This document shows positions 1 through 64,000 of a DNA stretch of 64,000 bases, in pieces (the first letter of the stretch is position 1; every line of letters starts with the position of its first letter). This stretch comes from a virus: IMG/VR virus record IMGVR_UViG_3300042881_004673, positions 1-64,000 of that record. The stretch is one strand, 5' to 3'. The position numbers were made by a program, and so were the translations under genes. The notes under the pieces were generated by a model. It was not told the origin of the DNA and did not search any database. It worked only from the letters and a program-made list of their open reading frames with translations.

Positions 1-230
1 TGTATAAGTTGGGAACATTAAAATTACCAAAGATGATTAAAAAATATCGTAGTGGTAAAGAGATTGAACAACAAGCAACATTTGATAACGATACAGCGGT
101 TAATGGACCAAAAATAGTCTCTATGGTGCCACATTGGGACACATATACTCCTGAGTTATCTTATTGGCAAAATGAAATATTAGGATTTGATATACCAGCT
201 TATGATAATTTGTTTGATGAATTACCGTAA
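1..230 (+). CDS. Hypothetical protein, C-terminal fragment
   Basis: The reading frame is open to the left edge of the window (codons in phase from base 3) and stops with TAA at 228-230, so only about the last 75 residues are present. The fragment is mixed charged and aromatic, with no domain I recognise. A TTG at base 9 could serve as a start, but the frame continues upstream of it, so a partial gene is more likely. Confidence 0.55.
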   Translation, partial: YKLGTLKLPKMIKKYRSGKEIEQQATFDNDTAVNGPKIVSMVPHWDTYTPELSYWQNEILGFDIPAYDNLFDELP

Positions 231-294
231 AATTGTTATATTTATAAAACAAATAATATTAATAATTAAAAAAAATATAAAACAAGATTTAAAG

Positions 295-540
295 ATGAAA
301 ATAATTAAGATATTACTAATATCGTTTTTGGTTTTTTCCTGTGTGGAAAAAAAATACAAATATGAAATTAAAGGAAAGGTTTATGTCCCAACCTCAGGGA
401 CTAACCCAATGCATGATGCCATTTGGTATACAGACACAATAAGTTTTGACGGAGATGTCGCATATTATTTTAACAGTGATGGATCAGAAGTTAGAATATA
501 TCCACCATTTATTTTAATTGATCACAGCTTAAAAAAATAA
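295..540 (+). CDS. Small lipoprotein
   Basis: 81 residues. An N-terminal Lys-rich stretch, a hydrophobic core and the lipobox-like VFSC (Cys at about residue 15) give a type II signal peptide, so export and lipidation in the host envelope are expected. The start at 295 puts the signal peptide at the N-terminus; the frame is open further upstream but would bury it. The mature part is polar with Gly and aromatic residues and no recognised domain. Coding-like sequence continues in the same frame past the TAA at 538-540 (see next entry). Confidence 0.65.
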   Translation: MKIIKILLISFLVFSCVEKKYKYEIKGKVYVPTSGTNPMHDAIWYTDTISFDGDVAYYFNSDGSEVRIYPPFILIDHSLKK

Positions 541-669
541 ACAATTACTGATATTGGGGTTAAAGATAAAAAAACTTTATGTTTAAGAGTATCTTACTAT
601 AGTTATAATAAACCAAATAAACTTTTTTTCCGACTTTTAGAGGAAAGATTATCTCAGTATTGGGATTAA
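541..669 (+). pseudogene. In-frame continuation of the lipoprotein gene beyond TAA
   Basis: Directly after the TAA at 538-540 the same frame stays open for 42 codons (beginning TITDIGVKDKKTLCLRVSYY and ending SQYWD before TAA 667-669). The composition is protein-like. The lipoprotein may once have been about 124 residues and now ends early by a nonsense change, or the stop may be read through. A chance open frame cannot be excluded at this AT content. Confidence 0.3.
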
Positions 670-679
670 AAAAAACATT

Positions 680-856
680 ATGGATAAGAAAATATTACAC
701 GGAAAATTAATGAATGATCATAGGGCGATAATAAATGAAATTTCAGATATAAAAGCCGAAAATTTTGAACTAAATGAAGATCAAAAAAAACAAGTTGCAA
801 AACTTGAAAATCAGTTAAAGTTTATTGCCGAAAAATTATATCGTCTTTATATGTAA
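680..856 (+). CDS. Small helical-hairpin protein
   Basis: 58 residues, ATG at 680, TAA at 854-856. The second half (NEISDIKAENFELNEDQKKQ onward) reads as two amphipathic helices. It is clearly related to another small gene at 59035-59214: both have an I-S-x-I-K-x-E block, then L-N-E-(D/N)-Q, then L-E-x-x-L-x-x-I. The pairing supports both as real genes. Function unknown; I have seen similar small proteins in large phage genomes. Confidence 0.7.
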   Translation: MDKKILHGKLMNDHRAIINEISDIKAENFELNEDQKKQVAKLENQLKFIAEKLYRLYM

Positions 857-860
857 AATT

Positions 861-1112
861 ATGGTCGGACATTTAATAAAACATAATGATGATTGGATGG
901 TAAAATACGACGATAATGGTATTTTAAAGTTATATCCTTTTTGTCCTGAAACCCAAAAATGGTCACAAAAACCTGAAGTTAAAAAATTCATAAAAGAAGA
1001 TATTGAAGTTTTATTTGATTTTATTATAACGGGTGAGTATTGTAAAACCAAAGAACAAATGGTTAAGAATTATTTTGTAAAAATAAAAAAAATAGAACAC
1101 GAAACTTTATAA
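861..1112 (+). CDS. Hypothetical protein
   Basis: 83 residues. I chose ATG 861, four bases after the preceding stop, rather than an upstream in-frame ATG at 825 that would overlap the previous gene. The protein is mixed alpha/beta in character (MVGHLIKHNDDWMVKYDDNG at the start) with Trp, Tyr and Lys-rich segments. It lies in a run of small accessory genes. No family recognised. Confidence 0.65.
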   Translation: MVGHLIKHNDDWMVKYDDNGILKLYPFCPETQKWSQKPEVKKFIKEDIEVLFDFIITGEYCKTKEQMVKNYFVKIKKIEHETL

Positions 1113-1155
1113 AATAAAGTTCTGAATATTAACATATCTTAAATAAAAAAATTAA

Positions 1156-1461
1156 ATGGGGTTTGATAAAAAAATATTAGATTTAAGTAGAACAATCTAC
1201 CAAAAATCTGTTATGGTACACGGATCAAAAGAAAATCCAAAAGAACACATTGAAAATATTAGAGGAATGATTAGAGAGTTTATCAGGACAGAAGTTGTTC
1301 CTTACGAATTAACCAATCAAGAAAAAATGTCTTTTATTTTAAAAAATGAATTAATAATAACAAGAGCAATTATTAATGGTCACAAATCTATTGACCAAGA
1401 CGAATATCAAAAAACTAGAGATAAAATCAAAAAATATAGAATAGAATTGAATTTAATTTAA
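1156..1461 (+). CDS. Hypothetical helical protein
   Basis: 101 residues, ATG 1156. Predominantly charged and helical, with no signal peptide or membrane segment. Conserved-looking FIRTEVVPYELTNQEK and a Lys/Arg-rich C-terminus. It sits just before the metallophosphoesterase gene but is separated from it by a promoter. No family recognised. Confidence 0.6.
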   Translation: MGFDKKILDLSRTIYQKSVMVHGSKENPKEHIENIRGMIREFIRTEVVPYELTNQEKMSFILKNELIITRAIINGHKSIDQDEYQKTRDKIKKYRIELNLI

Positions 1462-1471
1462 ATTATTTTAT

Positions 1472-1479
1472 TATATTTG
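1472..1479 (+). promoter_or_regulatory. TAnnTTTG promoter box (TATATTTG)
   Basis: TATATTTG ends four bases before the ATG at 1484. It matches the Bacteroidota sigma-factor box TAnnTTTG. A TTG lies at 1447-1449, 22 bases upstream, as a possible -33 element. With this spacing transcription would start at or beside the ATG, giving a leaderless mRNA. Confidence 0.6.
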
Positions 1480-1483
1480 TATT

Positions 1484-2176
1484 ATGAAATTAACTATCCT
1501 ATCAGATACTCACGGAAAACACAAACACGTGCACCACGATTTACATGGTGGCGATTTGTTAATTCACGCCGGAGACATAAGTTCTATGGGTTACGAACAC
1601 GAGATTACTCAGTTTGCGGGTTGGTATGATAAAATTGCAACTTACGATCATAAAGTATTCATTGCGGGTAACCACGATTGGGGATTCCAAAACAACGTTG
1701 AGAAAGTAAAAGGTATCTTAACGGGATATAAAACTATTGAGTATATCCAAGATGAGTTAATGACCATCCAAGATGGTGATGGACCTGAAATTAAAATTTG
1801 GGGTTCTCCTTGGCAACCTGAGTTCTACAATTGGGCATTTAACTTACCAAAAAATGGTGAAGAGTTAAAAGCAAAATGGGATATGATTCCTGAAGGAATT
1901 GATATCTTGATTACTCACGGACCGGCTTGGGGAATATTGGATGATGTTGAAGGTAACCGCAATGTTCACTTGGGTTGTGAATTACTTGCAGAGAAAATCA
2001 AACAAATCAAACCTAAAATCCATATCTGTGGTCACATCCATAGCGGACACGGACATTACTATGATGGACACACACATTACTTCAATGCGTCTGCGTTAAA
2101 CGAGCAATATCTTTATTCCCACAAACCTTGGAATATTGATTGGAATCCAATAACCAATGAAATAGACTTTTTATAG
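1484..2176 (+). CDS. Calcineurin-like metallophosphoesterase
   Basis: 230 residues with the full metal-ligand set of the calcineurin-like superfamily: SDTHG (Asp8, His10), GD at Asp31, GNHD (Asn63, His64, Asp65), THGP (His145) and GHIH (His184, His186). The layout resembles the small MPPED-type cytosolic phosphoesterases; the substrate (a nucleotide, nucleic acid or phosphoprotein) cannot be told from the sequence. There is no signal peptide. It is expressed from its own TATATTTG box, apparently leaderless. Base composition is slightly richer in GC than its neighbours, which may reflect transfer from a bacterium. Confidence 0.88.
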   Translation: MKLTILSDTHGKHKHVHHDLHGGDLLIHAGDISSMGYEHEITQFAGWYDKIATYDHKVFIAGNHDWGFQNNVEKVKGILTGYKTIEYIQDELMTIQDGDGPEIKIWGSPWQPEFYNWAFNLPKNGEELKAKWDMIPEGIDILITHGPAWGILDDVEGNRNVHLGCELLAEKIKQIKPKIHICGHIHSGHGHYYDGHTHYFNASALNEQYLYSHKPWNIDWNPITNEIDFL

Positions 2177-2261
2177 ATGTTTTAGTAGGTTAATGCCTAT
2201 GACTGAGTTGACATTGCAATAAAAATTGATTATAATAAAAATATAAAAACAAATTAAAAAT

Positions 2262-2504
2262 ATGAAAAAATTATTATTACCTGTGATCGTTATGTTATTT
2301 ATCATGACTTCATGTAAGACAAAATCTAATTGCGATGCTTATACCAAAAATTTAAATAACGGAATAGACTCTCTTGAAACCCAAATTAAAAGTAAAAAAG
2401 ATTCTATTAATCTATTAAACAATTATATAGTTTTCTTAGAAAATGAAACACAGTTTTTGGGTAGTATTCTTGCAGAGAAAGAATTCGAGGACGGTATTGA
2501 ATAA
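2262..2504 (+). CDS. Small lipoprotein with coiled coil
   Basis: 80 residues. A classical lipoprotein signal (MKKLLLPVIVMLFIMTSC) with the lipidated Cys at residue 18. The mature part is a short heptad-like helix (LETQIKSKKDSINLLNNYIV). The size and layout would fit a small envelope lipoprotein, possibly a spanin-like or superinfection-exclusion protein, but nothing specific proves that. Confidence 0.7.
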   Translation: MKKLLLPVIVMLFIMTSCKTKSNCDAYTKNLNNGIDSLETQIKSKKDSINLLNNYIVFLENETQFLGSILAEKEFEDGIE

Positions 2505-2530
2505 CAAATAAATTACTAAAAACATAAAAC

Positions 2531-2782
2531 GTGAAAAAAAGAACACTCAACGAAATAAGACAAGAGAAAGAATTTGGTTACAAACCACCGGTAGATAAGA
2601 AAACAAAACCGGAACAAAATTTTGAGATTAAAATTACCATAACAGATGGAGAAAAAAAAATAAAATCAAAAATTAATGTTTCCGATTATAAAACATCAAA
2701 AGAATTACATAACGTTAGTTTGGTTGATGAAACTGTGGTTTCTTTGTTATCTCAATTTGAAAATAAAGAAATACAGAATTAA
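2531..2782 (+). CDS. Hypothetical protein (GTG start)
   Basis: 83 residues starting with GTG. The Lys-rich N-terminus (KKRTLNEIRQEKEFGYKPPV) is followed by a beta-rich half with KINVSDYKTS. It is soluble and probably small. It lies between a lipoprotein gene and another small gene with short spacers, consistent with one transcript. No family recognised. Confidence 0.6.
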   Translation: MKKRTLNEIRQEKEFGYKPPVDKKTKPEQNFEIKITITDGEKKIKSKINVSDYKTSKELHNVSLVDETVVSLLSQFENKEIQN

Positions 2783-2794
2783 ATTAAAAATATC

Positions 2795-3013
2795 ATGAGT
2801 GAAAAAATAACACCTTACATAGGGTCGGATGGTGATTTTTATATGGATGACGACGAAATTAAATTATGGGACAACACATTAATGGATGGCCTTAAAGAAA
2901 TTAAAGTTGAGGAAGTAATTGACAAAATCAGAAATTATTACAATACCTGTTGTGATATTGATGGAAGACCACCATCTAAAGTAAAATTCAACGAGTTTCT
3001 TGATTTATTATAA
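2795..3013 (+). CDS. Hypothetical acidic protein
   Basis: 72 residues, ATG 2795, twelve bases after the previous stop. Acidic, with a Cys pair in NTCCDIDG and a helical middle (LKEIKVEEVIDKIRNYYN). No domain recognised. Likely cotranscribed with the previous gene. Confidence 0.6.
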   Translation: MSEKITPYIGSDGDFYMDDDEIKLWDNTLMDGLKEIKVEEVIDKIRNYYNTCCDIDGRPPSKVKFNEFLDLL

Positions 3014-3022
3014 AAAAATTTA

Positions 3023-3030
3023 TAACTTTG
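3023..3030 (+). promoter_or_regulatory. TAnnTTTG promoter box (TAACTTTG)
   Basis: TAACTTTG ends four bases before ATG 3035. TTG at 3000-3002 lies 20 bases upstream, the normal spacing for Bacteroidota -33/-7 promoters. The mRNA would begin at about the start codon. Confidence 0.6.
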
Positions 3031-3034
3031 TTTT

Positions 3035-3280
3035 ATGGGAAAAATAACAATAGAATTTGATTCGATAGAAGAATCACAAGATGCTAGAGTAGCTCTTGAT
3101 GGTTATAAATGGAAATTGGCAATGTGGGATCTTGATCAAAAGTTAAGAGCGACAACCAAACACGGAATTAAGTTTTATTCCAATGAAGAAGCATCAAGTG
3201 AGGAAATGGAAATCTGTGAAAAAATCAGAGAAGAAATAAGAGAGACTCTTGAAGGTTATAGTTTAAATTTAAACGATTAA
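3035..3280 (+). CDS. Conserved small phage protein
   Basis: 81 residues. The order ALDGYKWKLAMWDLDQKLR, followed by an acidic helix with EEMEICEKIREEIRETL, is one I recognise from many large phage genomes as a conserved protein of unknown function. It has no signal peptide. It has its own TAACTTTG promoter box four bases upstream. Function unknown; the recognition is from memory of similar sequences. Confidence 0.75.
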   Translation: MGKITIEFDSIEESQDARVALDGYKWKLAMWDLDQKLRATTKHGIKFYSNEEASSEEMEICEKIREEIRETLEGYSLNLND

Positions 3281-3360
3281 AATGATATAATTTTTTATTG
3301 CAAAAAGTATGAATTTTTCATATAAATCGCAAATTAAAACTAAGTAAAAACAAAAGACAA

Positions 3361-3441
3361 ATGAAAAAGTTATTCAGATACCTAATATGGTTACAACAAG
3401 AAAAAATAAATGCAATGGTATATTGCCAACGAGGATTTTAA
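3361..3441 (+). CDS. Possible 26-residue peptide
   Basis: ATG 3361 to TAA 3441 encodes MKKLFRYLIWLQQEKINAMV followed by YCQRGF. It is a basic, amphipathic peptide. It is preceded by A-rich sequence as at other starts here and stops 25 bases before the next gene. The evidence is only the reading frame and its position. Confidence 0.3.
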   Translation: MKKLFRYLIWLQQEKINAMVYCQRGF

Positions 3442-3466
3442 AAATAAAACAAAATTTATAAAAAAT

Positions 3467-3916
3467 ATGAAAAAAGTAATAATTAGTATCGCGTTAATGT
3501 TAAACTTAAATGTTAACGCACAATGGATGAACAAAAATATTAATAATGGGTTTGATGAACCTTATCGGATATGTTATACTGCTGAAAATAATGGATCAGT
3601 TTTAAAGTTAGAAAATGTGGATGGGACAATATTTTTTTATCTGTTGGGGGGATATACTTGTGATGAATACCCAACGGTAGACTTATCTTTTTTAGTTAAT
3701 GGTTCTTATGTGAAATACTCTGAACCTATGGAAGTTTCTGAAGATAGAACAATTATATGGATAGTCGATAACTTAATGGAAAGCACTATACTTAACGACT
3801 TTAAACTATGTAGTTTATTAAAAATTAGGGTAAATGATATAACTTGCTCATCTGAAGTTTTTACCTTCAACATGGCCGGAAGCACATCGGCACTTAAGTT
3901 TATAGGTGAGAAATAA
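3467..3916 (+). CDS. Exported hypothetical protein
   Basis: 149 residues. ATG 3467 gives a Sec signal peptide (MKKVIISIALMLNLNVNAQW, cut expected after VNA). The mature part is beta-rich with several Cys residues (CYTAENN, TCDEY, CSLL, TCSSE), which suggests disulphides in the periplasm or at the surface. Its stop overlaps the thyA start as TAATG, so the two are translationally coupled. An upstream in-frame start would hide the signal peptide. No family recognised. Confidence 0.65.
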   Translation: MKKVIISIALMLNLNVNAQWMNKNINNGFDEPYRICYTAENNGSVLKLENVDGTIFFYLLGGYTCDEYPTVDLSFLVNGSYVKYSEPMEVSEDRTIIWIVDNLMESTILNDFKLCSLLKIRVNDITCSSEVFTFNMAGSTSALKFIGEK

Positions 3917-4962
3917 TGAATAATTTAGATAAACAATACACTGATTTATTACAGGACATTCTTGAAAATGGAGTTACAAAATCAGATCGTACTGGTACTG
4001 GAACTCTTTCAGTGTTTGGAAGACAGATTAGACATAAAATGAGTGAGGGGTTTCCATTACTTACAACTAAGAAAATGCCGTTCAAAACAATAACAACAGA
4101 ATTACTATGGTTCCTTCGTGGTGATTCAGATATTAGGTTTTTATGGGAAAATAATTGTAAAATATGGGACGGTGATTGGGAAAAAAATTACAAAACTACT
4201 TGTTCAGAACCATATACAATAGAAGAGGTTAAACAGAAAGTAAAAGATGGTAATCATTCTTTTCACGATTCAATGTTTGATATGGGTCCTGTGTATGGTA
4301 AGCAATGGAGAAGTTGGGGTGAAAGAAAACACGACTCAATTAGTAATGAATACTTCATTGGTATAGACCAAATCCAAAATCTAATCAACGACCTTAAAAC
4401 AAATCCTGACTCAAGACGATTGATGGTGAATGCTTGGAATGTGGGTGAATTAGACCAAATGGTTCTTCCACCTTGCCATTATGGATTTCAAGTTTATACA
4501 AAAGAGTTAAGTTTAGAAGAAAGAAGATCATTAGTCAGTCAAGAAATGTTTAATCGACTCTATAATGGTGGAGGACCTGATACTTTATCTCATTCTGAAA
4601 TCAATCAATTTAATGTCCCAACCAGATCAATCTCTTTAATGTGGAACCAAAGATCGTGTGATATTTTTTTGGGAATCCCATTCAATATCGCTTCATATGG
4701 ACTGTTATTAGAAATATTGGCAAAAGAAGTAAATATGGTTCCTGACGAATTGATTGGAAACTTGGGTGATACTCACCTTTACCTTAACCACATTGAACAA
4801 GCAAAAGAACAGATTGGTAGAGAACCGTTTCCATTACCAACCTTAAATCAGTTCCCAACTTATGAAGGGTCAAGACCATCAATAGAATCTTATGTGATAG
4901 GTGATTTCACATTAAAAGGTTATCAGTCACACGAAAAAATTAAAGCACCATTATCAAATTAA
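3916..4962 (+). CDS. thyA: Thymidylate synthase
   Basis: 348 residues, ThyA family: dUMP plus methylene-tetrahydrofolate to dTMP, supplying dTTP for viral DNA synthesis. Motifs visible: SDRTGTGT with the phosphate-binding Arg25, SRR at 166-168, the catalytic Cys187 in LPPCHYGFQ, QRSCD at about 245-249, PFNIASY, and the C-terminal folate and dUMP segment GDTHLYLNH. It is longer than the 264 residues of E. coli ThyA because of inserts at about 92-118 and 195-232, seen in viral and some bacterial versions. The start overlaps the stop of the exported protein (TAATG). Confidence 0.96.
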   Translation: MNNLDKQYTDLLQDILENGVTKSDRTGTGTLSVFGRQIRHKMSEGFPLLTTKKMPFKTITTELLWFLRGDSDIRFLWENNCKIWDGDWEKNYKTTCSEPYTIEEVKQKVKDGNHSFHDSMFDMGPVYGKQWRSWGERKHDSISNEYFIGIDQIQNLINDLKTNPDSRRLMVNAWNVGELDQMVLPPCHYGFQVYTKELSLEERRSLVSQEMFNRLYNGGGPDTLSHSEINQFNVPTRSISLMWNQRSCDIFLGIPFNIASYGLLLEILAKEVNMVPDELIGNLGDTHLYLNHIEQAKEQIGREPFPLPTLNQFPTYEGSRPSIESYVIGDFTLKGYQSHEKIKAPLSN

Positions 4963-4973
4963 AAATAAAAAAA

Positions 4974-5291
4974 ATGAAAGAACAAGAAATTAAAAAAGAA
5001 ACAACCCCAAAGAAAAAATATTATAAACCAAAAATAAAAAGAGAAATTTTAGAAATTGACGTTCCTAAAATTGGAAATAAAATTGATAAGGTAGTTAATT
5101 CAGAAAAACCATATTTGGAATACAAAAAACTAATAACAAATAAAAATGTTGGTAGTTATTTTATGGGCACTGGAAAAGGATTCCATATCTATTTGGAGAA
5201 AAAACCAAATTGGTTACACAGAAAATGTATGGAACTATTTTTAGGTTGGAAATGGATAGAAAATAATGAAATAAAATCACATAAATTATAA
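4974..5291 (+). CDS. Hypothetical basic protein
   Basis: 105 residues, ATG 4974. A Lys-rich N-terminal 40 residues (probably disordered) precede a compact half with GTGKGFHIYLEKKPNWLHRK and WKWIENN. It has no signal peptide. It lies 12 bases after thyA and one base before the next gene, so it is in the same operon. I do not recognise the family. Confidence 0.6.
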   Translation: MKEQEIKKETTPKKKYYKPKIKREILEIDVPKIGNKIDKVVNSEKPYLEYKKLITNKNVGSYFMGTGKGFHIYLEKKPNWLHRKCMELFLGWKWIENNEIKSHKL

Positions 5292-5292
5292 A

Positions 5293-5517
5293 ATGAAAAA
5301 AACAATATTAATAGGTCTTATAGTGTTAATGACATCCTGCACTTCAAAATACAAATACTTAATTACAGATCATAAGGGTCAATATTACTTGTGTAATTTT
5401 TATAATAAAACGGGTGATGATTGTATCTTATTTAATGATAAACCAGGGTATAATAATAATAATGTTGGAACACCAACAAGAGTTTGTGGTGATTACGAAA
5501 TTAAAAATTTAAAGTAG
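5293..5517 (+). CDS. Small lipoprotein
   Basis: 74 residues with a lipoprotein signal (MKKTILIGLIVLMTSC, lipidated Cys16). The mature part has three further Cys residues and an Asn-rich stretch (GYNNNNVG). It starts one base after the previous stop. Probably envelope-anchored; function unknown. Confidence 0.65.
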   Translation: MKKTILIGLIVLMTSCTSKYKYLITDHKGQYYLCNFYNKTGDDCILFNDKPGYNNNNVGTPTRVCGDYEIKNLK

Positions 5518-5518
5518 T

Positions 5519-5752
5519 GTGAAAACCAAAATCCATGTGAACCAACATCGCATAAGGTCAAATAAAACTAAAAAAACAGATCTACCTGTGATTACAATAA
5601 AACAAGGTAGAAAGAACACATATTGTAATGAGGTTGAAATACTTGGACCAAGTAGAATTATATATTGTGGGAGTGGAGATCAAAAACCATTACTCAGTTG
5701 TGGAGCAAGAGTTGTAATAGAAACAGAAAGTGAAATAAATATTATATCATAA
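5519..5752 (+). CDS. Conserved phage protein (KIHVNQH family)
   Basis: 77 residues, GTG start immediately after the previous stop. The pattern KIHVNQHRIRSNKT, then a TIKQG-YCNEVEILGPSRIIYCG block and the ending LSCGARVVIETESE, matches a conserved short protein I recall from many marine phage genomes. It is all-beta in character. Function unknown. A bidirectional terminator follows. Confidence 0.7.
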   Translation: MKTKIHVNQHRIRSNKTKKTDLPVITIKQGRKNTYCNEVEILGPSRIIYCGSGDQKPLLSCGARVVIETESEINIIS

Positions 5753-5757
5753 AAAAA

Positions 5758-5778
5758 CCCCGAGTGATCGGGGTTTTC
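5758..5778 (+). terminator. Bidirectional intrinsic terminator
   Basis: CCCCGA (5758-5763), loop GTGA and TCGGGG (5768-5773), with A-run before and T-run after. It lies between convergent genes, ending the plus-strand operon and the minus-strand endolysin gene. Confidence 0.85.
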
Positions 5779-5782
5779 TGTT

Positions 5783-6607
5783 TTACTTAAGTAAGTTGTA
5801 ATACTCTTTAAAGTGTTTGATTCTATCAGGTAAACCAATAGTTCCGCCATTTACTCGTTTAGTTACTGCAGTTACCGTAGCATCATCCGCCCCTTTATCA
5901 CATATAGACCAAAGTTTATTTGAGTCAAAAAAGAACGCTGCCGAAGCCAAAGGATATTTGGTTGAAACTAAATCAGGATTTGAAATACAATCTTCACCAA
6001 TAAATTTTGTAAAGTTTGTATAGTTTGCCTTACCTGTTAATTGAATAAAACCTCTACCTCTAAATTTATAACCTTCTTTTGAAGCTTCGTCACCATTACC
6101 CATTCTACCACCATAAACACGGGATGCAATCTTTTCAGGTTGTTTTGCGTATGACTCATTTAAGTTACCAGGGAAGTATTTTCCAAATATTTTCTTCAAA
6201 CCATCCGCAGAATAATTTAAATTCTCAGAAACCGCCTTAAAACCTCCTGATTCGTGACCACATTGGGCTAAAAAATGAGCCAAACGTAGGTTATTTGTAA
6301 TATTGAATTTTTTTGCAGTGTCAGGTATCTGTGCAATTACTGCATCAGGTATATGACCCTTTAATTTTTCAATATTTAATGATCCACCTGAAGGAATAAC
6401 AACATCTTCTTTGATGACTTGGGTAGCTCCGAACATTTTTGACCATGTTCCATCACCAACAATACCATCTGCGGTTAATCCATTAGCTGATTGCCATTCT
6501 TTTACTACTTTTTCCGTACCAGGTCCAAATGCGCCGTCAGCGGTAAGTCCTAATTTTGTTTGGAGTTTTTTTACATCCTCTCCTTTAGATCCATTTTTTA
6601 ATAACAT
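5783..6607 (-). CDS. Endolysin: PG-binding domain plus GH19 chitinase-like lysozyme
   Basis: 274 residues. Residues 1-60 are a peptidoglycan-binding (PG_binding_1) domain with repeated LGLTADGAFGPGT and NGLTADGIVGDGT motifs. Residues 80-270 are a glycoside hydrolase 19 domain: the catalytic Glu119 lies in AQCGHESGGF, and KFRGRGFIQLTGKANY is the diagnostic substrate-cleft motif. It cleaves the glycan strand of host peptidoglycan. No signal peptide, so it needs a holin; holin-like genes lie just to the right. ATAAATA at 6624-6630 (TATTTAT on the coding strand) is 16 bases upstream of the start. Confidence 0.93.
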   Translation of the reverse strand: MLLKNGSKGEDVKKLQTKLGLTADGAFGPGTEKVVKEWQSANGLTADGIVGDGTWSKMFGATQVIKEDVVIPSGGSLNIEKLKGHIPDAVIAQIPDTAKKFNITNNLRLAHFLAQCGHESGGFKAVSENLNYSADGLKKIFGKYFPGNLNESYAKQPEKIASRVYGGRMGNGDEASKEGYKFRGRGFIQLTGKANYTNFTKFIGEDCISNPDLVSTKYPLASAAFFFDSNKLWSICDKGADDATVTAVTKRVNGGTIGLPDRIKHFKEYYNLLK

Positions 6608-6711
6608 AATATATAAGTTTATTATAAATATAATAGTAAATTAAAAGTAAATACTTTTATGAAAAAAATGTCATTTTAAATATTATCATATATTTATTAA
6701 TAAATAAAATT

Positions 6712-7311
6712 ATGAAATACACTAAAGAAAAGATTGAGTCTACCGTAAAGACTAAAGGTTATGTTTGGTTTGAAGACACAAACAATAAAGGATATGATGT
6801 AAATATTGTTGGAATCAGAAACTCATCTGTTGGAGACAAAGTTACAAATGTTTTTGACGATTTATTAACCTTAAGTTATAAAGACGAAAAAGGTGTTTGG
6901 CAATATCACGAATGGTTGGCAACTACAGATCCAGGAACAAAGGGTGTTAAACAATTTGGTAATAAAGCTGGAGTTGCTAGACTTGTTGAAGGACAATATA
7001 GAGGTTCTCACATTATTAGATTACATGGAGGAAAATACGAAGCGTTAGGACAAAACAAACCGGTTAAAGTTTATAGAGATGCAAACCGTGATATGGTATA
7101 TGACGAAAAACTAATTCAAGAAGGGGTATTTGGAATAAACATTCATAAAGCAGGTGCCGACTCAACATATGTGGAAAATTGGTCTGAAGGATGTCAAGTA
7201 TTTAAAAAATCCGCAGACTTTGAATCTTTTATGAAAATATGTAGAAAGTCTCGTGACATTCACGGTAATTCATTTACATATACGTTAATTGAAAGTTTAG
7301 ATATTAAATAA
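6712..7311 (+). CDS. L,D-transpeptidase-like peptidoglycan-active protein
   Basis: 199 residues. The C-terminal half has VFGINIHKAG followed 14 residues later by WSEGCQVF, the His...Ser-x-Gly-Cys arrangement of L,D-transpeptidase (YkuD-like) catalytic centres. Similar proteins are found beside phage lysis genes. The preceding KVYRDANRDMVYD segment also fits that family. No signal peptide. TATTTAT at 6691-6697 lies 14 bases before the ATG. It probably acts on peptide cross-links or carries a cell-wall role at lysis or entry; the exact reaction is inferred. Confidence 0.6.
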   Translation: MKYTKEKIESTVKTKGYVWFEDTNNKGYDVNIVGIRNSSVGDKVTNVFDDLLTLSYKDEKGVWQYHEWLATTDPGTKGVKQFGNKAGVARLVEGQYRGSHIIRLHGGKYEALGQNKPVKVYRDANRDMVYDEKLIQEGVFGINIHKAGADSTYVENWSEGCQVFKKSADFESFMKICRKSRDIHGNSFTYTLIESLDIK

Positions 7312-7336
7312 ATAAATAAATAAAAAAAATAAAGTT

Positions 7337-7594
7337 ATGTTTAAAAAAATGTTTCATTGGATAAATGGGTTATTTAAGGACGAAAAAGGATCCCCATCGT
7401 CTAAAAGATTTATTGGTATATTGTGTGGTATTACCTTATGTGTTACTTTATATGCGAACAGCTATACTCACGGAGATATAAAACCTGCAGACACTTTAGT
7501 AAATGCCGTGGCAATGTTAGCGTTTGGGTGTTTAGGATTGGCATCGGTAGATAAAATTTGGGGTAAAAAAGATAACGATAAAACAGAAGAGTAA
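7337..7594 (+). CDS. Holin-like membrane protein
   Basis: 85 residues. After a basic, aromatic N-terminus come two hydrophobic segments (about 27-45 and 52-70: FIGILCGITLCVTLYA and LVNAVAMLAFGCLGLASV) and a charged tail. The size and two-segment layout suit a class II-type holin, and the gene lies next to endolysin genes. The pinhole or holin role is inferred from position. Confidence 0.6.
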   Translation: MFKKMFHWINGLFKDEKGSPSSKRFIGILCGITLCVTLYANSYTHGDIKPADTLVNAVAMLAFGCLGLASVDKIWGKKDNDKTEE

Positions 7595-7595
7595 A

Positions 7596-7895
7596 ATGAA
7601 AAAAATAATAGCGTGTATTATATTAACCCTATTTAGTTATACAGTTTATGGTCAATGCGCCCCTAAACCAATAAAACATTGGGCTCTAAGCACAAGTGCC
7701 GGTTATATTAATGTGTCAAATATTAAACCAAAGGGAGCTATATACCAATCCAATGGTTGGTCATCTTTAAATCTTAACTACAATATCAAAAAGTGGTCTT
7801 TTGGAACTTGGGCAGGTGCTAACTATTACATAAATGGAAACCAACCTGATTTAAGATTTGGAATCTCAGTTACATACACCATAAAAACTTGGTAA
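7596..7895 (+). CDS. Exported small beta-rich envelope protein
   Basis: 99 residues with a Sec signal peptide (cut expected after VYGQ). The mature part has alternating aromatic and hydrophobic strands (HWALSTSAGYINVS, WSFGTWAGANYYI, LRFGISVTYTIKTW) ending in an aromatic residue, as in outer-membrane beta-barrel proteins. At about 80 mature residues it is short for a barrel. It starts one base after the holin-like gene. It may be an outer-membrane component of the lysis module, but that is a guess. Confidence 0.6.
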   Translation: MKKIIACIILTLFSYTVYGQCAPKPIKHWALSTSAGYINVSNIKPKGAIYQSNGWSSLNLNYNIKKWSFGTWAGANYYINGNQPDLRFGISVTYTIKTW

Positions 7896-7904
7896 TATAA
7901 AAAT

Positions 7905-8264
7905 ATGAAAGAAATCGGTATAACCATAAGTTTTTTAATTAGTGGGTTATTTGGAGCTATATTAATGGCATCTAAAAACACTCAAACGAGTATTAAATCT
8001 ACTATATTGTCTATTTTTGGTGGTATGGCGGCAGCTAATTATCTTACTCCAATAATGACAGACTTACTTAACTTAAAAGAAGCTAAATTACAAAATGGTT
8101 TAGCCTTTATTGTTGGGTTTTTAGGATTAAAATTAGTAGAGATATTAAGTAATAAATTTTTAAACCAAGTTGCACCTCAACCTGAAGAGAAAACACCTGT
8201 TAAAAAAAAACCAATTAAAAAAACACCAATTAAAAAGAAAGTTATTAAAAAACCAGTTGAATGA
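7905..8264 (+). CDS. Membrane protein with Lys-Pro tail
   Basis: 119 residues. Two or three hydrophobic segments (about 5-23, 33-50, 68-85) are followed by a cytoplasmic-looking tail made of repeated (K)KxPIKK units. The shape is holin-like. The tail resembles that of the next gene product, suggesting the two interact or share an ancestry. The last codons overlap the next gene by four bases. Confidence 0.6.
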   Translation: MKEIGITISFLISGLFGAILMASKNTQTSIKSTILSIFGGMAAANYLTPIMTDLLNLKEAKLQNGLAFIVGFLGLKLVEILSNKFLNQVAPQPEEKTPVKKKPIKKTPIKKKVIKKPVE

Positions 8265-8872
8265 TTTTAGAAAAAATAAAAAGTAAAATTTGGCTCATAT
8301 CAATACCAGTTGCTATAGCGGCCTTATTATCAATGTCCGCAATAAAAGATATTGAAGACGCTCATGTAGAGCTAGATTTAGGTAAACGAACCGCATATTA
8401 TTTAAGAACATCTACGGATAGTTTAACCTATTTGGCAATAGCATATACGGCCACTGGTAAAGAAAAATTCATTAATGAGTTTAATTCCCATTTAGAAAGA
8501 AGAAAACAACTAAAATTTGATATTATACCTGAAGGTATGGTATATTACAATGAAGGTTTAAGTTTGAGTAATGAATTAGCGTCAGTAATAGAGGATCCGG
8601 CATTTAAAGCAATGAATGACACGGCATTTTTTACTGATCAATATTTGTCGTATAAAACTAGAATTATTTCTAGTATAGAACATCTAAGAGATGTGACATA
8701 TGAAAAATCAAATAACAAACTTCAACGAGCTATACTTGAATTAAACATTTATATATACTTTTTGGTTCTATTACTATTGGGATTTGTTATTTTAATCAGA
8801 TTTGATAAGCCAATTGTTATTACTCCAGTAAAAAAGAAAAAAACAATTAAAAAACCCATAAAAAAGAAATGA
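8261..8872 (+). CDS. Bitopic membrane protein with four-helix sensor-like domain
   Basis: 203 residues. There is a membrane helix near the N-terminus (WLISIPVAIAALLSMSAI) and another at about 165-182 (YIYFLVLLLLGFVILIRF). Between them lies about 140 residues of helical periplasmic domain including STDSLTYLAIAYTATGKEKF, which resembles the four-helix ligand domain of bacterial chemoreceptors. The tail is KKKKTIKKPIKKK, like the upstream protein. No signalling output domain follows. An antiholin-type lysis regulator is one possibility. ATGA-type overlaps link it to both neighbours. Confidence 0.55.
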   Translation: MILEKIKSKIWLISIPVAIAALLSMSAIKDIEDAHVELDLGKRTAYYLRTSTDSLTYLAIAYTATGKEKFINEFNSHLERRKQLKFDIIPEGMVYYNEGLSLSNELASVIEDPAFKAMNDTAFFTDQYLSYKTRIISSIEHLRDVTYEKSNNKLQRAILELNIYIYFLVLLLLGFVILIRFDKPIVITPVKKKKTIKKPIKKK

Positions 8873-9885
8873 AAACAAAAAAACACGCACGTATGAAACA
8901 AAATCAAACAGCCGAAACACATTCAGATGAAACCTCAGGTGGTGCATCATTTGATAATACAACTACTGCATCCGCAGGAATAGAAACAGGAGATGAAAAT
9001 GCCTCAATTGGTATTGAAGCGTCCGCTAAAACTGGAACAGAGGCATCAGTAGATGGTGGATTAGATGGTAATAACGTTTATGTTGAAGCCAGTTATTCAG
9101 ATACAACTGAAGTTCATGTAACAGTAGAAGGTCAGGCTAACGCAGAAGGATTCGGAGTTAATGGTACTGTAGACGCTTACGCTAAAACAGGAAATGAGGC
9201 AAGTTTAGAAGTAAGGGCAGGTGATGAAGGAGTGGTTGCAAATGGAAGTGTATCGGCAGGAAGTTCAGTTGGTGTCGATGGTGAAGGAACTTTAGATTTA
9301 AGAGAAGGTTCAGTAACTGCAGGTGCCGGTGTATCAGTTGGAGAACAAGTTGGTGTTGGTGGTGGTGGTGAAGCTACTTATGTAGATGGTGTCGCAACTG
9401 TCGGAGTTAGTGGTGAAGTGGCAGTTTTACTTGGTGTTGATGTTGATCTAAGCGTTAGTGTTGATACGAATCAAATCGCTGAAGACGCAAGACTGGCGGC
9501 TGAACAATCAGAACGTGCTGCGGCAGAAGCGAAAGAATTGGCTGAATCAACACAAAGAGAATCTGAACGACTTGCAAAAATAGCCCAAGAAGAAACTGAA
9601 AGAAAGGCGAGAGAAGCTCAAGAAGAACTTGACAGACAATCCAAAGCTGCTAAAGAAGAAAGTGATAGATTGGCAAGAATCGCACAGGAAGAACTTGACA
9701 GACAAGCAAGAGCAGCACAAGAAGAACTTGACAGACAATCGAGAGCGGCACAAGATGAACTTAATAGACAAGCGAGAGCGGCACAAGATGAACTTGATAG
9801 ACAGGCAAGAGACGCTCAAGATGCGTTAAATAGAGCCGCAGAAGACGCTAAAAAATCAAAATGGAATCCAAAGAATTGGTTTTAA
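8869..9885 (+). CDS. Gly/Val-rich beta protein with 11-residue coiled-coil repeats
   Basis: 338 residues. Residues about 30-200 are low-complexity Gly, Ala, Val, Ser and Thr in short alternating strands (for example GVGGGGEATYVDGVATVGVS). Residues about 210-330 are at least eight consecutive 11-residue repeats of the AAQEELDRQAR type, the period of right-handed (hendecad) coiled coils. The tail is KKSKWNPKNWF. It looks fibrous: a stalk joined to a repetitive beta sheet. There is no signal peptide. The gene is richer in GC than its neighbours. It overlaps the preceding gene by four bases. Confidence 0.6.
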   Translation: MKTKKHARMKQNQTAETHSDETSGGASFDNTTTASAGIETGDENASIGIEASAKTGTEASVDGGLDGNNVYVEASYSDTTEVHVTVEGQANAEGFGVNGTVDAYAKTGNEASLEVRAGDEGVVANGSVSAGSSVGVDGEGTLDLREGSVTAGAGVSVGEQVGVGGGGEATYVDGVATVGVSGEVAVLLGVDVDLSVSVDTNQIAEDARLAAEQSERAAAEAKELAESTQRESERLAKIAQEETERKAREAQEELDRQSKAAKEESDRLARIAQEELDRQARAAQEELDRQSRAAQDELNRQARAAQDELDRQARDAQDALNRAAEDAKKSKWNPKNWF

Positions 9886-9956
9886 TAATCAAAACCATAG
9901 TTGATTTAATAATTTAAATTATTTATACTTTTTAGGTATTAATAAATTATAAATTA

Positions 9957-10337
9957 ATGTCAAATAAAAAACCTGATAGTTATGTTGAAAACGCATCTCT
10001 TCTAACTTATGGGAGTAACATTGGGGCACCTGCAATACATGTTCCTAATATGGAAAGTTGGAAACAACCAAGAGTGATTCACGTTAACCAACAATTCCAA
10101 GATAAAGTTGAGGAATTAAAGAATGAATATCAAAAACTAATTGACGAATACAAGTGGAATGACTTGGTTTATAAGGCAAAGTTTAGTTTTGAACCTGTGA
10201 TTGGAAAAATATATCATCTTTACTATGGATTAAACAAAAAAATTTTTCTATCTTTAATAGGACCAAATGAATGGAATCGTGAACACATTGGGTCTTTTAA
10301 ATATAATCACGACAATAAATGGATTAAAATAGATTAA
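9957..10337 (+). CDS. DUF2452-like protein
   Basis: 126 residues. The pattern ENASLLTYGSNIGAPAIHVP near the N-terminus, a helical middle, and SFEPVIGKIYHLYYGLNKK then LIGPNEWN matches the DUF2452 family of small bacterial proteins, which is of unknown function. TATTTAT at 9920-9926 lies 30 bases upstream. The family call is by motif recognition only. Confidence 0.7.
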   Translation: MSNKKPDSYVENASLLTYGSNIGAPAIHVPNMESWKQPRVIHVNQQFQDKVEELKNEYQKLIDEYKWNDLVYKAKFSFEPVIGKIYHLYYGLNKKIFLSLIGPNEWNREHIGSFKYNHDNKWIKID

Positions 10338-10394
10338 AATGTTTTACAAATTAAAATACAAATTATTAAAATATATTTTATTAAAATTAAAAAA

Positions 10395-10541
10395 ATGAAA
10401 GAAAACAGAATAAATTTTATTGGTAACTTTTTTCCTGGTTTAGGATTAGGATTGGTTATTTCATACGAAAATGGTTATTTGTATATTATGGGGGTAATAC
10501 CATTTTACCAATTTTATTTAGATATAAAAATAATAAAATGA
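10395..10541 (+). CDS. Small hydrophobic protein
   Basis: 48 residues from ATG 10395 to TGA 10541. The middle (FIGNFFPGLGLGLVISY) could span a membrane. The stop overlaps the next gene's start as ATGA. A 19-residue Lys/Leu-rich frame (10339-10398) overlaps its own start in the same way and might be a leader peptide, though I would not rely on it. Confidence 0.45.
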   Translation: MKENRINFIGNFFPGLGLGLVISYENGYLYIMGVIPFYQFYLDIKIIK

Positions 10542-10861
10542 CAGACCAAGAAATTACAAAATACGGAGAAATTCAATACCTCAAAGGTAGGATAGATGAA
10601 TTACATAAAGCATTACCAACGATCACAAATTTAGAACGAAAAAGAAAATTAGACCAAAGGGTTGAAAAATACTTTTTAAAACTAAAAAAAGTTGATGAGG
10701 TTTCATATCATTTATATAATGTCGAGTTATTGAATAGATACAAATCAAAAGAAAAATCTAAATTAGAAATTAAAGACTTGTTAGAACAAATACTAATTAA
10801 CGAAACAATTCTAAATGAGGATATAAAACAAAGAATACAACAACAAATTAACAATTATTGA
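10538..10861 (+). CDS. Coiled-coil hypothetical protein
   Basis: 107 residues, almost wholly charged helix (YLKGRIDELHKALPTITNLE; LEIKDLLEQILINETILNED). It overlaps the preceding small gene by ATGA. No signal or membrane segment. Probably a small oligomeric coiled coil; function unknown. Confidence 0.6.
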   Translation: MTDQEITKYGEIQYLKGRIDELHKALPTITNLERKRKLDQRVEKYFLKLKKVDEVSYHLYNVELLNRYKSKEKSKLEIKDLLEQILINETILNEDIKQRIQQQINNY

Positions 10862-10906
10862 GTTAATGTTAGTTATGGTATATTTATAATAATAAAACTA
10901 TAAATT

Positions 10907-11431
10907 ATGGGCAATTTTAATCTTACCGAAAAATTAAAAGAAGAATTAAAAAAAAGAAATCTTTGGGAACAAGATGATGATGAGGACGATAATGATGATG
11001 AGGACGATAATGAAGAGGATGACGACAACGAAGAAGAAGAAGAAGATACTGAATCTTCCAATCATAACGAAGATTTCTGTGATATGGCTTGTCAAATATT
11101 ACACTCTCAAAAACAAGCTCACATTTTTCATTTAGGAACAAAGTCATTTGCAGAACACATGGCCCTTAATGGTTATTATAGTGAAATAGACGAACTTATT
11201 GACGGTATTATTGAATCTTATCAAGGTAAATACGGTCTTTTAACTAATTACAAATCATTTAAGAATCAATCTTATAAAAACAAAAACCAAGTATTAAAAT
11301 ACTTTACAAGTTTATTGAATATGATTGAAGAAAAAAGAGATTGTTGTGATGATAGTTATATTCAAAATCAAATTGATACTGTTCAGGAGTTGATTTATTC
11401 AACTATGTATAAGTTGAAATTCTTACAATGA
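10907..11431 (+). CDS. Acidic protein with DUF5856/ferritin-like helical domain
   Basis: 174 residues. Residues 23-50 are an almost uninterrupted Asp/Glu tract. From about residue 57 comes a helical bundle, CQILHSQKQAHIFHLGTKSF then HMALNGYYSEIDELIDGIIE and YQGKYG, which matches the DUF5856 (Dps/ferritin-like) proteins found in tailed phages. The His and Glu residues could bind metal. TATTTAT at 10881-10887 is 19 bases before the ATG. The 3' end overlaps the convergent next gene by nine bases. Confidence 0.65.
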   Translation: MGNFNLTEKLKEELKKRNLWEQDDDEDDNDDEDDNEEDDDNEEEEEDTESSNHNEDFCDMACQILHSQKQAHIFHLGTKSFAEHMALNGYYSEIDELIDGIIESYQGKYGLLTNYKSFKNQSYKNKNQVLKYFTSLLNMIEEKRDCCDDSYIQNQIDTVQELIYSTMYKLKFLQ

Positions 11432-12253
11432 TAATTCATGATCGTAGATGACAAAACCATTTTTAAACTTGTCCAATTCTACATCTATTCCCCAGTCATA
11501 AAATATATCTTCTATAGTATTAGTTGCAACATAATCTGATTCTATAAAAAAGGGTTGTTTTAAAACAACTGATTCATATTTGGACAATTCAAAAGGAGAA
11601 TTAGAAATTAGTTTATCAAATTTGTTTGTGGTATATATGTTATGTTTATTTTCCTCATACTCCATAACATCAGTTTCAATTTCTCCATTACCATTGCAGT
11701 AAACACAATCGTAATATCCGTCGCCATCACACTGATTACACATTTCATTACCACTACCATTACATTCAGAACAATCTTCAGTACCATCGCCATCACAACT
11801 ATCACAAGCGTTTCCTTCCTCGTCTTCAGATGAACCACCACAATCGCCACAATCTTCATTACCATTTCCACCACATGTTCGACAACTTATACTACCATCT
11901 CCATCACAACTATCACATTCTTCCCTTCCACTACCATTACAATCAGGACACTCCTCATTAACATATCCGCCTTGGTCACATACATAAAATTCATAACCTT
12001 TTAGATTTTTTAAAACATATTCTAAAGATTTAACAGCATCATTTGTTCTGTGATAATAAAATATTGAAAAAAACAAATACAACTTTTCAGAATCATTTAA
12101 TTTAGAAAAATATGGTCTTAAAAAATCGTCAGTATTTATTCCCGTTTTAATTTGATTAACAGTTTCAAATGTGTCAGAGTTGTTATAGTCTTTTAACGCC
12201 TTGTGAAGTTGCTTAGTAAATTTTAAAAGTAAAAGAATTTTATTTGGATCCAT
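11423..12253 (-). CDS. DnaJ-type zinc-finger repeat protein without J domain
   Basis: 276 residues from ATG 12253. Residues about 100-195 hold eight CxxC motifs, seven of them CxxCxGxG (CPDCNGSG, CDSCDGDG, CRTCGGNG, CDSCDGDG, CSECNGSG, CNQCDGDG, CVYCNGNG; the eighth is CGDCGG). This is twice the four motifs of a DnaJ central domain, and there is no HPD-containing J domain. It should fold as up to four zinc modules that bind unfolded protein or nucleic acid. The flanking regions are helical and unrecognised. ATAAATA at 12273-12279 (minus-strand TATTTAT) is 19 bases upstream. In-frame codons upstream of 12253 are hydrophobic and unlikely to be used. Confidence 0.75.
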   Translation of the reverse strand: MDPNKILLLLKFTKQLHKALKDYNNSDTFETVNQIKTGINTDDFLRPYFSKLNDSEKLYLFFSIFYYHRTNDAVKSLEYVLKNLKGYEFYVCDQGGYVNEECPDCNGSGREECDSCDGDGSISCRTCGGNGNEDCGDCGGSSEDEEGNACDSCDGDGTEDCSECNGSGNEMCNQCDGDGYYDCVYCNGNGEIETDVMEYEENKHNIYTTNKFDKLISNSPFELSKYESVVLKQPFFIESDYVATNTIEDIFYDWGIDVELDKFKNGFVIYDHELSL

Positions 12254-12328
12254 TATTAATTTCTTTTTTAAAATAAATAGTTTATTTTTAGTAATAATAC
12301 AATAAAAAATTATCAATTAAACAATAGT

Positions 12329-12682
12329 ATGGCGCATCCAATTTTACATGCAAAAAGTTCTGCCAAAAAATTTGGTGGAAAGTGGGAAGATTATATCCAT
12401 ATTCATAACTGGTTAGACGAAACCAAAGGATGGTATGGACATTCATTACATAGAGCGTTCAGACACCATTCGGAAGGGATATTTGAAATGGAACAAAGGT
12501 TTGGATCTGAATTCAAAAATAGTGAAGGTAAAACCGTTTATACAAGATATGCCGGTGAACAACATGTTAAAGAAGATTGTGATGGAATCATACCATCAGC
12601 GTCAGATTGGATGAAGATATTAATATCTGGTGAAAGACCAACATGGGTAACTAGAACAAAAAAGTTAGAGTTTGAAGATTAA
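12329..12682 (+). CDS. DUF6915-like protein
   Basis: 117 residues. MAHPILHAKSSAKKFGGKWE, HIHNWLDETK, HRAFRHHSEGIFEMEQRFG and GEQHVKEDC are the conserved blocks of a His-rich family (DUF6915) widespread in bacteria and phages. The many conserved His residues suggest metal binding. Function unknown. Confidence 0.75.
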   Translation: MAHPILHAKSSAKKFGGKWEDYIHIHNWLDETKGWYGHSLHRAFRHHSEGIFEMEQRFGSEFKNSEGKTVYTRYAGEQHVKEDCDGIIPSASDWMKILISGERPTWVTRTKKLEFED

Positions 12683-12707
12683 AAGTATTTATTAAATAAA
12701 AGTTTAC

Positions 12708-13475
12708 ATGGAACTAACAGAAAAACAAAAAAAGGATCTTAATAGTTTTTCACTAATCTTGAATTCATTAAACATGGAAGATGGTGTTGAATGGTATTAT
12801 AGGTATTATGGTGAGTGGGAAGATGATGAACCTAATGGTCCATCTTATAATAATAGAGATGTAAGTTCTGAGTTAAATTTTTTACCTGGATCAATAGGTG
12901 AATTATTTGAAGAAATAAAAGAAAATTTTGACACGGGTAACTTCTACAATGAATACTATGATAATGAAAACGGAACTTTGTTTTTTATACTTAACGCTGA
13001 AAAAAAAGAAATTATAATCAACTATGATTATTATGACATGATTACTGAAGAGAGTAACATAGAAAAAAACTTTTCGGATTTTTCAAATGTAACGGCTAGT
13101 TGGAGAGGTGAGGAAAGAACAGTAAAAACTTTAACAAACCAAAATGTTGTTAATGAATTAATTAAACAATATGGTAGTTTTTGTAAATTAAGATATGATG
13201 GGGGTGGTGATAGTGGTTGGATTGAAAATGAAATTGAAACTGAAAATGGAATTACAGAAATTAAAAAAGAAACAGATGCTGATGTTGATGGGATTGATAC
13301 AAATTTAGAAACCATATCATACGATTTACTTGAACTTTATTATGGTGGTTGGGAAATAAATGAAGGATCTAGCGGCTCAATTAATTATAATTTCCAAGAA
13401 CAAAAAGTGACGATGACACATTACCAAAATGTTGAATCAACGGAATTAGAACATTACATGACCTTAAAATTTTAA
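12708..13475 (+). CDS. Hypothetical protein with DUF6878-like end
   Basis: 255 residues. Acidic and beta-rich. The C-terminal part (ELYYGGWEINEGSSGSINYN) resembles the DUF6878 pattern, in which a Trp-Glu-Ile-Asn-x-Gly-Ser motif follows a long helix. A second notable stretch is LRYDGGGDSGWIE. TATTTAT at 12686-12692 is 15 bases upstream. The start MELTEKQKKDL weakly resembles tag C but lacks the rest of it. Confidence 0.55.
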   Translation: MELTEKQKKDLNSFSLILNSLNMEDGVEWYYRYYGEWEDDEPNGPSYNNRDVSSELNFLPGSIGELFEEIKENFDTGNFYNEYYDNENGTLFFILNAEKKEIIINYDYYDMITEESNIEKNFSDFSNVTASWRGEERTVKTLTNQNVVNELIKQYGSFCKLRYDGGGDSGWIENEIETENGITEIKKETDADVDGIDTNLETISYDLLELYYGGWEINEGSSGSINYNFQEQKVTMTHYQNVESTELEHYMTLKF

Positions 13476-13477
13476 TA

Positions 13478-14332
13478 ATGGATAAATTAATAAGAGAAAA
13501 TATAGAAAGAATTAAAAGTTTAATGATTGAGTCTGATGATAAATCTGAATATAACTTTTGTGAAAGATTTGCAGGAAACAAACAAAAAATGTTACTTTGT
13601 AAAAAAATTGGAACATTAAAAAGTAATCTTCATAAAGACGAAGGTATTGGATTAAAAAAGATAATAAATAGAAAAATTTATGAATTAGGAACCGAAATCC
13701 CAAAGGACTTACAAACTAAATTTATTGAAGGATCCGAATTATTACAATCATTAGGTAAAATATCAGAAACAGAAAAAAACAATTTTATTGATAAAAGAGT
13801 TAGAGGTGGTAGATTGATTTATTTAAATGGTGATTGGCAACCAATTAACAAGTTGAACACGAACTATTATGATTTAGCAGAACTACTTACAGATCTTATT
13901 TATAGAGGTGGTGATAGATCAAAAGACATAATTCGAGAAATTATAAATGACCCAAACAATGCTTTGACAAAAATTAAACCATACTTGGAAAAATTATTAG
14001 CAAAATACTTTAAAGATGTGGAAGAACTGTTAAACTATACCAAGAATATACAAAGAACTTCCGCCATTGGAGAAAGTGCCGAACAAAGAGTTAAAGAACA
14101 TTTACAAAACAAAGGATTCAAAGTGGAATATGAAGGTGGTAATGGAGATTTAATTGATATGGTCTTTGGAACAGATTTAATTATGTCACATCCTGATTAT
14201 GGAACCAAAACAATTCAAATCAAAGCTAGTGAAAAAGCATATGACCAAGATTACAAATATGTTGATTGGATAATAATTGCAACACCTTTCACTATTTATG
14301 ATAATAAAACTAAAGAAAAAATTCAGTTGTGA
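13478..14332 (+). CDS. Tagged PD-(D/E)XK-like nuclease
   Basis: 284 residues. Residues 1-18 (DKLIRENIERIKSLMIES) are a variant tag B ending in M-I-E before Ser. Residues about 196-270 look like a restriction-endonuclease fold: GESAEQRVKEHL (Glu199 or Glu202), GDLIDMVF (Asp224, Asp227) and KTIQIKA (Gln247, Lys249), the E...GD...QxK order of PD-(D/E)XK enzymes. If packaged and injected it could act on host or rival DNA. The middle region is helical and unrecognised. It starts two bases after the previous gene and overlaps the next (GTGA). Confidence 0.6.
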   Translation: MDKLIRENIERIKSLMIESDDKSEYNFCERFAGNKQKMLLCKKIGTLKSNLHKDEGIGLKKIINRKIYELGTEIPKDLQTKFIEGSELLQSLGKISETEKNNFIDKRVRGGRLIYLNGDWQPINKLNTNYYDLAELLTDLIYRGGDRSKDIIREIINDPNNALTKIKPYLEKLLAKYFKDVEELLNYTKNIQRTSAIGESAEQRVKEHLQNKGFKVEYEGGNGDLIDMVFGTDLIMSHPDYGTKTIQIKASEKAYDQDYKYVDWIIIATPFTIYDNKTKEKIQL

Positions 14333-14646
14333 ATCAAGAGATACCTAATAGATTATTAAGAAGAGGAGTAGATCTTGAAAAGATTGGAGATATAATTGAT
14401 TATCAAACCGAGATACAAGACCCTTGTGATCTTGATGATGAAGAAGATTATGCCGATTTTTGTATGGGACAAGCACTTCGTTTTTATTACTGTGATGAAG
14501 GTTATTGTGATGAAGATGATGAAGATTATGTAAAACCATCACCAGCAATGGTAGAAGTTAGAGATGAGGTTGAAGAATATATACAAAAAAAATATTACGA
14601 CTATTTGGTTGAAATATATAATGACATAAGTGATGATTGCGAATAA
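14329..14646 (+). CDS. Acidic hypothetical protein (GTG start)
   Basis: 105 residues, GTG start overlapping the nuclease-like gene by four bases. Strongly acidic, with conserved-looking LLRRGVDLEKIGDIIDYQTE and several Cys in an Asp/Glu context. The order suggests a partner of the preceding protein; an immunity or chaperone role is only a guess. Its stop overlaps the next start (TAATG). Confidence 0.55.
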   Translation: MNQEIPNRLLRRGVDLEKIGDIIDYQTEIQDPCDLDDEEDYADFCMGQALRFYYCDEGYCDEDDEDYVKPSPAMVEVRDEVEEYIQKKYYDYLVEIYNDISDDCE

Positions 14647-14954
14647 TGAAAATATTATTAACAGAAAAACAGGCAGATAGAATATTCAACGACAAAATTG
14701 AATGTAAGAAGTGTGAACACTCTTGGAAAAAAGAAGATGATGATTCACATCCTTATCTTTGTCATGATTGTGGTTGGGATCAAAAAAAAGATGATTACGA
14801 TAAAGAAAACCTATTCAAGTTTTGGAAAAAGAAATTGTCCAAAGAACCAATTGACGAAAAATGGTCAAAAGAATATAAAAAGTCAATAAATTGTAATAAC
14901 CCAAAAGGATTTAGTCAGAAGGCGCATTGTCAGGGTAGAAATAAAAAAGATTAA
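14646..14954 (+). CDS. Tag C zinc-ribbon protein
   Basis: 102 residues from ATG 14646. The start MKILLTEKQADRIFNDKIE is tag C. Then comes a zinc ribbon, CKKC (about 21-24) with CHDC about 20 residues later, and a final SINCNNPKGFSQKAHCQGR motif. Both modules recur in many marine phage proteins. The stop overlaps the convergent glycosyltransferase gene. Function unknown; nucleic-acid or metal binding is likely. Confidence 0.7.
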   Translation: MKILLTEKQADRIFNDKIECKKCEHSWKKEDDDSHPYLCHDCGWDQKKDDYDKENLFKFWKKKLSKEPIDEKWSKEYKKSINCNNPKGFSQKAHCQGRNKKD

Positions 14955-15505
14955 TGTCTGATAAAGTAAAAAACTTCTTCAGTTATTACATAATTTTTAG
15001 TTTGATTTAATAATTTCTCAATAAAATAAAAATCTTCACCATTTATATTTTTATCAAACAAAAGATTTTTAAATTTGTTTTTATAACAAAAAGAAATCCC
15101 AACATTGTTAATAACAAGTTCATTTTTTCCCCATCTTGGAATTACTAAACCATAAGGGTTTTTCATTCTCCAAACAACAAAATCATGTTTAGAATATTTT
15201 TTAAATAGAGTCTCAACGTAATCAGGATGAACCGTATCATCATCATCCAAAAAACCAATCCACTCTGTGTCACATTTTTTTATACCAACATTTCTAACTA
15301 ATCCAGACTCACCCATTGGTTTGCTATTATTTCCTGTTTTAGTTATTTTGTGTGTTGTAATTCTTGGGTCATCAAAATTTGGACCATCAACACCATCATA
15401 AATTATTAGACACTTCCAAGATTTATTTGTTTGATTTAACAAAGAATCTACAGTTTTATTTAAAGTTGGGCGAGATAAAGAAGGTATTACAAATGTTATT
15501 GACAT
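14951..15505 (-). CDS. Family 2 glycosyltransferase
   Basis: 184 residues. GT-A fold signature: TFVIPSLSRPTLNKTVDSLL at the N-terminus, LIIYDGVDGP, and a metal-binding GFLDDDD at about residue 89. The domain is short, with no membrane segment. It is the only glycosyltransferase of this cluster on the minus strand. It is a candidate for glycosylating the Thr-Pro proteins or capping host surface sugars. Confidence 0.85.
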   Translation of the reverse strand: MSITFVIPSLSRPTLNKTVDSLLNQTNKSWKCLIIYDGVDGPNFDDPRITTHKITKTGNNSKPMGESGLVRNVGIKKCDTEWIGFLDDDDTVHPDYVETLFKKYSKHDFVVWRMKNPYGLVIPRWGKNELVINNVGISFCYKNKFKNLLFDKNINGEDFYFIEKLLNQTKNYVITEEVFYFIRH

Positions 15506-15545
15506 TAATTTAAAAGTAATTATTTTTTATTGAATAATTATATGT

Positions 15546-16187
15546 ATGGAAAAAAAATTATCAATAGTGATACCTTATAGAAATAGAGAAGAACATTTAA
15601 AAATATTTTTAAAAATTATAAAAAGAAAAATAAATGTGTCTAACTATGACATATTGATTGTTGAACAGGATAACAAAAAACCATTCAATAGGGCAAAACT
15701 TTTAAATATTGGATTTGATTTGAAAAAAGATGAGTCTGATTATTTTTGTTTTCACGATGCGGACATGATGCCAGAAGAAGCCGATTATTCATATGTTGAA
15801 CAACCAACACACGGATTTCACGCAATAAAACATTTGGGATATAGACTTTCTGCAAATAGTAATTACGGAGGGGTAAACTACTTTAACAAGGAAGATTTTA
15901 TTAAAATAAATGGATATAGTAATGAGTTTTGGGGTTGGGGAGGTGAAGACAACGATCTTCTATTTAGAGTCAAATCAAAAGGATTTCCACTTCATAGAAG
16001 ATTGGGTAAGTATGATAATTTACTACACGAAAGAGCTCCAAAACACACACCAGAATATAAAAAAAATGTGGAGAGAATTACAACACCATATGATTATGAT
16101 TTGGAAGGATTAAACACATTAGAATATACTCTAAATGAAACCATTGAGTTAGAAGATAAAGTTAAAAAAGTAAAAGTTGATTTATGA
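15546..16187 (+). CDS. GT7-like beta-1,4-galactosyltransferase homologue
   Basis: 213 residues. The motif order is that of animal beta-1,4-galactosyltransferases: IPYRNREEHL (9-18), FNRAKLLNIGF (47-57), FHDADMMP (metal-binding Asp71 and Asp73), YGGVNYF (107-113), INGYSNEFWGWGGEDNDLLF (121-140) and a late LHERAP. The resemblance extends through the whole protein. No N-terminal membrane anchor, so cytoplasmic. It probably transfers a hexose or HexNAc from a UDP-sugar to an existing sugar. It overlaps the next gene by four bases. Confidence 0.88.
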   Translation: MEKKLSIVIPYRNREEHLKIFLKIIKRKINVSNYDILIVEQDNKKPFNRAKLLNIGFDLKKDESDYFCFHDADMMPEEADYSYVEQPTHGFHAIKHLGYRLSANSNYGGVNYFNKEDFIKINGYSNEFWGWGGEDNDLLFRVKSKGFPLHRRLGKYDNLLHERAPKHTPEYKKNVERITTPYDYDLEGLNTLEYTLNETIELEDKVKKVKVDL

Positions 16188-16795
16188 GTATTGCCGTAAC
16201 ATTTTACAATAACAAAATAGATGATCAAATAGTTCAGTATCAAAAAAAAGTATTTGATCATTTTGGATTAAAGATAAATCAAATTAACTCACCTACTTGG
16301 CCAGGTCACGGACATTTAGTTGATCAACATATTAAAAGTTTGGGGAACAATTGGGACATTTTTGTTTTGTTTGATATCGATTCAATACCATTAGATAACA
16401 AAATAATTGATGAAGGAATTGAGTGGGCAAAAAACAATTTAGGGTTATTCTCTGTTGCACAAAGACATTACAAAAAAAGTGAAGTTGTTTATGCAAGTCC
16501 GGCTTTTTTAATTTTTAGTAAAAAAACATATGACACAATAGGTAGGCCTTCTTTTATTGAAACAGATAGATCTGATGTTGCTGGCGAATTAACACACACA
16601 TGTTTAGAAAAGAAATTACCTGTTAATATAATCTATCCTTCACACGTTGAACAAAAACAATGGTTATTAGTTGGTAATGAAAGATTTGGTAGAGGAACTA
16701 CTTATGGTAATAGAGTATATCATGCATTTGAATCTAGAATTGGTAACGTAAGTTTATTTGTGAATAAATGTAAAGAAATATTAGGAGAAAAATAA
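16184..16795 (+). CDS. Putative glycosyltransferase (DxD)
   Basis: 203 residues. FVLFDIDSIPLD at about 65-76 supplies a DxD, and a GT-A-like pattern continues with YASPAFLIFSKKTYD. The GRGTTYGNRVYHAFESR segment near the end is unusual. It is in tight four-base overlaps with glycosyltransferases on both sides, so a cooperating enzyme is likely. Acceptor unknown. Confidence 0.65.
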   Translation: MSIAVTFYNNKIDDQIVQYQKKVFDHFGLKINQINSPTWPGHGHLVDQHIKSLGNNWDIFVLFDIDSIPLDNKIIDEGIEWAKNNLGLFSVAQRHYKKSEVVYASPAFLIFSKKTYDTIGRPSFIETDRSDVAGELTHTCLEKKLPVNIIYPSHVEQKQWLLVGNERFGRGTTYGNRVYHAFESRIGNVSLFVNKCKEILGEK

Positions 16796-17499
16796 TGACT
16801 AAAGAAACTTATGACTTTTGTATTATAATCACAACTTATAATAGAACTGAGATGTTAAATAAACTTCTGAATCAAATTGAAAGTGAGAAAAAAAATCATA
16901 GAATTTTTGTTGCAATTTTTGATGATGGGGGTAATCAAAATATTGATATCAATAAAAGTTACCATAAAAAAATATCGTTATACCCAAACAACGGTAAACA
17001 AAAATATTACAACATAATCAATTCAACACTCAGTGTTTTAAAAAACATTTCAAGTGAGTATTTTATATACCTACCTGATGATATTTCATTGGTTGAAAAT
17101 TTCTTTGATGAAACAAAACGTATTTATGAATCTATTAATTTTTCAGATAAAATATGTTTATCTATTTTAACAGACGGTAGAGTAAATAAAACTAATTGGA
17201 CAGACTTTAAAACTATTGATTATGGTGAATACTATAAAACACAGTGGAATGATTTATGTTTTATTGCAAAAAGAAATTTTTTCGAAACATTAGAATTTAA
17301 AATCATACCAATTAGCCCAAACAGATGGAAAGGAAATCCGAATTTAAGTTCTGGGGTTGGACAACAAATAAGTAATAGACTAAACAAATTAGGTTTAGGA
17401 ATGTATCACACTAAAAAATCTTTGGTTATTCACGGAGATCACGAATCTAAAATGAATTACCACGAAAGAAAAGTAACATCTTTAAAAACAAATGAGTGA
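16795..17499 (+). CDS. Family 2 glycosyltransferase
   Basis: 234 residues. FCIIITTYNRTEMLNKLLNQ at the N-terminus and FIYLPDDISL at about 85-94 (Asp-Asp metal site) are GT2 features. It overlaps its neighbours by one and eight bases, as part of a four-gene plus-strand glycosyltransferase operon. Confidence 0.75.
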   Translation: MTKETYDFCIIITTYNRTEMLNKLLNQIESEKKNHRIFVAIFDDGGNQNIDINKSYHKKISLYPNNGKQKYYNIINSTLSVLKNISSEYFIYLPDDISLVENFFDETKRIYESINFSDKICLSILTDGRVNKTNWTDFKTIDYGEYYKTQWNDLCFIAKRNFFETLEFKIIPISPNRWKGNPNLSSGVGQQISNRLNKLGLGMYHTKKSLVIHGDHESKMNYHERKVTSLKTNE

Positions 17500-18433
17500 A
17501 AGAATAATAGTAAACGTCGCATCTTATAAAAGAACAGAATCTTTAATTAGGACTTTAGAATCAATAATCGATCAGTGTGACGAAATTAACGTTGCGCTCA
17601 ATGATCATTATATGGAGGAAATTCCTGATTTTTTTTACCACAAAAAAATAAATCTTTTTTTTACTGACAATTCTATAGGTGATGCATTCAAGTATTTAAA
17701 CTTAGTAAAAGTCGACGGGTATTACTTTTCAATAGATGACGATCTTATTTATCCGCCAACTTATGTTTCTGACACAATTAAAAGATGTAAAGAATTTAAC
17801 AATAAAAAAGTTGTAACTTATCACGGAAGAAATTTCCCATCATTTCCAATATCTAGTTATTATAGATCCGCAAGTGAAAGGTATTCATGTTTAAGCAAAG
17901 TTAAAAACGACGTTAAAGTTCAATTTGGTGGAACTGGAGTAATGTGTTTCCATACCTCACTTATGAAAATACCTATTGACTATTTTAAAAATCCAAACAT
18001 GGCGGATGTTTGGATTGGAAAATACTGTATAGAAAATAATATAGAAATTATTTGTTTAAAACATGATGAAGGATATATGAAATATATTCCACAAAAAACA
18101 ACAATTTATAATGAAGCTTCAAAATCGGATAAAATTCAAACGGGATTAGTTAATGGATTATTTACTCCAAAATTTGTAGAAACAAAAATTGTAGAAACAA
18201 AAATTGTAGAAACAAAAATTGAGGATCAAGAATTTGTAAAAAAAAATACACTTAAAACACTTGAGTTAACTCAAAAACAAATAAATTACGATAAAATAAA
18301 TTCTATTTTTCAAAAAAGTAACCCAAAAACAATTACACAAGCAAAAAACAATCAAGAGGTGGTTAATATAAAATTAAACTCATCAACAATATCAAAACTT
18401 ATGGGTAAAGGTAATAAAAAGTTTAAAAAATAG
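17492..18433 (+). CDS. Family 2-like glycosyltransferase with repeat-bearing tail
   Basis: 313 residues. IVNVASYKRTESLIRTLESI and FSIDDDLIYP (triple Asp at about 87-89) indicate a GT-A glycosyltransferase. After about residue 225 comes a Lys/Thr-rich tail holding three exact VETKI copies, made by a 15-base tandem repeat at 18176-18220. The glycosyltransferase at 23582 carries a similar Lys-rich tail with an -NxYxxINxI-like segment, so the tails may be a shared docking region. Confidence 0.75.
   Translation: MSERIIVNVASYKRTESLIRTLESIIDQCDEINVALNDHYMEEIPDFFYHKKINLFFTDNSIGDAFKYLNLVKVDGYYFSIDDDLIYPPTYVSDTIKRCKEFNNKKVVTYHGRNFPSFPISSYYRSASERYSCLSKVKNDVKVQFGGTGVMCFHTSLMKIPIDYFKNPNMADVWIGKYCIENNIEIICLKHDEGYMKYIPQKTTIYNEASKSDKIQTGLVNGLFTPKFVETKIVETKIVETKIEDQEFVKKNTLKTLELTQKQINYDKINSIFQKSNPKTITQAKNNQEVVNIKLNSSTISKLMGKGNKKFKK
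18176..18220 (+). repeat. Three tandem 15-base repeats
   Basis: GTAGAAACAAAAATT occurs at 18176, 18191 and 18206, in phase with the codons. It adds VETKI units to the tail of the glycosyltransferase. Confidence 0.9.
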
Positions 18434-18477
18434 TTTTTATTTTGTTTTTGTAATATTTATTAATAAAAAACATTATT

Positions 18478-21276
18478 ATGCCAATTAAACTAACAATATC
18501 ACAACAACCTAACGGAGTTTTATTCTCAGGATCAGGAACACTTAATACAACCTCACTTCAAAATTTACCATCATGGGGATTAAACATGGGAACTGGAATT
18601 TTTTTTAGAGGCCCAAGTAAAATTGTTGGTGGAGCCGTTGGTAATATAAAGTTACATTCAAACTTACTACAAAATTTAGTGCCAATAAGTACATTATCAA
18701 GTAGTATATATGGTACTAGTGGTGTTATTAATTTAACGGGGGGGGCTATGAATTATTTTTTCTCAATAGGTAACCCTTGGAATGATAGTAATTCTTTTCC
18801 AAACGCCCTATCTTATTCTGATAATTACATTTCAAATCAACCTTTTAATTTTTCATATCTTATACCTAATCAAACTTATACAAGTTTAGGTATAGTTCCA
18901 CAAAATAATACTTATAGTTGGACAAATCCGCAGTTAGGTGTTTCTGACAACGTACAGGTTGTGGTATTACAACCACAAAACGCGAATGTTATAATTACTA
19001 TACAACAAGTTTTAAATACTGTTAACGTAAGTGTTGTTGGAACAATAAACCCTAACGGATTAGTACCTAATGGTGTTTTTACTTATAATCCTGGTGGTTA
19101 TTTAAAAGGTTCAAACCCAAATAAAAGGGTTTTTATGTTTCCTGATAACGCTCAGATGCAAACATGGCAGATAACATCATACCCTACACAACCCTTTTCA
19201 CTCAATCAAGGCATTGTTGCTGCCAATATTCAGCCATCACAACCACCATACTTTCTTATTGATAATTCTAGTTTTGGAATTAGTTCAAATGCGACAAGCG
19301 GTTACATAAATACATCAATGGTTTATAATGATCCTGGAGCAACGATTCAAACCTTAGGTTTCATTACAGGAACTTACATATGGATGGCGCCCAACAACGT
19401 ATTCCAAATGAATGTTTTACCGCCACCATCACCTACACCAACTGTAACACCAACTAAGACTACAACACCAACAGTTACACCAACAAAAACAGTTACACCA
19501 ACTGTTACTAAAACACCAACTGTAACACCAACAAATACCGCAACACCAACAAATACCGCAACACCAACTGTAACTCCAACAATTACGCCAACAAATACTG
19601 CAACACCAACTGTCACACCGACACTTACTCTTACGCCAACAGTTACAAATACAGTTACACCGACAATAACCGCAACTCAAACTGAAACACCAACACCAAC
19701 TGTTACACCTACCAATACTTTAACACCAACAGTTACGGCTACAAATACGCCGACATTAACTAAAACACCATCACCTACACCAACAACAACACCAACTAAC
19801 ACTCCAAGTAACACACCAAACATATCATCAAACTGTTGTTCAAATCCTGAAAATCTTCCACAAGTTAATCAAACAGTTGTTAGAAACTTCACAAACGTAA
19901 CTGCTACAGGTTCTGGAAACATTGGAGTAGGTCCTAATGCTATTAATACGTATTACCAACAATATATAGGATCATTTACAATGTTGAGTGATATTATTTT
20001 AGGAACAAATGGTGGGTTTACTTATACTTTAACTTTTTCAAATCAGATTCAAGGGATAAGATTTTTAATGTATGGAATGAATGTTAGTCCGGTATGTTCA
20101 TTTACATTCACAACAGACAGTGGACCTATAACTATTACCACATGTCAAAGCGGATGTTTAAGTGTTTCTGGAAATGTTATTTCGACAAGTACGCCATGTA
20201 ATCTTCTTGCAGGGGCTGGTTATTTTGAAATAATACCTACCTCTCCTTTCACAATATTAACTATAACAGGACCAGGTGATTCGGGGGGTACGGGTCTTCA
20301 ACTATGTTATTTAGATGCAATAATTCCTTCACCAACACCGACACCAACAAATACCTTAACACCAACACCAACTGTTACCGTAAGTGTTACACCAAGTATT
20401 GCTGCGTCACCAACAGCGACACCTACAAACACGGCAACACCAACAGTTACACCAACAGTTACACCAACGATTACTGAAACCCCAACACCTACGGTTACTC
20501 CAACAATTACGGAAACACCGACCGAAACGCCAACAAATACACCAACATTAACACCAACAAATACGCCAACTGTTACTGTAACGCCAACTGTTACGGCAAC
20601 TAACACGCAAACACCAACTGTAACACCGACTGAAACACCAACAAATACACCAACAGTAACGTCAACAGTAACACCAACTGTCACACCTACTGCAACTCCA
20701 ACATTAACACCACAGTCAACAGTTACTCCAACTTTAACTTCAACACCAACTCTTACACCTACGGTAACTACAACGCCATCAGTAACGCCTACATTAACGG
20801 CAACACCAACAGCGACTGTAACACCGACTATTTCAATTACACCGACGTTGACACCAACACCAACAACTTCACCAGCACCATCAAATGTGACAATATTACT
20901 CAACACATTAATTGTTGATGGTTCAATTAACATGTTAGTTACAATTAATTATAACAATACAATTCCATTTGCAACTATTGTAAGTTTCAACCTGAACTTG
21001 GTTTATACTAATGGAACAACGTATACAGTTCCGTTTACAATCAACATGCCGGCAAATACACCACAAGGATTTGGATCGTTTAATATTCCAGGAAATGCGG
21101 CACAAATATCACAAGGACTTACAAATATTAGTAATGTTGTGATTACCAATTATTCAGGAACCGTTATTCCAAATATTAATATTACGGTAAATCCTACGCC
21201 AACACCAACACCTACAGCGACATTAACACCATTCCCAACAGTAACACCTTCACCGGCTAACTGTTGTATAATTTAA
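18478..21276 (+). CDS. Mucin-like Thr-Pro repeat protein, paralogue 1
   Basis: 932 residues. The N-terminal beta-rich domain (1-317) starts with a QQPNG...GSGTLN motif shared with paralogue 2. Thr-Pro tracts (TPTVTPTNT type) span about 318-446 and 616-800, with a short one near 906-926. A globular segment with Cys (447-615) and a C-terminal domain (801-905, related to that of paralogue 2) fill the gaps; the end is PSPANCCII. Such tracts are extended and are classic sites for O-glycosylation. It is probably a virion surface fibre. No signal peptide. TATTTAT at 18454-18460 is 17 bases upstream. It is flanked by glycosyltransferase genes on both sides. Confidence 0.85.
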
Positions 21277-21296
21277 TTTAAAAGATAAAAAAAATG

Positions 21297-21326
21297 ATGG
21301 CCCGATAAAACAATTTGTCGGGTCAT
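21297..21326 (+). terminator. Hairpin after Thr-Pro gene 1
   Basis: ATGGCCCGA (21297-21305) pairs with TCGGGTCAT (21318-21326), with one G-T pair and a 12-base loop. It has no long T-run, so it could be a weak terminator or an mRNA-stabilising hairpin between the two large genes. Confidence 0.5.
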
Positions 21327-21350
21327 TGTATTTATATATAAAAATAGATT

Positions 21351-23510
21351 ATGCCAATTACAATCAATATTTACCAACAACCTAACGGACTTCAATTCCA
21401 AGGATCAGGAACGCTAAACTTAGACTCATTTATTGGGAAAACACAAGGAAATGCGGCTAACGTAAATCAAGGTCTTAGATTCAGATCTAATGCTTTAAAT
21501 AATTTAGCTTTAAATAGATTATCATGGATAGGTCTTAATAATCCTAACACTAATTATAGGTTTTACCCTAATTTATTTACGACAATACCAAATTTTGGAA
21601 CCTCCTCAACAGATTATACTACCGCTATAAATACATTTGCAACAGGAGGTCAGTTTTTTATGGTGGGACAAGATGCGACTATAGGGCAATTAACCGTTCC
21701 ACAGTCTTATGTTTCAGGTTTAAATTTTAGTTGGGGTTTTTTATTACCAAGTTTAACCTATGCTGGTTTAGGAATGTCTCCACAAACAATTACACGAAGT
21801 TGGACTGGATCTACTGGTGTGGTTGAGACTCTAACAATTATCGTCAACCCATTACCAACGTCAAATGTTAATATAAACGTTATTGAAACTAATGGAAATG
21901 TTTATGTTGAAGTTGTTGGAAATATAGGGACTGGATATGTAACGGCATGTGGACTTGGATTTGGACCTGGAAATTCAATATTCTCATCACAAAGATGGGT
22001 ACAATTTGGGTCTAGTAGTGTTGGTTTTTGTAAAGTGCAAATAAATTCTTTCCCACCAAGTTTTGGGAATACCTCAAGAACCGCTAATATTGGATCTCAG
22101 TTCACTCCTTTTAGAGTTGACAATCAAGGGGCTTACTTTGATCAAAATGCTTTAACTGATGATATTAATACAAGTATAACTTTTACTGGAACAACAATTG
22201 CCGGTATGGGTTTAAATACTGGAGTATATAATTGGTATGGACCCGATAATAATATCCAAATGAATATTATTGGACCAACACCAACACCAACGGTTACGGC
22301 AACCAACACGCAAACACCAACCGTAACACCAACAAATACCGTTACACCCACAATTACGCCAACAGTAACGCCAACAGTTACGGAGACACCAACACCAACA
22401 CCTACACCTACAGTTACGCCAACAGTTACAACTACGGTTACTATTACACCAACTGAGACACCAACTAATACGCCAACACTTACGCCAACACTTACAGAAA
22501 CACCTACCCCAACAGTTACGGCAACTGTAACAGAAACTCCTACACCAACCGCAACAGAAACACCTACAGCAACACCTACAGCAACTGTAACACAATCTGT
22601 CACACCTACTATTACACCAACAACTACGGTTACTATTACGCCAACTGAGACACCAACTAATACACCAACACTTACACCAACAATAAGTATTACACCTAGT
22701 TTTGCGTCTTCACCAACACCTACACCTACAATTACGGAAACACCTACTGTTACTCCTACTGTTACTCCTACGGTTACTGAAACACCTACAAATACTCCGA
22801 CAGTAACTCCAACAAATACAACAACACCAACACAAACAGTTACGGAAACACCAACTCAAACACCAACAGGAACTCCATCGGTTACACCAACAGTTACGGA
22901 GACACCAACTCAAACACCAACAGGAACTCCATCGGTTACACCAACTATTACACCAACACTTACAGAAACACCATCGGTTACACCTACTAATACGATTACG
23001 CCTACGGCAACACAAACACTTACACCTACTGTTACTCAAACACAAACTCAAACTCCTACACCGACAGCAACTGTTACCCCATCTAAATCTCCAGCACCTG
23101 CCACTTTAAATGCAAATTTTAATGTAAATGTGGTTGATGGATCAATATCAGTAATAACAACTGTTTCTTACAATTTAGGAATTCCAGTTCCAACTATAGT
23201 TTACTTCACAGTAAATATTATTTTAACAAATGGTGTAATATTTACAGTCCCTGAAAGTATTACGATCCCTGCATCCACATTACAAGGATCTGTAACTACT
23301 ACACTTCCAGGAAATGCGGCACAAGTATCTAACTTAAGTTATGTGAATAATATAACAATTACAAACTATGCTGGAGTTGTTATACCAAATATTATAATTA
23401 GCATCAACCCAACACCAACACCTACGCCAACAGCAACATTAACACCACTACCAACTATAACACCTTCACCGGCTAATTGTTGTCCAATACTTGCAATACC
23501 AGGATCTTAA
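21351..23510 (+). CDS. Mucin-like Thr-Pro repeat protein, paralogue 2
   Basis: 719 residues. Same layout as paralogue 1 with one Thr-Pro region: N-terminal domain 1-307 ([15 protein letters not shown] near the start), Thr-Pro tract about 308-583, C-terminal domain 584-684 ([13 protein letters not shown] aligns with [13 protein letters not shown] of paralogue 1), a second short Thr-Pro run, and PSPANCC near the end. Tandem DNA repeats inside the tract indicate recent expansion. TATTTAT at 21329-21335 is 15 bases upstream. Probably a glycosylated fibre or decoration protein. Confidence 0.85.
22837..22944 (+). repeat. Two tandem 54-base repeats in Thr-Pro tract
   Basis: Copies start at 22837 and 22891 and differ by one base over most of their length. 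Each encodes the 18-residue unit [19 protein letters not shown] related dispersed repeat (Thr-Ile-Thr-Pro-Thr-Glu-Thr-Pro block) occurs near 22440 and 22630. Confidence 0.85.
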
Positions 23511-23581
23511 TTGGTGTCGGTGTTTACTATGTTTAATGTTGTAATAACTTTTTGTTAAAATAAAATACAAAAAAAGTTGAA

Positions 23582-24544
23582 TTGAGTCTTAGTATAATCA
23601 TACCTACTTTCAAAAACGTAGAGTTTCTTCCTGAGTTATTTGACTCAATAGATAAATGTAATTTCACTGGTGAATACGAAGTTTTAATTGGAATTGATTC
23701 TTGTGAAGATACCTTAAAATATGTTTATGAAAATCAATTTCCAACAAACTTTAAGTTCTTCTTTTTTTTAGAAAACAAAGGTCCTTATTTAATTAAAAAT
23801 ACTTTATCTGATTTATCTTCTTTTGATAAACTATTTTTCTTTGACTCAGATGATGTTATGATGCCTGATTTAATAAGTGAAATTGATTCAAAGTTAAACA
23901 CGTATTTGGTTGTTAAACCAAAATACATGGACTTTAAAGATCAAAACGGTATTAGAGAATATGTTGGAAAAAAACCAACTTTTGGTGAAGGTGTGTTTGG
24001 TATTATAAAAGAATTGTTTATTGAAATGAATGGTTTTGAAGGGTGGCAAGTTGCCGCTGATTCAGATTTTATGGGTAGACTTTATAAGACAAATAAAAAT
24101 ATTCTACATACATCACACATTCTTTTCCATAGAAGAATACACCCTAACTCACTAACAATTCACCCAAGAACAGGATTGTCATCTGCGTTAAGGGGTAATT
24201 ATTACCACATGAGTAAGAAGAAAACAATTGAAAATATTAAAAATAAAGAATTTTTAAAATCAAATTATAAGGTAGTTGATGTTGAAGACAAAATACTTTT
24301 AAAGTCACAAAATGATATTAATTTGGAGATTGAAGTAAGTGATTATGAGAAAAAAAAATTAAAACACGAATCTATTGCAGATATATTTTTAAATAAACCA
24401 AAAAATATTAAAACAGAGGTAAAGCCAAAAACAATCAATTATAACCATATTAACCAAAACACCAATTACCCAATCTCCTCACAACTATCAGTTGCATTAA
24501 AAAAGGCTAAATTAGAAAATATTAAAAAAAATCACCGTCGTTAA
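23582..24544 (+). CDS. Family 2 glycosyltransferase
   Basis: 320 residues. TTG is the apparent start, because SLSIIIPTFKNVEFLPELFD must be near the N-terminus. GT2 features: the IIIPTFKN nucleotide-binding strand and FFFDSDDVMMP at about 80-90 (DSDD), then DSDFMGRLY. A Lys-rich tail follows residue about 215, with SIADIFLNKPKNIKT and NYNHINQN, similar in style to the tail of the 17492 enzyme. It directly follows the Thr-Pro genes, making them likely substrates. Confidence 0.8.
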   Translation: MSLSIIIPTFKNVEFLPELFDSIDKCNFTGEYEVLIGIDSCEDTLKYVYENQFPTNFKFFFFLENKGPYLIKNTLSDLSSFDKLFFFDSDDVMMPDLISEIDSKLNTYLVVKPKYMDFKDQNGIREYVGKKPTFGEGVFGIIKELFIEMNGFEGWQVAADSDFMGRLYKTNKNILHTSHILFHRRIHPNSLTIHPRTGLSSALRGNYYHMSKKKTIENIKNKEFLKSNYKVVDVEDKILLKSQNDINLEIEVSDYEKKKLKHESIADIFLNKPKNIKTEVKPKTINYNHINQNTNYPISSQLSVALKKAKLENIKKNHRR

Positions 24545-24556
24545 GATTTTTTTGCT

Positions 24557-24564
24557 TATATTTG
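24557..24564 (+). promoter_or_regulatory. TAnnTTTG promoter box (TATATTTG)
   Basis: TATATTTG followed by TTCT and the ATG at 24569: again exactly four bases between box and start codon. No convincing -33 TTG at normal spacing. Confidence 0.55.
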
Positions 24565-24568
24565 TTCT

Positions 24569-24940
24569 ATGAACAACACAAACAAAATAGGACATGTAAT
24601 CAAGGATGATCACATCAAAAAAGTTAAAAAACTTTTTAAGAAAAAATTAATTAAATGTGATGGTAAAGTTTGGTGCAAAAAAATTCAAATTGAAATAACT
24701 AACATCAGAAAATACAAACAAGGATATTACTTAAGCAAAGAGATTGTGCGTTACTGTTATGAGTTAGATGTTAAAATTAAATTCACAGATGAATTTGGGG
24801 TTTCCGAATCTTGGGTTAAAAACAATAAAAGAGGTATTAACAGTCGAGTTAGAAATTGGAGTAATGAGAAATTACTACAGGACGAATTACAGTTTTTTGG
24901 AATTGAAAACATTTGCGTGTCAAAGATTCAATATGTTTAG
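24569..24940 (+). CDS. Basic hypothetical protein
   Basis: 123 residues, strongly basic (VKKLFKKKLIKCDGKVWCKK). Predicted helical with SWVKNNKRGINSRVRNWSN late in the chain. The charge suggests nucleic-acid binding. It has its own TAnnTTTG promoter, a class otherwise used here by metabolic and accessory genes. No family recognised. Confidence 0.6.
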   Translation: MNNTNKIGHVIKDDHIKKVKKLFKKKLIKCDGKVWCKKIQIEITNIRKYKQGYYLSKEIVRYCYELDVKIKFTDEFGVSESWVKNNKRGINSRVRNWSNEKLLQDELQFFGIENICVSKIQYV

Positions 24941-24961
24941 AGTTCTTTTATATTTATTGAT

Positions 24962-25876
24962 ATGAAAGTGTCATTAACAGAAGAACAACTTAGATCATTC
25001 AATAATAGACTTATTTATGAAGGTATTTTGGACGACATGGTTTTCAAAATATCTTTAATTGTTGAGGACGGTAAAACCGAACCTGACATGGAGTGGGATT
25101 TCACCAATGTTAAAAAAGATATAGATAAATCAAAGTTATGGGTTAAAACAAAAGAAGATGCGATCCAATACGTTGAAAGTGTTGTGGATAAAATTAAAAA
25201 TATTCCACCTGAATTAAGAAAAAAAATCTTAAAATATGTAATATATTCTTTTATTGGATTACTTTCAATTAAACAACTAAATAAAATGGTTGAACCAGTT
25301 GTAAAAAAGGCTGATCAAATTGAGAAAGAAACAATCGAAAAAATTATTTCACTAAGAATTAGAAAATCAAGTCCAGAATTATATGAACACATGAGATATG
25401 AAGAAGGTTCCATAACAAAAAAAGGAGAACCTGTTTTGGTCGCCTATAATCTTGGTGATGGGGCATACACTATTGGTTATGGTCACGCAATATTTAGAGG
25501 TGAAAATGAAGGGTATGAATTCCTACCGAATTATAATAAAATAATACCAGGTAAAACTAAAATCACTAAAGATCAGGCGGAGATACTACTTAAAGACGAT
25601 ATTAGTAATTCCGAAGAGATAATAAATAAAATTCTTAATAAATGGGAAACAGAAGGTATTAAAATTAAGGTTAGTCAAGGAATGTATAATGCTATGGTAT
25701 CAATGGCATATAATATGGGTCCTGGTATTATAAAAAGTGATTTTATTAAAGCTTTAAAATCGGGCAATACATATTTAGCGGCAGAAGAAATATTAACCAC
25801 AAGTTCAAACCTGTTTAAAAAATTCCCCGGTCTTGAACCAAGAAGAATGAGGGAATATAAAATGTTTACATCATGA
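24962..25876 (+). CDS. Tagged GH24 (T4-type) lysozyme
   Basis: 304 residues. Residues 1-21 (MKVSLTEEQLRSFNNRLIYE) are tag C ending I-Y-E before Gly. A hydrophobic segment lies at about 91-104 (YVIYSFIGLLSI). The lysozyme domain runs about 135-304: catalytic Glu147 or Glu148, Asp166 and Thr170 in LGDGAYTIGYGHA, and the late SMAYNMGPG motif. It cleaves host peptidoglycan. The tag and membrane segment suggest a virion-carried entry enzyme rather than the lysis enzyme, as a GH19 endolysin is encoded elsewhere. TATTTAT at 24951-24957 ends four bases before the ATG. Confidence 0.85.
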   Translation: MKVSLTEEQLRSFNNRLIYEGILDDMVFKISLIVEDGKTEPDMEWDFTNVKKDIDKSKLWVKTKEDAIQYVESVVDKIKNIPPELRKKILKYVIYSFIGLLSIKQLNKMVEPVVKKADQIEKETIEKIISLRIRKSSPELYEHMRYEEGSITKKGEPVLVAYNLGDGAYTIGYGHAIFRGENEGYEFLPNYNKIIPGKTKITKDQAEILLKDDISNSEEIINKILNKWETEGIKIKVSQGMYNAMVSMAYNMGPGIIKSDFIKALKSGNTYLAAEEILTTSSNLFKKFPGLEPRRMREYKMFTS

Positions 25877-26556
25877 ATAAAGAAAAAATATTAAAATTAT
25901 TTAAAAACTTTGTGGGTGAAGAGGTAAACATTTCCGGACTTCAATGTATTCCTGTTGGGGTTGGTGAATATGGTTCACATAATTCTATTATGGGTACCGG
26001 TTGGAATCCAAACCCATATCATCAAATTCACTTTAAAATAAAAAATCCAAATAATGTCTGTTATTTTTATGCAATAATTTATGAAGAGTTATTAGAATTA
26101 TTAGAAGAATTTACCCAATATATTAGTATTAAACTAAGACCAAATATAATATGGGAGGACACACAACCAAAATTTTATCTTAACGACGAAACAAGAAACA
26201 AAATACAAAAAGTTTTTGACTCTGTAAAAGAAATTAAATTTACAACAGGAAATTTAGATGGTGATGGCAAAGAATATGTTATTGAAATAAATTCAATTGG
26301 TTTTAACAATAAACATTTTGATCTTGAATCATTTTATCTCCAAAACAAGGTTGTTCCAATATCTGCAACAAAAAATGGCGAAAATGTTGATGTGAGTGAG
26401 GTTATTTACAAATATATAGATGAGTTTTTACCTAAAGTAGAAACTTACTATGAGTCAGAAGAATATTATAAAAAAATAGATGAGATAATTACCAAACATC
26501 CACTTTTAAATGCGGATTATATTGCGACTTATTACGATACAAAGTTTATCCAATAA
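25873..26556 (+). CDS. Hypothetical protein coupled to lysozyme gene
   Basis: 227 residues, overlapping the lysozyme gene as ATGA. It begins MNKEKILKLFKNFVGEEV, weakly like tag B but lacking the full motif. Beta-rich centre (GVGEYGSHNSIMGTGWNPNP; YVIEINSIGFNN) and helical ends. The 3' end overlaps the convergent UvrC-like gene by 11 bases. Function unknown. Confidence 0.6.
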   Translation: MNKEKILKLFKNFVGEEVNISGLQCIPVGVGEYGSHNSIMGTGWNPNPYHQIHFKIKNPNNVCYFYAIIYEELLELLEEFTQYISIKLRPNIIWEDTQPKFYLNDETRNKIQKVFDSVKEIKFTTGNLDGDGKEYVIEINSIGFNNKHFDLESFYLQNKVVPISATKNGENVDVSEVIYKYIDEFLPKVETYYESEEYYKKIDEIITKHPLLNADYIATYYDTKFIQ

Positions 26557-27820
26557 CTTTCTTTGATCTTTTTTGTCGGTGAAAAGTAATCACGAATCGG
26601 TGAACTTCATTTTGAATCTCAGCCAATAAAAACCCAAACTCACTTCTTGGAATATCAAAACTTGACCCATCAATCTTGTGTATTGTTTGAGATTGGTGTT
26701 TATCGTTTTTAGAAATGGAGATCAAATCAATAGAAGATAACAATCCAAGAGATTCAAATACTTTTTTTGCAACACCCAACTGACCTTTACCGCCATCAAT
26801 AACAACAAGTGAAGGTAACTCTTGTTTCTCATTTAAAAGTCTTTTGAAACGACGATTTAATACCTCAGTAAATGATGCGTAGTCATCAGGACCCTCAACA
26901 GTTTTGATATTGAACTTACGATAGTTTGACTTATCGGTCTTACCATTCTTGTAACGAACAAGGGCAGACACCTGACAATCACCAGCAGTGTGAGAGTTAT
27001 CAAAAGCTTCAATAAGAGTTGGAACATTCAATAAACCAAATTGTTCTTTGAAAGATCTTGAAATATCACAATACTTTCTAACACGAAACGACTCAAGTTT
27101 TTTCTCTAACAAATCAACAACATCCATTTTGTTTTTTAAGTTCTGAGAAATCTCAAACTCCATTTGTTCAGAATGATACTTCATAAACTTTCTCAAACGA
27201 TTTCGAACCTTGTCAAACTGAAAGGAAAATACATCTCTCATCTCACTTACAATCTTTAAGTAAGAAAACTTCTGAATTGAGGAAACACAAGGAGCATTAC
27301 AACGACCAAGATGAAATTCCAAACAAGTCTTGAACTTTTCATTTTGAATATTTTCTTCAGTCAAGTTATAAGAACAAGATCTAAGATTGAAAATGTCATG
27401 AACCATCTCATAGATCTCATAACAAGAGTTAGAACTTGTAGATTCCAAAAGAACTTCACCAGTAAAGTTAGAAGGGTTACAAACTAAAAGTCTTGGGAAC
27501 TCATCCGAACTCAAAGTGATAAACCAACGACGAGATCTGTCATCTTTTGCTTTGATGTTGTATTTTGGTTTGTGTGATTTGATAAGTTCGTCTTCCAACA
27601 AAAGAGCTTGAGATTCATCATCAGTGGTCATGAACTCAACATCACGAATCTCATTTACCAAGAAAGTTGTCTTTTTATCTTTGTGGTTTTTTTGAAAGTA
27701 AGACTTAACTCGTTTAGGTAAAAACTTTGACTTACCCACATAGATAATCTGACCCTTCTCGTTTTTGAAAAGGTAACAGCCACTAGATTGGGGTATATTT
27801 GAAAGTTTCTCTGTAATCAC
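26546..27820 (-). CDS. uvrC: UvrC homologue lacking the C-terminal HhH domain
   Basis: 424 residues if the GTG at 27820 is used. N-terminal GIY-YIG nuclease (GCYLFKNEKGQIIYVGKSKF, KRVKSYFQ, LLLEDELIKSHKPKYN). Then a Cys-rich segment (CLEFHLGRCNAPC), a UVR-like helix (about 215-260), and an RNase H-like second nuclease (LVVIDGGKGQLGVA, DEVHRF-like NEVHRFVITFH). Bacterial UvrC is about 600 residues and ends in tandem helix-hairpin-helix motifs; here the protein stops after the second nuclease domain. It may incise damaged DNA with host UvrAB or act alone. A TATATTTG box lies four bases upstream of the GTG. Confidence 0.88.
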   Translation of the reverse strand: MITEKLSNIPQSSGCYLFKNEKGQIIYVGKSKFLPKRVKSYFQKNHKDKKTTFLVNEIRDVEFMTTDDESQALLLEDELIKSHKPKYNIKAKDDRSRRWFITLSSDEFPRLLVCNPSNFTGEVLLESTSSNSCYEIYEMVHDIFNLRSCSYNLTEENIQNEKFKTCLEFHLGRCNAPCVSSIQKFSYLKIVSEMRDVFSFQFDKVRNRLRKFMKYHSEQMEFEISQNLKNKMDVVDLLEKKLESFRVRKYCDISRSFKEQFGLLNVPTLIEAFDNSHTAGDCQVSALVRYKNGKTDKSNYRKFNIKTVEGPDDYASFTEVLNRRFKRLLNEKQELPSLVVIDGGKGQLGVAKKVFESLGLLSSIDLISISKNDKHQSQTIHKIDGSSFDIPRSEFGFLLAEIQNEVHRFVITFHRQKRSKKVIG

Positions 27821-27824
27821 AATA

Positions 27825-27832
27825 CAAATATA
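27825..27832 (-). promoter_or_regulatory. TAnnTTTG promoter box for uvrC-like gene
   Basis: CAAATATA on the plus strand is TATATTTG on the minus strand, followed by TATT and the GTG start. The spacer TATT is identical to that before the phosphoesterase gene at 1484. This spacing supports the GTG as the start. Confidence 0.6.
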
Positions 27833-27899
27833 GTAATTTTTTATGGTAATTTTAAGTAAAAATTTATTAATCAATATTTATTATTAATAAAATAGAATA

Positions 27900-28691
27900 A
27901 TGGATGTAAATAGATTTAAAATATTGTTAGAATCTAAGTTAGGTAATATTAAAACATTAATATCTGAAGAAAAAAATGATGAAATAATCAAAATTCAAAC
28001 AGATTTAGTTAATAAAGGTTATAATATTGGATTGTCTGGACCAAATAACGATGGTATTGATGGTGTTATGGGACCAAAAACAAAATTGGCATATAAAAAA
28101 GAATTTGGCAAATCATATGGTGATGAGGTAACAAATAAATTAAATAATGACGAGTTAATAGGTAAAACGTCTATTAATGATTATGGTGAAATATTGTTTT
28201 CTAAAAATAAAACAGCCCCATTACTTATGGTTTATGGTGGAATAAATGTTGGTGGAAAAAAAAGTGGGGTATATATGTGGGATTATGTTAATAAATTAAA
28301 AGATAAATATACTATATTTGTTGCTAATGACCATAAGGTAAGTGGTCTTAATTCATATAAAAAAGTTTTAGAGTCTTTAAAGGAAAATAATATTACACCA
28401 TCTTCTAAAATACTTTATTTATTTTCTGGTGGATATAAACCTGGAAAAGAATTACTAAATTCTAACTCAGGTGATTTTAGTGAAATTTTACTTGTGGACA
28501 TTTGGATGGGTGGGTCAGTAGGTAATTTTTATAAGAAATTTGTTAAAGACAATAGTTCAAAAGTTAAATATTATTATACCTCATTTGGATCTCAAAACGA
28601 TGACGCTAAAAATTTTATATCCAAAATTGTTTCAAGTGTAAAAAATAGTAATCACATGGAAACAAATACTGATGCGGTTAACAATTTATAA
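27900..28691 (+). CDS. Tagged PG-binding protein with alpha/beta-hydrolase-like domain
   Basis: 263 residues. A tag-like start (DVNRFKILLESKLGNIKTLI, then SEE) ends I-S-E before Glu. Residues about 30-75 resemble a PG_binding_1 domain (LVNKGYNIGLSGPNNDGIDG, VMGPKTKLAYKKEFG). The rest, about 95-250, has alternating strands and helices with YLFSGGY (possible nucleophile Ser in an x-S-x-G turn) and reads like an alpha/beta hydrolase. It may bind the host cell wall. TATTTAT at 27875-27881 is 18 bases upstream. Confidence 0.6.
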   Translation: MDVNRFKILLESKLGNIKTLISEEKNDEIIKIQTDLVNKGYNIGLSGPNNDGIDGVMGPKTKLAYKKEFGKSYGDEVTNKLNNDELIGKTSINDYGEILFSKNKTAPLLMVYGGINVGGKKSGVYMWDYVNKLKDKYTIFVANDHKVSGLNSYKKVLESLKENNITPSSKILYLFSGGYKPGKELLNSNSGDFSEILLVDIWMGGSVGNFYKKFVKDNSSKVKYYYTSFGSQNDDAKNFISKIVSSVKNSNHMETNTDAVNNL

Positions 28692-28698
28692 TAATTAA

Positions 28699-29049
28699 TT
28701 ACATATTTTTTAAAATCACTTCTAAAGTATAGATGGACTCACGATCTTGTTTAGTTTTAAATTCTTTAGATTTAAGATAGTTTAAACTATCAACTAATTC
28801 ATCTCTCTTTGATTTAGGTTTTGTTATTACTTGGACATCCTCATAATCATCATAATCATTGTCATTATCGTCAACTAAATCTTTCATCCACGAACTAACA
28901 TCTAAATCGGCGGTTTTTAATTCGTCGTATAACCAATAATTATTATCTTCAGATTTAGAAGTTATTACATTAGTTATTTCGATGTTCTCATCTTCTGGTT
29001 TAAGATCAAAGAACTCATAAACTCGGTCATTAATTTTTTTCATTATCAT
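28699..29049 (-). CDS. Acidic hypothetical protein
   Basis: 116 residues. I chose the ATG at 29049, because a TATATTTG box ends four bases upstream; an in-frame ATG further upstream lies inside that box. Acidic with a poly-Asp patch (DDNDNDYDDYEDV) and a Lys-rich C-terminal helix. No family recognised. Confidence 0.6.
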   Translation of the reverse strand: MIMKKINDRVYEFFDLKPEDENIEITNVITSKSEDNNYWLYDELKTADLDVSSWMKDLVDDNDNDYDDYEDVQVITKPKSKRDELVDSLNYLKSKEFKTKQDRESIYTLEVILKNM

Positions 29050-29053
29050 GTTA

Positions 29054-29061
29054 CAAATATA
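29054..29061 (-). promoter_or_regulatory. TAnnTTTG promoter box
   Basis: CAAATATA on the plus strand (TATATTTG on minus), then TAAC and ATG at 29049. This is the fifth case in this window with exactly four bases between box and start codon. Confidence 0.6.
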
Positions 29062-29119
29062 CAAATATTTTTTAAATCAACTATTATTTATTTAATTTTT
29101 TTTAAAGTATTTATATAAT

Positions 29120-31936
29120 ATGAAAGATCTTGTAATACAAATATTAACAGAAGAATCAAAAAAATTAATTTTTGAGTCTGGTATTAGAAACATAAAAGAA
29201 TTATCTAAACGATATCCTAAGGCAAAAATATATTTTCATCAGGATTTGGATGGAGTGACAACTGCTTTAGGTATGAAAAACTACTTAGAACAAAATGGAA
29301 TTAAAGTGGTTGACTCTGAAATTATCCAATATGGTGATAAGGAATTTGCAATTAAAAAATTAGACGCCGAAGGTGATGTTATGCCGGTGTTAGTTGACTT
29401 TGCTCACGGTAAACCAATGTTTGTTATACATACTGACCATCACGATACGCAAGCTGGTGTAGAACAAGGAACATCAACCAATTTTAAAGCGTCAAGATCA
29501 AACGTTGAGACAATATCTCAAACCGTATCACCAAACGACATTTTTCCATCAGACGATATAACTTTAATTTCTACTGTTGATTCAGCAAACTACGCACAAT
29601 ACGATATAACACCCGAAGAGGTAATGAATTATTTGTTTAAGGTAGATAAAGATCAATCATTACAAAAAAACAAAATGGTTATGGGAATGGTAACCAATAA
29701 ATTATTATTAGCATTTAAAAACAAACCAAAATTTTTAGAAAATATCGTAATGAATGCAAATCCATCACTATTAAGTATTTTAATGTATATTAAATCTCAA
29801 ATTAAAGATAGTGGATATGCTGATGTGGACACATTAGAAAAAAATAAAGAGATGTATGTCCAATCAATGAAGATAAATAAGAATGTTAAAGTTGATGATG
29901 GGATAATAGTTCAATATGGTGGAGGTAGTATGATGAAACCAGGATCATATGATAGATACACACCATTCAGAAATAATCCTGACGCTGACTTCTTGGTGAT
30001 TGCTTGGCCCTTAGGGTTGGTACAAGCGTCTTGTAATCCATTTAAGAAAGAAAGAGCACTTAAAGGTGTGAACTTAGGTGAAATTAAAGATGAGGTCTTA
30101 AACAAGTGGAAATCACAATTACAAAATAAAGACATTCCTTTGTCCACAATTAAATGGATATCTGAATCAGGAAAAAGTTTTAATGAAGAATCTGTTGGTT
30201 TTACATTTAAAGACTTTAATGCTTTGTATGGAAAAGAATTTAAAAGAATGGATAATGGTGAAAAAATATTAAATGATATTGATGTTGTAATGAAAAAACC
30301 ATTTAGTGAATTGACACAAAACGAAATGAAAATGTTGGACTCAATTAGTGTAAACGCTTGGGATTTAATTAAATCAAATAGTGGTGGACATAAATGTATT
30401 ACCAATATTTCAGGATTGTCTTATTTAGGTAGATCTAAACGACCACCTGAAGGTAAATATAAATATAATTCTGAATCTGATGACTCTCCATATGTTAAAT
30501 TTACTAAAATGATACAAAATGAATTTGCAAGAATTCTTAAAGAAAAAATTAAAGAAACTAATAATGTTAATGAAAATTACAACTTAATTAGAAAAAAAGA
30601 TTTAATTCCAAATCAGATTAATTACAAAAATATAAAAAAAATGTTAATAAAAGAAGAAACATTTGGGGCTACTTGGAAATCACCAATACCAGGAGATGCT
30701 GATTTACTTCATGCGTTTGAAAGACGAAAATCTGACAAACAAGGGGCTCTTATTGGAACCCAAATTGAGGAGAAACTAAAAAAACTTTATGATGATGGAA
30801 TTAACCCTGACATAACTGATTTAAAGTTAAATGTAGATTCTAAAAACTCTACGGTAACGTGGAGCGCAACTATTGGTCCTAGTACTGATGGTAAAGCATA
30901 CATGGGAATTTCAACAAGAGGATCTACTGGTGGTAGTTCAGAAAAACGAGCTTTAGATCAAGTAGGTCCTTTAAAACAACAATTAAGTTCAAAAGGATAT
31001 CAAGACATAACACCAATCACTTTTGACGGAAAAGACCATTTTGTAAATCCATCTGGTAATAAAATTCACCAATACTTTTTCAAATATACAGACCCAAATA
31101 AATATCCACCTCACCCAACTAAAGATGGTTTAAATGTTGATAACACTAATACATCTTTAACAACAAACTCATCAGAAAATGATTTATTTGGTATAAAAGG
31201 TATTTTATCCAAAATTAAAGAAAAATTATTCAAAAACAAAACAAACACAAAAAGTAGTGATACAACAAGCAATAATACAACAAGTGGTGACACAACAAGT
31301 AATAATACAACCACCACAGATTCCGATTTTAAAACAATAACAAAAAAAGTAATTGCAAATTTTGAAGGAGGATATTGGAATCCATTTTGCCCGCACCCAA
31401 CTAGCCGTATGGGTAAATCAACTGAGACTATGTTTGGTTTGGATAGGTATAATGGTAATATTGAAAGCACTGATAAAGGAAAAGAATTTTTTAAGATTAT
31501 AGACGATGAAAAAATCGCAGCTGGAGCCACATCTAGTGGTGAAGGTAAAAACATGAAATGGACAAACATGGGTAACTTTTGTAAAAAATGGAAATGGTTA
31601 TATAGAGGTGGAGATAAAAAAGAAAAATTAGAAGATCTTGCAACTGAAATTATGGAAAAATACTTTAATAAAAACATGAGTAGTTATATTAAAGACTCTA
31701 AGACCAAAGAAAAAATTATGGGAAATAAAGGATTATTAGTGCATATGTCATACGCAAGTTGGAATGGTCCCGGATTCTTTCAAAAATTCGGAAGAAAATT
31801 AGAAGCCGCGGTAAAAGACGGAAAATCCGACAAAGAATTAATTGATGTTGCCTGTCAATCAAGATTAGACACTGGATTAAACCAAAGTAAAGTAATAGAG
31901 GCCATTAAAAATCCTGATGGGATGAAAACGGCTTAA
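29120..31936 (+). CDS. Tagged fusion: DHH phosphoesterase, internal tag, lysozyme-like domain
   Basis: 938 residues. Tag B-like start MKDLVIQILTEE (L-T-E before Glu). Residues about 30-440 are a DHH-family phosphoesterase: FHQDLDG (Asp42, Asp44), VDFAH (Asp93), TDHHD (106-109), STVDSANY (Asp153) and a DHHA1-like SGGHKC (421-426). At 503-513 a second tag occurs inside the chain (NIKKMLIKEE). Next are an unrecognised 150-residue domain, a DTTSNNTT linker (714-735) and a lysozyme-like domain (about 738-938) with FEGGYWNP (Glu749) and MFGLDRYNG, resembling GH108 muramidases. Cleavage at the internal site would separate the activities. TATTTAT at 29108-29114 is five bases upstream. Confidence 0.75.
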   Translation: MKDLVIQILTEESKKLIFESGIRNIKELSKRYPKAKIYFHQDLDGVTTALGMKNYLEQNGIKVVDSEIIQYGDKEFAIKKLDAEGDVMPVLVDFAHGKPMFVIHTDHHDTQAGVEQGTSTNFKASRSNVETISQTVSPNDIFPSDDITLISTVDSANYAQYDITPEEVMNYLFKVDKDQSLQKNKMVMGMVTNKLLLAFKNKPKFLENIVMNANPSLLSILMYIKSQIKDSGYADVDTLEKNKEMYVQSMKINKNVKVDDGIIVQYGGGSMMKPGSYDRYTPFRNNPDADFLVIAWPLGLVQASCNPFKKERALKGVNLGEIKDEVLNKWKSQLQNKDIPLSTIKWISESGKSFNEESVGFTFKDFNALYGKEFKRMDNGEKILNDIDVVMKKPFSELTQNEMKMLDSISVNAWDLIKSNSGGHKCITNISGLSYLGRSKRPPEGKYKYNSESDDSPYVKFTKMIQNEFARILKEKIKETNNVNENYNLIRKKDLIPNQINYKNIKKMLIKEETFGATWKSPIPGDADLLHAFERRKSDKQGALIGTQIEEKLKKLYDDGINPDITDLKLNVDSKNSTVTWSATIGPSTDGKAYMGISTRGSTGGSSEKRALDQVGPLKQQLSSKGYQDITPITFDGKDHFVNPSGNKIHQYFFKYTDPNKYPPHPTKDGLNVDNTNTSLTTNSSENDLFGIKGILSKIKEKLFKNKTNTKSSDTTSNNTTSGDTTSNNTTTTDSDFKTITKKVIANFEGGYWNPFCPHPTSRMGKSTETMFGLDRYNGNIESTDKGKEFFKIIDDEKIAAGATSSGEGKNMKWTNMGNFCKKWKWLYRGGDKKEKLEDLATEIMEKYFNKNMSSYIKDSKTKEKIMGNKGLLVHMSYASWNGPGFFQKFGRKLEAAVKDGKSDKELIDVACQSRLDTGLNQSKVIEAIKNPDGMKTA

Positions 31937-32032
31937 ATAACATATTGTGGTTTTTTATGTTACCAAAAAGTTAAGTTTGATTTTAAAATTATGTTTAAGT
32001 AAATTTATAACTATCTATTATTAAAAAGAATT

Positions 32033-32158
32033 GTGGTTTTAATTTTATTAGTAGTGTTGTCTTTAGTTTTAATAATTTTAAAAGATCGTAAAGATTATTT
32101 TAAGTATAAAAAAAAATATGGAGTTATCAAATCTTGTAACGATTGTAATACCTTGTAA
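32033..32158 (+). CDS. Possible small membrane protein
   Basis: 41 residues from GTG 32033: a strong hydrophobic helix (VLILLVVLSLVLIILK) and a basic, Cys-containing tail. It overlaps the start of the glycosyltransferase gene by 41 bases in another frame. Supported only by composition and membrane character. Confidence 0.3.
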   Translation: MVLILLVVLSLVLIILKDRKDYFKYKKKYGVIKSCNDCNTL

Positions 32159-32840
32159 AAACGAAAAGGATATTATATTAAAAACGTTGGACCTATTAAA
32201 CTATCAAGTTGATATACATAACGTAAAAGTTGTTGTATGTGACGCATCAAATGATGGGATAACAAAATTAGATCTAATTACAAGGTTAGAGTATGTGAAT
32301 AGAACCGACCTGTTTGTCTTACGAGTAATGGATGGTGGACTTCCAGCAATAGCAAGAAACAACGGATTCAAACTTGTTACAACACCATATGTGTTGTTTA
32401 TGGATGCTGATGTATTCTTATTAGACCCAAAGGTATTAATAAGATCGGTAATAAAGATAAAAAAACACAATTTAGATCTAGTAACAACAAAGTTTCGTTC
32501 TGATAATGGGAATTATAATTACGTGTATAAGGTATTTGATTTAATACAGACACTCTCCAAGTGGTCAACACCATTCTGCCTTGGTGGATATATGTTAGTT
32601 CGTTCAGAAACGTTTAAGTCAATCGGAGGTTTTGATGAAGAGATTAAAGTTGCTGAAGATTATATGCTTTCAAAACAAATTAAACCAAAGAAATTCGGAA
32701 GAATAAACAATATTGTATATACACCACCAAGAAGATTTGAAAACAAAGGTGTGATGTATATGTTAAGACTTATGTTATCATCATTTTTCAACAAAAATAA
32801 CAAAGAATACTTTACAAACGACAAAGGTTATTGGAAATGA
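32118..32840 (+). CDS. Family 2 glycosyltransferase
   Basis: 240 residues. VTIVIPCKNEKDIILKTLDL at the N-terminus, VLFMDADVFL (metal-binding DAD at about 96-98) and GGYMLVRSETFKSIGGFDEE are typical GT2 features. The following gene overlaps it by ATGA and encodes an LpxH-like enzyme. The base composition of this pair differs slightly from the tagged genes around it, suggesting bacterial origin. It may modify lipid A, LPS or other envelope sugars. Confidence 0.85.
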   Translation: MELSNLVTIVIPCKNEKDIILKTLDLLNYQVDIHNVKVVVCDASNDGITKLDLITRLEYVNRTDLFVLRVMDGGLPAIARNNGFKLVTTPYVLFMDADVFLLDPKVLIRSVIKIKKHNLDLVTTKFRSDNGNYNYVYKVFDLIQTLSKWSTPFCLGGYMLVRSETFKSIGGFDEEIKVAEDYMLSKQIKPKKFGRINNIVYTPPRRFENKGVMYMLRLMLSSFFNKNNKEYFTNDKGYWK

Positions 32841-33550
32841 AAAAGTGGAGAACAATTATAATGAGTGATTTACATTTAGGCGCCAGACAATCACAAACAA
32901 ATAAGATATTAAGATTCTTAGAAGAGAATGAATCTGAAACACTAATATTAAATGGTGACATTATTGATGGATGGGCATTAAAGGGTGGTGGTAAATGGAA
33001 AAAAGATTGTTCAAAGATATTCAGACGGTTTATGAAACGATCAGAAGATGGAACAAAGGTAGTATATATTAGAGGAAATCACGATGACTTTTTAAAACCA
33101 TTTGTTCCGTTCTTATTAAACAACATAGAGATTGTTAGAAAATACACACACATCGGAGCGGACGGAAGAAGTTACTATTGTTTTCATGGAGACGTATTGG
33201 ACTTTGTTATTATGAAAGTAAGATGGTTGGCAGTTCTTGGTGGATGGTCATATGATTTGGTGATAAGATTAAATACATTTTATAACTACATAAGAAGAAA
33301 GTTTAACTTACCATACCATTCATTGGCAAATGATATTAAACAATCTGTAAAGGGGGCAATCAACTTTGTGTCTGATTTTGAGGAAAACGCAAAAGGTTTA
33401 TCAAAACAAAAAGGATTTGATGTTGCGGTATGTGGACACATTCACCAACCTAAGTTAGATGTGGATTATATGAATTCAGGAGACTTCTGTGAGAACTCCA
33501 CATGTCTTGTGGAGGATTTTAAAGGTAAGTGGCAAATAATGTATATGTGA
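32837..33550 (+). CDS. LpxH-like UDP-2,3-diacylglucosamine hydrolase / metallophosphoesterase
   Basis: 237 residues from ATG 32837. Metal-binding motifs: MSDLHLG (Asp11, His13), NGDIIDGW (Asp41), IRGNHDD (Asn81, His82, Asp83), a central FHGD and a late CGHIHQP. The spacing fits LpxH-type enzymes, which cleave UDP-diacylglucosamine in lipid A synthesis; Bacteroidota genomes often have such genes beside glycosyltransferases. A lipid substrate is plausible but not provable. The start overlaps the GT2 stop. Confidence 0.82.
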   Translation: MKKWRTIIMSDLHLGARQSQTNKILRFLEENESETLILNGDIIDGWALKGGGKWKKDCSKIFRRFMKRSEDGTKVVYIRGNHDDFLKPFVPFLLNNIEIVRKYTHIGADGRSYYCFHGDVLDFVIMKVRWLAVLGGWSYDLVIRLNTFYNYIRRKFNLPYHSLANDIKQSVKGAINFVSDFEENAKGLSKQKGFDVAVCGHIHQPKLDVDYMNSGDFCENSTCLVEDFKGKWQIMYM

Positions 33551-33565
33551 ATACTATTTATCATT

Positions 33566-34042
33566 ATGAACCTACAAGAATCTATAAGAAGAATATTAAG
33601 AGAAGAATTTAATGAAGATAAGAATCTTTATGGTGAGAAATTAAAACCATGTTCAAGAAATCCAATGACAGGGTTTTACAAGGATGGGTATTGTAGAACA
33701 GGAAATAATGACACAGGAAGTCATACGGTGTGCGCAAAAGTAACAGAAGAGTTTTTAGAGTTTACCAATTCAATGGGGAACAATCTTGATATGTTGGAAC
33801 CTGGTGACAAATGGTGTTTATGTGCAAAAAGATGGGAAGAGGCAAACAAAGAGGGAGTTGCTCCTGAAATGATTAAAAGTTCAACAAACATTAAAACATT
33901 AAATATAATTGGTGGTATTGAACAAGAACTTGATGAATACGCAAGAACACTTAAAAACGCAAGACAACAGGGGGTTGGGTTAAGATTCCCAAAGTCGGCA
34001 ATAAAGGCAAACCCAGCAAGGTTTAGGCCATACAACAGGTAA
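33566..34042 (+). CDS. Tag B plus DUF2237 protein
   Basis: 158 residues. Residues 1-14 are tag B (MNLQESIRRILREE, L-R-E before Glu). Residues about 26-115 are a DUF2237 domain: LKPCSRNPMTGFYKDGYCRT, GSHTVCAKVTEEFLEF, and PGDKWCLCAKRWEEA with its conserved Cys set. The family is small, Cys-rich and of unknown function. TATTTAT at 33555-33561 ends four bases before the ATG. The next gene starts one base after this stop. Confidence 0.82.
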   Translation: MNLQESIRRILREEFNEDKNLYGEKLKPCSRNPMTGFYKDGYCRTGNNDTGSHTVCAKVTEEFLEFTNSMGNNLDMLEPGDKWCLCAKRWEEANKEGVAPEMIKSSTNIKTLNIIGGIEQELDEYARTLKNARQQGVGLRFPKSAIKANPARFRPYNR

Positions 34043-34043
34043 T

Positions 34044-34208
34044 ATGAAAAAAATAATAAGATTAACAGAATCAGAACTTATTTCATTAGTTAAAAGAGTA
34101 ATGAAAGAAGGTGAACTTACAGAAAAATGTTGGGCAGGATATACTCAAAAAGGTATGAAGACAATGTTTGGTAAGAGATACCCTAACTGTGTTAAGAAGA
34201 CAAAGTAA
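34044..34208 (+). CDS. Tag A minimal protein
   Basis: 54 residues. Tag A start (MKKIIRLTESELISLVKRVM, then K-E before Gly) is followed only by a 28-residue module CWAGYTQKGMKTMFGKRYPN plus CVKKTK. That Cys-Trp-x-Gly-Tyr...Asn-Cys-Val module recurs in many marine phage proteins as a terminal domain. This is the shortest cargo in the tagged set. It begins one base after the previous stop. Confidence 0.75.
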   Translation: MKKIIRLTESELISLVKRVMKEGELTEKCWAGYTQKGMKTMFGKRYPNCVKKTK

Positions 34209-34209
34209 T

Positions 34210-34842
34210 ATGTCATATTTAAATGCAAACCTACCAATAATTAACTGTTTAATTAGAAACGAATTTTTATTTAACCATAAAAAAGGAAATGGTGAATTTA
34301 CACCATGTGATGTTCATTCGGTTGCATCGATTCAAGGGAGAACACCTTTATTTGAGGCATTCTTGGAGAACGGAGTAAATTGGACACGAAGACCAATACA
34401 CGCATTTGTATGGAAAGAAGATGCGGAAGTATTAGATTTAACTGAACATATATATTGGGATTGTTTTAGTCCTTACATTGACGTAAAAGTTAGGGAGAGA
34501 CTATCAGGTTTAAGAGCCGATTTAATATCAATCACTGGAGTTAAAAGAGTGGGAACATATCTATTCACACTTGATTGGTCTCACGAAAATAGAAACAATC
34601 TTGATTTAGGTTTTTCTGAAACACCTGAACACAAATGTGGTCACGTATTCAAAATGGATAATGGTAATTATTTTATTTATCCCAACAACAGGATAATTTG
34701 GTTTGACAGAGCTTGGACATTTAATAGGATAGATAAGAATCCTGGTTATGAAATAGATTTAAATATATATTCGGTGGAGAATAAAACATATCACACTACA
34801 GATTATTCATACATGACTGAGTTCGCCAAAGATAACGAATAA
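34210..34842 (+). CDS. Conserved phage protein (MSYLNANLP family)
   Basis: 210 residues from ATG 34210, one base after the previous stop. MSYLNANLPIINCLIRNEFL, GEFTPCDVHSVASIQGR, RPIHAFVWK and HKCGHVFKMDNGNYFIYPNN are blocks I recognise from a conserved, untagged protein found in many marine tailed phages. Cys and His residues might bind metal. Function unknown. A terminator follows. Confidence 0.75.
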   Translation: MSYLNANLPIINCLIRNEFLFNHKKGNGEFTPCDVHSVASIQGRTPLFEAFLENGVNWTRRPIHAFVWKEDAEVLDLTEHIYWDCFSPYIDVKVRERLSGLRADLISITGVKRVGTYLFTLDWSHENRNNLDLGFSETPEHKCGHVFKMDNGNYFIYPNNRIIWFDRAWTFNRIDKNPGYEIDLNIYSVENKTYHTTDYSYMTEFAKDNE

Positions 34843-34857
34843 AAGACATTTTAAATC

Positions 34858-34890
34858 AATCTTCACTTAAAATGTGAGGATTTTTTTTTA
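34858..34890 (+). terminator. Intrinsic terminator
   Basis: AATCTTCAC (34858-34866) pairs with GTGAGGATT (34874-34882, one G-T pair), seven-base loop, followed by a T-run. It separates the conserved gene from the tag B operon. Confidence 0.75.
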
Positions 34891-34910
34891 TCTAAGGTAT
34901 TTATAATAAT

Positions 34911-35558
34911 ATGAAACACCTAATTAGAAAAATATTAAAAGAGGAGGTAAATAAGAAATACCCAAAACCAACACCAAACGTTGAAAAACTAATATATAAT
35001 TGGTTAAATAACTATTTTTCAGGATCTAAAATGTATCAAACAAAGGACTATGCGTTTAGCTATACTTTTGAATGGTGTAATAATGGTATGGAAATAGCTC
35101 AAGCTATTATAGATTTTAACCATGATCACGATGCTTGGGATGACAAAAGAAAAACAAGTGAACGAAATTTTGAATCAGGAGAATTTTCAATACCTGAAGA
35201 TATTATAGATGATTTAGAAACTGATATACCGGTAAGAAGAAACTATTTAAGATATATTGTAGAAGAATGGTTTGAAGATACATTGTTAGAAAAAATCAAA
35301 AGTGCATTGGGAAGAAATGATATATCAATAGATGATTTTTCTGAACACCCTAAAAAGTCTCAAGTTTGCGTTCCTCCTGTTTCAAAACCTGAAGGGGTTA
35401 CAGATGATGAAATGATTGATTTTATTGTCAAAAATACTTTATTTAGAAGAGATGAGTTAGAAAAAAGAATTGTAGATGAACGTGAATGGTTGGAAAAATT
35501 ATATACAGATAAACTGCGTAGCTCAGAAGTGGATAGAGTAAGAGGAAGTAGATGGTAA
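34911..35558 (+). CDS. Tag B protein
   Basis: 215 residues. Start MKHLIRKILKEE (L-K-E before Glu). The rest is acidic and helical, with WCNNGMEIAQAIIDFNHDHD and a late RRDELEKRIVDEREWLEKLY helix. No recognised domain. TATTTAT at 34898-34904 ends six bases before the ATG. First gene of a run of tagged genes linked by TAATG overlaps. Confidence 0.7.
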   Translation: MKHLIRKILKEEVNKKYPKPTPNVEKLIYNWLNNYFSGSKMYQTKDYAFSYTFEWCNNGMEIAQAIIDFNHDHDAWDDKRKTSERNFESGEFSIPEDIIDDLETDIPVRRNYLRYIVEEWFEDTLLEKIKSALGRNDISIDDFSEHPKKSQVCVPPVSKPEGVTDDEMIDFIVKNTLFRRDELEKRIVDEREWLEKLYTDKLRSSEVDRVRGSRW

Positions 35559-36004
35559 TGAGAAAACTTATTAAACACATATTAAAAGAAGAAGTATCTA
35601 AACAACAAATAGATAAGGGTATTGATATTGTTATTAACGGATTAAAAAAAGAATTTCCATTTGTTGTTGGTTGGAAATTACATGACAATTATGATGAATA
35701 TATAACAAGCATTTATATTGATTTGGTTGTTGAATATGAAAAAGTAAAAGAGTTCTATGGTTTAAAACCTAAAATGACGTATAGCCTTGAATATATTAAA
35801 AACAGACAAGTGGCATATGTCCTTACTCCATTTAAATATGAAGGCAATTTTGACCCATATATAGAGTCTCAAAAATTAAGTGAATATGTATTTGAAATGT
35901 ATGAATATATACCTGAAGAATTAAAGTTAGAAGAAAAGGATACGTATGGTTCTTCAAGGACTAACTATAAAGCATTAAAAGTTGATGATTTTATTTTTGT
36001 TTAA
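35558..36004 (+). CDS. Tag B protein
   Basis: 148 residues from ATG 35558 (TAATG with the previous stop; an in-frame ATG two codons upstream is less likely). Start MRKLIKHILKEEVSKQQ. The body is alpha/beta (IDIVINGLKKEFPFVVGWKL; IYIDLVVEYEKVKEFYG). Several neighbouring cargoes have similar size and alternating pattern and may be distant paralogues. Function unknown. Confidence 0.7.
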   Translation: MRKLIKHILKEEVSKQQIDKGIDIVINGLKKEFPFVVGWKLHDNYDEYITSIYIDLVVEYEKVKEFYGLKPKMTYSLEYIKNRQVAYVLTPFKYEGNFDPYIESQKLSEYVFEMYEYIPEELKLEEKDTYGSSRTNYKALKVDDFIFV

Positions 36005-36327
36005 TGAGAGGACTAATTAGATACATATTGAAAGAAGAAACAGAAGAAATTGACCAAAAGGTTATGAATTTTCTTGTGCGAAGATATGAAGTTAAAGAAA
36101 TAAATATTGACGACAATATTAGACTTAAAAGGATTCATTTCAAAGTAGATGATGATTATTATAATATTGGAACTTTTGATAATAAAAAAAGACAAGTAAG
36201 ATTGATTTTAAATATGTTAGAAGATAATAATGTTACAGAACCAATTGATAATTTTTCAAATGAAAACAATCCATATAGACAAAAAGTTATTAGAACAATT
36301 AAAAAGTTTTTATCCCAAGTAATGTAA
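36004..36327 (+). CDS. Tag B protein
   Basis: 107 residues, TAATG overlap with the previous stop. Start MRGLIRYILKEETEEID. The body has a beta hairpin (IRLKRIHFKVDDDYYNIGTF) and a Lys-rich helical end. No domain recognised. Confidence 0.68.
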   Translation: MRGLIRYILKEETEEIDQKVMNFLVRRYEVKEINIDDNIRLKRIHFKVDDDYYNIGTFDNKKRQVRLILNMLEDNNVTEPIDNFSNENNPYRQKVIRTIKKFLSQVM

Positions 36328-36761
36328 TGAAAGAGTTAATTAGACACATATTAAAAGAAGAAGAAAATGAAAACCTAAAAGAAAGGTTTGTTAGATCCGC
36401 CCAATCCATTCCTTATATTATCCAAAGTAATGTAGATTCAAATCTTTTTACAGAAATTGAAATTGGAAGTATTAATTATAATAACAATCATAACAGCATT
36501 GATGGTGAATTGTTAATAACATCTTGGTGTGATGATCCTGACCTTTTTTCGTTTACAAACCAACTGAAATTAGTTGATAAAGAATTGGACACAGTTTTAC
36601 TTAATTATTCATTTACAAGTAACGGTTCTTTTGGGAAAAAGAAAGGTAAATATAATAACTTGATGTGTTGGTTTATTGGTTGTGAATGGAGTGCTGAAGG
36701 TGATTATACAATGAAGATGAAATACCATTTTACGCAAGAAGAATATGATGATGGTGAATAA
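36327..36761 (+). CDS. Tag B protein
   Basis: 144 residues, TAATG overlap with the previous stop. Start MKELIRHILKEEENENLKER. The middle is beta-rich (IEIGSINYNNNHNSIDGELL) with Cys residues in LMCWFIGCEWSAEGDY. It overlaps the following large gene by eight bases, so the four genes are translationally chained. Confidence 0.68.
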   Translation: MKELIRHILKEEENENLKERFVRSAQSIPYIIQSNVDSNLFTEIEIGSINYNNNHNSIDGELLITSWCDDPDLFSFTNQLKLVDKELDTVLLNYSFTSNGSFGKKKGKYNNLMCWFIGCEWSAEGDYTMKMKYHFTQEEYDDGE

Positions 36762-39700
36762 AGATTTAATTAGACATATCTTAAAAGAGGAAACTCGTGA
36801 CACCAAATCAAAACTAATTAAACAAATTGAAGATGAGGGGTTGTATTCTATTGCTGAATTAGTTGGGGGATTAGACAACCTAAAGAAGATACTAAAAGAT
36901 AACCCCGAAATGGTTGAAAGAATTGAAAACCAAAAAGGGTTAGTTAAAGTGTCTTGGACAACGGATGGAGACGATCCATCAATTGATTTGCCATTTAAAA
37001 TTATTGGTGCAGGGTGGAATATATGGATGACTAATAGTTGGCCAATAGTTAATATTATTTATAATGAAAATAAATTAACTAAAGATGAGAATTATAAATT
37101 TAAAGATTTTTTATATGATTCTTTTAATGATGAAAGTTCGGTAAGAGTTCTTAAACTTAATAGTGATGAACCTAGAATGCATAAAACCTATGTTCAGTTA
37201 GGGGAAATAAATGGGAAAACTGCACAAAAAAATACAACCGATTTAAGTCGCAGTTATGATCTGTCTGATATTCGGGAAATAGTAGAAACGTTAGGATATG
37301 ATAATATTATTAAAGAGGAGGTAGATAACACTAAAGAAATTCAAAAAAATTTAAGAACAATTAAGATATTGTTATCTCAAATTAGTTGGGAAGGACTTTG
37401 TGATATATGGGTAGAATATAATCCTGTTGATAAGGATTATGAAATCAGATCCAAGTCAATAAAAAGACATTTTGATCATGACGAAATTGTTAATGAATTA
37501 AATTTTGTGGAAGAATCAATAAAAGCTATGGGTCTCAGACCTTATGTATTTTCACCATGGCATGTTGATAATTGTGAGGATGAGGTTGAGTTTATGAACG
37601 AAAGTATAGATAAAAGTGATGAGAAAAGAAACAAGATCATAGAAAAAATTATGGACAACATTATTTTTCCTGAATATAAACATATCATTTGTGGTTATGA
37701 TGTAAAAAATGATGAGGTTTTTAATGAACCTGTAGTTAATGTTACTTTTATTGGTGGGTATGGAACAAAACTTTGGCCTACCACACAAGGAATTCAAAAA
37801 ATGTATAGTGATGTTTTAGATGAAATTTGGAATACTATTTACGATTACATTAATATTCCAGTTGGCGTTACTATGGAAACAACGCCCAAATGTGATGAAC
37901 AAGAAAACATTTATCTTAGAGAATCAATTGGCAAATCTGAAAATAATAAACTTAAGTTGGTTAAAGATATTATATATACCATGTTTGATAATATTATAGA
38001 TTTAGAATACATCGCCAAAAGAAATGAGATTATGGTTTACTATGATACACAAGAAGAGTTAGAGAGTTCAGAAATATGTGATACTATAAATGATTATACC
38101 AATTTAAATGTTGTTCCTTGGTATGACTACAAGAAACGAACAGAATTAAAAAAGGACCCTGATTTTTACATAGATACTGAAAGATATGAGGAAGAACTTA
38201 ATGAAAATTATAGCCCTGCTGGTAAAGAAATAATTCCAAACGAAATTGTTATACATAAATCTAATCCTAAGTTCAGAGACAAGATTATAGAACAAGGATT
38301 AAAAGTTCGTGCTGGTGAATGTTATAAAATATATGCAGGATATGGAACAAAATGTAAACCTGCAATATTTGCAACCAACTCAACAAATAAGAGATCGTGG
38401 TTTGATTCTACTTATGATGATGATGTTTGGGAAATTGATACAACAATGATGCCCGAAATCAAATGGTATAAGGATAGACACTACGAATCAAGTAAAAAAC
38501 ATATAGTAACCTTTCAAGACATACCTAAAGAGGCAATCAAACTTATCTATGAAGGTTCAGGTAAAGATGGGGGAATAATGGAATCAGTTGACAAATCTGA
38601 AGACAAAAAACTTAAGTTGGTTACAAAAATGATTCATGAGTTTTTTGATGATGTTAGTTTTATTGATATTAAAAAATATGAAAATAAACCAATGATAAGA
38701 GTTTATTTTGATAACGATGAATATGCTGGTAATGAAGAGACTTATTTTGCTGAACAAATACAAGATAAAATATATGAATATACAGGTATTAAACTTATTC
38801 CGTATTGGCACAATATTCAGTATAACACTGATGCAGATTTTCGTTTAGATGCCATTAAACTAAAATACGATAATGAAGGAAATGTTATAAATGAATCTGA
38901 AGAAAAACAACCAAAGTATGTTAATATAATTAAAAATCTTATAGAACCATTTAAAGAAGAAGAAGATTGTGTTTGCGAAATTAGAGTAACATCCGAAGAC
39001 GATTTTTATATTATTTATTTGGTATTTGGAACGGAAGAACTAAATGATAAATTTTCTAGTTTTCTTCAAAGAGCTGAATATACAATAAATTTAAGAAATG
39101 ATGTTAAAAACACAATTAAAGATTATTTGCCAATAGATAATATATATGTTGGATCCATATCAAAACCAAATTGCGAATGGAAACCCATGAATGAATCTAC
39201 ATTCTTTCTTAGAAGGGTTGATACGAGTTTAATGGAAAAAGAGTTCTTTGAGAATTTAAATATTATTACCGATGTTTATTTAGATAAATATAATAATGGT
39301 GTGGGTTTTAATTTTGAAACCTTTGAAGATCATGCCATAAATTATTTTATAGATAATTATTACAATGATTTAACTAATTACGGAGAAAATGATTACCCGT
39401 ATGATGAGATTTATAAATTCCTTTCAAATCATTTTCATAATAAGATTAAAGATAAATACGACACTTTTTTTGGTCGTAATATAAATGAATCAGAAAATAA
39501 AAAACAATCCTTATTAAAGACAATAGAAAAGGAAGGGTTATATAATTTTATAGAAATGTCTGGATTAGACATTAGTCAAATTAGTTCGGTTTTAAAAAAC
39601 ATGGATAACCCTAAAGAAGTATTAAAACAATATATCAGGGATTTTGTTTTAAAACATGGTAATAAATGGGGAGATAATAGTGGAACACTTAGTGGATATG

Positions 39701-39918
39701 AAATCCAATTAAGTGATAACAAATATGTTGACGATATAACGGTTCAAGACAGCGACCAAATTGCTGTTGAGATATTGGAATTTGATCAAGACGAGTATGG
39801 ACATACTGAACAAAACGACCAATACATAACAACTATTAACAACCTAACTAATGATGAGTTATTAACTATTATTTCTTGGATGATGGAAACAATTAAAAAT
39901 GGTGATTGGAATAGATAA
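36754..39918 (+). CDS. Large tagged polyprotein-like protein with repeated modules
   Basis: 1054 residues from GTG 36754 (VNKDLIRHILKEE); an ATG three codons upstream is possible. Hydrophobic-x-Glu followed by Ser, Asn or Glu recurs at about Glu188 (IKE), 283 (MNE), 390 (LRE), 484 (LNE), 610 (IME), 714 (INE), 814 (MNE) and 912 (INE), spaced mostly 94-126 residues. After the sites at 283, 390 and 610 comes a similar (I/V)(D/G)KSExxK block, so modules are related. The first and last modules share IExEGLYxxxE. Module 485-610 (FRDKIIEQGLKVRAGE ... HIVTFQDIPKEAIKLIYEG) resembles phage ADP-ribosyltransferase-fold proteins. Probably fused tagged genes, cut by the prohead protease. Confidence 0.75.
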   Translation: MNKDLIRHILKEETRDTKSKLIKQIEDEGLYSIAELVGGLDNLKKILKDNPEMVERIENQKGLVKVSWTTDGDDPSIDLPFKIIGAGWNIWMTNSWPIVNIIYNENKLTKDENYKFKDFLYDSFNDESSVRVLKLNSDEPRMHKTYVQLGEINGKTAQKNTTDLSRSYDLSDIREIVETLGYDNIIKEEVDNTKEIQKNLRTIKILLSQISWEGLCDIWVEYNPVDKDYEIRSKSIKRHFDHDEIVNELNFVEESIKAMGLRPYVFSPWHVDNCEDEVEFMNESIDKSDEKRNKIIEKIMDNIIFPEYKHIICGYDVKNDEVFNEPVVNVTFIGGYGTKLWPTTQGIQKMYSDVLDEIWNTIYDYINIPVGVTMETTPKCDEQENIYLRESIGKSENNKLKLVKDIIYTMFDNIIDLEYIAKRNEIMVYYDTQEELESSEICDTINDYTNLNVVPWYDYKKRTELKKDPDFYIDTERYEEELNENYSPAGKEIIPNEIVIHKSNPKFRDKIIEQGLKVRAGECYKIYAGYGTKCKPAIFATNSTNKRSWFDSTYDDDVWEIDTTMMPEIKWYKDRHYESSKKHIVTFQDIPKEAIKLIYEGSGKDGGIMESVDKSEDKKLKLVTKMIHEFFDDVSFIDIKKYENKPMIRVYFDNDEYAGNEETYFAEQIQDKIYEYTGIKLIPYWHNIQYNTDADFRLDAIKLKYDNEGNVINESEEKQPKYVNIIKNLIEPFKEEEDCVCEIRVTSEDDFYIIYLVFGTEELNDKFSSFLQRAEYTINLRNDVKNTIKDYLPIDNIYVGSISKPNCEWKPMNESTFFLRRVDTSLMEKEFFENLNIITDVYLDKYNNGVGFNFETFEDHAINYFIDNYYNDLTNYGENDYPYDEIYKFLSNHFHNKIKDKYDTFFGRNINESENKKQSLLKTIEKEGLYNFIEMSGLDISQISSVLKNMDNPKEVLKQYIRDFVLKHGNKWGDNSGTLSGYEIQLSDNKYVDDITVQDSDQIAVEILEFDQDEYGHTEQNDQYITTINNLTNDELLTIISWMMETIKNGDWNR

Positions 39919-39964
39919 GTAATATGAAATATAACATTAGTGAACACAAAGATAATTATACTAT

Positions 39965-40561
39965 ATGAACCTACAAGAGAACATAAGAAGAATATTAAAG
40001 GAGGAAACTGATGGCGTTAACGCCTTAATAGATGTTATTACATCAAGACATGAAATGTCTGATGAGTTAATAGAAAAGGTAAAAGACTTTATTTCACAAT
40101 CAAACTGCAAAAAAATAGAATTTGCCAATTTTAAGATGCCGGCTATGGGAGTTGCTTTACATGATGGTGTGTTAATAAATAAAATTGCGTTAAACCAAAG
40201 GTTAGAATACCTATTGTTTATTATATTTCACGAGACCGCACATCAGTATCAGTTTAAAAAGTATGGTGAAGATATAATGTATGAGTGTTATCTTGGTGAT
40301 ATAAGTGTTGAGGAAGCAGCAAAACTAATGAAACATACTGAAGAAGTTGCAGATGAGTTTGCAGGAAAAAAAATTAAACAACTTCAAAAACAAGGATTGT
40401 TAGATAAAGGGTTTATTCCTCCTTCATTATATAAAAATGTTCCTATCTCACAAATAGTTGCAATGGTAGGGTTTTACAGATCACAATTAAAACAACAGAA
40501 CATAACAACTCCTGATAAGATCAGTGAGTTCTTTTATAATATGGTTAAAAATAATATATAG
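39965..40561 (+). CDS. Tagged zincin metallopeptidase-like protein
   Basis: 198 residues. Tag B start MNLQENIRRILKEE. The FHETAHQYQ motif (His89, Glu90, His93) is the HExxH zinc site, and HTEEVADEF at 124-132 provides a third ligand, as in IrrE/SprT-like zincins. Short for a peptidase but with the core intact. A packaged protease could act on host proteins after entry. No TATTTAT is visible in the usual window upstream. Confidence 0.72.
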   Translation: MNLQENIRRILKEETDGVNALIDVITSRHEMSDELIEKVKDFISQSNCKKIEFANFKMPAMGVALHDGVLINKIALNQRLEYLLFIIFHETAHQYQFKKYGEDIMYECYLGDISVEEAAKLMKHTEEVADEFAGKKIKQLQKQGLLDKGFIPPSLYKNVPISQIVAMVGFYRSQLKQQNITTPDKISEFFYNMVKNNI

Positions 40562-40597
40562 ATGAACCTACAGGAAAACATACAAAGTATTAGATAA
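40562..40597 (+). pseudogene. Orphan tag B remnant
   Basis: ATG 40562 opens MNLQENIQSIR and stops at TAA 40597: a near-perfect tag B with no cargo. It starts right after the zincin stop and six bases before the next gene. It looks like the scar of a lost or swapped cargo. Confidence 0.65.
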
Positions 40598-40602
40598 ATA
40601 AT

Positions 40603-41520
40603 ATGAAAATAAAATCAATCAATGTTATCAATGGAAAAAACAAATGGAGTGAGTCCAAAGATAAGCTTATTCATATGATTTTAGATTTGGGTGAATTTGA
40701 AGAAAAACCATCAGATAAAATAGAAGGATTTTACGAAAGAATAAAAGAATATTTACCATCATTAAAAAGTCACAGATGTTCTGAAGGAAAACCAGGAGGG
40801 TTTCTTAAAAGAATTAAAGATGGAACATGGATGGGACACATTATAGAACATGTGGCATTGGAATTACAAACACTTGCCGGAATGAATACAGGATGGGGAA
40901 GAACAAGAGGAGTTAAAGGACAAAAAGGAGTGTATAATGTTGTGTTTAATTATGAAAACAAAGACAGTGGAAAACTAGCCGCAAGAGAAGCATTTAATGT
41001 TGTGAATGATATTATAAATGATATAGATCCAAAAATAGATAGAATAGTTAAAAAATTAAAACCAAAAAACTTAAAAGAATCCATAAGAAGAATATTAAGG
41101 GAAGAAACCAACATTAAACCCATTCTAAACAATTTACTTAATATGTTGTTTGATGGATTTGATGATATCTATTATGATTGGGCTCAATATAATTGTGGAA
41201 TGGGTGTTTGTTGTGACCCATATGCTGTTGGGTTTGTTCTTCCAAAAAATAATTATGATGATTATTTATTCAAATTGGTTGATGGTAATAACTATGACGA
41301 TAATGGTAAATACTTTAAAGAAGTAATGGGTGAGTTACCTGAAGTATGTTATGAAATGCCTGATGTTAAAAACCCAAACTTTAATTTTATAATATTTTAC
41401 GAAGTGTTTGCCGAAGAAATTGAGGATTACTTGGGACGTAAAGGTAATTGGAAAATTGAGTTACTAGCTTTAATAAATGAAAAGTTTGGTTGTAAGGCCA
41501 CTAATATAATGTTTATATGA
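40603..41520 (+). CDS. Cyanophycin-synthetase N-domain fused through an internal tag B
   Basis: 305 residues. Residues 1-150 closely match the N-terminal domain of cyanophycin synthetase CphA: INVINGKNKWSESKDKLIHM, LGEFEEKPSDKIEGFYERI, RCSEGKPGGFLKRIKDGTWM, GHIIEHVALELQTLAGMNTG and WGRTRG. The ATP-grasp and Mur-ligase parts are absent. Residues 157-168 are tag B without its Met (LKESIRRILREE), followed by an unrelated acidic domain with CGMGVCCDPYAVG. The fusion probably arose when a tagged gene lost its start. A terminator follows. Confidence 0.78.
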   Translation: MKIKSINVINGKNKWSESKDKLIHMILDLGEFEEKPSDKIEGFYERIKEYLPSLKSHRCSEGKPGGFLKRIKDGTWMGHIIEHVALELQTLAGMNTGWGRTRGVKGQKGVYNVVFNYENKDSGKLAAREAFNVVNDIINDIDPKIDRIVKKLKPKNLKESIRRILREETNIKPILNNLLNMLFDGFDDIYYDWAQYNCGMGVCCDPYAVGFVLPKNNYDDYLFKLVDGNNYDDNGKYFKEVMGELPEVCYEMPDVKNPNFNFIIFYEVFAEEIEDYLGRKGNWKIELLALINEKFGCKATNIMFI

Positions 41521-41535
41521 AAGAACAAATAATTT

Positions 41536-41567
41536 AATCCTCCACTTGTAAAGATGGGGGATTTTTT
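41536..41567 (+). terminator. Intrinsic terminator
   Basis: AATCCTCC (41536-41543) pairs with GGGGGATT (41556-41563) with one G-T pair, then a T-run. Ends the transcript of the CphA-domain gene. Confidence 0.75.
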
Positions 41568-41581
41568 GTATATTAGCGGTA

Positions 41582-41854
41582 ATGAAAGACCTAACTGAAT
41601 ATATAGAAACACTGCTCGATGGGATTAAAAACGCCTGCGAGGTAAATTATGTGAACAATATCTACGAGGTTAATGTTATAAGAGACTATCGTAATTGTGA
41701 GGAGAGATATAAAGTTATGGCATATCGTAATCATAATTTAGTAATGGAAATAATGAAAACTTTAAAATCATATCTTCCAAAATCATTATATGTTATTAGG
41801 GTTAAAGAAATTAATATTCCAATATCATTTATATCGTTACATTATGCAAAGTAA
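41582..41854 (+). CDS. Hypothetical protein
   Basis: 90 residues, MKDLTEYIETLLDGIKNACE onward. Untagged. The size and order (N-terminal helix, strands with VNYVNNIYEVNVIRDY, then a helix) recall the 43847 and 41844 products, so the three may be distant paralogues. It overlaps the next gene by 11 bases. Confidence 0.6.
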   Translation: MKDLTEYIETLLDGIKNACEVNYVNNIYEVNVIRDYRNCEERYKVMAYRNHNLVMEIMKTLKSYLPKSLYVIRVKEINIPISFISLHYAK

Positions 41855-42125
41855 ATTAGAACATATTGTGGAAAAATACTTCAAGGTGATAAATTTATTA
41901 CCATATGGTGATATTAATGTAAGCATAAAAGATCAAATCGGGATTTGTCTCATTACAATATATGTTAAAACATATGAAGATTATTGTGAATATTATAAAT
42001 CTGATAATAAAACCCCAATGAAGTTAAGTGATATAAAAGATGATATGGAAAATATGTTTCCATATGTGTTTAAGGTATTATGTAAATTAAATAAGGATCG
42101 TATAAAAGAGTATGGGGTTAATTGA
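41844..42125 (+). CDS. Hypothetical protein
   Basis: 93 residues from ATG 41844, chosen because it overlaps the previous stop closely; earlier starts would lie inside the previous gene. MQSKLEHIVEKYFKVINLLP begins an N-terminal helix followed by strands (DINVSIKDQIGICLITIYVK). Function unknown. Confidence 0.6.
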   Translation: MQSKLEHIVEKYFKVINLLPYGDINVSIKDQIGICLITIYVKTYEDYCEYYKSDNKTPMKLSDIKDDMENMFPYVFKVLCKLNKDRIKEYGVN

Positions 42126-42146
42126 TATATAAGTATATTTATTAAT

Positions 42147-42668
42147 ATGAACCTACAAGAAAACATACAAAGGATTAGATCAATGATGGGGGTTATATCT
42201 GAAAAGTTAGAAGATATACAAGGAACACCATTATATCATAAAACCTCAACTGAAACTGGAATTAAAATAATAAATTCGGATTCTCTTATCGGAACCAAAC
42301 CTTCTGATGAATATCTTAATATAGATAAAAGATTGGCTGACACAGAAAAACAAAGTGCGATATCACTCACAAGAGAAAAAAATTGGAAGCCCGATCAATC
42401 AATAGGTAAAGGGTCAGGTGAAAGTATTTCAAATGATGACATGGTATTTGTTCTTGATAAATCAAGATTAGAAACAAAGTATGAAGTAGAACCATTTAAT
42501 TATTATGGTTTAGACCCTAACGATACTGGAACAAGTAAAGGTGGTGAGTTTGAGGAAAGAGTATTAACCAATAGAATTCATCCACTTCATAGGTATCTTG
42601 TTGATATAATATACAAAGGAAGTGATCCTGAAATACAAGTAATAATTAATGATTATTTAAATAGATGA
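42147..42668 (+). CDS. Tagged ADP-ribosyltransferase-fold protein
   Basis: 173 residues. Tag B variant MNLQENIQRIRSMMGVISEK (I-S-E before Lys). The body matches an ADP-ribosyltransferase/phosphotransferase-like pattern: LYHKTS (His31), AISLTRE (Ser73), VFVLDKSRLETKYEVEPFNY and GGEFEERVL (Glu134 to Glu137). T4 packages the ADP-ribosyltransferase Alt with a similar targeting sequence, so this is the closest functional parallel in the window. TATTTAT at 42136-42142 ends four bases before the ATG. Confidence 0.65.
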   Translation: MNLQENIQRIRSMMGVISEKLEDIQGTPLYHKTSTETGIKIINSDSLIGTKPSDEYLNIDKRLADTEKQSAISLTREKNWKPDQSIGKGSGESISNDDMVFVLDKSRLETKYEVEPFNYYGLDPNDTGTSKGGEFEERVLTNRIHPLHRYLVDIIYKGSDPEIQVIINDYLNR

Positions 42669-42994
42669 ACCTACAAGAGAACATAAGAAGAATATTAAGG
42701 GAAGAGTCGGGACTTAGTCCAAGGTTCCTTAGAAGAGTTCCTATGGATAAGTTAGAGGAGTCTTTTGGTCACGCATTAAAACTAGCAACAAAAAAATATT
42801 ATAGATATCGACCTATATTAAATGACGATTACAAATTACATTTTTTTACAAAGGAAGTTGTGGAATTATTATTAGATTCAGTATCACATTTAATGTATCC
42901 AACAATAAAAGGGTCGTGGTATGATGAAGAGTTTTCAAATGTAAAAAAACATTTCAAAGATAGAATAACAGAATGGTGGGAAACCTTAGATTAA
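42665..42994 (+). CDS. Tag B protein
   Basis: 109 residues, overlapping the previous gene as ATGA. Start MNLQENIRRILREESG (L-R-E before Glu). The helical body has RYRPILNDDYKLHFFTKEVV and ends WWETLD. No domain recognised. It is the last gene before the non-coding region. Confidence 0.7.
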   Translation: MNLQENIRRILREESGLSPRFLRRVPMDKLEESFGHALKLATKKYYRYRPILNDDYKLHFFTKEVVELLLDSVSHLMYPTIKGSWYDEEFSNVKKHFKDRITEWWETLD

Positions 42995-43081
42995 TTAAGA
43001 TTATACGATCAATTCATTCGGTTCATAGTCTTCCACTTCGTTTCAGAATTCACCTCATAAATTTATCCTATACTCTTAACG

Positions 43082-43134
43082 AGAGTAATCTTTACCTTTG
43101 TATAACAAACAAGAGTAATCTTTACCTTTGTATA
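43082..43134 (+). repeat. Tandem 30-base repeat carrying TAnnTTTG boxes
   Basis: A 30-base unit starts at 43082 and repeats for 23 bases from 43112. Each copy contains TACCTTTG (43093-43100 and 43123-43130), a match to the Bacteroidota box TAnnTTTG. These look like twin promoters firing rightwards into the non-coding region. Confidence 0.7.
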
Positions 43135-43324
43135 AAGGATATGTGGTAATTATTGGGACATATCTTAAACAGTAATGTAATGTATAAATCGTTTACATGA
43201 TGAGGTTCTCATGTATAGAAAGTTTACCTGATAGTTCCCCCCCATTTAATCACTCACATCTACGATGTTCGTTCTCCATTTATAAGTGACACAATTAGTA
43301 AACACTATGGTGATCATATTAGTA

Positions 43325-43368
43325 GGTGGTTTATAATGGGGAACAAAGTTCCCCCACATATTACCACC
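43325..43368 (+). other. Long nested hairpin
   Basis: The outer stem GGTGGT (43325-43330) pairs with ACCACC (43363-43368). The inner stem GGGGAAC (43338-43344) pairs with GTTCCCC (43348-43354) around an AAA loop. No T-run follows, so it is not an ordinary terminator. Confidence 0.65.
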
Positions 43369-43518
43369 AAGTTAGAGTAGATCAATTAGTTACTTATGTT
43401 TTATATCGTTAGAGTCAGGATAAACCTGATATAAGTTATATGAAAGGTAAGTAGTTTACATGTATATAGTATGTCGTTATTATTAAGGTGTCAAAGGTTG
43501 AAAGGAACTTAAGTTGGT

Positions 43519-43536
43519 CATAAGTGGTCACTTATG
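43519..43536 (+). other. 18-base palindrome
   Basis: CATAAGTG, GT, CACTTATG: a perfect eight-base inverted repeat. The half-site ATAAGTG occurs elsewhere in the region, so a protein-binding site is as plausible as an RNA hairpin. Confidence 0.6.
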
Positions 43537-43846
43537 GGTCGTTGAAGTTATCTATAAGTGATCTACTAACGTCCTAAAGGACTGTCCGCGGCTATGGGAC
43601 TTTAACTATACTATTTTCGCTGGAAAATACAAGTAGTGAAAAAAGTGGTCCTGTAGGTATCTACAGAGGGGGTTTATTCATTCTCACTATAGCAACAGGA
43701 CTATTATCGGTGGGAGAAAGTGGGTAGAACACTATGGGGAATAAGTGGTAGAAAGTGGGAAGGGGACTGTGTAGTGACGCGAGCGAGCCTGACATTTTGA
43801 CAAAAACAAGAAAATTAACATATTTATTTATTAACAATCCCCCCTT

Positions 43847-44128
43847 ATGATACATCTAATAGACAAATTCGAAACAACACTAAGTGAAATTAACGGGACC
43901 ATTACGGTCAATTATAGACATGACATATTGACAGGTTACTGTGAGTATAGAATTGTGGAGGTGAATAACAGATTTAAACAGAAGGCATGGTTACTTACCA
44001 ATACAGACATGGGGGATGTGATAGAGTATGTGCATAGTAATATGCCCCTATCAGATAATGATCTAATGGTTGTGGATAAATTAATCAGAGATCACTCGCT
44101 TAAAGCTGTTCAAGATCTTCATCGGTAA
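43847..44128 (+). CDS. Hypothetical protein in the non-coding island
   Basis: 93 residues. TATTTAT at 43821-43827 is 19 bases before the ATG, so it is probably expressed. N-terminal helix (LIDKFETTLSEINGTITVNY), then strands and a helical end. Similar in size and order to the 41582 product. Its end overlaps a minus-strand gene by 29 bases. No tag; function unknown. Confidence 0.55.
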   Translation: MIHLIDKFETTLSEINGTITVNYRHDILTGYCEYRIVEVNNRFKQKAWLLTNTDMGDVIEYVHSNMPLSDNDLMVVDKLIRDHSLKAVQDLHR

Positions 44129-44267
44129 TGATGTGAGAACGGATCCATCCACTTAGTTTAGAGGTGGGGAAAGTTTTTAAGGACATAATAGATAATACCA
44201 TAACACATATAGTGAACAGTCCAATCATAACCCACAAGATACTAATATAGTATAGGGGATTATACAT
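44100..44267 (-). CDS. Small two-helix membrane protein
   Basis: 55 residues from ATG 44267; a GTG further upstream is less likely because it overlaps the other small gene more. MYNPLYYISILWVMIGLFTI starts a hydrophobic helix continuing to about residue 30. The tail SGWIRSHIITDEDLEQL is soluble. The start overlaps the stop of the upstream minus-strand gene by eight bases. Confidence 0.45.
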   Translation of the reverse strand: MYNPLYYISILWVMIGLFTICVMVLSIMSLKTFPTSKLSGWIRSHIITDEDLEQL

Positions 44268-44382
44268 AACGATTCTTATATGTAGGTTCAACCAATGGTT
44301 CACATGGTAATGGTCTACAGATCATAAGTGAGATCCCCACACCAAAGAGGGGAAGAGTAAGATATATTAATAGGTTTCTCAT
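44260..44382 (-). CDS. Small membrane or exported peptide
   Basis: 40 residues: MRNLLIYLTLPLFGVGISLM then ICRPLPCEPL and a short tail. The hydrophobic N-terminus could be a signal anchor or lipoprotein signal (Cys at 22). It begins MRNL as does the small membrane protein at 45651, suggesting relatedness. It overlaps the next minus-strand gene. Confidence 0.4.
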   Translation of the reverse strand: MRNLLIYLTLPLFGVGISLMICRPLPCEPLVEPTYKNRYV

Positions 44383-44824
44383 AGTAATATAAAGATAAGT
44401 ATAATATATCACATAGACAAATCATTTCATCAATTAAATCATGGGGACCCTTATATATATTATAAGGCAGGTTGGAGTCTACACTCCAAGCATCCCCAAG
44501 ACTGCCAGCCCGACTCGATCTCTCATTGTCTATACAAAGATACGAAACCCTAATGACAATAACAAATAAGTTGACAACTAAATTATCAATTAAGTTATTA
44601 ACAACGGGCCCCCTCCCTTACATAGTGGCATGGGGGGCTATGTCCAATATGACCCCCTCCCCCCTCCGTATCCCCCCCATATATGACATTATGACAGGCC
44701 ATAGGGGGGTTCAATCCTCTCTATGGTGTATTCGTGAAAAAAATTCTGGAAAAATTTTTGGGAAAAAATTGAAACTATTCCCCCATTACATAGTGATGGT
44801 ATATTTATTACTAAAGAAAATATT
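44383..44824 (+). other. Structured non-coding region 2 with G/C tracts
   Basis: About 440 bases without a credible gene. Between 44600 and 44720 there are repeated runs of six or more G or C in a genome that is otherwise A/T-rich. A compound hairpin lies at 44466-44506. The last 60 bases form the promoter region of the tagged gene at 44825. Confidence 0.6.
44466..44506 (+). other. Compound hairpin
   Basis: GGCAG (44466-44470) pairs with CTGCC (44502-44506). Inside, TTGGAGT (44472-44478), loop CTAC and ACTCCAA (44483-44489) form a perfect seven-base stem. It is not a tRNA (no T-arm or anticodon arm) and has no T-run. Confidence 0.6.
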
Positions 44825-45544
44825 ATGAAAAGAATTATAAGATTAACTGAATCAGATCTAACAAGGATTGTTAAACGTATAATAATGGAGGAGCAATGTT
44901 CTGCACCACCTCAATGGTTAATGAATTATCAACTCGACGGTAAATTAGGAAAGGGTGAATGTTCTAATTGGGAATGGAGAAAAGACACATATACTTTTTT
45001 ATTTATAAATCCTAAAGTTAAGATATTAATATTGAGTATTAATCCGAATGAGATTGAAGAGGATCAATTAAACGAACTTAAACAAATATTTGGTGAACCC
45101 AAAATTACGGAAAAATATTACACATTTAAATATACTTTCTCAAACCAAGAAGATGGTGGGGATTTAAATCAAACACTTGATAAATTACAAGGAAAGGTTC
45201 CATGGATCGCATCCCTTAACGAGTCTGACATAAGACGTATATTGGAAAACGCCTTCACTAAAATGAGAAGAAGGGATGGTGAACCTATTGTAAGAAAAAC
45301 GGATTTAGTAAAAGGTGTTATACATGATTTATCTATGAAAATGTCCAAAGAATATGGTTTGGATGAATATGAGGGTGATGATAACATTCCTGAGTATCTA
45401 ATGCCTTATCTTGATGAAATCTCTGAAGTTGTATCTAATATTGATACAATGTTAATTTGGGATGCTGTTTATGAATCCCTCGATACCCCCGAAATAAATG
45501 ATCTAATTGATAAAATTGTTGATGAATATGGCGAAGATAATTAA
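44825..45544 (+). CDS. Tag A protein
   Basis: 239 residues. Tag A start MKRIIRLTESDLTRIVKRII, then M-E before Glu. Residues about 25-110 form a small domain with Cys and Trp (QCSAPPQWLMNYQ; NWEWRKDTYTFLFIN). The C-terminal half is helical and acidic. No family recognised. TATTTAT at 44802-44808 is 16 bases upstream; the leader is nearly the same as that of the gene at 45861. A terminator follows. Confidence 0.75.
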   Translation: MKRIIRLTESDLTRIVKRIIMEEQCSAPPQWLMNYQLDGKLGKGECSNWEWRKDTYTFLFINPKVKILILSINPNEIEEDQLNELKQIFGEPKITEKYYTFKYTFSNQEDGGDLNQTLDKLQGKVPWIASLNESDIRRILENAFTKMRRRDGEPIVRKTDLVKGVIHDLSMKMSKEYGLDEYEGDDNIPEYLMPYLDEISEVVSNIDTMLIWDAVYESLDTPEINDLIDKIVDEYGEDN

Positions 45545-45550
45545 TATGAT

Positions 45551-45580
45551 CCCCATTCTCTAATACAGGTGGGGTTTTTT
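45551..45580 (+). terminator. Intrinsic terminator
   Basis: CCCCA (45551-45555) pairs with TGGGG (45570-45574) and is followed by TTTTTTGTTTT. The same terminator sequence, with small changes, follows several other tagged genes. Confidence 0.75.
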
Positions 45581-45650
45581 GTTTTATGTAAAACGACCCC
45601 CCTCTTTCTTATGTTTACATTATTAACTAATATCATTAACGTTTAACTAT

Positions 45651-45803
45651 ATGAGAAATCTTGGAATCATATTATCTGCATTGGTAACCATTATTTTGGT
45701 TATATATTATGTGAACCCATTTATCATATATCTTATTGGATGTTATCAGGTTGGAGTATGGATTGGGGACGCCATGATTAAGTTGATTGAAAAAGATGAT
45801 TGA
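45651..45803 (+). CDS. Small membrane protein
   Basis: 50 residues: MRNLGIILSALVTIILVIYY, then VNPFIIYLIGCYQVGVWIGD, then a charged tail. It has one or two membrane helices. Own start ATG 45651 between a terminator and the next tagged gene. Untagged; function unknown. Confidence 0.55.
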   Translation: MRNLGIILSALVTIILVIYYVNPFIIYLIGCYQVGVWIGDAMIKLIEKDD

Positions 45804-45860
45804 TAAAAATAATATCCCTATTATGAGGTGATGGTATATTTATTAATAAAAGAAAATATT

Positions 45861-46226
45861 ATGTCAAAAATTATAAGATTAACGGAAAGAGATTTATCTC
45901 GTATTGTTAGACAAACGATTATGGAGATGGAATCCTCTAGTGAATTTACAAACCATACTGGTTCTCCTACTAAGGTATCTATAATCAAGTTTAATAAAAA
46001 AATGGATTATGACGGGGCTTTGTCCATGTTGAAAACATATGGATCAACATATCGTTTTCCAAACAATTGGGGTAGTATAAAAGACACATTTAATAGTGGG
46101 GAGTATTGGGATAGTACTACACATGGGACATACAACATATCATATTACAATATGAAAGATAAACAATTACATCATGGGCATAGACTGCATAAAAAATATT
46201 TAATATTAGTTAAAAAAAATAAATAA
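45861..46226 (+). CDS. Tag A protein
   Basis: 121 residues from ATG 45861; an upstream in-frame start lies in the promoter. Start MSKIIRLTERDLSRIVRQTI, then M-E before Met. The body has STTHGTYNISYYN and ends basic (GHRLHKKYLILVKKNK). TATTTAT at 45837-45843 is 17 bases upstream. Function unknown. Confidence 0.72.
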   Translation: MSKIIRLTERDLSRIVRQTIMEMESSSEFTNHTGSPTKVSIIKFNKKMDYDGALSMLKTYGSTYRFPNNWGSIKDTFNSGEYWDSTTHGTYNISYYNMKDKQLHHGHRLHKKYLILVKKNK

Positions 46227-46251
46227 TTTTAATTATTAAACAAAATTAATT

Positions 46252-46599
46252 ATGAAAAGAATTATAAGATTAACGGAAAGAGATTTAACAAGAATTGTTA
46301 GAAGAGTTATAAAAGAAAATGCTGATAAAACAAACATCTATTATAGGAGATGTGAGGGTGGTTACGGTTTAATTGAACCCGAAAGTTTTGAGTTTTTACC
46401 TGGTGATGATAAATTTATAAAATTCCTTAGAAAACCTGATCCTAATTTTGATAATGGAAATAGTAAAAGTATTGGTAAGTGTCTTGCTTATGAAGAACCA
46501 ATGGAAGGGTTATGTTTTGATATAATTGTTGAAGAAGGTGAAGGTGGTAGAAAAATTGCTTATAGTGGAATTGATTGTGAGACAAGGGAAAGATGGTAG
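46252..46599 (+). CDS. Tag A protein
   Basis: 115 residues. Start MKRIIRLTERDLTRIVRRVI, then K-E before Asn. The body has a beta-rich, Cys-containing region (RRCEGGYGLIEPESFEFLPG; CLAYEEPMEGLCFDIIVEEG). No recognised domain. The terminator-like sequence at about 46630 keeps only its right arm and T-run. Confidence 0.72.
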   Translation: MKRIIRLTERDLTRIVRRVIKENADKTNIYYRRCEGGYGLIEPESFEFLPGDDKFIKFLRKPDPNFDNGNSKSIGKCLAYEEPMEGLCFDIIVEEGEGGRKIAYSGIDCETRERW

Positions 46600-46661
46600 T
46601 GTTTTTTAACAACTGATATATTTTAAGAGTGGGGTTTTTTATTTCCTTATATTTATCATAT

Positions 46662-47078
46662 ATGAAAGTAGTCATAACTAAATCACAATATCAGAAAATC
46701 GTATTTAATTTATTGGATGTCTTGTATGGTCCCAATATTTCATTTAAAAAAGATGAGAATTCAGATGTATTTGAGATTTTATCAGATGATGATGTAGAAA
46801 TTTTTAGAGTTTATACAAAAGAGGGAAGATCTAAAGGATGTAAAAGAGATTTGTTAGTTCTTTCTAATACAATGGAGGACATTCAATCGTATGTGCCACC
46901 ATCGGTATTAAGAAAAAAATTATTTGCTAAAACTGTTATTTCTTATGTTAATGAAAAAACGGATCTTGATGTTGATTGTATTGATTTTGCGTATGAAATA
47001 TATGATAATGATGAAACTTATTTCGAAAAAAAATATAGATTTAACGTTAAAAAAAATAAAAAAACTCACAATCGATAG
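46662..47078 (+). CDS. Tag C-like protein, paralogue of the 53662 product
   Basis: 138 residues from ATG 46662. Start MKVVITKSQYQKIVFNLLDV. Shared with the 53662 product: NLLD(V/T)LYGP, DxxIFRVYT, KGCK(R/K)DL, KTVISYVNEKT and DCIDF. It lacks a clear hydrophobic-x-Glu cleavage site, so if it is targeted it may not be processed at the N-terminus. TATTTAT at 46650-46656 ends five bases before the ATG. Confidence 0.72.
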   Translation: MKVVITKSQYQKIVFNLLDVLYGPNISFKKDENSDVFEILSDDDVEIFRVYTKEGRSKGCKRDLLVLSNTMEDIQSYVPPSVLRKKLFAKTVISYVNEKTDLDVDCIDFAYEIYDNDETYFEKKYRFNVKKNKKTHNR

Positions 47079-47133
47079 GTTTTTTTATTTTTTTTTTTGA
47101 ACATAGAAGTATTTATAAATAAATTAAAATATT

Positions 47134-47778
47134 ATGGGAAGAATTATAAGATTAACGGAAAGAGATTTAACAAGAATTGTTAGAAGAGTTATTAGAGAGG
47201 AACAAACAAATGTTAATGATGATTATTATTTTATTGACGAAAAAAGTATTTATGAACCACAATATGGGTATGGTGGTGGTAATGCGTTCCAAACTGTAAG
47301 AGGAACAGAAGTTTGGTTGAATAATGCCGCTCAGACATCATGGCCTGCGGGTGATGCGGTTAAAACAAAAAAGGCGGCACAAAAACTTATAAAAGCTTTA
47401 TCAGGATTAGATATTAGCGGAAGTGGTGCCAAGTTGGCTCAAGAAGTTGCAACCGAATGGAAAACATACGGTTTGATTGATCAAAATGAATTTTTAAGGC
47501 AGTGGGATGTGTTAGCAGCAAAACAAGGAGAATATTTCAACCTTAGTGGCGGGAACATGTTTAAATGGATGTCACCTTGGGAAGAATTGTTTGATGATAA
47601 TGAGCATGATATTGCAAGTCAAATGATTGATCATAGTATAGCAAGAGTTAAAACTTACTGTCAACCTTATGCGGATCAAAAAACTAAAGCCGCAAGAGGT
47701 GTTGGAACATATTCTAAAAATGTAATTTGTGATTTGTTTGTAACTAATGATCTAAGAAGTCCTATGTTTAAAGACTAA
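47134..47778 (+). CDS. Tag A protein
   Basis: 214 residues. Start MGRIIRLTERDLTRIVRRVI, then R-E before Glu. The body has KAAQKLIKALSGLDISGSGA and a Trp-rich helical centre (LRQWDVLAAKQGEYFNLSGG). No recognised domain. The promoter and tag DNA (about 47110-47200) is nearly identical to that at 48553-48643. TATTTAT at 47110-47116, 17 bases upstream. Confidence 0.73.
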   Translation: MGRIIRLTERDLTRIVRRVIREEQTNVNDDYYFIDEKSIYEPQYGYGGGNAFQTVRGTEVWLNNAAQTSWPAGDAVKTKKAAQKLIKALSGLDISGSGAKLAQEVATEWKTYGLIDQNEFLRQWDVLAAKQGEYFNLSGGNMFKWMSPWEELFDDNEHDIASQMIDHSIARVKTYCQPYADQKTKAARGVGTYSKNVICDLFVTNDLRSPMFKD

Positions 47779-47790
47779 TAAAATTTATAA

Positions 47791-47820
47791 CCCCATTTTC
47801 TAATAAGAGTGGGGTTTTTT
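47791..47820 (+). terminator. Intrinsic terminator
   Basis: CCCCA (47791-47795) pairs with TGGGG (47810-47814), with an inner TCT/AGA pairing and a T-run. Same type as at 45551 and 49947. Confidence 0.75.
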
Positions 47821-47866
47821 TATGATATAAAATTCTTCCTTTCTTATTGGGCGCCGGAACCCCGTC

Positions 47867-47887
47867 CCGACTTCGTCGGTTTTTTTT
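47867..47887 (+). terminator. Second, GC-rich intrinsic terminator
   Basis: CCGAC (47867-47871), TTC, GTCGG (47875-47879), then eight T. It lies in a short GC-rich stretch (47850-47880) quite unlike the local composition, perhaps acquired separately. Confidence 0.7.
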
Positions 47888-47963
47888 ATCTTATTTATAA
47901 TTTACTTAAGTGGGTATTTCAGAAAAGGTGTCGGTTTTTTTGTTTATACCATATTTATTATAT

Positions 47964-48533
47964 ATGAAAAAAATTATAAGATTAACAGAAAATGATTTGT
48001 ATAGAATTGTTCGACAAGTTATTAGTGAAGAAGAAGTTTCTTATAATGTATTAAACAAATACTTAATATCTAAACCAGAGTTAATACCGTTATATCAAGA
48101 GATTGAAAAAGTTCTTGGTGATAAATTTACTGAAAAACATTTTACCGATGAAATCAAATATTCGGGAGGATTAAAAGAACTAAGTGGAAAACTTTTACCA
48201 AAAACTATTAATTCTTTTAATTTGTTAAAAAGCAAATTTCCTAATATAACCTATTCAGATAAAAGTTATCGTACTTATAAACTTCAAAAAGATATGTTTT
48301 TAGATAGCGCTAAATCACACGGAAATACTATTTCAGGTGGGCTAATTCAAGCGGCTTTACCTGGATTTAGTCAACACCACACAGGAAAATCTTTAGACCT
48401 TGCTAATTATAAAAAAAATGGAGTTTCACAATTAACACCTGAAATATTACAAAAATATAATTTTTCACTTCCATACCAATATAAAACATCATTCAGAATG
48501 GCAGAACCTTGGCACATATATTTAAATAACTAA
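47964..48533 (+). CDS. Tagged M15 (VanY-like) D-Ala-D-Ala peptidase
   Basis: 189 residues from ATG 47964. Tag A start MKKIIRLTENDLYRIVRQVI, then S-E before Glu. Zinc site of M15 peptidases: S136-x-H138-x-x-G141-x-S143-x-D145 (GFSQHHTGKSLDL) and E181-P-W-H184 (AEPWHIY). KSYRTYKLQ at 100-108 is the usual upstream motif. It should cut D-Ala-D-Ala or related peptide bonds in peptidoglycan and may help entry. TATTTAT at 47952-47958 ends five bases before the ATG. Confidence 0.85.
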   Translation: MKKIIRLTENDLYRIVRQVISEEEVSYNVLNKYLISKPELIPLYQEIEKVLGDKFTEKHFTDEIKYSGGLKELSGKLLPKTINSFNLLKSKFPNITYSDKSYRTYKLQKDMFLDSAKSHGNTISGGLIQAALPGFSQHHTGKSLDLANYKKNGVSQLTPEILQKYNFSLPYQYKTSFRMAEPWHIYLNN

Positions 48534-48576
48534 TTTTTTTTGAATATATAAGTATTTATAAATAAATTAAAATATT

Positions 48577-49110
48577 ATGGGAAGAATTATAAGATTAACA
48601 GAAAGAGATTTGACTCGCATCGTTAGAAGAGTTATTAGAGAAAATGAAGAAGAGTGGATTGACCAATCACAAGATATGGATGATGAATCAGACTTTTCAA
48701 AAATGGAACTAGAACAAAGTAGTAAAGAGGCGACAGAACAATTGAGTCCTGAAGAGCAAGATATGTTACGTGATTTTATAGAAAGTAACGGTATTGAATC
48801 TTTACAATCAATAGTTAAAGATTCTTTGGAGTCTGTATTGACGGAAGAGGATGAAAATGAAATGGGTGATAATGAATACGAAATAAGAAGTATCATTGAT
48901 AAAATTATTGGTTATAGTTCAATTGGTGCTGTATTAGCGATTGTTCCGGCAGCAATGTTTATAAGTGCGGGAATTGCTGCGGCTTTAGGTGTTTATGCTT
49001 TAGCAAGTAATACTCTTAGAGATTCCGCTTGGTTTAAAAGAAAAGGTTATGATAAATACCAAACAGGACACCATTACGGAAAATCCGATAAAAGTAGAAA
49101 CAACAGATAA
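48577..49110 (+). CDS. Tag A membrane protein
   Basis: 177 residues. Start MGRIIRLTERDLTRIVRRVI, then R-E before Asn. An acidic, helical middle (about 25-105) precedes a hydrophobic segment (about 110-145: GAVLAIVPAAMFISAGIAAA) and a basic tail. The layout matches the 60483 product. A packaged membrane-active protein could form part of a DNA-entry channel, though this is inference. TATTTAT at 48553-48559, 17 bases upstream. Confidence 0.72.
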   Translation: MGRIIRLTERDLTRIVRRVIRENEEEWIDQSQDMDDESDFSKMELEQSSKEATEQLSPEEQDMLRDFIESNGIESLQSIVKDSLESVLTEEDENEMGDNEYEIRSIIDKIIGYSSIGAVLAIVPAAMFISAGIAAALGVYALASNTLRDSAWFKRKGYDKYQTGHHYGKSDKSRNNR

Positions 49111-49112
49111 TA

Positions 49113-49607
49113 ATGAAAAGAATTATAAGATTAACCGAATCAGATTTAACAAGACTTGTTAAAAAAACTATTATGGAACTTGATAGGTCAACTTATGATA
49201 GAGCTGCTGATGTTGCAGGTGAAAAAGGATATAATAAATTGTCTGATAGATTTCGTGAATACGGAAAAGAATTTGGTTTAAATCAAGAAAGAGATAATAT
49301 CGTAATGGTTGTAGATCGTGGAGGTGAAGACCAAGTTTTAAACGTTAGAATTAATGATCTAAAAAGTGATTCTAACTATTCTATGAGTTTTACTTTGGAA
49401 ACAGAAGAACTTGATAAAGGAACTAAAAGAAAGTTTGAATTAAACAAATATTCGGATAACATAGAATTTTATCTGAATGGTCAATTTCCATCTTTGCCAC
49501 AGACAAGGAAAGATGCAAAAAAAGTTTTAAGGTTGTTTGAAAACAATGGAGTTGATGTAAGTAAAATTGACCCAAGATCAATATCATATGATGACAGTGG
49601 ATTTTAA
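49113..49607 (+). CDS. Tag A protein
   Basis: 164 residues, two bases after the previous stop. Start MKRIIRLTESDLTRLVKKTI, then M-E before Leu. The body is charged, with DNIVMVVDRGGEDQVLNVRI and a late helical region. No family recognised. It has no promoter motif of its own, so it is cotranscribed with the 48577 gene. Confidence 0.7.
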   Translation: MKRIIRLTESDLTRLVKKTIMELDRSTYDRAADVAGEKGYNKLSDRFREYGKEFGLNQERDNIVMVVDRGGEDQVLNVRINDLKSDSNYSMSFTLETEELDKGTKRKFELNKYSDNIEFYLNGQFPSLPQTRKDAKKVLRLFENNGVDVSKIDPRSISYDDSGF

Positions 49608-49631
49608 ATGATAAACTAAAGAAATAAAGAT

Positions 49632-49919
49632 ATGAAAAGAATTATAAGATTAACTGAATCAGATTTAACAAGATTAGTTAAACAAGTTATTAGTGAAAAC
49701 TACGAAAACTCATTATACTCAGATATTATGGAACTAATAAAAAATTCTAACTCAAGTCATGAAGAAACCATTAGTGTTTTAAATTCTATTGTTGATGAAA
49801 TGTCTTCTTCAAGGAGATTAAGACGAGATGTAGAAAAAAGATTTCGTGATGATAATGAAATCACAAGTAATGATCCACGATATCTTTACGACATGGGACG
49901 TGGAGTATCAGGTCATTAA
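49632..49919 (+). CDS. Tag A protein
   Basis: 95 residues. Start MKRIIRLTESDLTRLVKQVI, then S-E before Asn. Short helical cargo (LYSDIMELIKNSNSSHEETI) ending DMGRGVSGH. Followed by a terminator. Function unknown. Confidence 0.7.
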   Translation: MKRIIRLTESDLTRLVKQVISENYENSLYSDIMELIKNSNSSHEETISVLNSIVDEMSSSRRLRRDVEKRFRDDNEITSNDPRYLYDMGRGVSGH

Positions 49920-49946
49920 AAATTAATAAATAAAATTTTTATAAAA

Positions 49947-49976
49947 CCCCATTCTCTAACAAGAGTGGGGTTTTTT
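49947..49976 (+). terminator. Intrinsic terminator
   Basis: CCCCA (49947-49951) pairs with TGGGG (49966-49970), with inner CTCT/AGAG pairs, then TTTTTTGTTT. Near copy of the one at 45551. Confidence 0.8.
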
Positions 49977-50025
49977 GTTTCACTTATTTAAATGTTGGGG
50001 TATATTTAAAATTATATATTATTCT

Positions 50026-50424
50026 ATGGTTAGAAAAGACATTTATAAAATTGACATACAAGATGGTTTATATTTTTTAGTATTTCATAAAACATTTAAT
50101 GGTGGGTTTGGATCCGCAGTATCTTTATATGTGAATGAATTCGAATATTTAAAATTTGATTGTTTTGGGGAGAATGAAGGTCATTATCATATTTATGATG
50201 AAATAACAAATGAGATCATATATTTTATTGAAAAAACATGTGAAGAACAAATAACTCGTACTTCATATGAATTAATTAATAATATTGACACATATTTAAA
50301 TAAAAGTAAAAATGTGGATATAAAAAATTTTAAAATAAATCACAAAGATTTTATAGAAAAAATAGATGATGTAAAAAATAAAATGTTAGAATATGAATAT
50401 AATTTTTATTCTACTTTAAGATAA
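50026..50424 (+). CDS. Hypothetical protein
   Basis: 132 residues from ATG 50026 (the frame is open upstream through non-coding-like sequence). MVRKDIYKIDIQDGLYFLVF, then GFGSAVSLYVNEFEYLKFDC: beta-rich N-terminal half and helical C-terminal half. Untagged. Function unknown. Confidence 0.6.
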   Translation: MVRKDIYKIDIQDGLYFLVFHKTFNGGFGSAVSLYVNEFEYLKFDCFGENEGHYHIYDEITNEIIYFIEKTCEEQITRTSYELINNIDTYLNKSKNVDIKNFKINHKDFIEKIDDVKNKMLEYEYNFYSTLR

Positions 50425-50435
50425 AATATAAAACA

Positions 50436-51089
50436 ATGACACCACACCATTTATCAGAAAAATTTTACACCTCGATTAATTTGGTGGTAAATAAGACACA
50501 GCCAAAAAAAATACTATTTTTAGCAAAAGTCTTTTGTGAAGAATGGTTATTACCTAATATGTTAACGTATTCAGATGATGTTCATATTGATTATATTCTA
50601 ATACAAGAAGATGAGGTTATTGGTCTTGAGTGTGAAATTAAAGATGGAATGAAATATAATTTTCCACATAACTATGTTTCATTTGATGAGTTTAAAAACT
50701 TTTTATTTTTGGATTCTTATGATTTTATTATAATGGATACGGTTCATTATAAGGACTATATGGATTACATTTTTAAAAACATAATTCCTTTGTGTGACGG
50801 TTATGTTTTATTACATGATACATTACCACAAAGTGAGGGATCTTTGACAATACCTCGTAGATCTGATACTAGTCCTTGGGTTGGTCAAACATATATTTCA
50901 TTTCATAATTTTTATTTGGGAAATAAGAATATATCATATAATTTTGATGATGGTTATGTTGGTTATGGTTTAATTGATTGTTCTAAAAATAATATTAATG
51001 TTGATTATGATGACACAATAATTTGGGGACTAGATCAAATTAAACTTAGTTCCATCCCTCACGAACAATTTAATAATGTTATAATGTAA
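50436..51089 (+). CDS. Methyltransferase-like protein
   Basis: 217 residues. KKILFLAKVFCEEWLLPNML early and SYDFIIMDTVHYKDYMDYIF, then PLCDGYVLLHDTLP, follow the motif order of Methyltransf_24-like class I methyltransferases (the D-x-x-H and G-hydrophobic-HD pattern). The expected glycine-rich SAM loop is weak, so binding is uncertain. Untagged; probably cotranscribed with the 50026 gene. Confidence 0.5.
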   Translation: MTPHHLSEKFYTSINLVVNKTQPKKILFLAKVFCEEWLLPNMLTYSDDVHIDYILIQEDEVIGLECEIKDGMKYNFPHNYVSFDEFKNFLFLDSYDFIIMDTVHYKDYMDYIFKNIIPLCDGYVLLHDTLPQSEGSLTIPRRSDTSPWVGQTYISFHNFYLGNKNISYNFDDGYVGYGLIDCSKNNINVDYDDTIIWGLDQIKLSSIPHEQFNNVIM

Positions 51090-51177
51090 AAAAAAATAAA
51101 TAATTAATAATAAAAGTGAGATTTTTTGCAACATCAACATATTTATTAATAAATTAAAACAAATAAATTAAAACATT

Positions 51178-51504
51178 ATGGGAAAAATAGTAAGATTAAC
51201 TGAATCAGATTTAGTTAGAATTGTAAAAAGAGTAATTAATGAAGGTCTGAGTACAGCACTTATGGCACCATTAACTGTTGGTGGTAAAACATATCAAGTG
51301 CAACTTTTTGGTAGAGATACGGTTGCTTTTGTTAGTAAAAATGATGTAAACACTGAGATTAAAGACAGAGATCTAATTGGAAAACTTAATACGGCGGCCG
51401 GATTTGCTTATGAAGCAATTCCAACATCAACCGGAACAGCGTCAGTTGGGTATATTAAAAATCACTGTTCTAAATACGGTAATCTTTGTAGTAAATTACC
51501 ATAA
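51178..51504 (+). CDS. Tag A protein, paralogue of the next gene
   Basis: 108 residues. Start MGKIVRLTESDLVRIVKRVI, then N-E before Gly. The first 69 bases are identical to those of the gene at 51633; the cargo then differs but keeps similar order (VGGKTYQVQLFGRDTVAFV and NGKKYNLLVYGNGTVAYD). TATTTAT at 51140-51146. Function unknown. Confidence 0.72.
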   Translation: MGKIVRLTESDLVRIVKRVINEGLSTALMAPLTVGGKTYQVQLFGRDTVAFVSKNDVNTEIKDRDLIGKLNTAAGFAYEAIPTSTGTASVGYIKNHCSKYGNLCSKLP

Positions 51505-51632
51505 TGGTAGTTGGGTTTACCAAAGATCTTTATAATTAAAATAATATTTAAAATCCCCACATTAAAATTAAGATTGTTGGGTTTTTTTAAAACATAAACA
51601 TATTTATTAAAAAATTAAAAAATTAAAACATT

Positions 51633-51929
51633 ATGGGAAAAATAGTAAGATTAACTGAATCAGATTTAGTTAGAATTGTAAAAAGAGTAATTAATGAAGG
51701 TACATCTTCTGGGCCATTCATAGTTAATGGTAAAAAGTATAATCTATTAGTTTATGGAAATGGAACAGTTGCGTACGATGATGGTATGGGTAGGGGAGTT
51801 ATGGACCCCGCTATGATTAAAAAATTAAACGCTCTGTCTGGAATGGATATGCCCAGTACCGGAGTCGTAGAAGTAAAGAAACTTATGTCATACCCCAAAC
51901 TTTATATGTGGTATAATCATCAACAATAG
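51633..51929 (+). CDS. Tag A protein, paralogue of the previous gene
   Basis: 98 residues. Same tag as the 51178 product, identical in DNA for 23 codons. Cargo begins TSSGPFIVNGKKYNLLVYGN, with a KLNALSGMD segment parallel to KLNTAAGFA in its partner. TATTTAT at 51601-51607. This pair shows recent duplication followed by divergence, or swapping, of cargo. A terminator follows. Confidence 0.72.
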   Translation: MGKIVRLTESDLVRIVKRVINEGTSSGPFIVNGKKYNLLVYGNGTVAYDDGMGRGVMDPAMIKKLNALSGMDMPSTGVVEVKKLMSYPKLYMWYNHQQ

Positions 51930-51970
51930 GTTCTTGGAGACACAGTATAAAGGTACATAAAAGTAACTAA

Positions 51971-52002
51971 ACCCCATCTTTTAATTAAGTTTGGGGTTTT
52001 TT
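51971..52002 (+). terminator. Intrinsic terminator
   Basis: ACCCCA (51971-51976) pairs with TGGGGT (51992-51997) with an inner CTT/AAG pairing, then a T-rich run. It sits immediately before the next promoter motif. Confidence 0.75.
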
Positions 52003-52025
52003 GTTTTCCATTATATTTATCATAT

Positions 52026-52826
52026 ATGAAAATCATTCTTACAGAAGATCAGTATGAACAATTAACTGAAATGATTAAACTAGACATCAAGGTGGGTGAC
52101 ACCATAATGGGTGGCAAGTTTAAAAATAAGAAGGTTGTTGTAAAAACAATTGGAAAAAATGATAAGGGAGATATTACAATTAACGGTAAACCATTATTGA
52201 GATTCAGAATTATAAAAGAATCCAATAATGCTGGTCTTAGAAGACGTGAAAGAATTGAGGAACTGTTCCACGATTATTTATTATCTAATAATGTAACCCC
52301 TCAGGATTCGTTTGAGGGATACTTTCAATCATTGTGTTGGGACATTGCAATTAAGGTTGTAGATAGATCAAATGTTACCCTTAGAAACCAAATCATTCGA
52401 TTTATTAAAAATTATTTTTATGAAGAATTTAAAGGGTGGTGGGAAAGAAAACAAAAAAGAATGGGTATTAATGAAAATTCGTCAAGATCAGAAAAGATAA
52501 AAAAGTATTTAAAAAATAAATTGAATATTGATTTTACCGACAAGATCCAACAAATAACTTCCACATATGATGTTCCAACAAGTTTTGATGATGGTATTGC
52601 TCCATCAACTATCAGAACATATTTGAATCATTGGGGTCCGATGTATCTTGTTAAAATTGATGGTGAAAATTATTTATATCAAGATAGAGGTGATTTTGAA
52701 ATGTTTATTGATGAGGATGGATATTGGAATAAAGATGAAATCCCTGAAAAACTTGGTATCTCTGTATTGGGGTTAAGGTTCTCAGATATTCTTGACATGT
52801 ATTTTTATGAGGAGGACCAAATATGA
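52026..52826 (+). CDS. Tag C protein with KVGDTI domain and WGPMYL domain
   Basis: 266 residues. Start MKIILTEDQYEQLTEMIK. Residues 18-64 (IKVGDTIMGGKFKNKKVVVK, INGKPLLRFRI) are a small beta module I recall from marine phage proteins; it ends I-K-E before Ser. A helical segment follows to I-N-E before Asn at about residue 155. The C-terminal domain (about 157-266; HWGPMYL, LYQDRGDFE, LGLRFSDI) is shared with the 52823 and 55799 products. The two internal sites would release three pieces. TATTTAT at 52014-52020 ends five bases before the ATG. Confidence 0.72.
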   Translation: MKIILTEDQYEQLTEMIKLDIKVGDTIMGGKFKNKKVVVKTIGKNDKGDITINGKPLLRFRIIKESNNAGLRRRERIEELFHDYLLSNNVTPQDSFEGYFQSLCWDIAIKVVDRSNVTLRNQIIRFIKNYFYEEFKGWWERKQKRMGINENSSRSEKIKKYLKNKLNIDFTDKIQQITSTYDVPTSFDDGIAPSTIRTYLNHWGPMYLVKIDGENYLYQDRGDFEMFIDEDGYWNKDEIPEKLGISVLGLRFSDILDMYFYEEDQI

Positions 52827-53665
52827 AAATAATTATAACGGAAAACCAACTTAAAACGGTAGTATTTAAAAACATTAATGAATCCGCACCCAAAGATATA
52901 GAAAAAAGATATAAAACATATTCAAAACTTTTAAATGAACTAACAGAAACATTTGATTGGGTATCTAAAATTGATGTTAAATTAAGTTCTACCGCCGAAG
53001 CAGGTGGATGGAGAAATGAAGAGAGTAAACCACTATTAAAAGTGTCAGTTTATTTTAAAAACTATCAAAAAATTCGAATGACGACACAGTTTGAGTTATT
53101 TGATGAAATAAGCTTTATTCACGATATGTTTTTTCCTCAACTAACCGGTGACCCTCTTATATATTCAGATAATGTTACAGCATATTTTTCAGTTAAATCA
53201 GTTTTTCCAAACGGTAAAACGGACTCCTTCCCAAGTCAAAACCAAATTGTTTCGGGGGATTATGACGCTGTAAGTCAAATTAGTGAATCAAATGAAAAAA
53301 ATAAAATTTTTCTTAAAGATAAGTTTGGAATTGACCTTGACGGAAAAATTAGAATGATTCAAAGTTATGAAGAACTTCCACTTGTGTTTGCCTCACATTT
53401 TTACCCAAAAGATTTTAACAGGATGTTAAATGATGGTGGTCCGTTTTATGTGATGAGCATTAATAAAGGTTATAAAATTGGTAATACATATGTAAACAAA
53501 CTTTATTTATATCGACCTCGAGTTGACGGATCTAGTTATTTAGTAGACCAAGATGGGTATAATAAAGCCGAATCCACTTTTTTGGAAAATCTTGGAGTTG
53601 ATGTAATGGGTTTAACAATTAAAGATTTGGTTAACATATATTTTAATGAGGAGGATCAAATATGA
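52823..53665 (+). CDS. Tag C protein with WGPMYL-type C-terminal domain
   Basis: 280 residues, ATGA overlap with the previous gene and a strong GAGGAGG ribosome-binding site inside that gene's last codons. Start MKIIITENQLKTVVFKNINE before Ser. N-terminal domain about 25-150 (KVSVYFKNYQKIRMTTQFEL); C-terminal domain about 160-280 related to those of the 52026 and 55799 products (GGPFYVMSI, LYRPRVDGSSYLVDQDGY). It ends in EEDQI like the previous protein. Function unknown. Confidence 0.72.
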   Translation: MKIIITENQLKTVVFKNINESAPKDIEKRYKTYSKLLNELTETFDWVSKIDVKLSSTAEAGGWRNEESKPLLKVSVYFKNYQKIRMTTQFELFDEISFIHDMFFPQLTGDPLIYSDNVTAYFSVKSVFPNGKTDSFPSQNQIVSGDYDAVSQISESNEKNKIFLKDKFGIDLDGKIRMIQSYEELPLVFASHFYPKDFNRMLNDGGPFYVMSINKGYKIGNTYVNKLYLYRPRVDGSSYLVDQDGYNKAESTFLENLGVDVMGLTIKDLVNIYFNEEDQI

Positions 53666-54102
53666 AAGTAGAAATAAGTAAAAAACAATATCAAAGGGTC
53701 ATTTATAATTTATTAGATACATTGTATGGGCCAAAACTTTCATATGAAAGAAAAAAAGATATGATTTACATATATTCAAATGATAATGATCCTTTTGAAA
53801 ATGAGTTGATTGGAGAAGGTGATGCGATATTTAGAGTTTATACGGGTAGTGGTAAAGGTAAAGGATGTAAAAAAGATTTGTATGTTACTTCTGAGACCGG
53901 AGAAGAAATTGAAGATTTTATACCAAAAGCCGCAACAAGAAAAAAATTATTTTCCAAAACTGTTATTTCTTATGTTAATGAAAAAACGGGACTTGATATT
54001 GATTGTATTGATTTTTGGTATCACACAGGTTTAGAGGATTATTCGTCTAGCTACGATAAATATAATTTTAATGTGAAAAAGAATAAAAAGATTAGAACAT
54101 AA
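53662..54102 (+). CDS. Tag C-like protein, paralogue of the 46662 product
   Basis: 146 residues, ATGA overlap, again after GAGGAGG in the preceding EEDQI codons. Start MKVEISKKQYQRVIYNLLDT. It shares the LYGP, FRVYTGSG, KGCKKDL, KTVISYVNEKT and DCIDF blocks with the 46662 product. No hydrophobic-x-Glu site near the N-terminus. Confidence 0.72.
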   Translation: MKVEISKKQYQRVIYNLLDTLYGPKLSYERKKDMIYIYSNDNDPFENELIGEGDAIFRVYTGSGKGKGCKKDLYVTSETGEEIEDFIPKAATRKKLFSKTVISYVNEKTGLDIDCIDFWYHTGLEDYSSSYDKYNFNVKKNKKIRT

Positions 54103-54152
54103 ACAGTGCGGGTTTTTGTTTTATATACTATTTATTAACAAACGATAATATC

Positions 54153-54596
54153 ATGAATAGAAGTTATAGTAAAATTAGACACATACAAGAGGCAAACTTT
54201 CGTTTGGAAAGGAGATTGATCTCTGAACAAGCCGTTCCTCAGCAAGTTACTGACTTGTTTAATGAATTAAAAAAAGTTCCTCTTTATCAAGAATCTAATG
54301 CTTTAAGAGCGGACGGAAATAGAGTATACTATATAGGAAACATTGGTGGAACAAGCAAAACCGGAATGTTTGGTAAGGATAAATCTGAAATTGGAACCCT
54401 TACAAACGCCACCGATCCTAACGCTAGATTTTTTGAGTGGACAGGAACAGGATGGAAACGAGGTGAACAACAAAACAAGTATTATGATGTGGCGGCCGTT
54501 GATCAGAATACGGCACTTAAAGATTATGCAAATCTATCTCTACCACAACAATCAAATCAACAAAGTCCTACCAATAATGTGGCAATCACCAATTAA
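54153..54596 (+). CDS. Protein with a divergent processing tag
   Basis: 147 residues. Start NRSYSKIRHIQEANFRLERR, then LISE before Gln: a different N-terminal sequence that still ends in I-S-E. The body has VYYIGNIGGTSKTGMFGKDK and a Gln/Asn-rich tail (LPQQSNQQSPTNN). It resembles a short T4-like targeting peptide. TATTTAT at 54129-54135, 17 bases upstream. Function unknown. Confidence 0.6.
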   Translation: MNRSYSKIRHIQEANFRLERRLISEQAVPQQVTDLFNELKKVPLYQESNALRADGNRVYYIGNIGGTSKTGMFGKDKSEIGTLTNATDPNARFFEWTGTGWKRGEQQNKYYDVAAVDQNTALKDYANLSLPQQSNQQSPTNNVAITN

Positions 54597-54614
54597 TTAA
54601 ACTAGCCATAGAAT

Positions 54615-55094
54615 ATGGGTAATTATGTAAATTTACCGGACAAATCTCTTAGGGTTATAATAATGACTCTAAATAAAGAATTTGACGAAAACAATATTGA
54701 TATTGAGGGAAATGATATTTTCGAAGAAGATACTGTTAATCTTATTGATGCTACATTGGAATATTTTGGTATTGGAGGTCAAGATATTGAATTATACTCA
54801 TATTTCATTTCTTTATGTCTTTTAAATCCTGGTTATTTGGATAAGACTGTTCCAATACAAAGACCTAAATTAAACAAATATGAAGTTATTCATAGTGAGT
54901 CATCTAGGGTTTATAAAACTACCACATATAGAACCGTAATACCATCATATATTGAGTTGGATGAAAATATGATTGGTGATTTAAGGTCAATAGAGTTATA
55001 TGATTATTGGGATGGTGAAGAGATTAGTGATTATGTGGACGATTCAGAAACAACTGATGACTCAGTGGAGGAAATAAATAGAATTCAAGAGTAG
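54615..55094 (+). CDS. Untagged protein, paralogue of the 58161 product
   Basis: 159 residues. Common blocks with the 58161 product: PDK(S/A)(L/I)R near the start, a helical acidic middle, NPxxxxxxxPIxRPxLxKYEx(I/L)H, and a final acidic DWxDxxxDEIN-like tail. No signal peptide or tag. The two copies both sit between tagged genes, so they may assist packaging or fold the cargo, but this is unproven. Confidence 0.65.
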   Translation: MGNYVNLPDKSLRVIIMTLNKEFDENNIDIEGNDIFEEDTVNLIDATLEYFGIGGQDIELYSYFISLCLLNPGYLDKTVPIQRPKLNKYEVIHSESSRVYKTTTYRTVIPSYIELDENMIGDLRSIELYDYWDGEEISDYVDDSETTDDSVEEINRIQE

Positions 55095-55148
55095 AAAATT
55101 TAAATAAAAACAATTTATCAAACTAATTATAACAAAACAATTTATATT

Positions 55149-55730
55149 ATGAAAAAATTATTATTAAAAATCACATCTTTATTAGGGTTGAAAAAAAATA
55201 AAACTTCTGTAGATCGAGCAGTAAAAATATACAAAGGTAAATTTGCGTTTTGTGGAGCTTCAGGAGCAGAAGCAACTGGAAATATTGTTACAGTCCAAGG
55301 TAGAAAATTTAAAGAGGGTCGTTCAGTATGTCCAGTAATGAATGGTCCGTCAATTGCAAACCTTAAATTGGTCCCAAACCCATCTGTTACTCCTGATGGA
55401 ACTGAAGATACAGTATGGTCTTTCTTTTGGTATTATGATGAGGTTCCTCAAGCACCAACTTGGGAAACTTTACCTACAGTAAATCGTTCATTTGTAATTG
55501 GAGATACTCCAAACACTCAAATGAGTAATATGTTCTGTATGCCATGTAAGATTTTTAAAACTATTAATGGTGTTGAATTGGCAGAATGTGTTGGGCCATT
55601 AAATGAGATGGCAGTTCCTTTAAGAAGAGCCATTAGAGTTCATTCTGGTCAAACATCGATTACACAAGCACCTGAAGGATCGTCGTATCCGGTTGGAACT
55701 GTGATTCCAACAACTACTGATTCTGAATAA
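55149..55730 (+). CDS. Hypothetical protein
   Basis: 193 residues. A basic amphipathic N-terminus (KKLLLKITSLLGLKKNKTS) precedes a beta-rich body with Cys residues (AFCGASGAEATGNIVTVQGR, MFCMPCKIF) and Pro/Thr-rich end. The CxxC and single Cys residues might form disulphides. Untagged. A terminator follows. No family recognised. Confidence 0.6.
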   Translation: MKKLLLKITSLLGLKKNKTSVDRAVKIYKGKFAFCGASGAEATGNIVTVQGRKFKEGRSVCPVMNGPSIANLKLVPNPSVTPDGTEDTVWSFFWYYDEVPQAPTWETLPTVNRSFVIGDTPNTQMSNMFCMPCKIFKTINGVELAECVGPLNEMAVPLRRAIRVHSGQTSITQAPEGSSYPVGTVIPTTTDSE

Positions 55731-55750
55731 TCTAACTAAATTTAAATCAA

Positions 55751-55778
55751 ACCCCGCCTAATCAGTGGGGTTTTTTAT
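55751..55778 (+). terminator. Intrinsic terminator
   Basis: ACCCC (55751-55755) pairs with GGGGT (55767-55771), followed by T-run. It lies directly before the TATTTAT motif of the next tagged gene. Confidence 0.72.
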
Positions 55779-55798
55779 TTCCTACATATTTATCATAT

Positions 55799-56233
55799 AT
55801 GAAAATCATTATAACGGAATCTCAATCGGGCGTAATTAAAAGATACGAAAGAATGGTTAGGAATATAAAAAAAAGTATTTCTGAAAATGTGTCAAGATCG
55901 GAAAAAATAAAAAAATTTTTAAAAGATAAACTGAATATTGATTTTACAAATGGAATCAAACAAATAACATCTCAAGAGGATATCCCACGAGTTTTTATTG
56001 ATGACGCTTTAAGTTGGGGGGAGTTAAAAAAGTCTTTAAATTTTTGGGGACCTATGTATCTATTTGAACTTGAAAGTCATAAAATTTTATATCAAGATAG
56101 AGGTGATTTTGAATGGTTTATGGATGAAAATGGTCATGAATATGTTGATGATGAAATTACTGAACATCTTGGGATTGGAATTATGGGGTTAAGATTCTCA
56201 GATATTGTTGACACATATTTTGAGGAAAAATAG
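55799..56233 (+). CDS. Tag C protein with WGPMYL domain
   Basis: 144 residues. Start MKIIITESQSGVIKRYERMV, ending I-S-E before Asn at about residue 32. The remainder is the domain shared with the 52026 and 52823 products (SRSEKIKKFLKDKLNIDFTN, FWGPMYLFEL, LYQDRGDFEWF, MGLRFSDI). Here tag plus domain form the minimal gene. TATTTAT at 55787-55793 ends five bases before the ATG. Confidence 0.74.
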   Translation: MKIIITESQSGVIKRYERMVRNIKKSISENVSRSEKIKKFLKDKLNIDFTNGIKQITSQEDIPRVFIDDALSWGELKKSLNFWGPMYLFELESHKILYQDRGDFEWFMDENGHEYVDDEITEHLGIGIMGLRFSDIVDTYFEEK

Positions 56234-56308
56234 TTTTTATAACCCTACATTAAAAAACTAATTAAAAATTTTTGTTTTATTTAATATTTATATATAAAGA
56301 ATAACATT

Positions 56309-56698
56309 ATGAGGAGAATTATAATTGACCAACAAGAAAAAAATAGAATTCTAAACATGTATGTTTTTAAAACAAAAAAAAATAAACTAAGAGAGGGTAT
56401 TGAATCACAAGAAACATTTGATATTGAAATAACAGGCCCTGATAAAGAAACAGGAAACTTAAGTTTAAAAAATATTAAAGTTGATCCAACAGACAAGTGT
56501 AAGGTAATATTTGATTATAATATATCGGGAGAAGGTATTAAACAATATTTTGAGATGGGCCAATTAATGGGAAATGAGGGGGAATATTCGTGTTCCAAAA
56601 ATCAATTTTTATTAGAATCCAAACTTGGTAAAAGAGTTTATGTAACAAACGAAACAAACGAAACAATTAAAAATCATTGTTTAAGTTGTAAAGTTTAA
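56309..56698 (+). CDS. Tag C-like protein
   Basis: 129 residues. Start MRRIIIDQQEKNRILNMYVF, then NKLRE before Gly at about residue 31. The body is beta-rich (FDIEITGPDKETGNLSLKNI) with Cys at several positions and a CLSCKV end. TATTTAT at 56285-56291, 17 bases upstream. Function unknown. Confidence 0.68.
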   Translation: MRRIIIDQQEKNRILNMYVFKTKKNKLREGIESQETFDIEITGPDKETGNLSLKNIKVDPTDKCKVIFDYNISGEGIKQYFEMGQLMGNEGEYSCSKNQFLLESKLGKRVYVTNETNETIKNHCLSCKV

Positions 56699-56741
56699 TT
56701 TTTTTAAAAACTAAAGTATTTATATTATAAAAAATAATATT

Positions 56742-57068
56742 ATGAGAAGAGATATAAGACTAACAGAAAGAGATTTAACAAGACTCGTTAAAAGAATTGT
56801 TAGAGAAGAAGATGAATTTGATATAGAACAAACAGTTATGGACGCAGGAGAATTTGAAGTTGAAGATATCCCTGAAGAATGTAAAGGGAATGACCCTGGA
56901 ATGTCAAAAATTGATATGTTAACTGGATGTATTGGTAGTATAACAAAAAAATCAACGTCTTTAACGTCGGCATTAACGGCTCTAACCGCCCTATTGACTA
57001 CGGCTGAGACTGAATCTGCCGCTAGCACTGTTGCAGAGTCAAGAAGAAGAAGATATAGAAATTATTAA
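56742..57068 (+). CDS. Tag A protein with small hydrophobic segment
   Basis: 108 residues. Start MRRDIRLTERDLTRLVKRIV, then R-E before Glu. Acidic stretch, then a Thr/Ala/Leu-rich helix (TSLTSALTALTALLTTAETE) and an Arg-rich end (SRRRRYRNY). The Arg-rich end resembles part of the 60483 product (SRRRYGRYL). TATTTAT at 56717-56723, 18 bases upstream. A terminator follows. Confidence 0.7.
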   Translation: MRRDIRLTERDLTRLVKRIVREEDEFDIEQTVMDAGEFEVEDIPEECKGNDPGMSKIDMLTGCIGSITKKSTSLTSALTALTALLTTAETESAASTVAESRRRRYRNY

Positions 57069-57094
57069 ATAACTAATATAATTTTTATTTAATC

Positions 57095-57121
57095 ACCCAC
57101 CCCAATAAGGTGGGTTTTTTA
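57095..57121 (+). terminator. Intrinsic terminator
   Basis: ACCCACC (57095-57101) and GGTGGGT (57109-57115) form a perfect seven-base stem, then TTTTT. Confidence 0.85.
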
Positions 57122-57143
57122 TTTTACAAGGTATTTATCTCAT

Positions 57144-57728
57144 ATGAAGATTATAATTTCTGAATCCCAATATTCAAATATTTTTGAATCTAATAACGAG
57201 AAGCAATCAAACCTCATCTATAAAATGTGGAATGATGGTATGGATATTTATGAGATATCAGAATTAATAGGTCTGAAAGAATCTCAAGTTATTTATTATC
57301 TTAAAGATAAAGAAATTAGAATTAGTTGTGATTTATCATATATAATTATCCAAATACTTTATAGAACAAGTTTAATTAATAAAAACTTTAACTTTAATAA
57401 CGGAGAAATGATTCTAAACTTAAATTGGGATAGTTTTGGTGGGTCTGTTAATTTTGAATATGAAGATAAAAAATATAAATTGTCAGGGATGGCAACACCT
57501 TATTGGGATGGAAACTGCTCAACACCGGTTGATGGTTCTTATTTTGAAGATATAGAGTCAGGAGATTACTATGATGAATATGATAATTCAGGTATTAGAA
57601 CAGATTACACACCATCTAAATTTAAATCGATTCAAGAACTCATTGATTTTTTAAATAACGAATACCCTAAATTGTTAATTTCACCAATAAAGGAATTGAT
57701 TCATTATTTTAAAAATAAATATATGTAA
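57144..57728 (+). CDS. Tag C protein with helix-turn-helix-like segment
   Basis: 194 residues. Start MKIIISESQYSNIFESNN (F-E before Ser). Residues about 20-60 (LIYKMWNDGMDIYEISELIG, LKESQVIYYLKDK) read like a helix-turn-helix. The rest is beta-rich with a Gly/Asp stretch. A packaged DNA-binding protein is possible. TATTTAT at 57132-57138 ends five bases before the ATG. Confidence 0.65.
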   Translation: MKIIISESQYSNIFESNNEKQSNLIYKMWNDGMDIYEISELIGLKESQVIYYLKDKEIRISCDLSYIIIQILYRTSLINKNFNFNNGEMILNLNWDSFGGSVNFEYEDKKYKLSGMATPYWDGNCSTPVDGSYFEDIESGDYYDEYDNSGIRTDYTPSKFKSIQELIDFLNNEYPKLLISPIKELIHYFKNKYM

Positions 57729-57733
57729 ATTAT

Positions 57734-58147
57734 ATGATATCTGAAAAACACATAGAAAGAATTAATAAGGTGATCAAAGACATGGTCTTTGATTATGATG
57801 GTAAAATATTTACTCCTGACTTAAATATTGATTTTCAGTATCAATTTATAATCACTGGCCAAAGAAGAATGATTTCTGTTGGAGAATATTACGATCATTT
57901 GGATGTGTTAGTTGAGATTATTGATGGTAACGAAAGAACCACTAAGTTTTTTGTTGTTTTTAAAACTTTGAATGATAATTTAAACAAAGATTATATGTTA
58001 ACCAATTATTTGGGAAATTCAATTAGTGATGAGTTATCTTATTTCTTTGGTGAAGATTATGTTAGAGTTAGACTTGTAAAAATACAATTTAGTGAAGAAT
58101 ATAACCAAAAAATAAATGATACGAGTTTAAAAATCCTAAAAAAATAA
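57734..58147 (+). CDS. Hypothetical protein with weak tag similarity
   Basis: 137 residues. It starts MISEKHIERINKVIKDMVFD, resembling a shortened tag C/B but without a clear cleavage site. Beta-rich body (LNIDFQYQFIITGQRRMISV; LDVLVEIIDGNERTTKFFVV). It begins five bases after the previous stop. Function unknown. Confidence 0.62.
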   Translation: MISEKHIERINKVIKDMVFDYDGKIFTPDLNIDFQYQFIITGQRRMISVGEYYDHLDVLVEIIDGNERTTKFFVVFKTLNDNLNKDYMLTNYLGNSISDELSYFFGEDYVRVRLVKIQFSEEYNQKINDTSLKILKK

Positions 58148-58160
58148 CTATATATTATAT

Positions 58161-58640
58161 ATGTCAAGAAAAATAGAACAATATCCTGATAAGGCGATTA
58201 GACCAATTTTACTTTCAATTGTTGAATCTTTAGAAAACGATGGAGTGTTTATTGCAGATATGAGAGAAGACTATGAAAATGAATTCCAACAGTCATACCC
58301 AATTATTGAATCAGAGTTGGAAAGTTATGGTTTAGAAAACGAATTTGAAGATGTCACTTACATTATGTATTTATTTATTAATAACCCAAATTTTACGACA
58401 GAACCAATTAATAGACCTGAATTAAAAAAATATGAAATTTTACATATTGTGGATAGAACAATTAATGTCCATGATACTTATTTAACTAATTTTGATAGTT
58501 ATATTCCACTAACAAAAGATATTTTACGAGACATGCAATCCGATAGTTTATATGAACCATATGAAGGTGAAGAAATTGATTCGGAACATATGGATTCAGA
58601 TTGGAATGATGATTGGATTGATGAAATTAATGAGGTTTAA
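58161..58640 (+). CDS. Untagged protein, paralogue of the 54615 product
   Basis: 159 residues, the same length as its paralogue. Start MSRKIEQYPDKAIRPILLSI; shared NPNFTTEPINRPELKKYEIL block and acidic end (DWNDDWIDEINEV). Function unknown. Confidence 0.65.
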   Translation: MSRKIEQYPDKAIRPILLSIVESLENDGVFIADMREDYENEFQQSYPIIESELESYGLENEFEDVTYIMYLFINNPNFTTEPINRPELKKYEILHIVDRTINVHDTYLTNFDSYIPLTKDILRDMQSDSLYEPYEGEEIDSEHMDSDWNDDWIDEINEV

Positions 58641-58657
58641 TTTTTAATTTTTTGTTT

Positions 58658-58665
58658 TATATTTG
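58658..58665 (+). promoter_or_regulatory. TAnnTTTG promoter box (TATATTTG)
   Basis: TATATTTG ends six bases before ATG 58672. It is a lone box of this class inside the tagged island, serving an untagged gene. Confidence 0.5.
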
Positions 58666-58671
58666 TTATTA

Positions 58672-58989
58672 ATGAAAAGAGCAAGTGTGAAATTATTTGA
58701 TTTGGTTTATGGTGAATTAATTCCCGTAGAATCAAAAATCTTTGGTAAAATGGTTTTTATATTTTATACCATAGATGATCAATTAAGACCACAGATTGTT
58801 TATTATCCATCAACTAAAGAAATAAAAACTTTAAGATCTCTTGAAATTGAGTTCTCAGAATTCATTCCACTTCAAAGAGACGAATTCATTCTACAATTTT
58901 CTAATTGGATTAGAGAGAGGTATTACGATGAAATGTTATTTAAAGGAATTGATTACATTGACTTTTTAGAAGAACTACTGGTTTTTTAA
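58672..58989 (+). CDS. Hypothetical protein
   Basis: 105 residues from ATG 58672; a TTG nine bases upstream overlaps the promoter box and is less likely. MKRASVKLFDLVYGELIPVE, then beta-rich and ending in an acidic helix (DYIDFLEELLVF). Untagged. Function unknown. Confidence 0.6.
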   Translation: MKRASVKLFDLVYGELIPVESKIFGKMVFIFYTIDDQLRPQIVYYPSTKEIKTLRSLEIEFSEFIPLQRDEFILQFSNWIRERYYDEMLFKGIDYIDFLEELLVF

Positions 58990-59034
58990 TTAAACTTTTA
59001 TTTCCTTATTGTATTTATTAACTATATATGTATT

Positions 59035-59214
59035 ATGAATAATGAACAAAAGGCCGAAAAGTATAATCAACTAATGTATGAATATACAAAAACACAAAAC
59101 AAAATTTCCTCAATCAAGGGTGAATCACTTAATTTAAACGAAAACCAACTAAAAGAAATAAAACTTCTTGAGGGTAAATTGGAGTTAATTATGAGAACCG
59201 CATCTTTTTTATAA
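59035..59214 (+). CDS. Small helical-hairpin protein, paralogue of the 680 product
   Basis: 59 residues. KISSIKGESLNLNENQLKEI aligns with EISDIKAENFELNEDQKKQV of the gene at 680, and both continue with LExxLxxI. TATTTAT at 59012-59018, 16 bases before the ATG. A conserved small phage protein of unknown function. Confidence 0.7.
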   Translation: MNNEQKAEKYNQLMYEYTKTQNKISSIKGESLNLNENQLKEIKLLEGKLELIMRTASFL

Positions 59215-59259
59215 AGATTTTAATTATTTTAAGTATTTATACATATAAAATAATGTATC

Positions 59260-59736
59260 ATGGGTCAATTTATAGTTTCTGAAAGTGAAAAAAAACAAAT
59301 AAGACTTCTTTATGAGGTAAACAAACCATTACCACAAGCATCAAATTTTGTTAAGACTTTGGCAAGATATTTAAACATAGAACCAAGCGCTATAATTGGT
59401 CTTGATTGGTCTTTATATAAAAATGATAATGACATAAAAACACAATTAGTTAATCTTTTTGAAACATCAAAAAAAACCGTAACTAACAAAATTAACAATG
59501 TTAAACTTAATACTTCACTATTTAATGTCTTAAAGCAAAAATTAATTTCATATGTTCCAAATGATGCAACAAAAGAACAAAAAGATTATTTTGATGAAAT
59601 AAAAAAAGGACTCACAACAGATCAAACAACCACAACAGTTAAACAAAATCAACCAACTTCAAATGTGTATAGCTTTGATAGCTTCCAACCAACTCAAACA
59701 AAACCCACTTTATCGAGATTTCAATCACTTATTTAA
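59260..59736 (+). CDS. Tag C-like protein with disordered tail
   Basis: 158 residues. Start MGQFIVSESEKKQIRLLYEV (L-Y-E before Val). Helical middle (FVKTLARYLNIEPSAIIGLD) and a Thr/Gln/Pro-rich end (TTDQTTTTVKQNQPTSNVYS). TATTTAT at 59234-59240, 19 bases upstream. Function unknown. Confidence 0.65.
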   Translation: MGQFIVSESEKKQIRLLYEVNKPLPQASNFVKTLARYLNIEPSAIIGLDWSLYKNDNDIKTQLVNLFETSKKTVTNKINNVKLNTSLFNVLKQKLISYVPNDATKEQKDYFDEIKKGLTTDQTTTTVKQNQPTSNVYSFDSFQPTQTKPTLSRFQSLI

Positions 59737-59810
59737 ACATAATACATAAATTTAATTATAGTTATATTAAAATATTTAGTTTATGGTATATTTATATATA
59801 AAAATATTAT

Positions 59811-60146
59811 ATGATAAATGAGTCAGATATAAAAAGAATAGTTAAAAAAGTAAAATCCGATAATATAAATGAAGGATTATTTGACACGTTTTTTGGTCGT
59901 GGATATTCTGGATACGCAAATGACCTATCAGAAATTATGGAAGATCTTATTTCTAACGTATATTATGATAAAAATTTAATTGCGTCAGTTAAAAACCTTT
60001 ATTACGATATTAAAGATTCAAATCTTGACAGAAGACAAAAACAAGAATTAACCGATATTATAGGTGGATTATATCAAACTTTAGAAAGTTCAAAAAATAA
60101 TTTAGAAAGATATCTTAAAAGAATAGAAAGATTAAATAGAATATAA
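59811..60146 (+). CDS. Tag A variant protein
   Basis: 111 residues. Start MINESDIKRIVKKVKSDNIN, then E before Gly: the second half of tag A with a shortened front, ending I-N-E. The rest is helical (FFGRGYSGYANDLSEIMEDL; RRQKQELTDIIGGLYQTLES). TATTTAT at 59789-59795, 15 bases upstream. Confidence 0.68.
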   Translation: MINESDIKRIVKKVKSDNINEGLFDTFFGRGYSGYANDLSEIMEDLISNVYYDKNLIASVKNLYYDIKDSNLDRRQKQELTDIIGGLYQTLESSKNNLERYLKRIERLNRI

Positions 60147-60153
60147 AAAAATT

Positions 60154-60321
60154 ATGGGATTTAAAATATATATTACGGAAAAACAATTAGACGTGGTTCT
60201 TAAAGATTTAATGTTAGTTGAGCAATATCCTCTATTACCAAATCAAGATACCCCACAATTAACCCACATTAAAAAAAAGAAAATAATGCCAGTCCCTAAT
60301 CCGAAGAAATATTCAAAATAA
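60154..60321 (+). CDS. Short tag C protein
   Basis: 55 residues from ATG 60154 to TAA 60321. Start MGFKIYITEKQLDVVLKDLM, then LVE before Gln. Short Pro/Lys-rich remainder (VPNPKKYSK). The frame continues past the stop (next entry), so the protein may be a shortened relic. Confidence 0.55.
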   Translation: MGFKIYITEKQLDVVLKDLMLVEQYPLLPNQDTPQLTHIKKKKIMPVPNPKKYSK

Positions 60322-60408
60322 AGAGTCTGCGCTAGACTACTAAAAAAACATGTGTCAGAATTTAAAAAAGTAATCTACGCTTTTGGTTTAACTAAAGGAT
60401 TAAAATAA
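60322..60408 (+). pseudogene. In-frame continuation beyond TAA of the short tag C gene
   Basis: 28 codons directly after the TAA at 60319-60321, in the same frame, read RVCARLLKKHVSEFKKVIYA then FGLTKGLK and stop at 60406-60408. It is basic, coherent and protein-like. Either a nonsense mutation cut the gene or the stop is suppressed. Confidence 0.35.
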
Positions 60409-60482
60409 ACAAAAAACGATAAAGTAATTTATTAAAATAAACTTTTAAAAATAAATAGATATTTATATAAAAAACAAAAAAA

Positions 60483-61043
60483 ATGGGAAAAAAAATTAGA
60501 CTAACAGAATCTGCATTTCATTCTTTAATTAGAAGACTTGTTATTGAAACTAAAGAAAAAATGGACGACGAGGATTCGGATCATGATGATATGGACAATG
60601 AAAGTGATTACTCAGAAATGAGTAAGGAAATGGCGGTTAAAAAAATCTCCACTTATCTAAAAAGACGACTATCAAAAAATCAAGAAGAAAAATTAAAAGA
60701 TAAAATACAAGATAAAATAGAAATAGAGGAGTCAAGAAGAAGATATGGTAGATATCTAAATGAAGAGGATGACGAAGATAAAAATTTATCATCAAGAAAA
60801 TCTGACCGTAAAGAAAAAATTGTAATTGGGGCTGGCGCTGGTATATCAGTAACAGGAGCGGTTGCAGCACTTGGATCAATTATGGGTTATTCCGAAAGTC
60901 AATTGACAAGTTTAATTCACGATATTACAGCAAATGCTGGTCTTGGTAATTTTACAGGTCCTGTAACATACGCTATGATTGCCGCTGGTATAGCACTACT
61001 ATTTAAAGGTCTTGATATGAAACATAGAAGAAAAAACTCTTAA
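60483..61043 (+). CDS. Tag A-like membrane protein
   Basis: 186 residues. Start MGKKIRLTESAFHSLIRRLV, then I-E before Thr. Acidic middle (DDEDSDHDDMDNESDYSEMS), Arg-rich patch, then two hydrophobic helices (about 112-132 and 160-177: GAGAGISVTGAVAALGSIMG; YAMIAAGIALLFKG) and a basic end. Same plan as the 48577 product. TATTTAT at 60460-60466, 16 bases upstream. Confidence 0.7.
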   Translation: MGKKIRLTESAFHSLIRRLVIETKEKMDDEDSDHDDMDNESDYSEMSKEMAVKKISTYLKRRLSKNQEEKLKDKIQDKIEIEESRRRYGRYLNEEDDEDKNLSSRKSDRKEKIVIGAGAGISVTGAVAALGSIMGYSESQLTSLIHDITANAGLGNFTGPVTYAMIAAGIALLFKGLDMKHRRKNS

Positions 61044-61063
61044 TATCATTTAAAATAAAAAAA

Positions 61064-61086
61064 CCCATCTATTCGATGGGTTTTTT
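61064..61086 (+). terminator. Bidirectional intrinsic terminator
   Basis: CCCATC (61064-61069), TATTC, GATGGG (61075-61080), with A-run before and T-run after. It overlaps the last codon of the convergent minus-strand gene. Confidence 0.85.
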
Positions 61087-61413
61087 GTTTTCTAAATATT
61101 TTTCCAAAATTAAAATAATTTCATCAATCTCTTCTTTATCTTCATTGCTAACCAACTTTAATTTTTTATGTTTAATTATATATTTCCACATAAATAAATA
61201 ATGAAGAATAATCACCAATAATATTGTAATAAAAGTTATATCAACAAAAATTAAATATGGGATAACCATAAAGATAAAAGTTATAATAAAATTATATTTG
61301 TCAGAATTAGATCTAACTAAACTTTTATAACCACGAATAACCTTTTCTAATTCTTTTTGTGGTAGATCTTTATAAAGACTAGCCTCCTTTTTAATTTTTA
61401 ACATATCTTTCAT
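61069..61413 (-). CDS. Two-helix membrane protein
   Basis: 114 residues. Basic N-terminal helix, then two adjacent membrane segments (about 43-60 and 62-80: FIITFIFMVIPYLIFVDITF; ITILLVIILHYLFMWKYIIK) and an acidic helical tail. A minus-strand TATATTTG box (CAAATATA at 61432-61439) lies 18 bases upstream. Function unknown. Confidence 0.65.
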   Translation of the reverse strand: MKDMLKIKKEASLYKDLPQKELEKVIRGYKSLVRSNSDKYNFIITFIFMVIPYLIFVDITFITILLVIILHYLFMWKYIIKHKKLKLVSNEDKEEIDEIILILEKYLENKKPIE

Positions 61414-61463
61414 ATTAATTAACGATAATTACAAATATATTAATAAAAAATTAATTTAAAAAA

Positions 61464-61889
61464 TTATTCTACAGAAATTAATTCTAATTCAAAAATTAAA
61501 TTTTTTCCGGACAACGGATGGTTAGCGTCTAAAACAATGTTATCTTCATTAATTTCTTTAACAACAACATTCATTGGTCCTTGTGGTGTTGTTGTTTGTA
61601 ACATTTGACCGACCTCAATATTTTCAGGAACTCTGTCTTTTGGAACTTCAGCAATTAACTCCTCTTTTCTTTCACCATAAGCGTCCATGTAATCAATCTC
61701 AATTGTTTTTTTATCGCCTTCTTTCATGCCAATCAAACCCTTCTCAAATCCAGGAATCAAAGACCCTTTGCCCAAAGTTGCTGCTAATGGTTCTCTACCT
61801 TCAGTTAAAGAAGAATCAAAAATAGACCCATCTTCTAATTTACCCGTGTAATTTACAGTCACGGAACTGTTTACATCTACAATTTTCAT
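61464..61889 (-). CDS. FKBP/SlyD-like peptidyl-prolyl isomerase
   Basis: 141 residues. The FKBP core motifs are clear: VTVNYTGKLEDGSIFDSSLT, PLAATLGKGSLIPGFEKGLI, GMKEGDKKTIEIDYMDAYGE and the inserted flap domain (VPENIEVGQMLQTTTPQGPM) typical of SlyD-type enzymes, then LDANHPLSGKNLIFELELIS. It lacks the His-rich tail of E. coli SlyD. It catalyses prolyl cis-trans isomerisation and may chaperone folding of Pro-rich virion proteins. Alternatively it is a host-derived gene. Confidence 0.93.
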   Translation of the reverse strand: MKIVDVNSSVTVNYTGKLEDGSIFDSSLTEGREPLAATLGKGSLIPGFEKGLIGMKEGDKKTIEIDYMDAYGERKEELIAEVPKDRVPENIEVGQMLQTTTPQGPMNVVVKEINEDNIVLDANHPLSGKNLIFELELISVE

Positions 61890-62104
61890 ATTTTAAATTT
61901 TTTATAAAATATAAACAACGGATTTAAATATGTAAAATGGTATTTATTAAATTATGGTAAATTTTTAAATCTATCTTGATAAGTTTAATCATTTTACATA
62001 CAATTTATACCTAATGGTTAAATTCTAATGTTAAAAATTAGCAATTGTCTCCGTTTAATTTTTATTTAATAACAACTCAACCAAATTAAACTCGTATTTA
62101 TAGT
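61890..62104 (+). other. Intergenic region between divergent genes
   Basis: 215 bases, very AT-rich, with no credible open frame. It holds the divergent promoters: TATTTAT at 62095-62101, three bases before ATG 62105, for the plus-strand gene. No convincing TAnnTTTG box is seen for the FKBP gene. Confidence 0.5.
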
Positions 62105-64000
62105 ATGAAACATTTATTACTTTTATTTTTATTTCCCCTTTTTGTTTATTCGCAATATTGTCCGGCTTTAGGGCCAGATCAACTATTACCTTGTGGTGTT
62201 AACTCAACCACTTTAACGGCGGACTTAAGTCAGTGTGGGCCTGGTGGACCAAATCCAAATCAAACAACAAACTACGGTGTAACAAACATTCCTTATGTTG
62301 CCCAAGCCAACACAGGAACACAAGTCTTTTTAGGTGATGATGCAATATCTCAACCACAAAACATAGGGTTTACCTTTTGTTTTTTTGGAAATACATACAC
62401 ACAGTTCTACATTGGATCTAATGGATGGATTGGTTTTTCAGGTGGTCAACCAGCAACCTTTGCGTCAGTTGCAATTCCTAATGGTGGGTTAAATGTTCCA
62501 AAGAATTGTATTATGGGTCCTTGGCAAGACTGGCACCCGGGCATCGGCGGGCAAATCAGATATCAAATTAGTGGAGTTGCCCCTTGTAGAAAATTAACAG
62601 TTAGTTGGATTAACGTTCCTATGTATTTGTGCACTAATTTACAAGGTAATTTTCATATTGTAATCTATGAATCAACAAATGTAATTGAAAACCACATACA
62701 GAGTAAACCAAATTGTCCTAATTGGGCTCTTGGAACAGCAGTTCAAGGGATTCATAACCAACCGGGAACTATTGGTATTGTTGTCCCTGGTAGAAACTCA
62801 ACACAATGGTCAACTCAAAACAACTCATATAGATGGACACCAAGTGGTCCTACAGTTCAACCTGTATTAACATGGTATCAAGTAGGTAATCCAAATCCAA
62901 TCGGAACGGGCCCTACAATCACAGTTACACCCCCTCTTGCTGGCGCAAATTACACTTGTCATTTAGTTTATCCTATTTGTAATGCCGGATGGTCAACCTG
63001 TAACGCAGGTATTGGTAATTTAGGGCCCGACACTGTCTTTGTTGCACCAGGTCCACCACAATTGCCACCACCAAATTTAGTTCTACAAGACCCAAACTGT
63101 AATAATGGGTGTAATGGATCAATTACTGTGGTTCCTAATGGTGGAACAGGAGTAACAACTATCTCTTGGAACGGTGGATCAACAAACTTAACCCTAAACA
63201 ACTTATGTAGTGGTAACTATTTGTTTAATTTAGTGGATGCCGCAGGTTGCACATACAGTGGATCAGCAACTTTACTTAATCCCCCACCATTACAATCCCC
63301 CCAATTTGTGAATATCAACCCAACTTGCTTTGGTTATTGTGATGGAACATCAACTGTAAACCCAATTGATGGTGTTGCACCATATACATTCCTTTGGGGT
63401 AACAGTCAAACCACTCAAACGGCAACAAATCTATGTTCAGGACAACAAACTGTTACGGTTTATGATCAATATAACTGCCCCGCACAAGGAACAACAACAT
63501 TGATTGATCCTCCAATGGTTACAATCAACCAAATCACAGGTTTAGATACGGTTTGTTATAACTCTACAGTCAATCCTTATGGTGTTACAAGTGTTTTCCC
63601 TAACTTAGGGTATGTTTGGACTAACACAATAGGAAATATCACTACAGGACAAGGGACAGACCAAATAAATTTAGATGTTACTGGTGTAAATGGGGGTAAT
63701 TACCCTAACTCACTATCGGTTATTGGTGTTAATCAACTTGGATGTCAGTCATTACCTGAAACTTTTAACCTTGTTGTGTTAAATATTCTTCCATCAATCA
63801 CTCAAGTTGGTCCATTTTGTGAATATGACAACTGTATTAACCTAAATGGTACCCCACAAGGTGGAATTTTTAGTGGATTAAACGTTTGGGGTGGACAATA
63901 CTGTCCAAATAACGGATTTATTGGTCTTGATGTTGTGAATTACAACTATATTCAGTCAGGTTGTTTGTTTAATACATCAATAAATGTTCAAGTATACCCA
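62105..64000 (+). CDS. Secreted SprB-repeat adhesin-like protein, 5' part
   Basis: 632 codons to the window edge, with no stop, so the gene continues. A Sec signal peptide (MKHLLLLFLFPLFVYSQ) is followed by a beta-rich domain (FYIGSNGWIGFSGG, CIMGPWQDWHPG). From about residue 310 come SprB-type repeats: CNNGCNGSITVVPNGGTG ... SGNYLFNLVDAAGC and CFGYCDGTSTVNPIDGVAPY ... VTVYDQYNC. These repeats are typical of large surface adhesins of gliding, type IX-secreting Bacteroidota. In a phage it may be a receptor-binding or host-modifying protein; if not phage, the window reaches host DNA here. TATTTAT lies three bases upstream, as for tagged genes. Confidence 0.82.
   Translation, partial: MKHLLLLFLFPLFVYSQYCPALGPDQLLPCGVNSTTLTADLSQCGPGGPNPNQTTNYGVTNIPYVAQANTGTQVFLGDDAISQPQNIGFTFCFFGNTYTQFYIGSNGWIGFSGGQPATFASVAIPNGGLNVPKNCIMGPWQDWHPGIGGQIRYQISGVAPCRKLTVSWINVPMYLCTNLQGNFHIVIYESTNVIENHIQSKPNCPNWALGTAVQGIHNQPGTIGIVVPGRNSTQWSTQNNSYRWTPSGPTVQPVLTWYQVGNPNPIGTGPTITVTPPLAGANYTCHLVYPICNAGWSTCNAGIGNLGPDTVFVAPGPPQLPPPNLVLQDPNCNNGCNGSITVVPNGGTGVTTISWNGGSTNLTLNNLCSGNYLFNLVDAAGCTYSGSATLLNPPPLQSPQFVNINPTCFGYCDGTSTVNPIDGVAPYTFLWGNSQTTQTATNLCSGQQTVTVYDQYNCPAQGTTTLIDPPMVTINQITGLDTVCYNSTVNPYGVTSVFPNLGYVWTNTIGNITTGQGTDQINLDVTGVNGGNYPNSLSVIGVNQLGCQSLPETFNLVVLNILPSITQVGPFCEYDNCINLNGTPQGGIFSGLNVWGGQYCPNNGFIGLDVVNYNYIQSGCLFNTSINVQVYP

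What the first reader, a model, noticed from the sequence alone, without database searches (positions are those of the whole stretch)
51140..51701. Promoter plus tag moves as a DNA cassette independent of cargo
The genes at 51178 and 51633 are identical for the first 69 bases (23 codons) and nearly so upstream through TATTTAT, then diverge abruptly. The genes at 47134 and 48577 likewise share about 100 nearly identical bases covering promoter and tag, with unrelated cargoes. The leaders of 44825 and 45861 also match. Inference: the tag DNA is a site of homologous recombination that lets new cargoes be captured under a ready-made promoter and targeting signal.
Basis: partly seen in the sequence, partly recalled or inferred. 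Interest (0 to 1): 0.78.

Follow-up and report, generated by a model that had tools for sequence, protein, structure and literature searches.

The report
Swappable head-loading tags on phage proteins
A family of uncultured T4-like phages puts the same short N-terminal tag, which looks like the address that loads proteins into the virus head, on dozens of unrelated proteins, and comparing relatives shows the phages recombine within the tag DNA, so tags and cargo proteins are mixed and matched.

Summary
Genes 51178 and 51633 share an exact 82-bp repeat (-13 to +69), with 22/22 synonymous codons identical against 11 expected (p=1e-7). That pair is a poor example of cargo capture, because the two cargoes are diverged paralogues. 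The cargo of window gene 48577 is 94% identical in DNA to one in other phages, but its tag is only 73% identical and the upstream DNA is unrelated. In a contig pair 99% identical over 3.7 kb, one cargo is identical but carries a different tag, which matches 65/66 bases of an unrelated gene's tag in the same contig. In two permuted arrays, genes match one parent upstream (76/76 and 78/80 sites) and another in the cargo (88/89 and 92/92), switching inside the tag. Some cargoes sit on different tag families. The promoter is not an obligatory part: TATTTAT precedes many untagged genes, and several tagged genes lack it. In 67 of 68 cargoes the tag ends in [ILVM]xE, resembling the T4 prohead-protease motif (L/I-x-E), and 12 of 14 tag-bearing records carry that protease and a gp23 capsid gene. 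Best reading: T4-type capsid-targeting propeptides whose DNA doubles as a crossover site.

The parts
51165..51246 (+). 82-bp block identical to 51620-51701: 13 bp leader + ATG + 23 codons, tag A of gene 51178-51504
   Evidence: exact repeat; 22/22 codons, p=1e-7
51620..51701 (+). second copy of the 82-bp block, tag A of gene 51633-51929
51140..51146 (+). TATTTAT promoter-like motif at -38 of gene 51178
51601..51607 (+). TATTTAT promoter-like motif at -32 of gene 51633
51247..51504 (+). cargo of 51178, distant paralogue of the 51633 cargo
   Evidence: E=7e-7
51702..51929 (+). cargo of 51633
47107..47156 (+). 50-bp exact repeat (leader + start of tag) shared with 48550-48599; gene 47134-47778; cargo also in L002-L005
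48550..48599 (+). 50-bp exact repeat; gene 48577-49110, whose cargo is 94% nt identical in L064/L065 under a 73%-identical tag
44825..44893 (+). tag A of gene 44825-45544 (TATTTAT at -23); no relative of the cargo found in viral contigs
45861..45929 (+). tag A of gene 45861-46226 (TATTTAT at -24)
46252..46320 (+). tag A of gene 46252-46599; tag close to 47134 but no shared promoter
47964..48032 (+). tag A of gene 47964-48533, cargo with VanY (D-Ala-D-Ala carboxypeptidase) domain
   Evidence: PF02557, E=3.2e-10
49113..49181 (+). tag A of gene 49113-49607; cargo family also in L022, L024, L027, L039, L041, L042
49632..49700 (+). tag A of gene 49632-49919; its last 20 or so residues also end L040_222, which has a tag-D start
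56742..56810 (+). tag A of gene 56742-57068
60483..60551 (+). divergent tag A of gene 60483-61043
47789..47816 (+). terminator-like hairpin (CCCCATT..TAATAAGAGTGGGG + T run) after gene 47134; similar ones at 49943-49974 and 55749-55773
   Evidence: 11 found vs 4.2 in shuffles
55799..56233 (+). gene with tag family D (MKIIITE..Q) carrying the same cargo family as tag-A genes L037_10711 and L040_3960

Best explanation
The tag is a T4-type capsid-targeting propeptide: about 22 residues, a basic stretch ending in [ILV]-x-E. Such a peptide would load unrelated proteins into the prohead and be removed by the phage's gp21-like (S77) protease; this functional step is inferred. Because the same 60-70 bp of tag DNA begins many genes, often in adjacent head-to-tail arrays, phage recombination within a genome and between co-infecting relatives crosses over or converts inside the tag. 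This reassigns cargoes to the tag and 5' context of the recipient genome; that exchange happens inside the tag is shown by comparison, the route (intragenomic or co-infection) is inferred. A terminator hairpin and promoter-like motif travel with the tag in some cases but are separable from it. 51178/51633 is an old tandem duplication whose tags have been homogenised recently.
For: Recombination: L066_3672 matches L064_4835 at 76/76 informative upstream sites and L064_3672 at 88/89 cargo sites, with the switch inside the tag; L064_4468 gives 78/80 and 92/92; L024_3637 gives 55/55 and 92/95. L024_3637 and L027_5636 have identical cargo DNA over the 190 bp shown from codon 24 but 14/66 tag mismatches (p=3e-11), and the L024 tag is 65/66 identical to that of an unrelated gene in the same contig. 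Window_48577 versus L064_3932: tag 18/66 mismatches, cargo 27/465, p=7e-7. Tags closer to an unrelated cargo's tag than to the orthologue's. Same cargo on a different tag family. Synonymous tag identity 0.66-0.69 versus 0.46 expected, higher within contigs (p=0.03). Targeting: [ILVM]xE at tag end in 67/68 cargoes, background 2.7% per position; conservation stops right after it. T4-type protease in 12/14 and gp23 in 12/15 records. The MCP propeptide region contains FLINEA and an MCP-adjacent protein starts with a basic stretch ending in KVLSEA/KVIKES. The gp21 motif L/I-X-E, and the proposal that CTSs let T4-like phages package varied proteins, are in PMC9026906.
Against: No virion proteomics or localisation: head loading and cleavage are inferred from motif and gene content. 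The residue after the putative cut is usually Q/E/N, whereas known gp21 products start with A or G in the cases I recall. The window's own contig is a fragment without the protease or MCP. Some orthologous pairs keep tag and cargo linked (L024_9357/L027_9677, L024_10785/L046_9785, L006/L016), and window_47134 versus L002/L004 tags diverge no faster than cargo (p about 0.4). Shuffling at gene starts also affects genes without tag A. All relatives are metagenome assemblies.
Confidence: 0.75

Rival explanations
1. Tags look alike only because the peptide is under purifying selection after ordinary gene duplication; no recombination at the tag.
For: Amino-acid constraint on the tag is very strong. 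51178/51633 have paralogous cargoes, so duplication did occur. 47134/48577 tags exceed the codon-usage expectation only weakly.
Against: Cannot give an identical cargo with a different tag in nearly identical contigs, tag more diverged than cargo between orthologues, or genes that switch parents inside the tag.
Confidence: 0.06
2. Genes shuffle as whole units at intergenic terminator-promoter motifs, as with the PeSLs described for T4-like phages; the tag just rides along.
For: Homology edges fall just upstream of many start codons, for genes with and without tag A. Terminator-like hairpins are enriched. L024_9357/L027_9677 share tag and cargo with unrelated upstream DNA.
Against: Does not explain switches inside the tag, tag swaps under an unchanged cargo, or abutting arrays that lack the motif. 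Probably operates alongside tag recombination.
Confidence: 0.12
3. The recombinants are metagenome assembly artefacts at repeated tags.
For: Exact repeats between tags reach 53-55 bp within L064 and L024.
Against: The L024 arrangement is reproduced in another IMG metagenome (L007, 99.96% over 4.5 kb). Repeats are shorter than typical short reads. Orthologue divergence tests such as window_48577 versus L064, L065 and L069 do not depend on one contig.
Confidence: 0.05
4. The tag is modular and recombining as described but is not a head-targeting propeptide; for example it is a scaffold or membrane anchor, or a host-directed signal.
For: No experiment on these phages; some cargoes (VanY peptidase) could act outside the head.
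Against: [ILVM]xE end in 67/68, T4-type protease and MCP in the same records, similar N-terminus on an MCP-adjacent protein.
Confidence: 0.2

Closest known systems
T4 capsid targeting sequence (CTS) of internal proteins IPI, IPII, IPIII and Alt
   Same: Short N-terminal peptide shared by unrelated proteins, ending in (L/I)xE, in phages with an S77 prohead protease and gp23-type capsid; suggested in PMC9026906 to be a mechanism by which T4-like phages package varied proteins.
   Different: Here about 22 residues rather than 10-20, no sequence similarity to the T4 CTS claimed, 5-17 tag-A matches per record plus several other tag families, and direct evidence of crossover inside the tag; cleavage and packaging not shown.
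PeSL / mobile regulatory cassettes of T4-type phages (Arbiol 2010; Comeau 2014; known here only through citations in PMC4503421)
   Same: Terminator-like hairpin plus promoter-like motif at borders of shuffled genes in T4-like phages.
   Different: The repeat here extends into the coding region, and recombination inside the coding tag also occurs where no such motif is present.
Identical N-termini of SPN3US gp53/gp54 propeptides (PMC5694885)
   Same: Identical N-terminal propeptide residues on otherwise diverged head proteins.
   Different: Two paralogues in one giant phage, not a large set of unrelated cargoes.

Membership tests
T4-type capsid targeting sequence | N-terminal peptide ending in (L/I)-x-E | tested here: met
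   67/68 nonredundant cargoes have [ILVM]xE, mostly I; conservation ends there
T4-type capsid targeting sequence | Shared by otherwise unrelated proteins | tested here: met
   67 cargo clusters
T4-type capsid targeting sequence | Genome encodes a gp21-type protease and gp23-type capsid | tested here: met
   Relatives: 12/14 records with PF03420 and 12/15 with PF07068; not found in the window's own 80-kb fragment
T4-type capsid targeting sequence | Carrier protein is in the head and the tag is cleaved | not testable with these tools
   needs virion mass spectrometry
PeSL mobile regulatory cassette | Composite stem-loop terminator + promoter at gene borders | tested here: inconclusive
   hairpins enriched 11 vs 4.2, TATTTAT motif before 33/90 genes, but absent before several tagged genes; the promoter class was not determined
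PeSL mobile regulatory cassette | Recombination breakpoints in the regulatory motif | tested here: inconclusive
   edges at gene starts for genes with and without tag A, but key switches lie inside the coding tag

The most novel reading that the evidence does not exclude
Tag DNA is maintained, at synonymous sites too, as a recombination landing sequence shared across a phage population. The coding tag would then serve both as head-loading address and as the joint of an open, rapidly reshuffled library of proteins delivered into hosts, with several interchangeable tag families.
Probability: 0.3. Interest if true: 0.8.

Novelty: new variant of a known kind. Interest (0 to 1): 0.62.

Why it matters
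If right, the tag marks, from sequence alone, a large and fast-changing set of proteins that these uncultured phages probably pack and inject, anti-defence candidates among them. It also gives a concrete mechanism, crossover in a shared coding address tag, for how a phage recruits new injected proteins. It makes the existing suggestion that CTSs are an evolutionary recruitment device directly testable.

Tried and rejected
No DNA match in annotated phages and no protein match for 51178 or 47134. Pfam and PHROGs name almost none of the tagged cargoes, VanY at 47964 excepted. No viral-contig relatives found for the 44825 or 47964 cargoes. The PF03420 search in the window's own fragment was empty and uninformative. 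AlphaFold of 47134 with 4 sequences gave pLDDT 35 and was discarded. The genome-contig scan gave one 4-kb contig labelled as an alphaproteobacterial MAG, too weak for a host call. Homology-edge counting did not separate genes with tag A from those without, so it is not used as evidence for tag-specific breakpoints. The tag strings were found in no paper of the library. The two papers on T4 mobile cassettes are not held.

Full report
Setting. The window is 64 kb of an 80,391-bp IMG/VR record. Nothing similar was found in 50,697 annotated phage records. Between about 44.8 and 60.5 kb some twelve genes start with the tag consensus MKRIIRLTE[S/R]DLTRIVKRVIxE (tag A); a further match is at 34044.

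Observation. 51178 and 51633 share an exact 82-bp repeat and 22/22 synonymous codons where 11 are expected. 47134 and 48577 share 50 bp exactly and a 95%-identical 40-bp leader, but their tags are only mildly above the codon-usage expectation. The cargoes of 51178 and 51633 are distant paralogues, so that pair records a duplication with a homogenised tag rather than capture of a new cargo. 46252 and 47134 have close tags with unrelated leaders, so the tag can match without the promoter.

Promoter. TATTTAT precedes 33 of 90 window genes, mostly at -22 to -26 or about -12, including untagged large genes such as 18478 and 21351. It is therefore a general promoter-like element and not part of a tag cassette as such. 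Terminator-like hairpins are enriched between the genes (11 vs 4.2 in shuffles).

(a) Cargo 48577 in L064/L065 is 94% identical in DNA while the tag is 73% and upstream DNA unrelated (p=7e-7). (b) L024 and L027 are 99% identical over 3.7 kb; the shared 175-aa protein has the same cargo but 14/66 tag mismatches, and L027 has an extra tagged gene beside it. The L024 tag is 65/66 identical to that of unrelated gene L024_9896, and L007 from another metagenome has the L024 form. (c) In L064 and L066 arrays of tagged genes are permuted; L066_3672 and L064_4468 match one gene upstream at 76/76 and 78/80 informative sites and another in the cargo at 88/89 and 92/92, with the change inside the tag. (d) A cargo on tag A in L037_6055 sits on tag D (MKIIITE) in L048_3829; another on tag A in L037_10711 sits on tag D in window 55799 and L023_2585; half of the 6055 cargo sits behind a third N-terminus in L045_1774. 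(e) In most orthologous families compared the tag is closer to that of an unrelated cargo than to its orthologue; in about four the linkage is kept (the comparison takes the best of many unrelated tags, so only cases with large gaps are weighed). Window_47134 versus L002/L004 does not show faster tag divergence.

Limits. Homology edges at gene starts occur for genes without tag A as well (27 of 44 vs 7 of 13; many of the former carry other tag families), so whole-gene shuffling goes on alongside. Strain-specific genes between L037 and L038 are more often tagged (6 of 7 vs 6 of 19, p about 0.02; counted by hand). Synonymous identity among tags on unrelated cargoes is 0.66 between and 0.69 within contigs against 0.46 expected from N-terminal codon usage of untagged genes (p=0.03 for within over between); shared recombination or a DNA-level constraint could both give this.

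Function. Across 67 cargo clusters conservation runs to an E at position 19 and then stops, with the residue before E the most variable of the tag. With genes recruited only on the first 14 positions, 67/68 have [ILVM]xE against 2.7% per position in other proteins. T4 gp21 cleaves after L/I-x-E and removes capsid-targeting propeptides from internal proteins (PMC9026906; PMC5694885). 12 of 14 tag-bearing records encode an S77 prohead protease and 12 of 15 a gp23 capsid protein; the rest are records of 38-80 kb. In those genomes the MCP N-terminal region contains FLINEA, and an MCP-adjacent protein begins with a basic stretch ending in KVLSEA or KVIKES. Head loading and cleavage are thus well supported by anatomy but not shown. 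All five records over 270 kb have one weak RecA-family match in a frame of 328-347 aa, perhaps UvsX-like, a possible recombinase.

Verdict. A T4-like capsid-targeting tag whose coding DNA is a crossover site; the kind is known (CTS, mobile cassettes), and the scale, the several interchangeable tag families and the resolved crossovers inside the tag are new here to my knowledge.

Noticed in passing
window 40603-41520: Cyanophycin synthase-like N-terminal domain (PF18921, E=1.7e-44) followed by an internal copy of a tag (NLKESIRRILREETN) and another region, as if two genes fused and kept the tag inside.
   Followed up: no
window 33566, 39965, 42147, 42665 (tag B MNLQENIRRILREE); 34911-36745 (tag C LIRxILKEE); 46662, 52026, 52823, 53662, 55799, 57144 (tag D MKIIITExQ): Further recurrent N-terminal tag families in the same window; B and C mostly end in ILxEE.
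   Followed up: partly
L004 6768-7382 (-): ORF that looks like a GIY-YIG endonuclease near the orthologue of window gene 47134; judged by eye only.
   Followed up: no
L067 2948-3484 and L068 2127-2663: The 48577-type cargo lies directly before ORFs that look like baseplate genes (gp25- and gp6-like, by eye), unlike in the window.
   Followed up: no
window 34044-34205 and L030 5234: Short shared C-terminal module (CWAGYTQKGMKTMFGKRYPNC type, 90% over 30 aa) on proteins with different tags.
   Followed up: no
L045 around 5726: Twelve bases of a resident tag start (ATGAAAAGAACT) lie just upstream of the incoming tag's ATG, a possible scar of insertion at a tag.
   Followed up: partly
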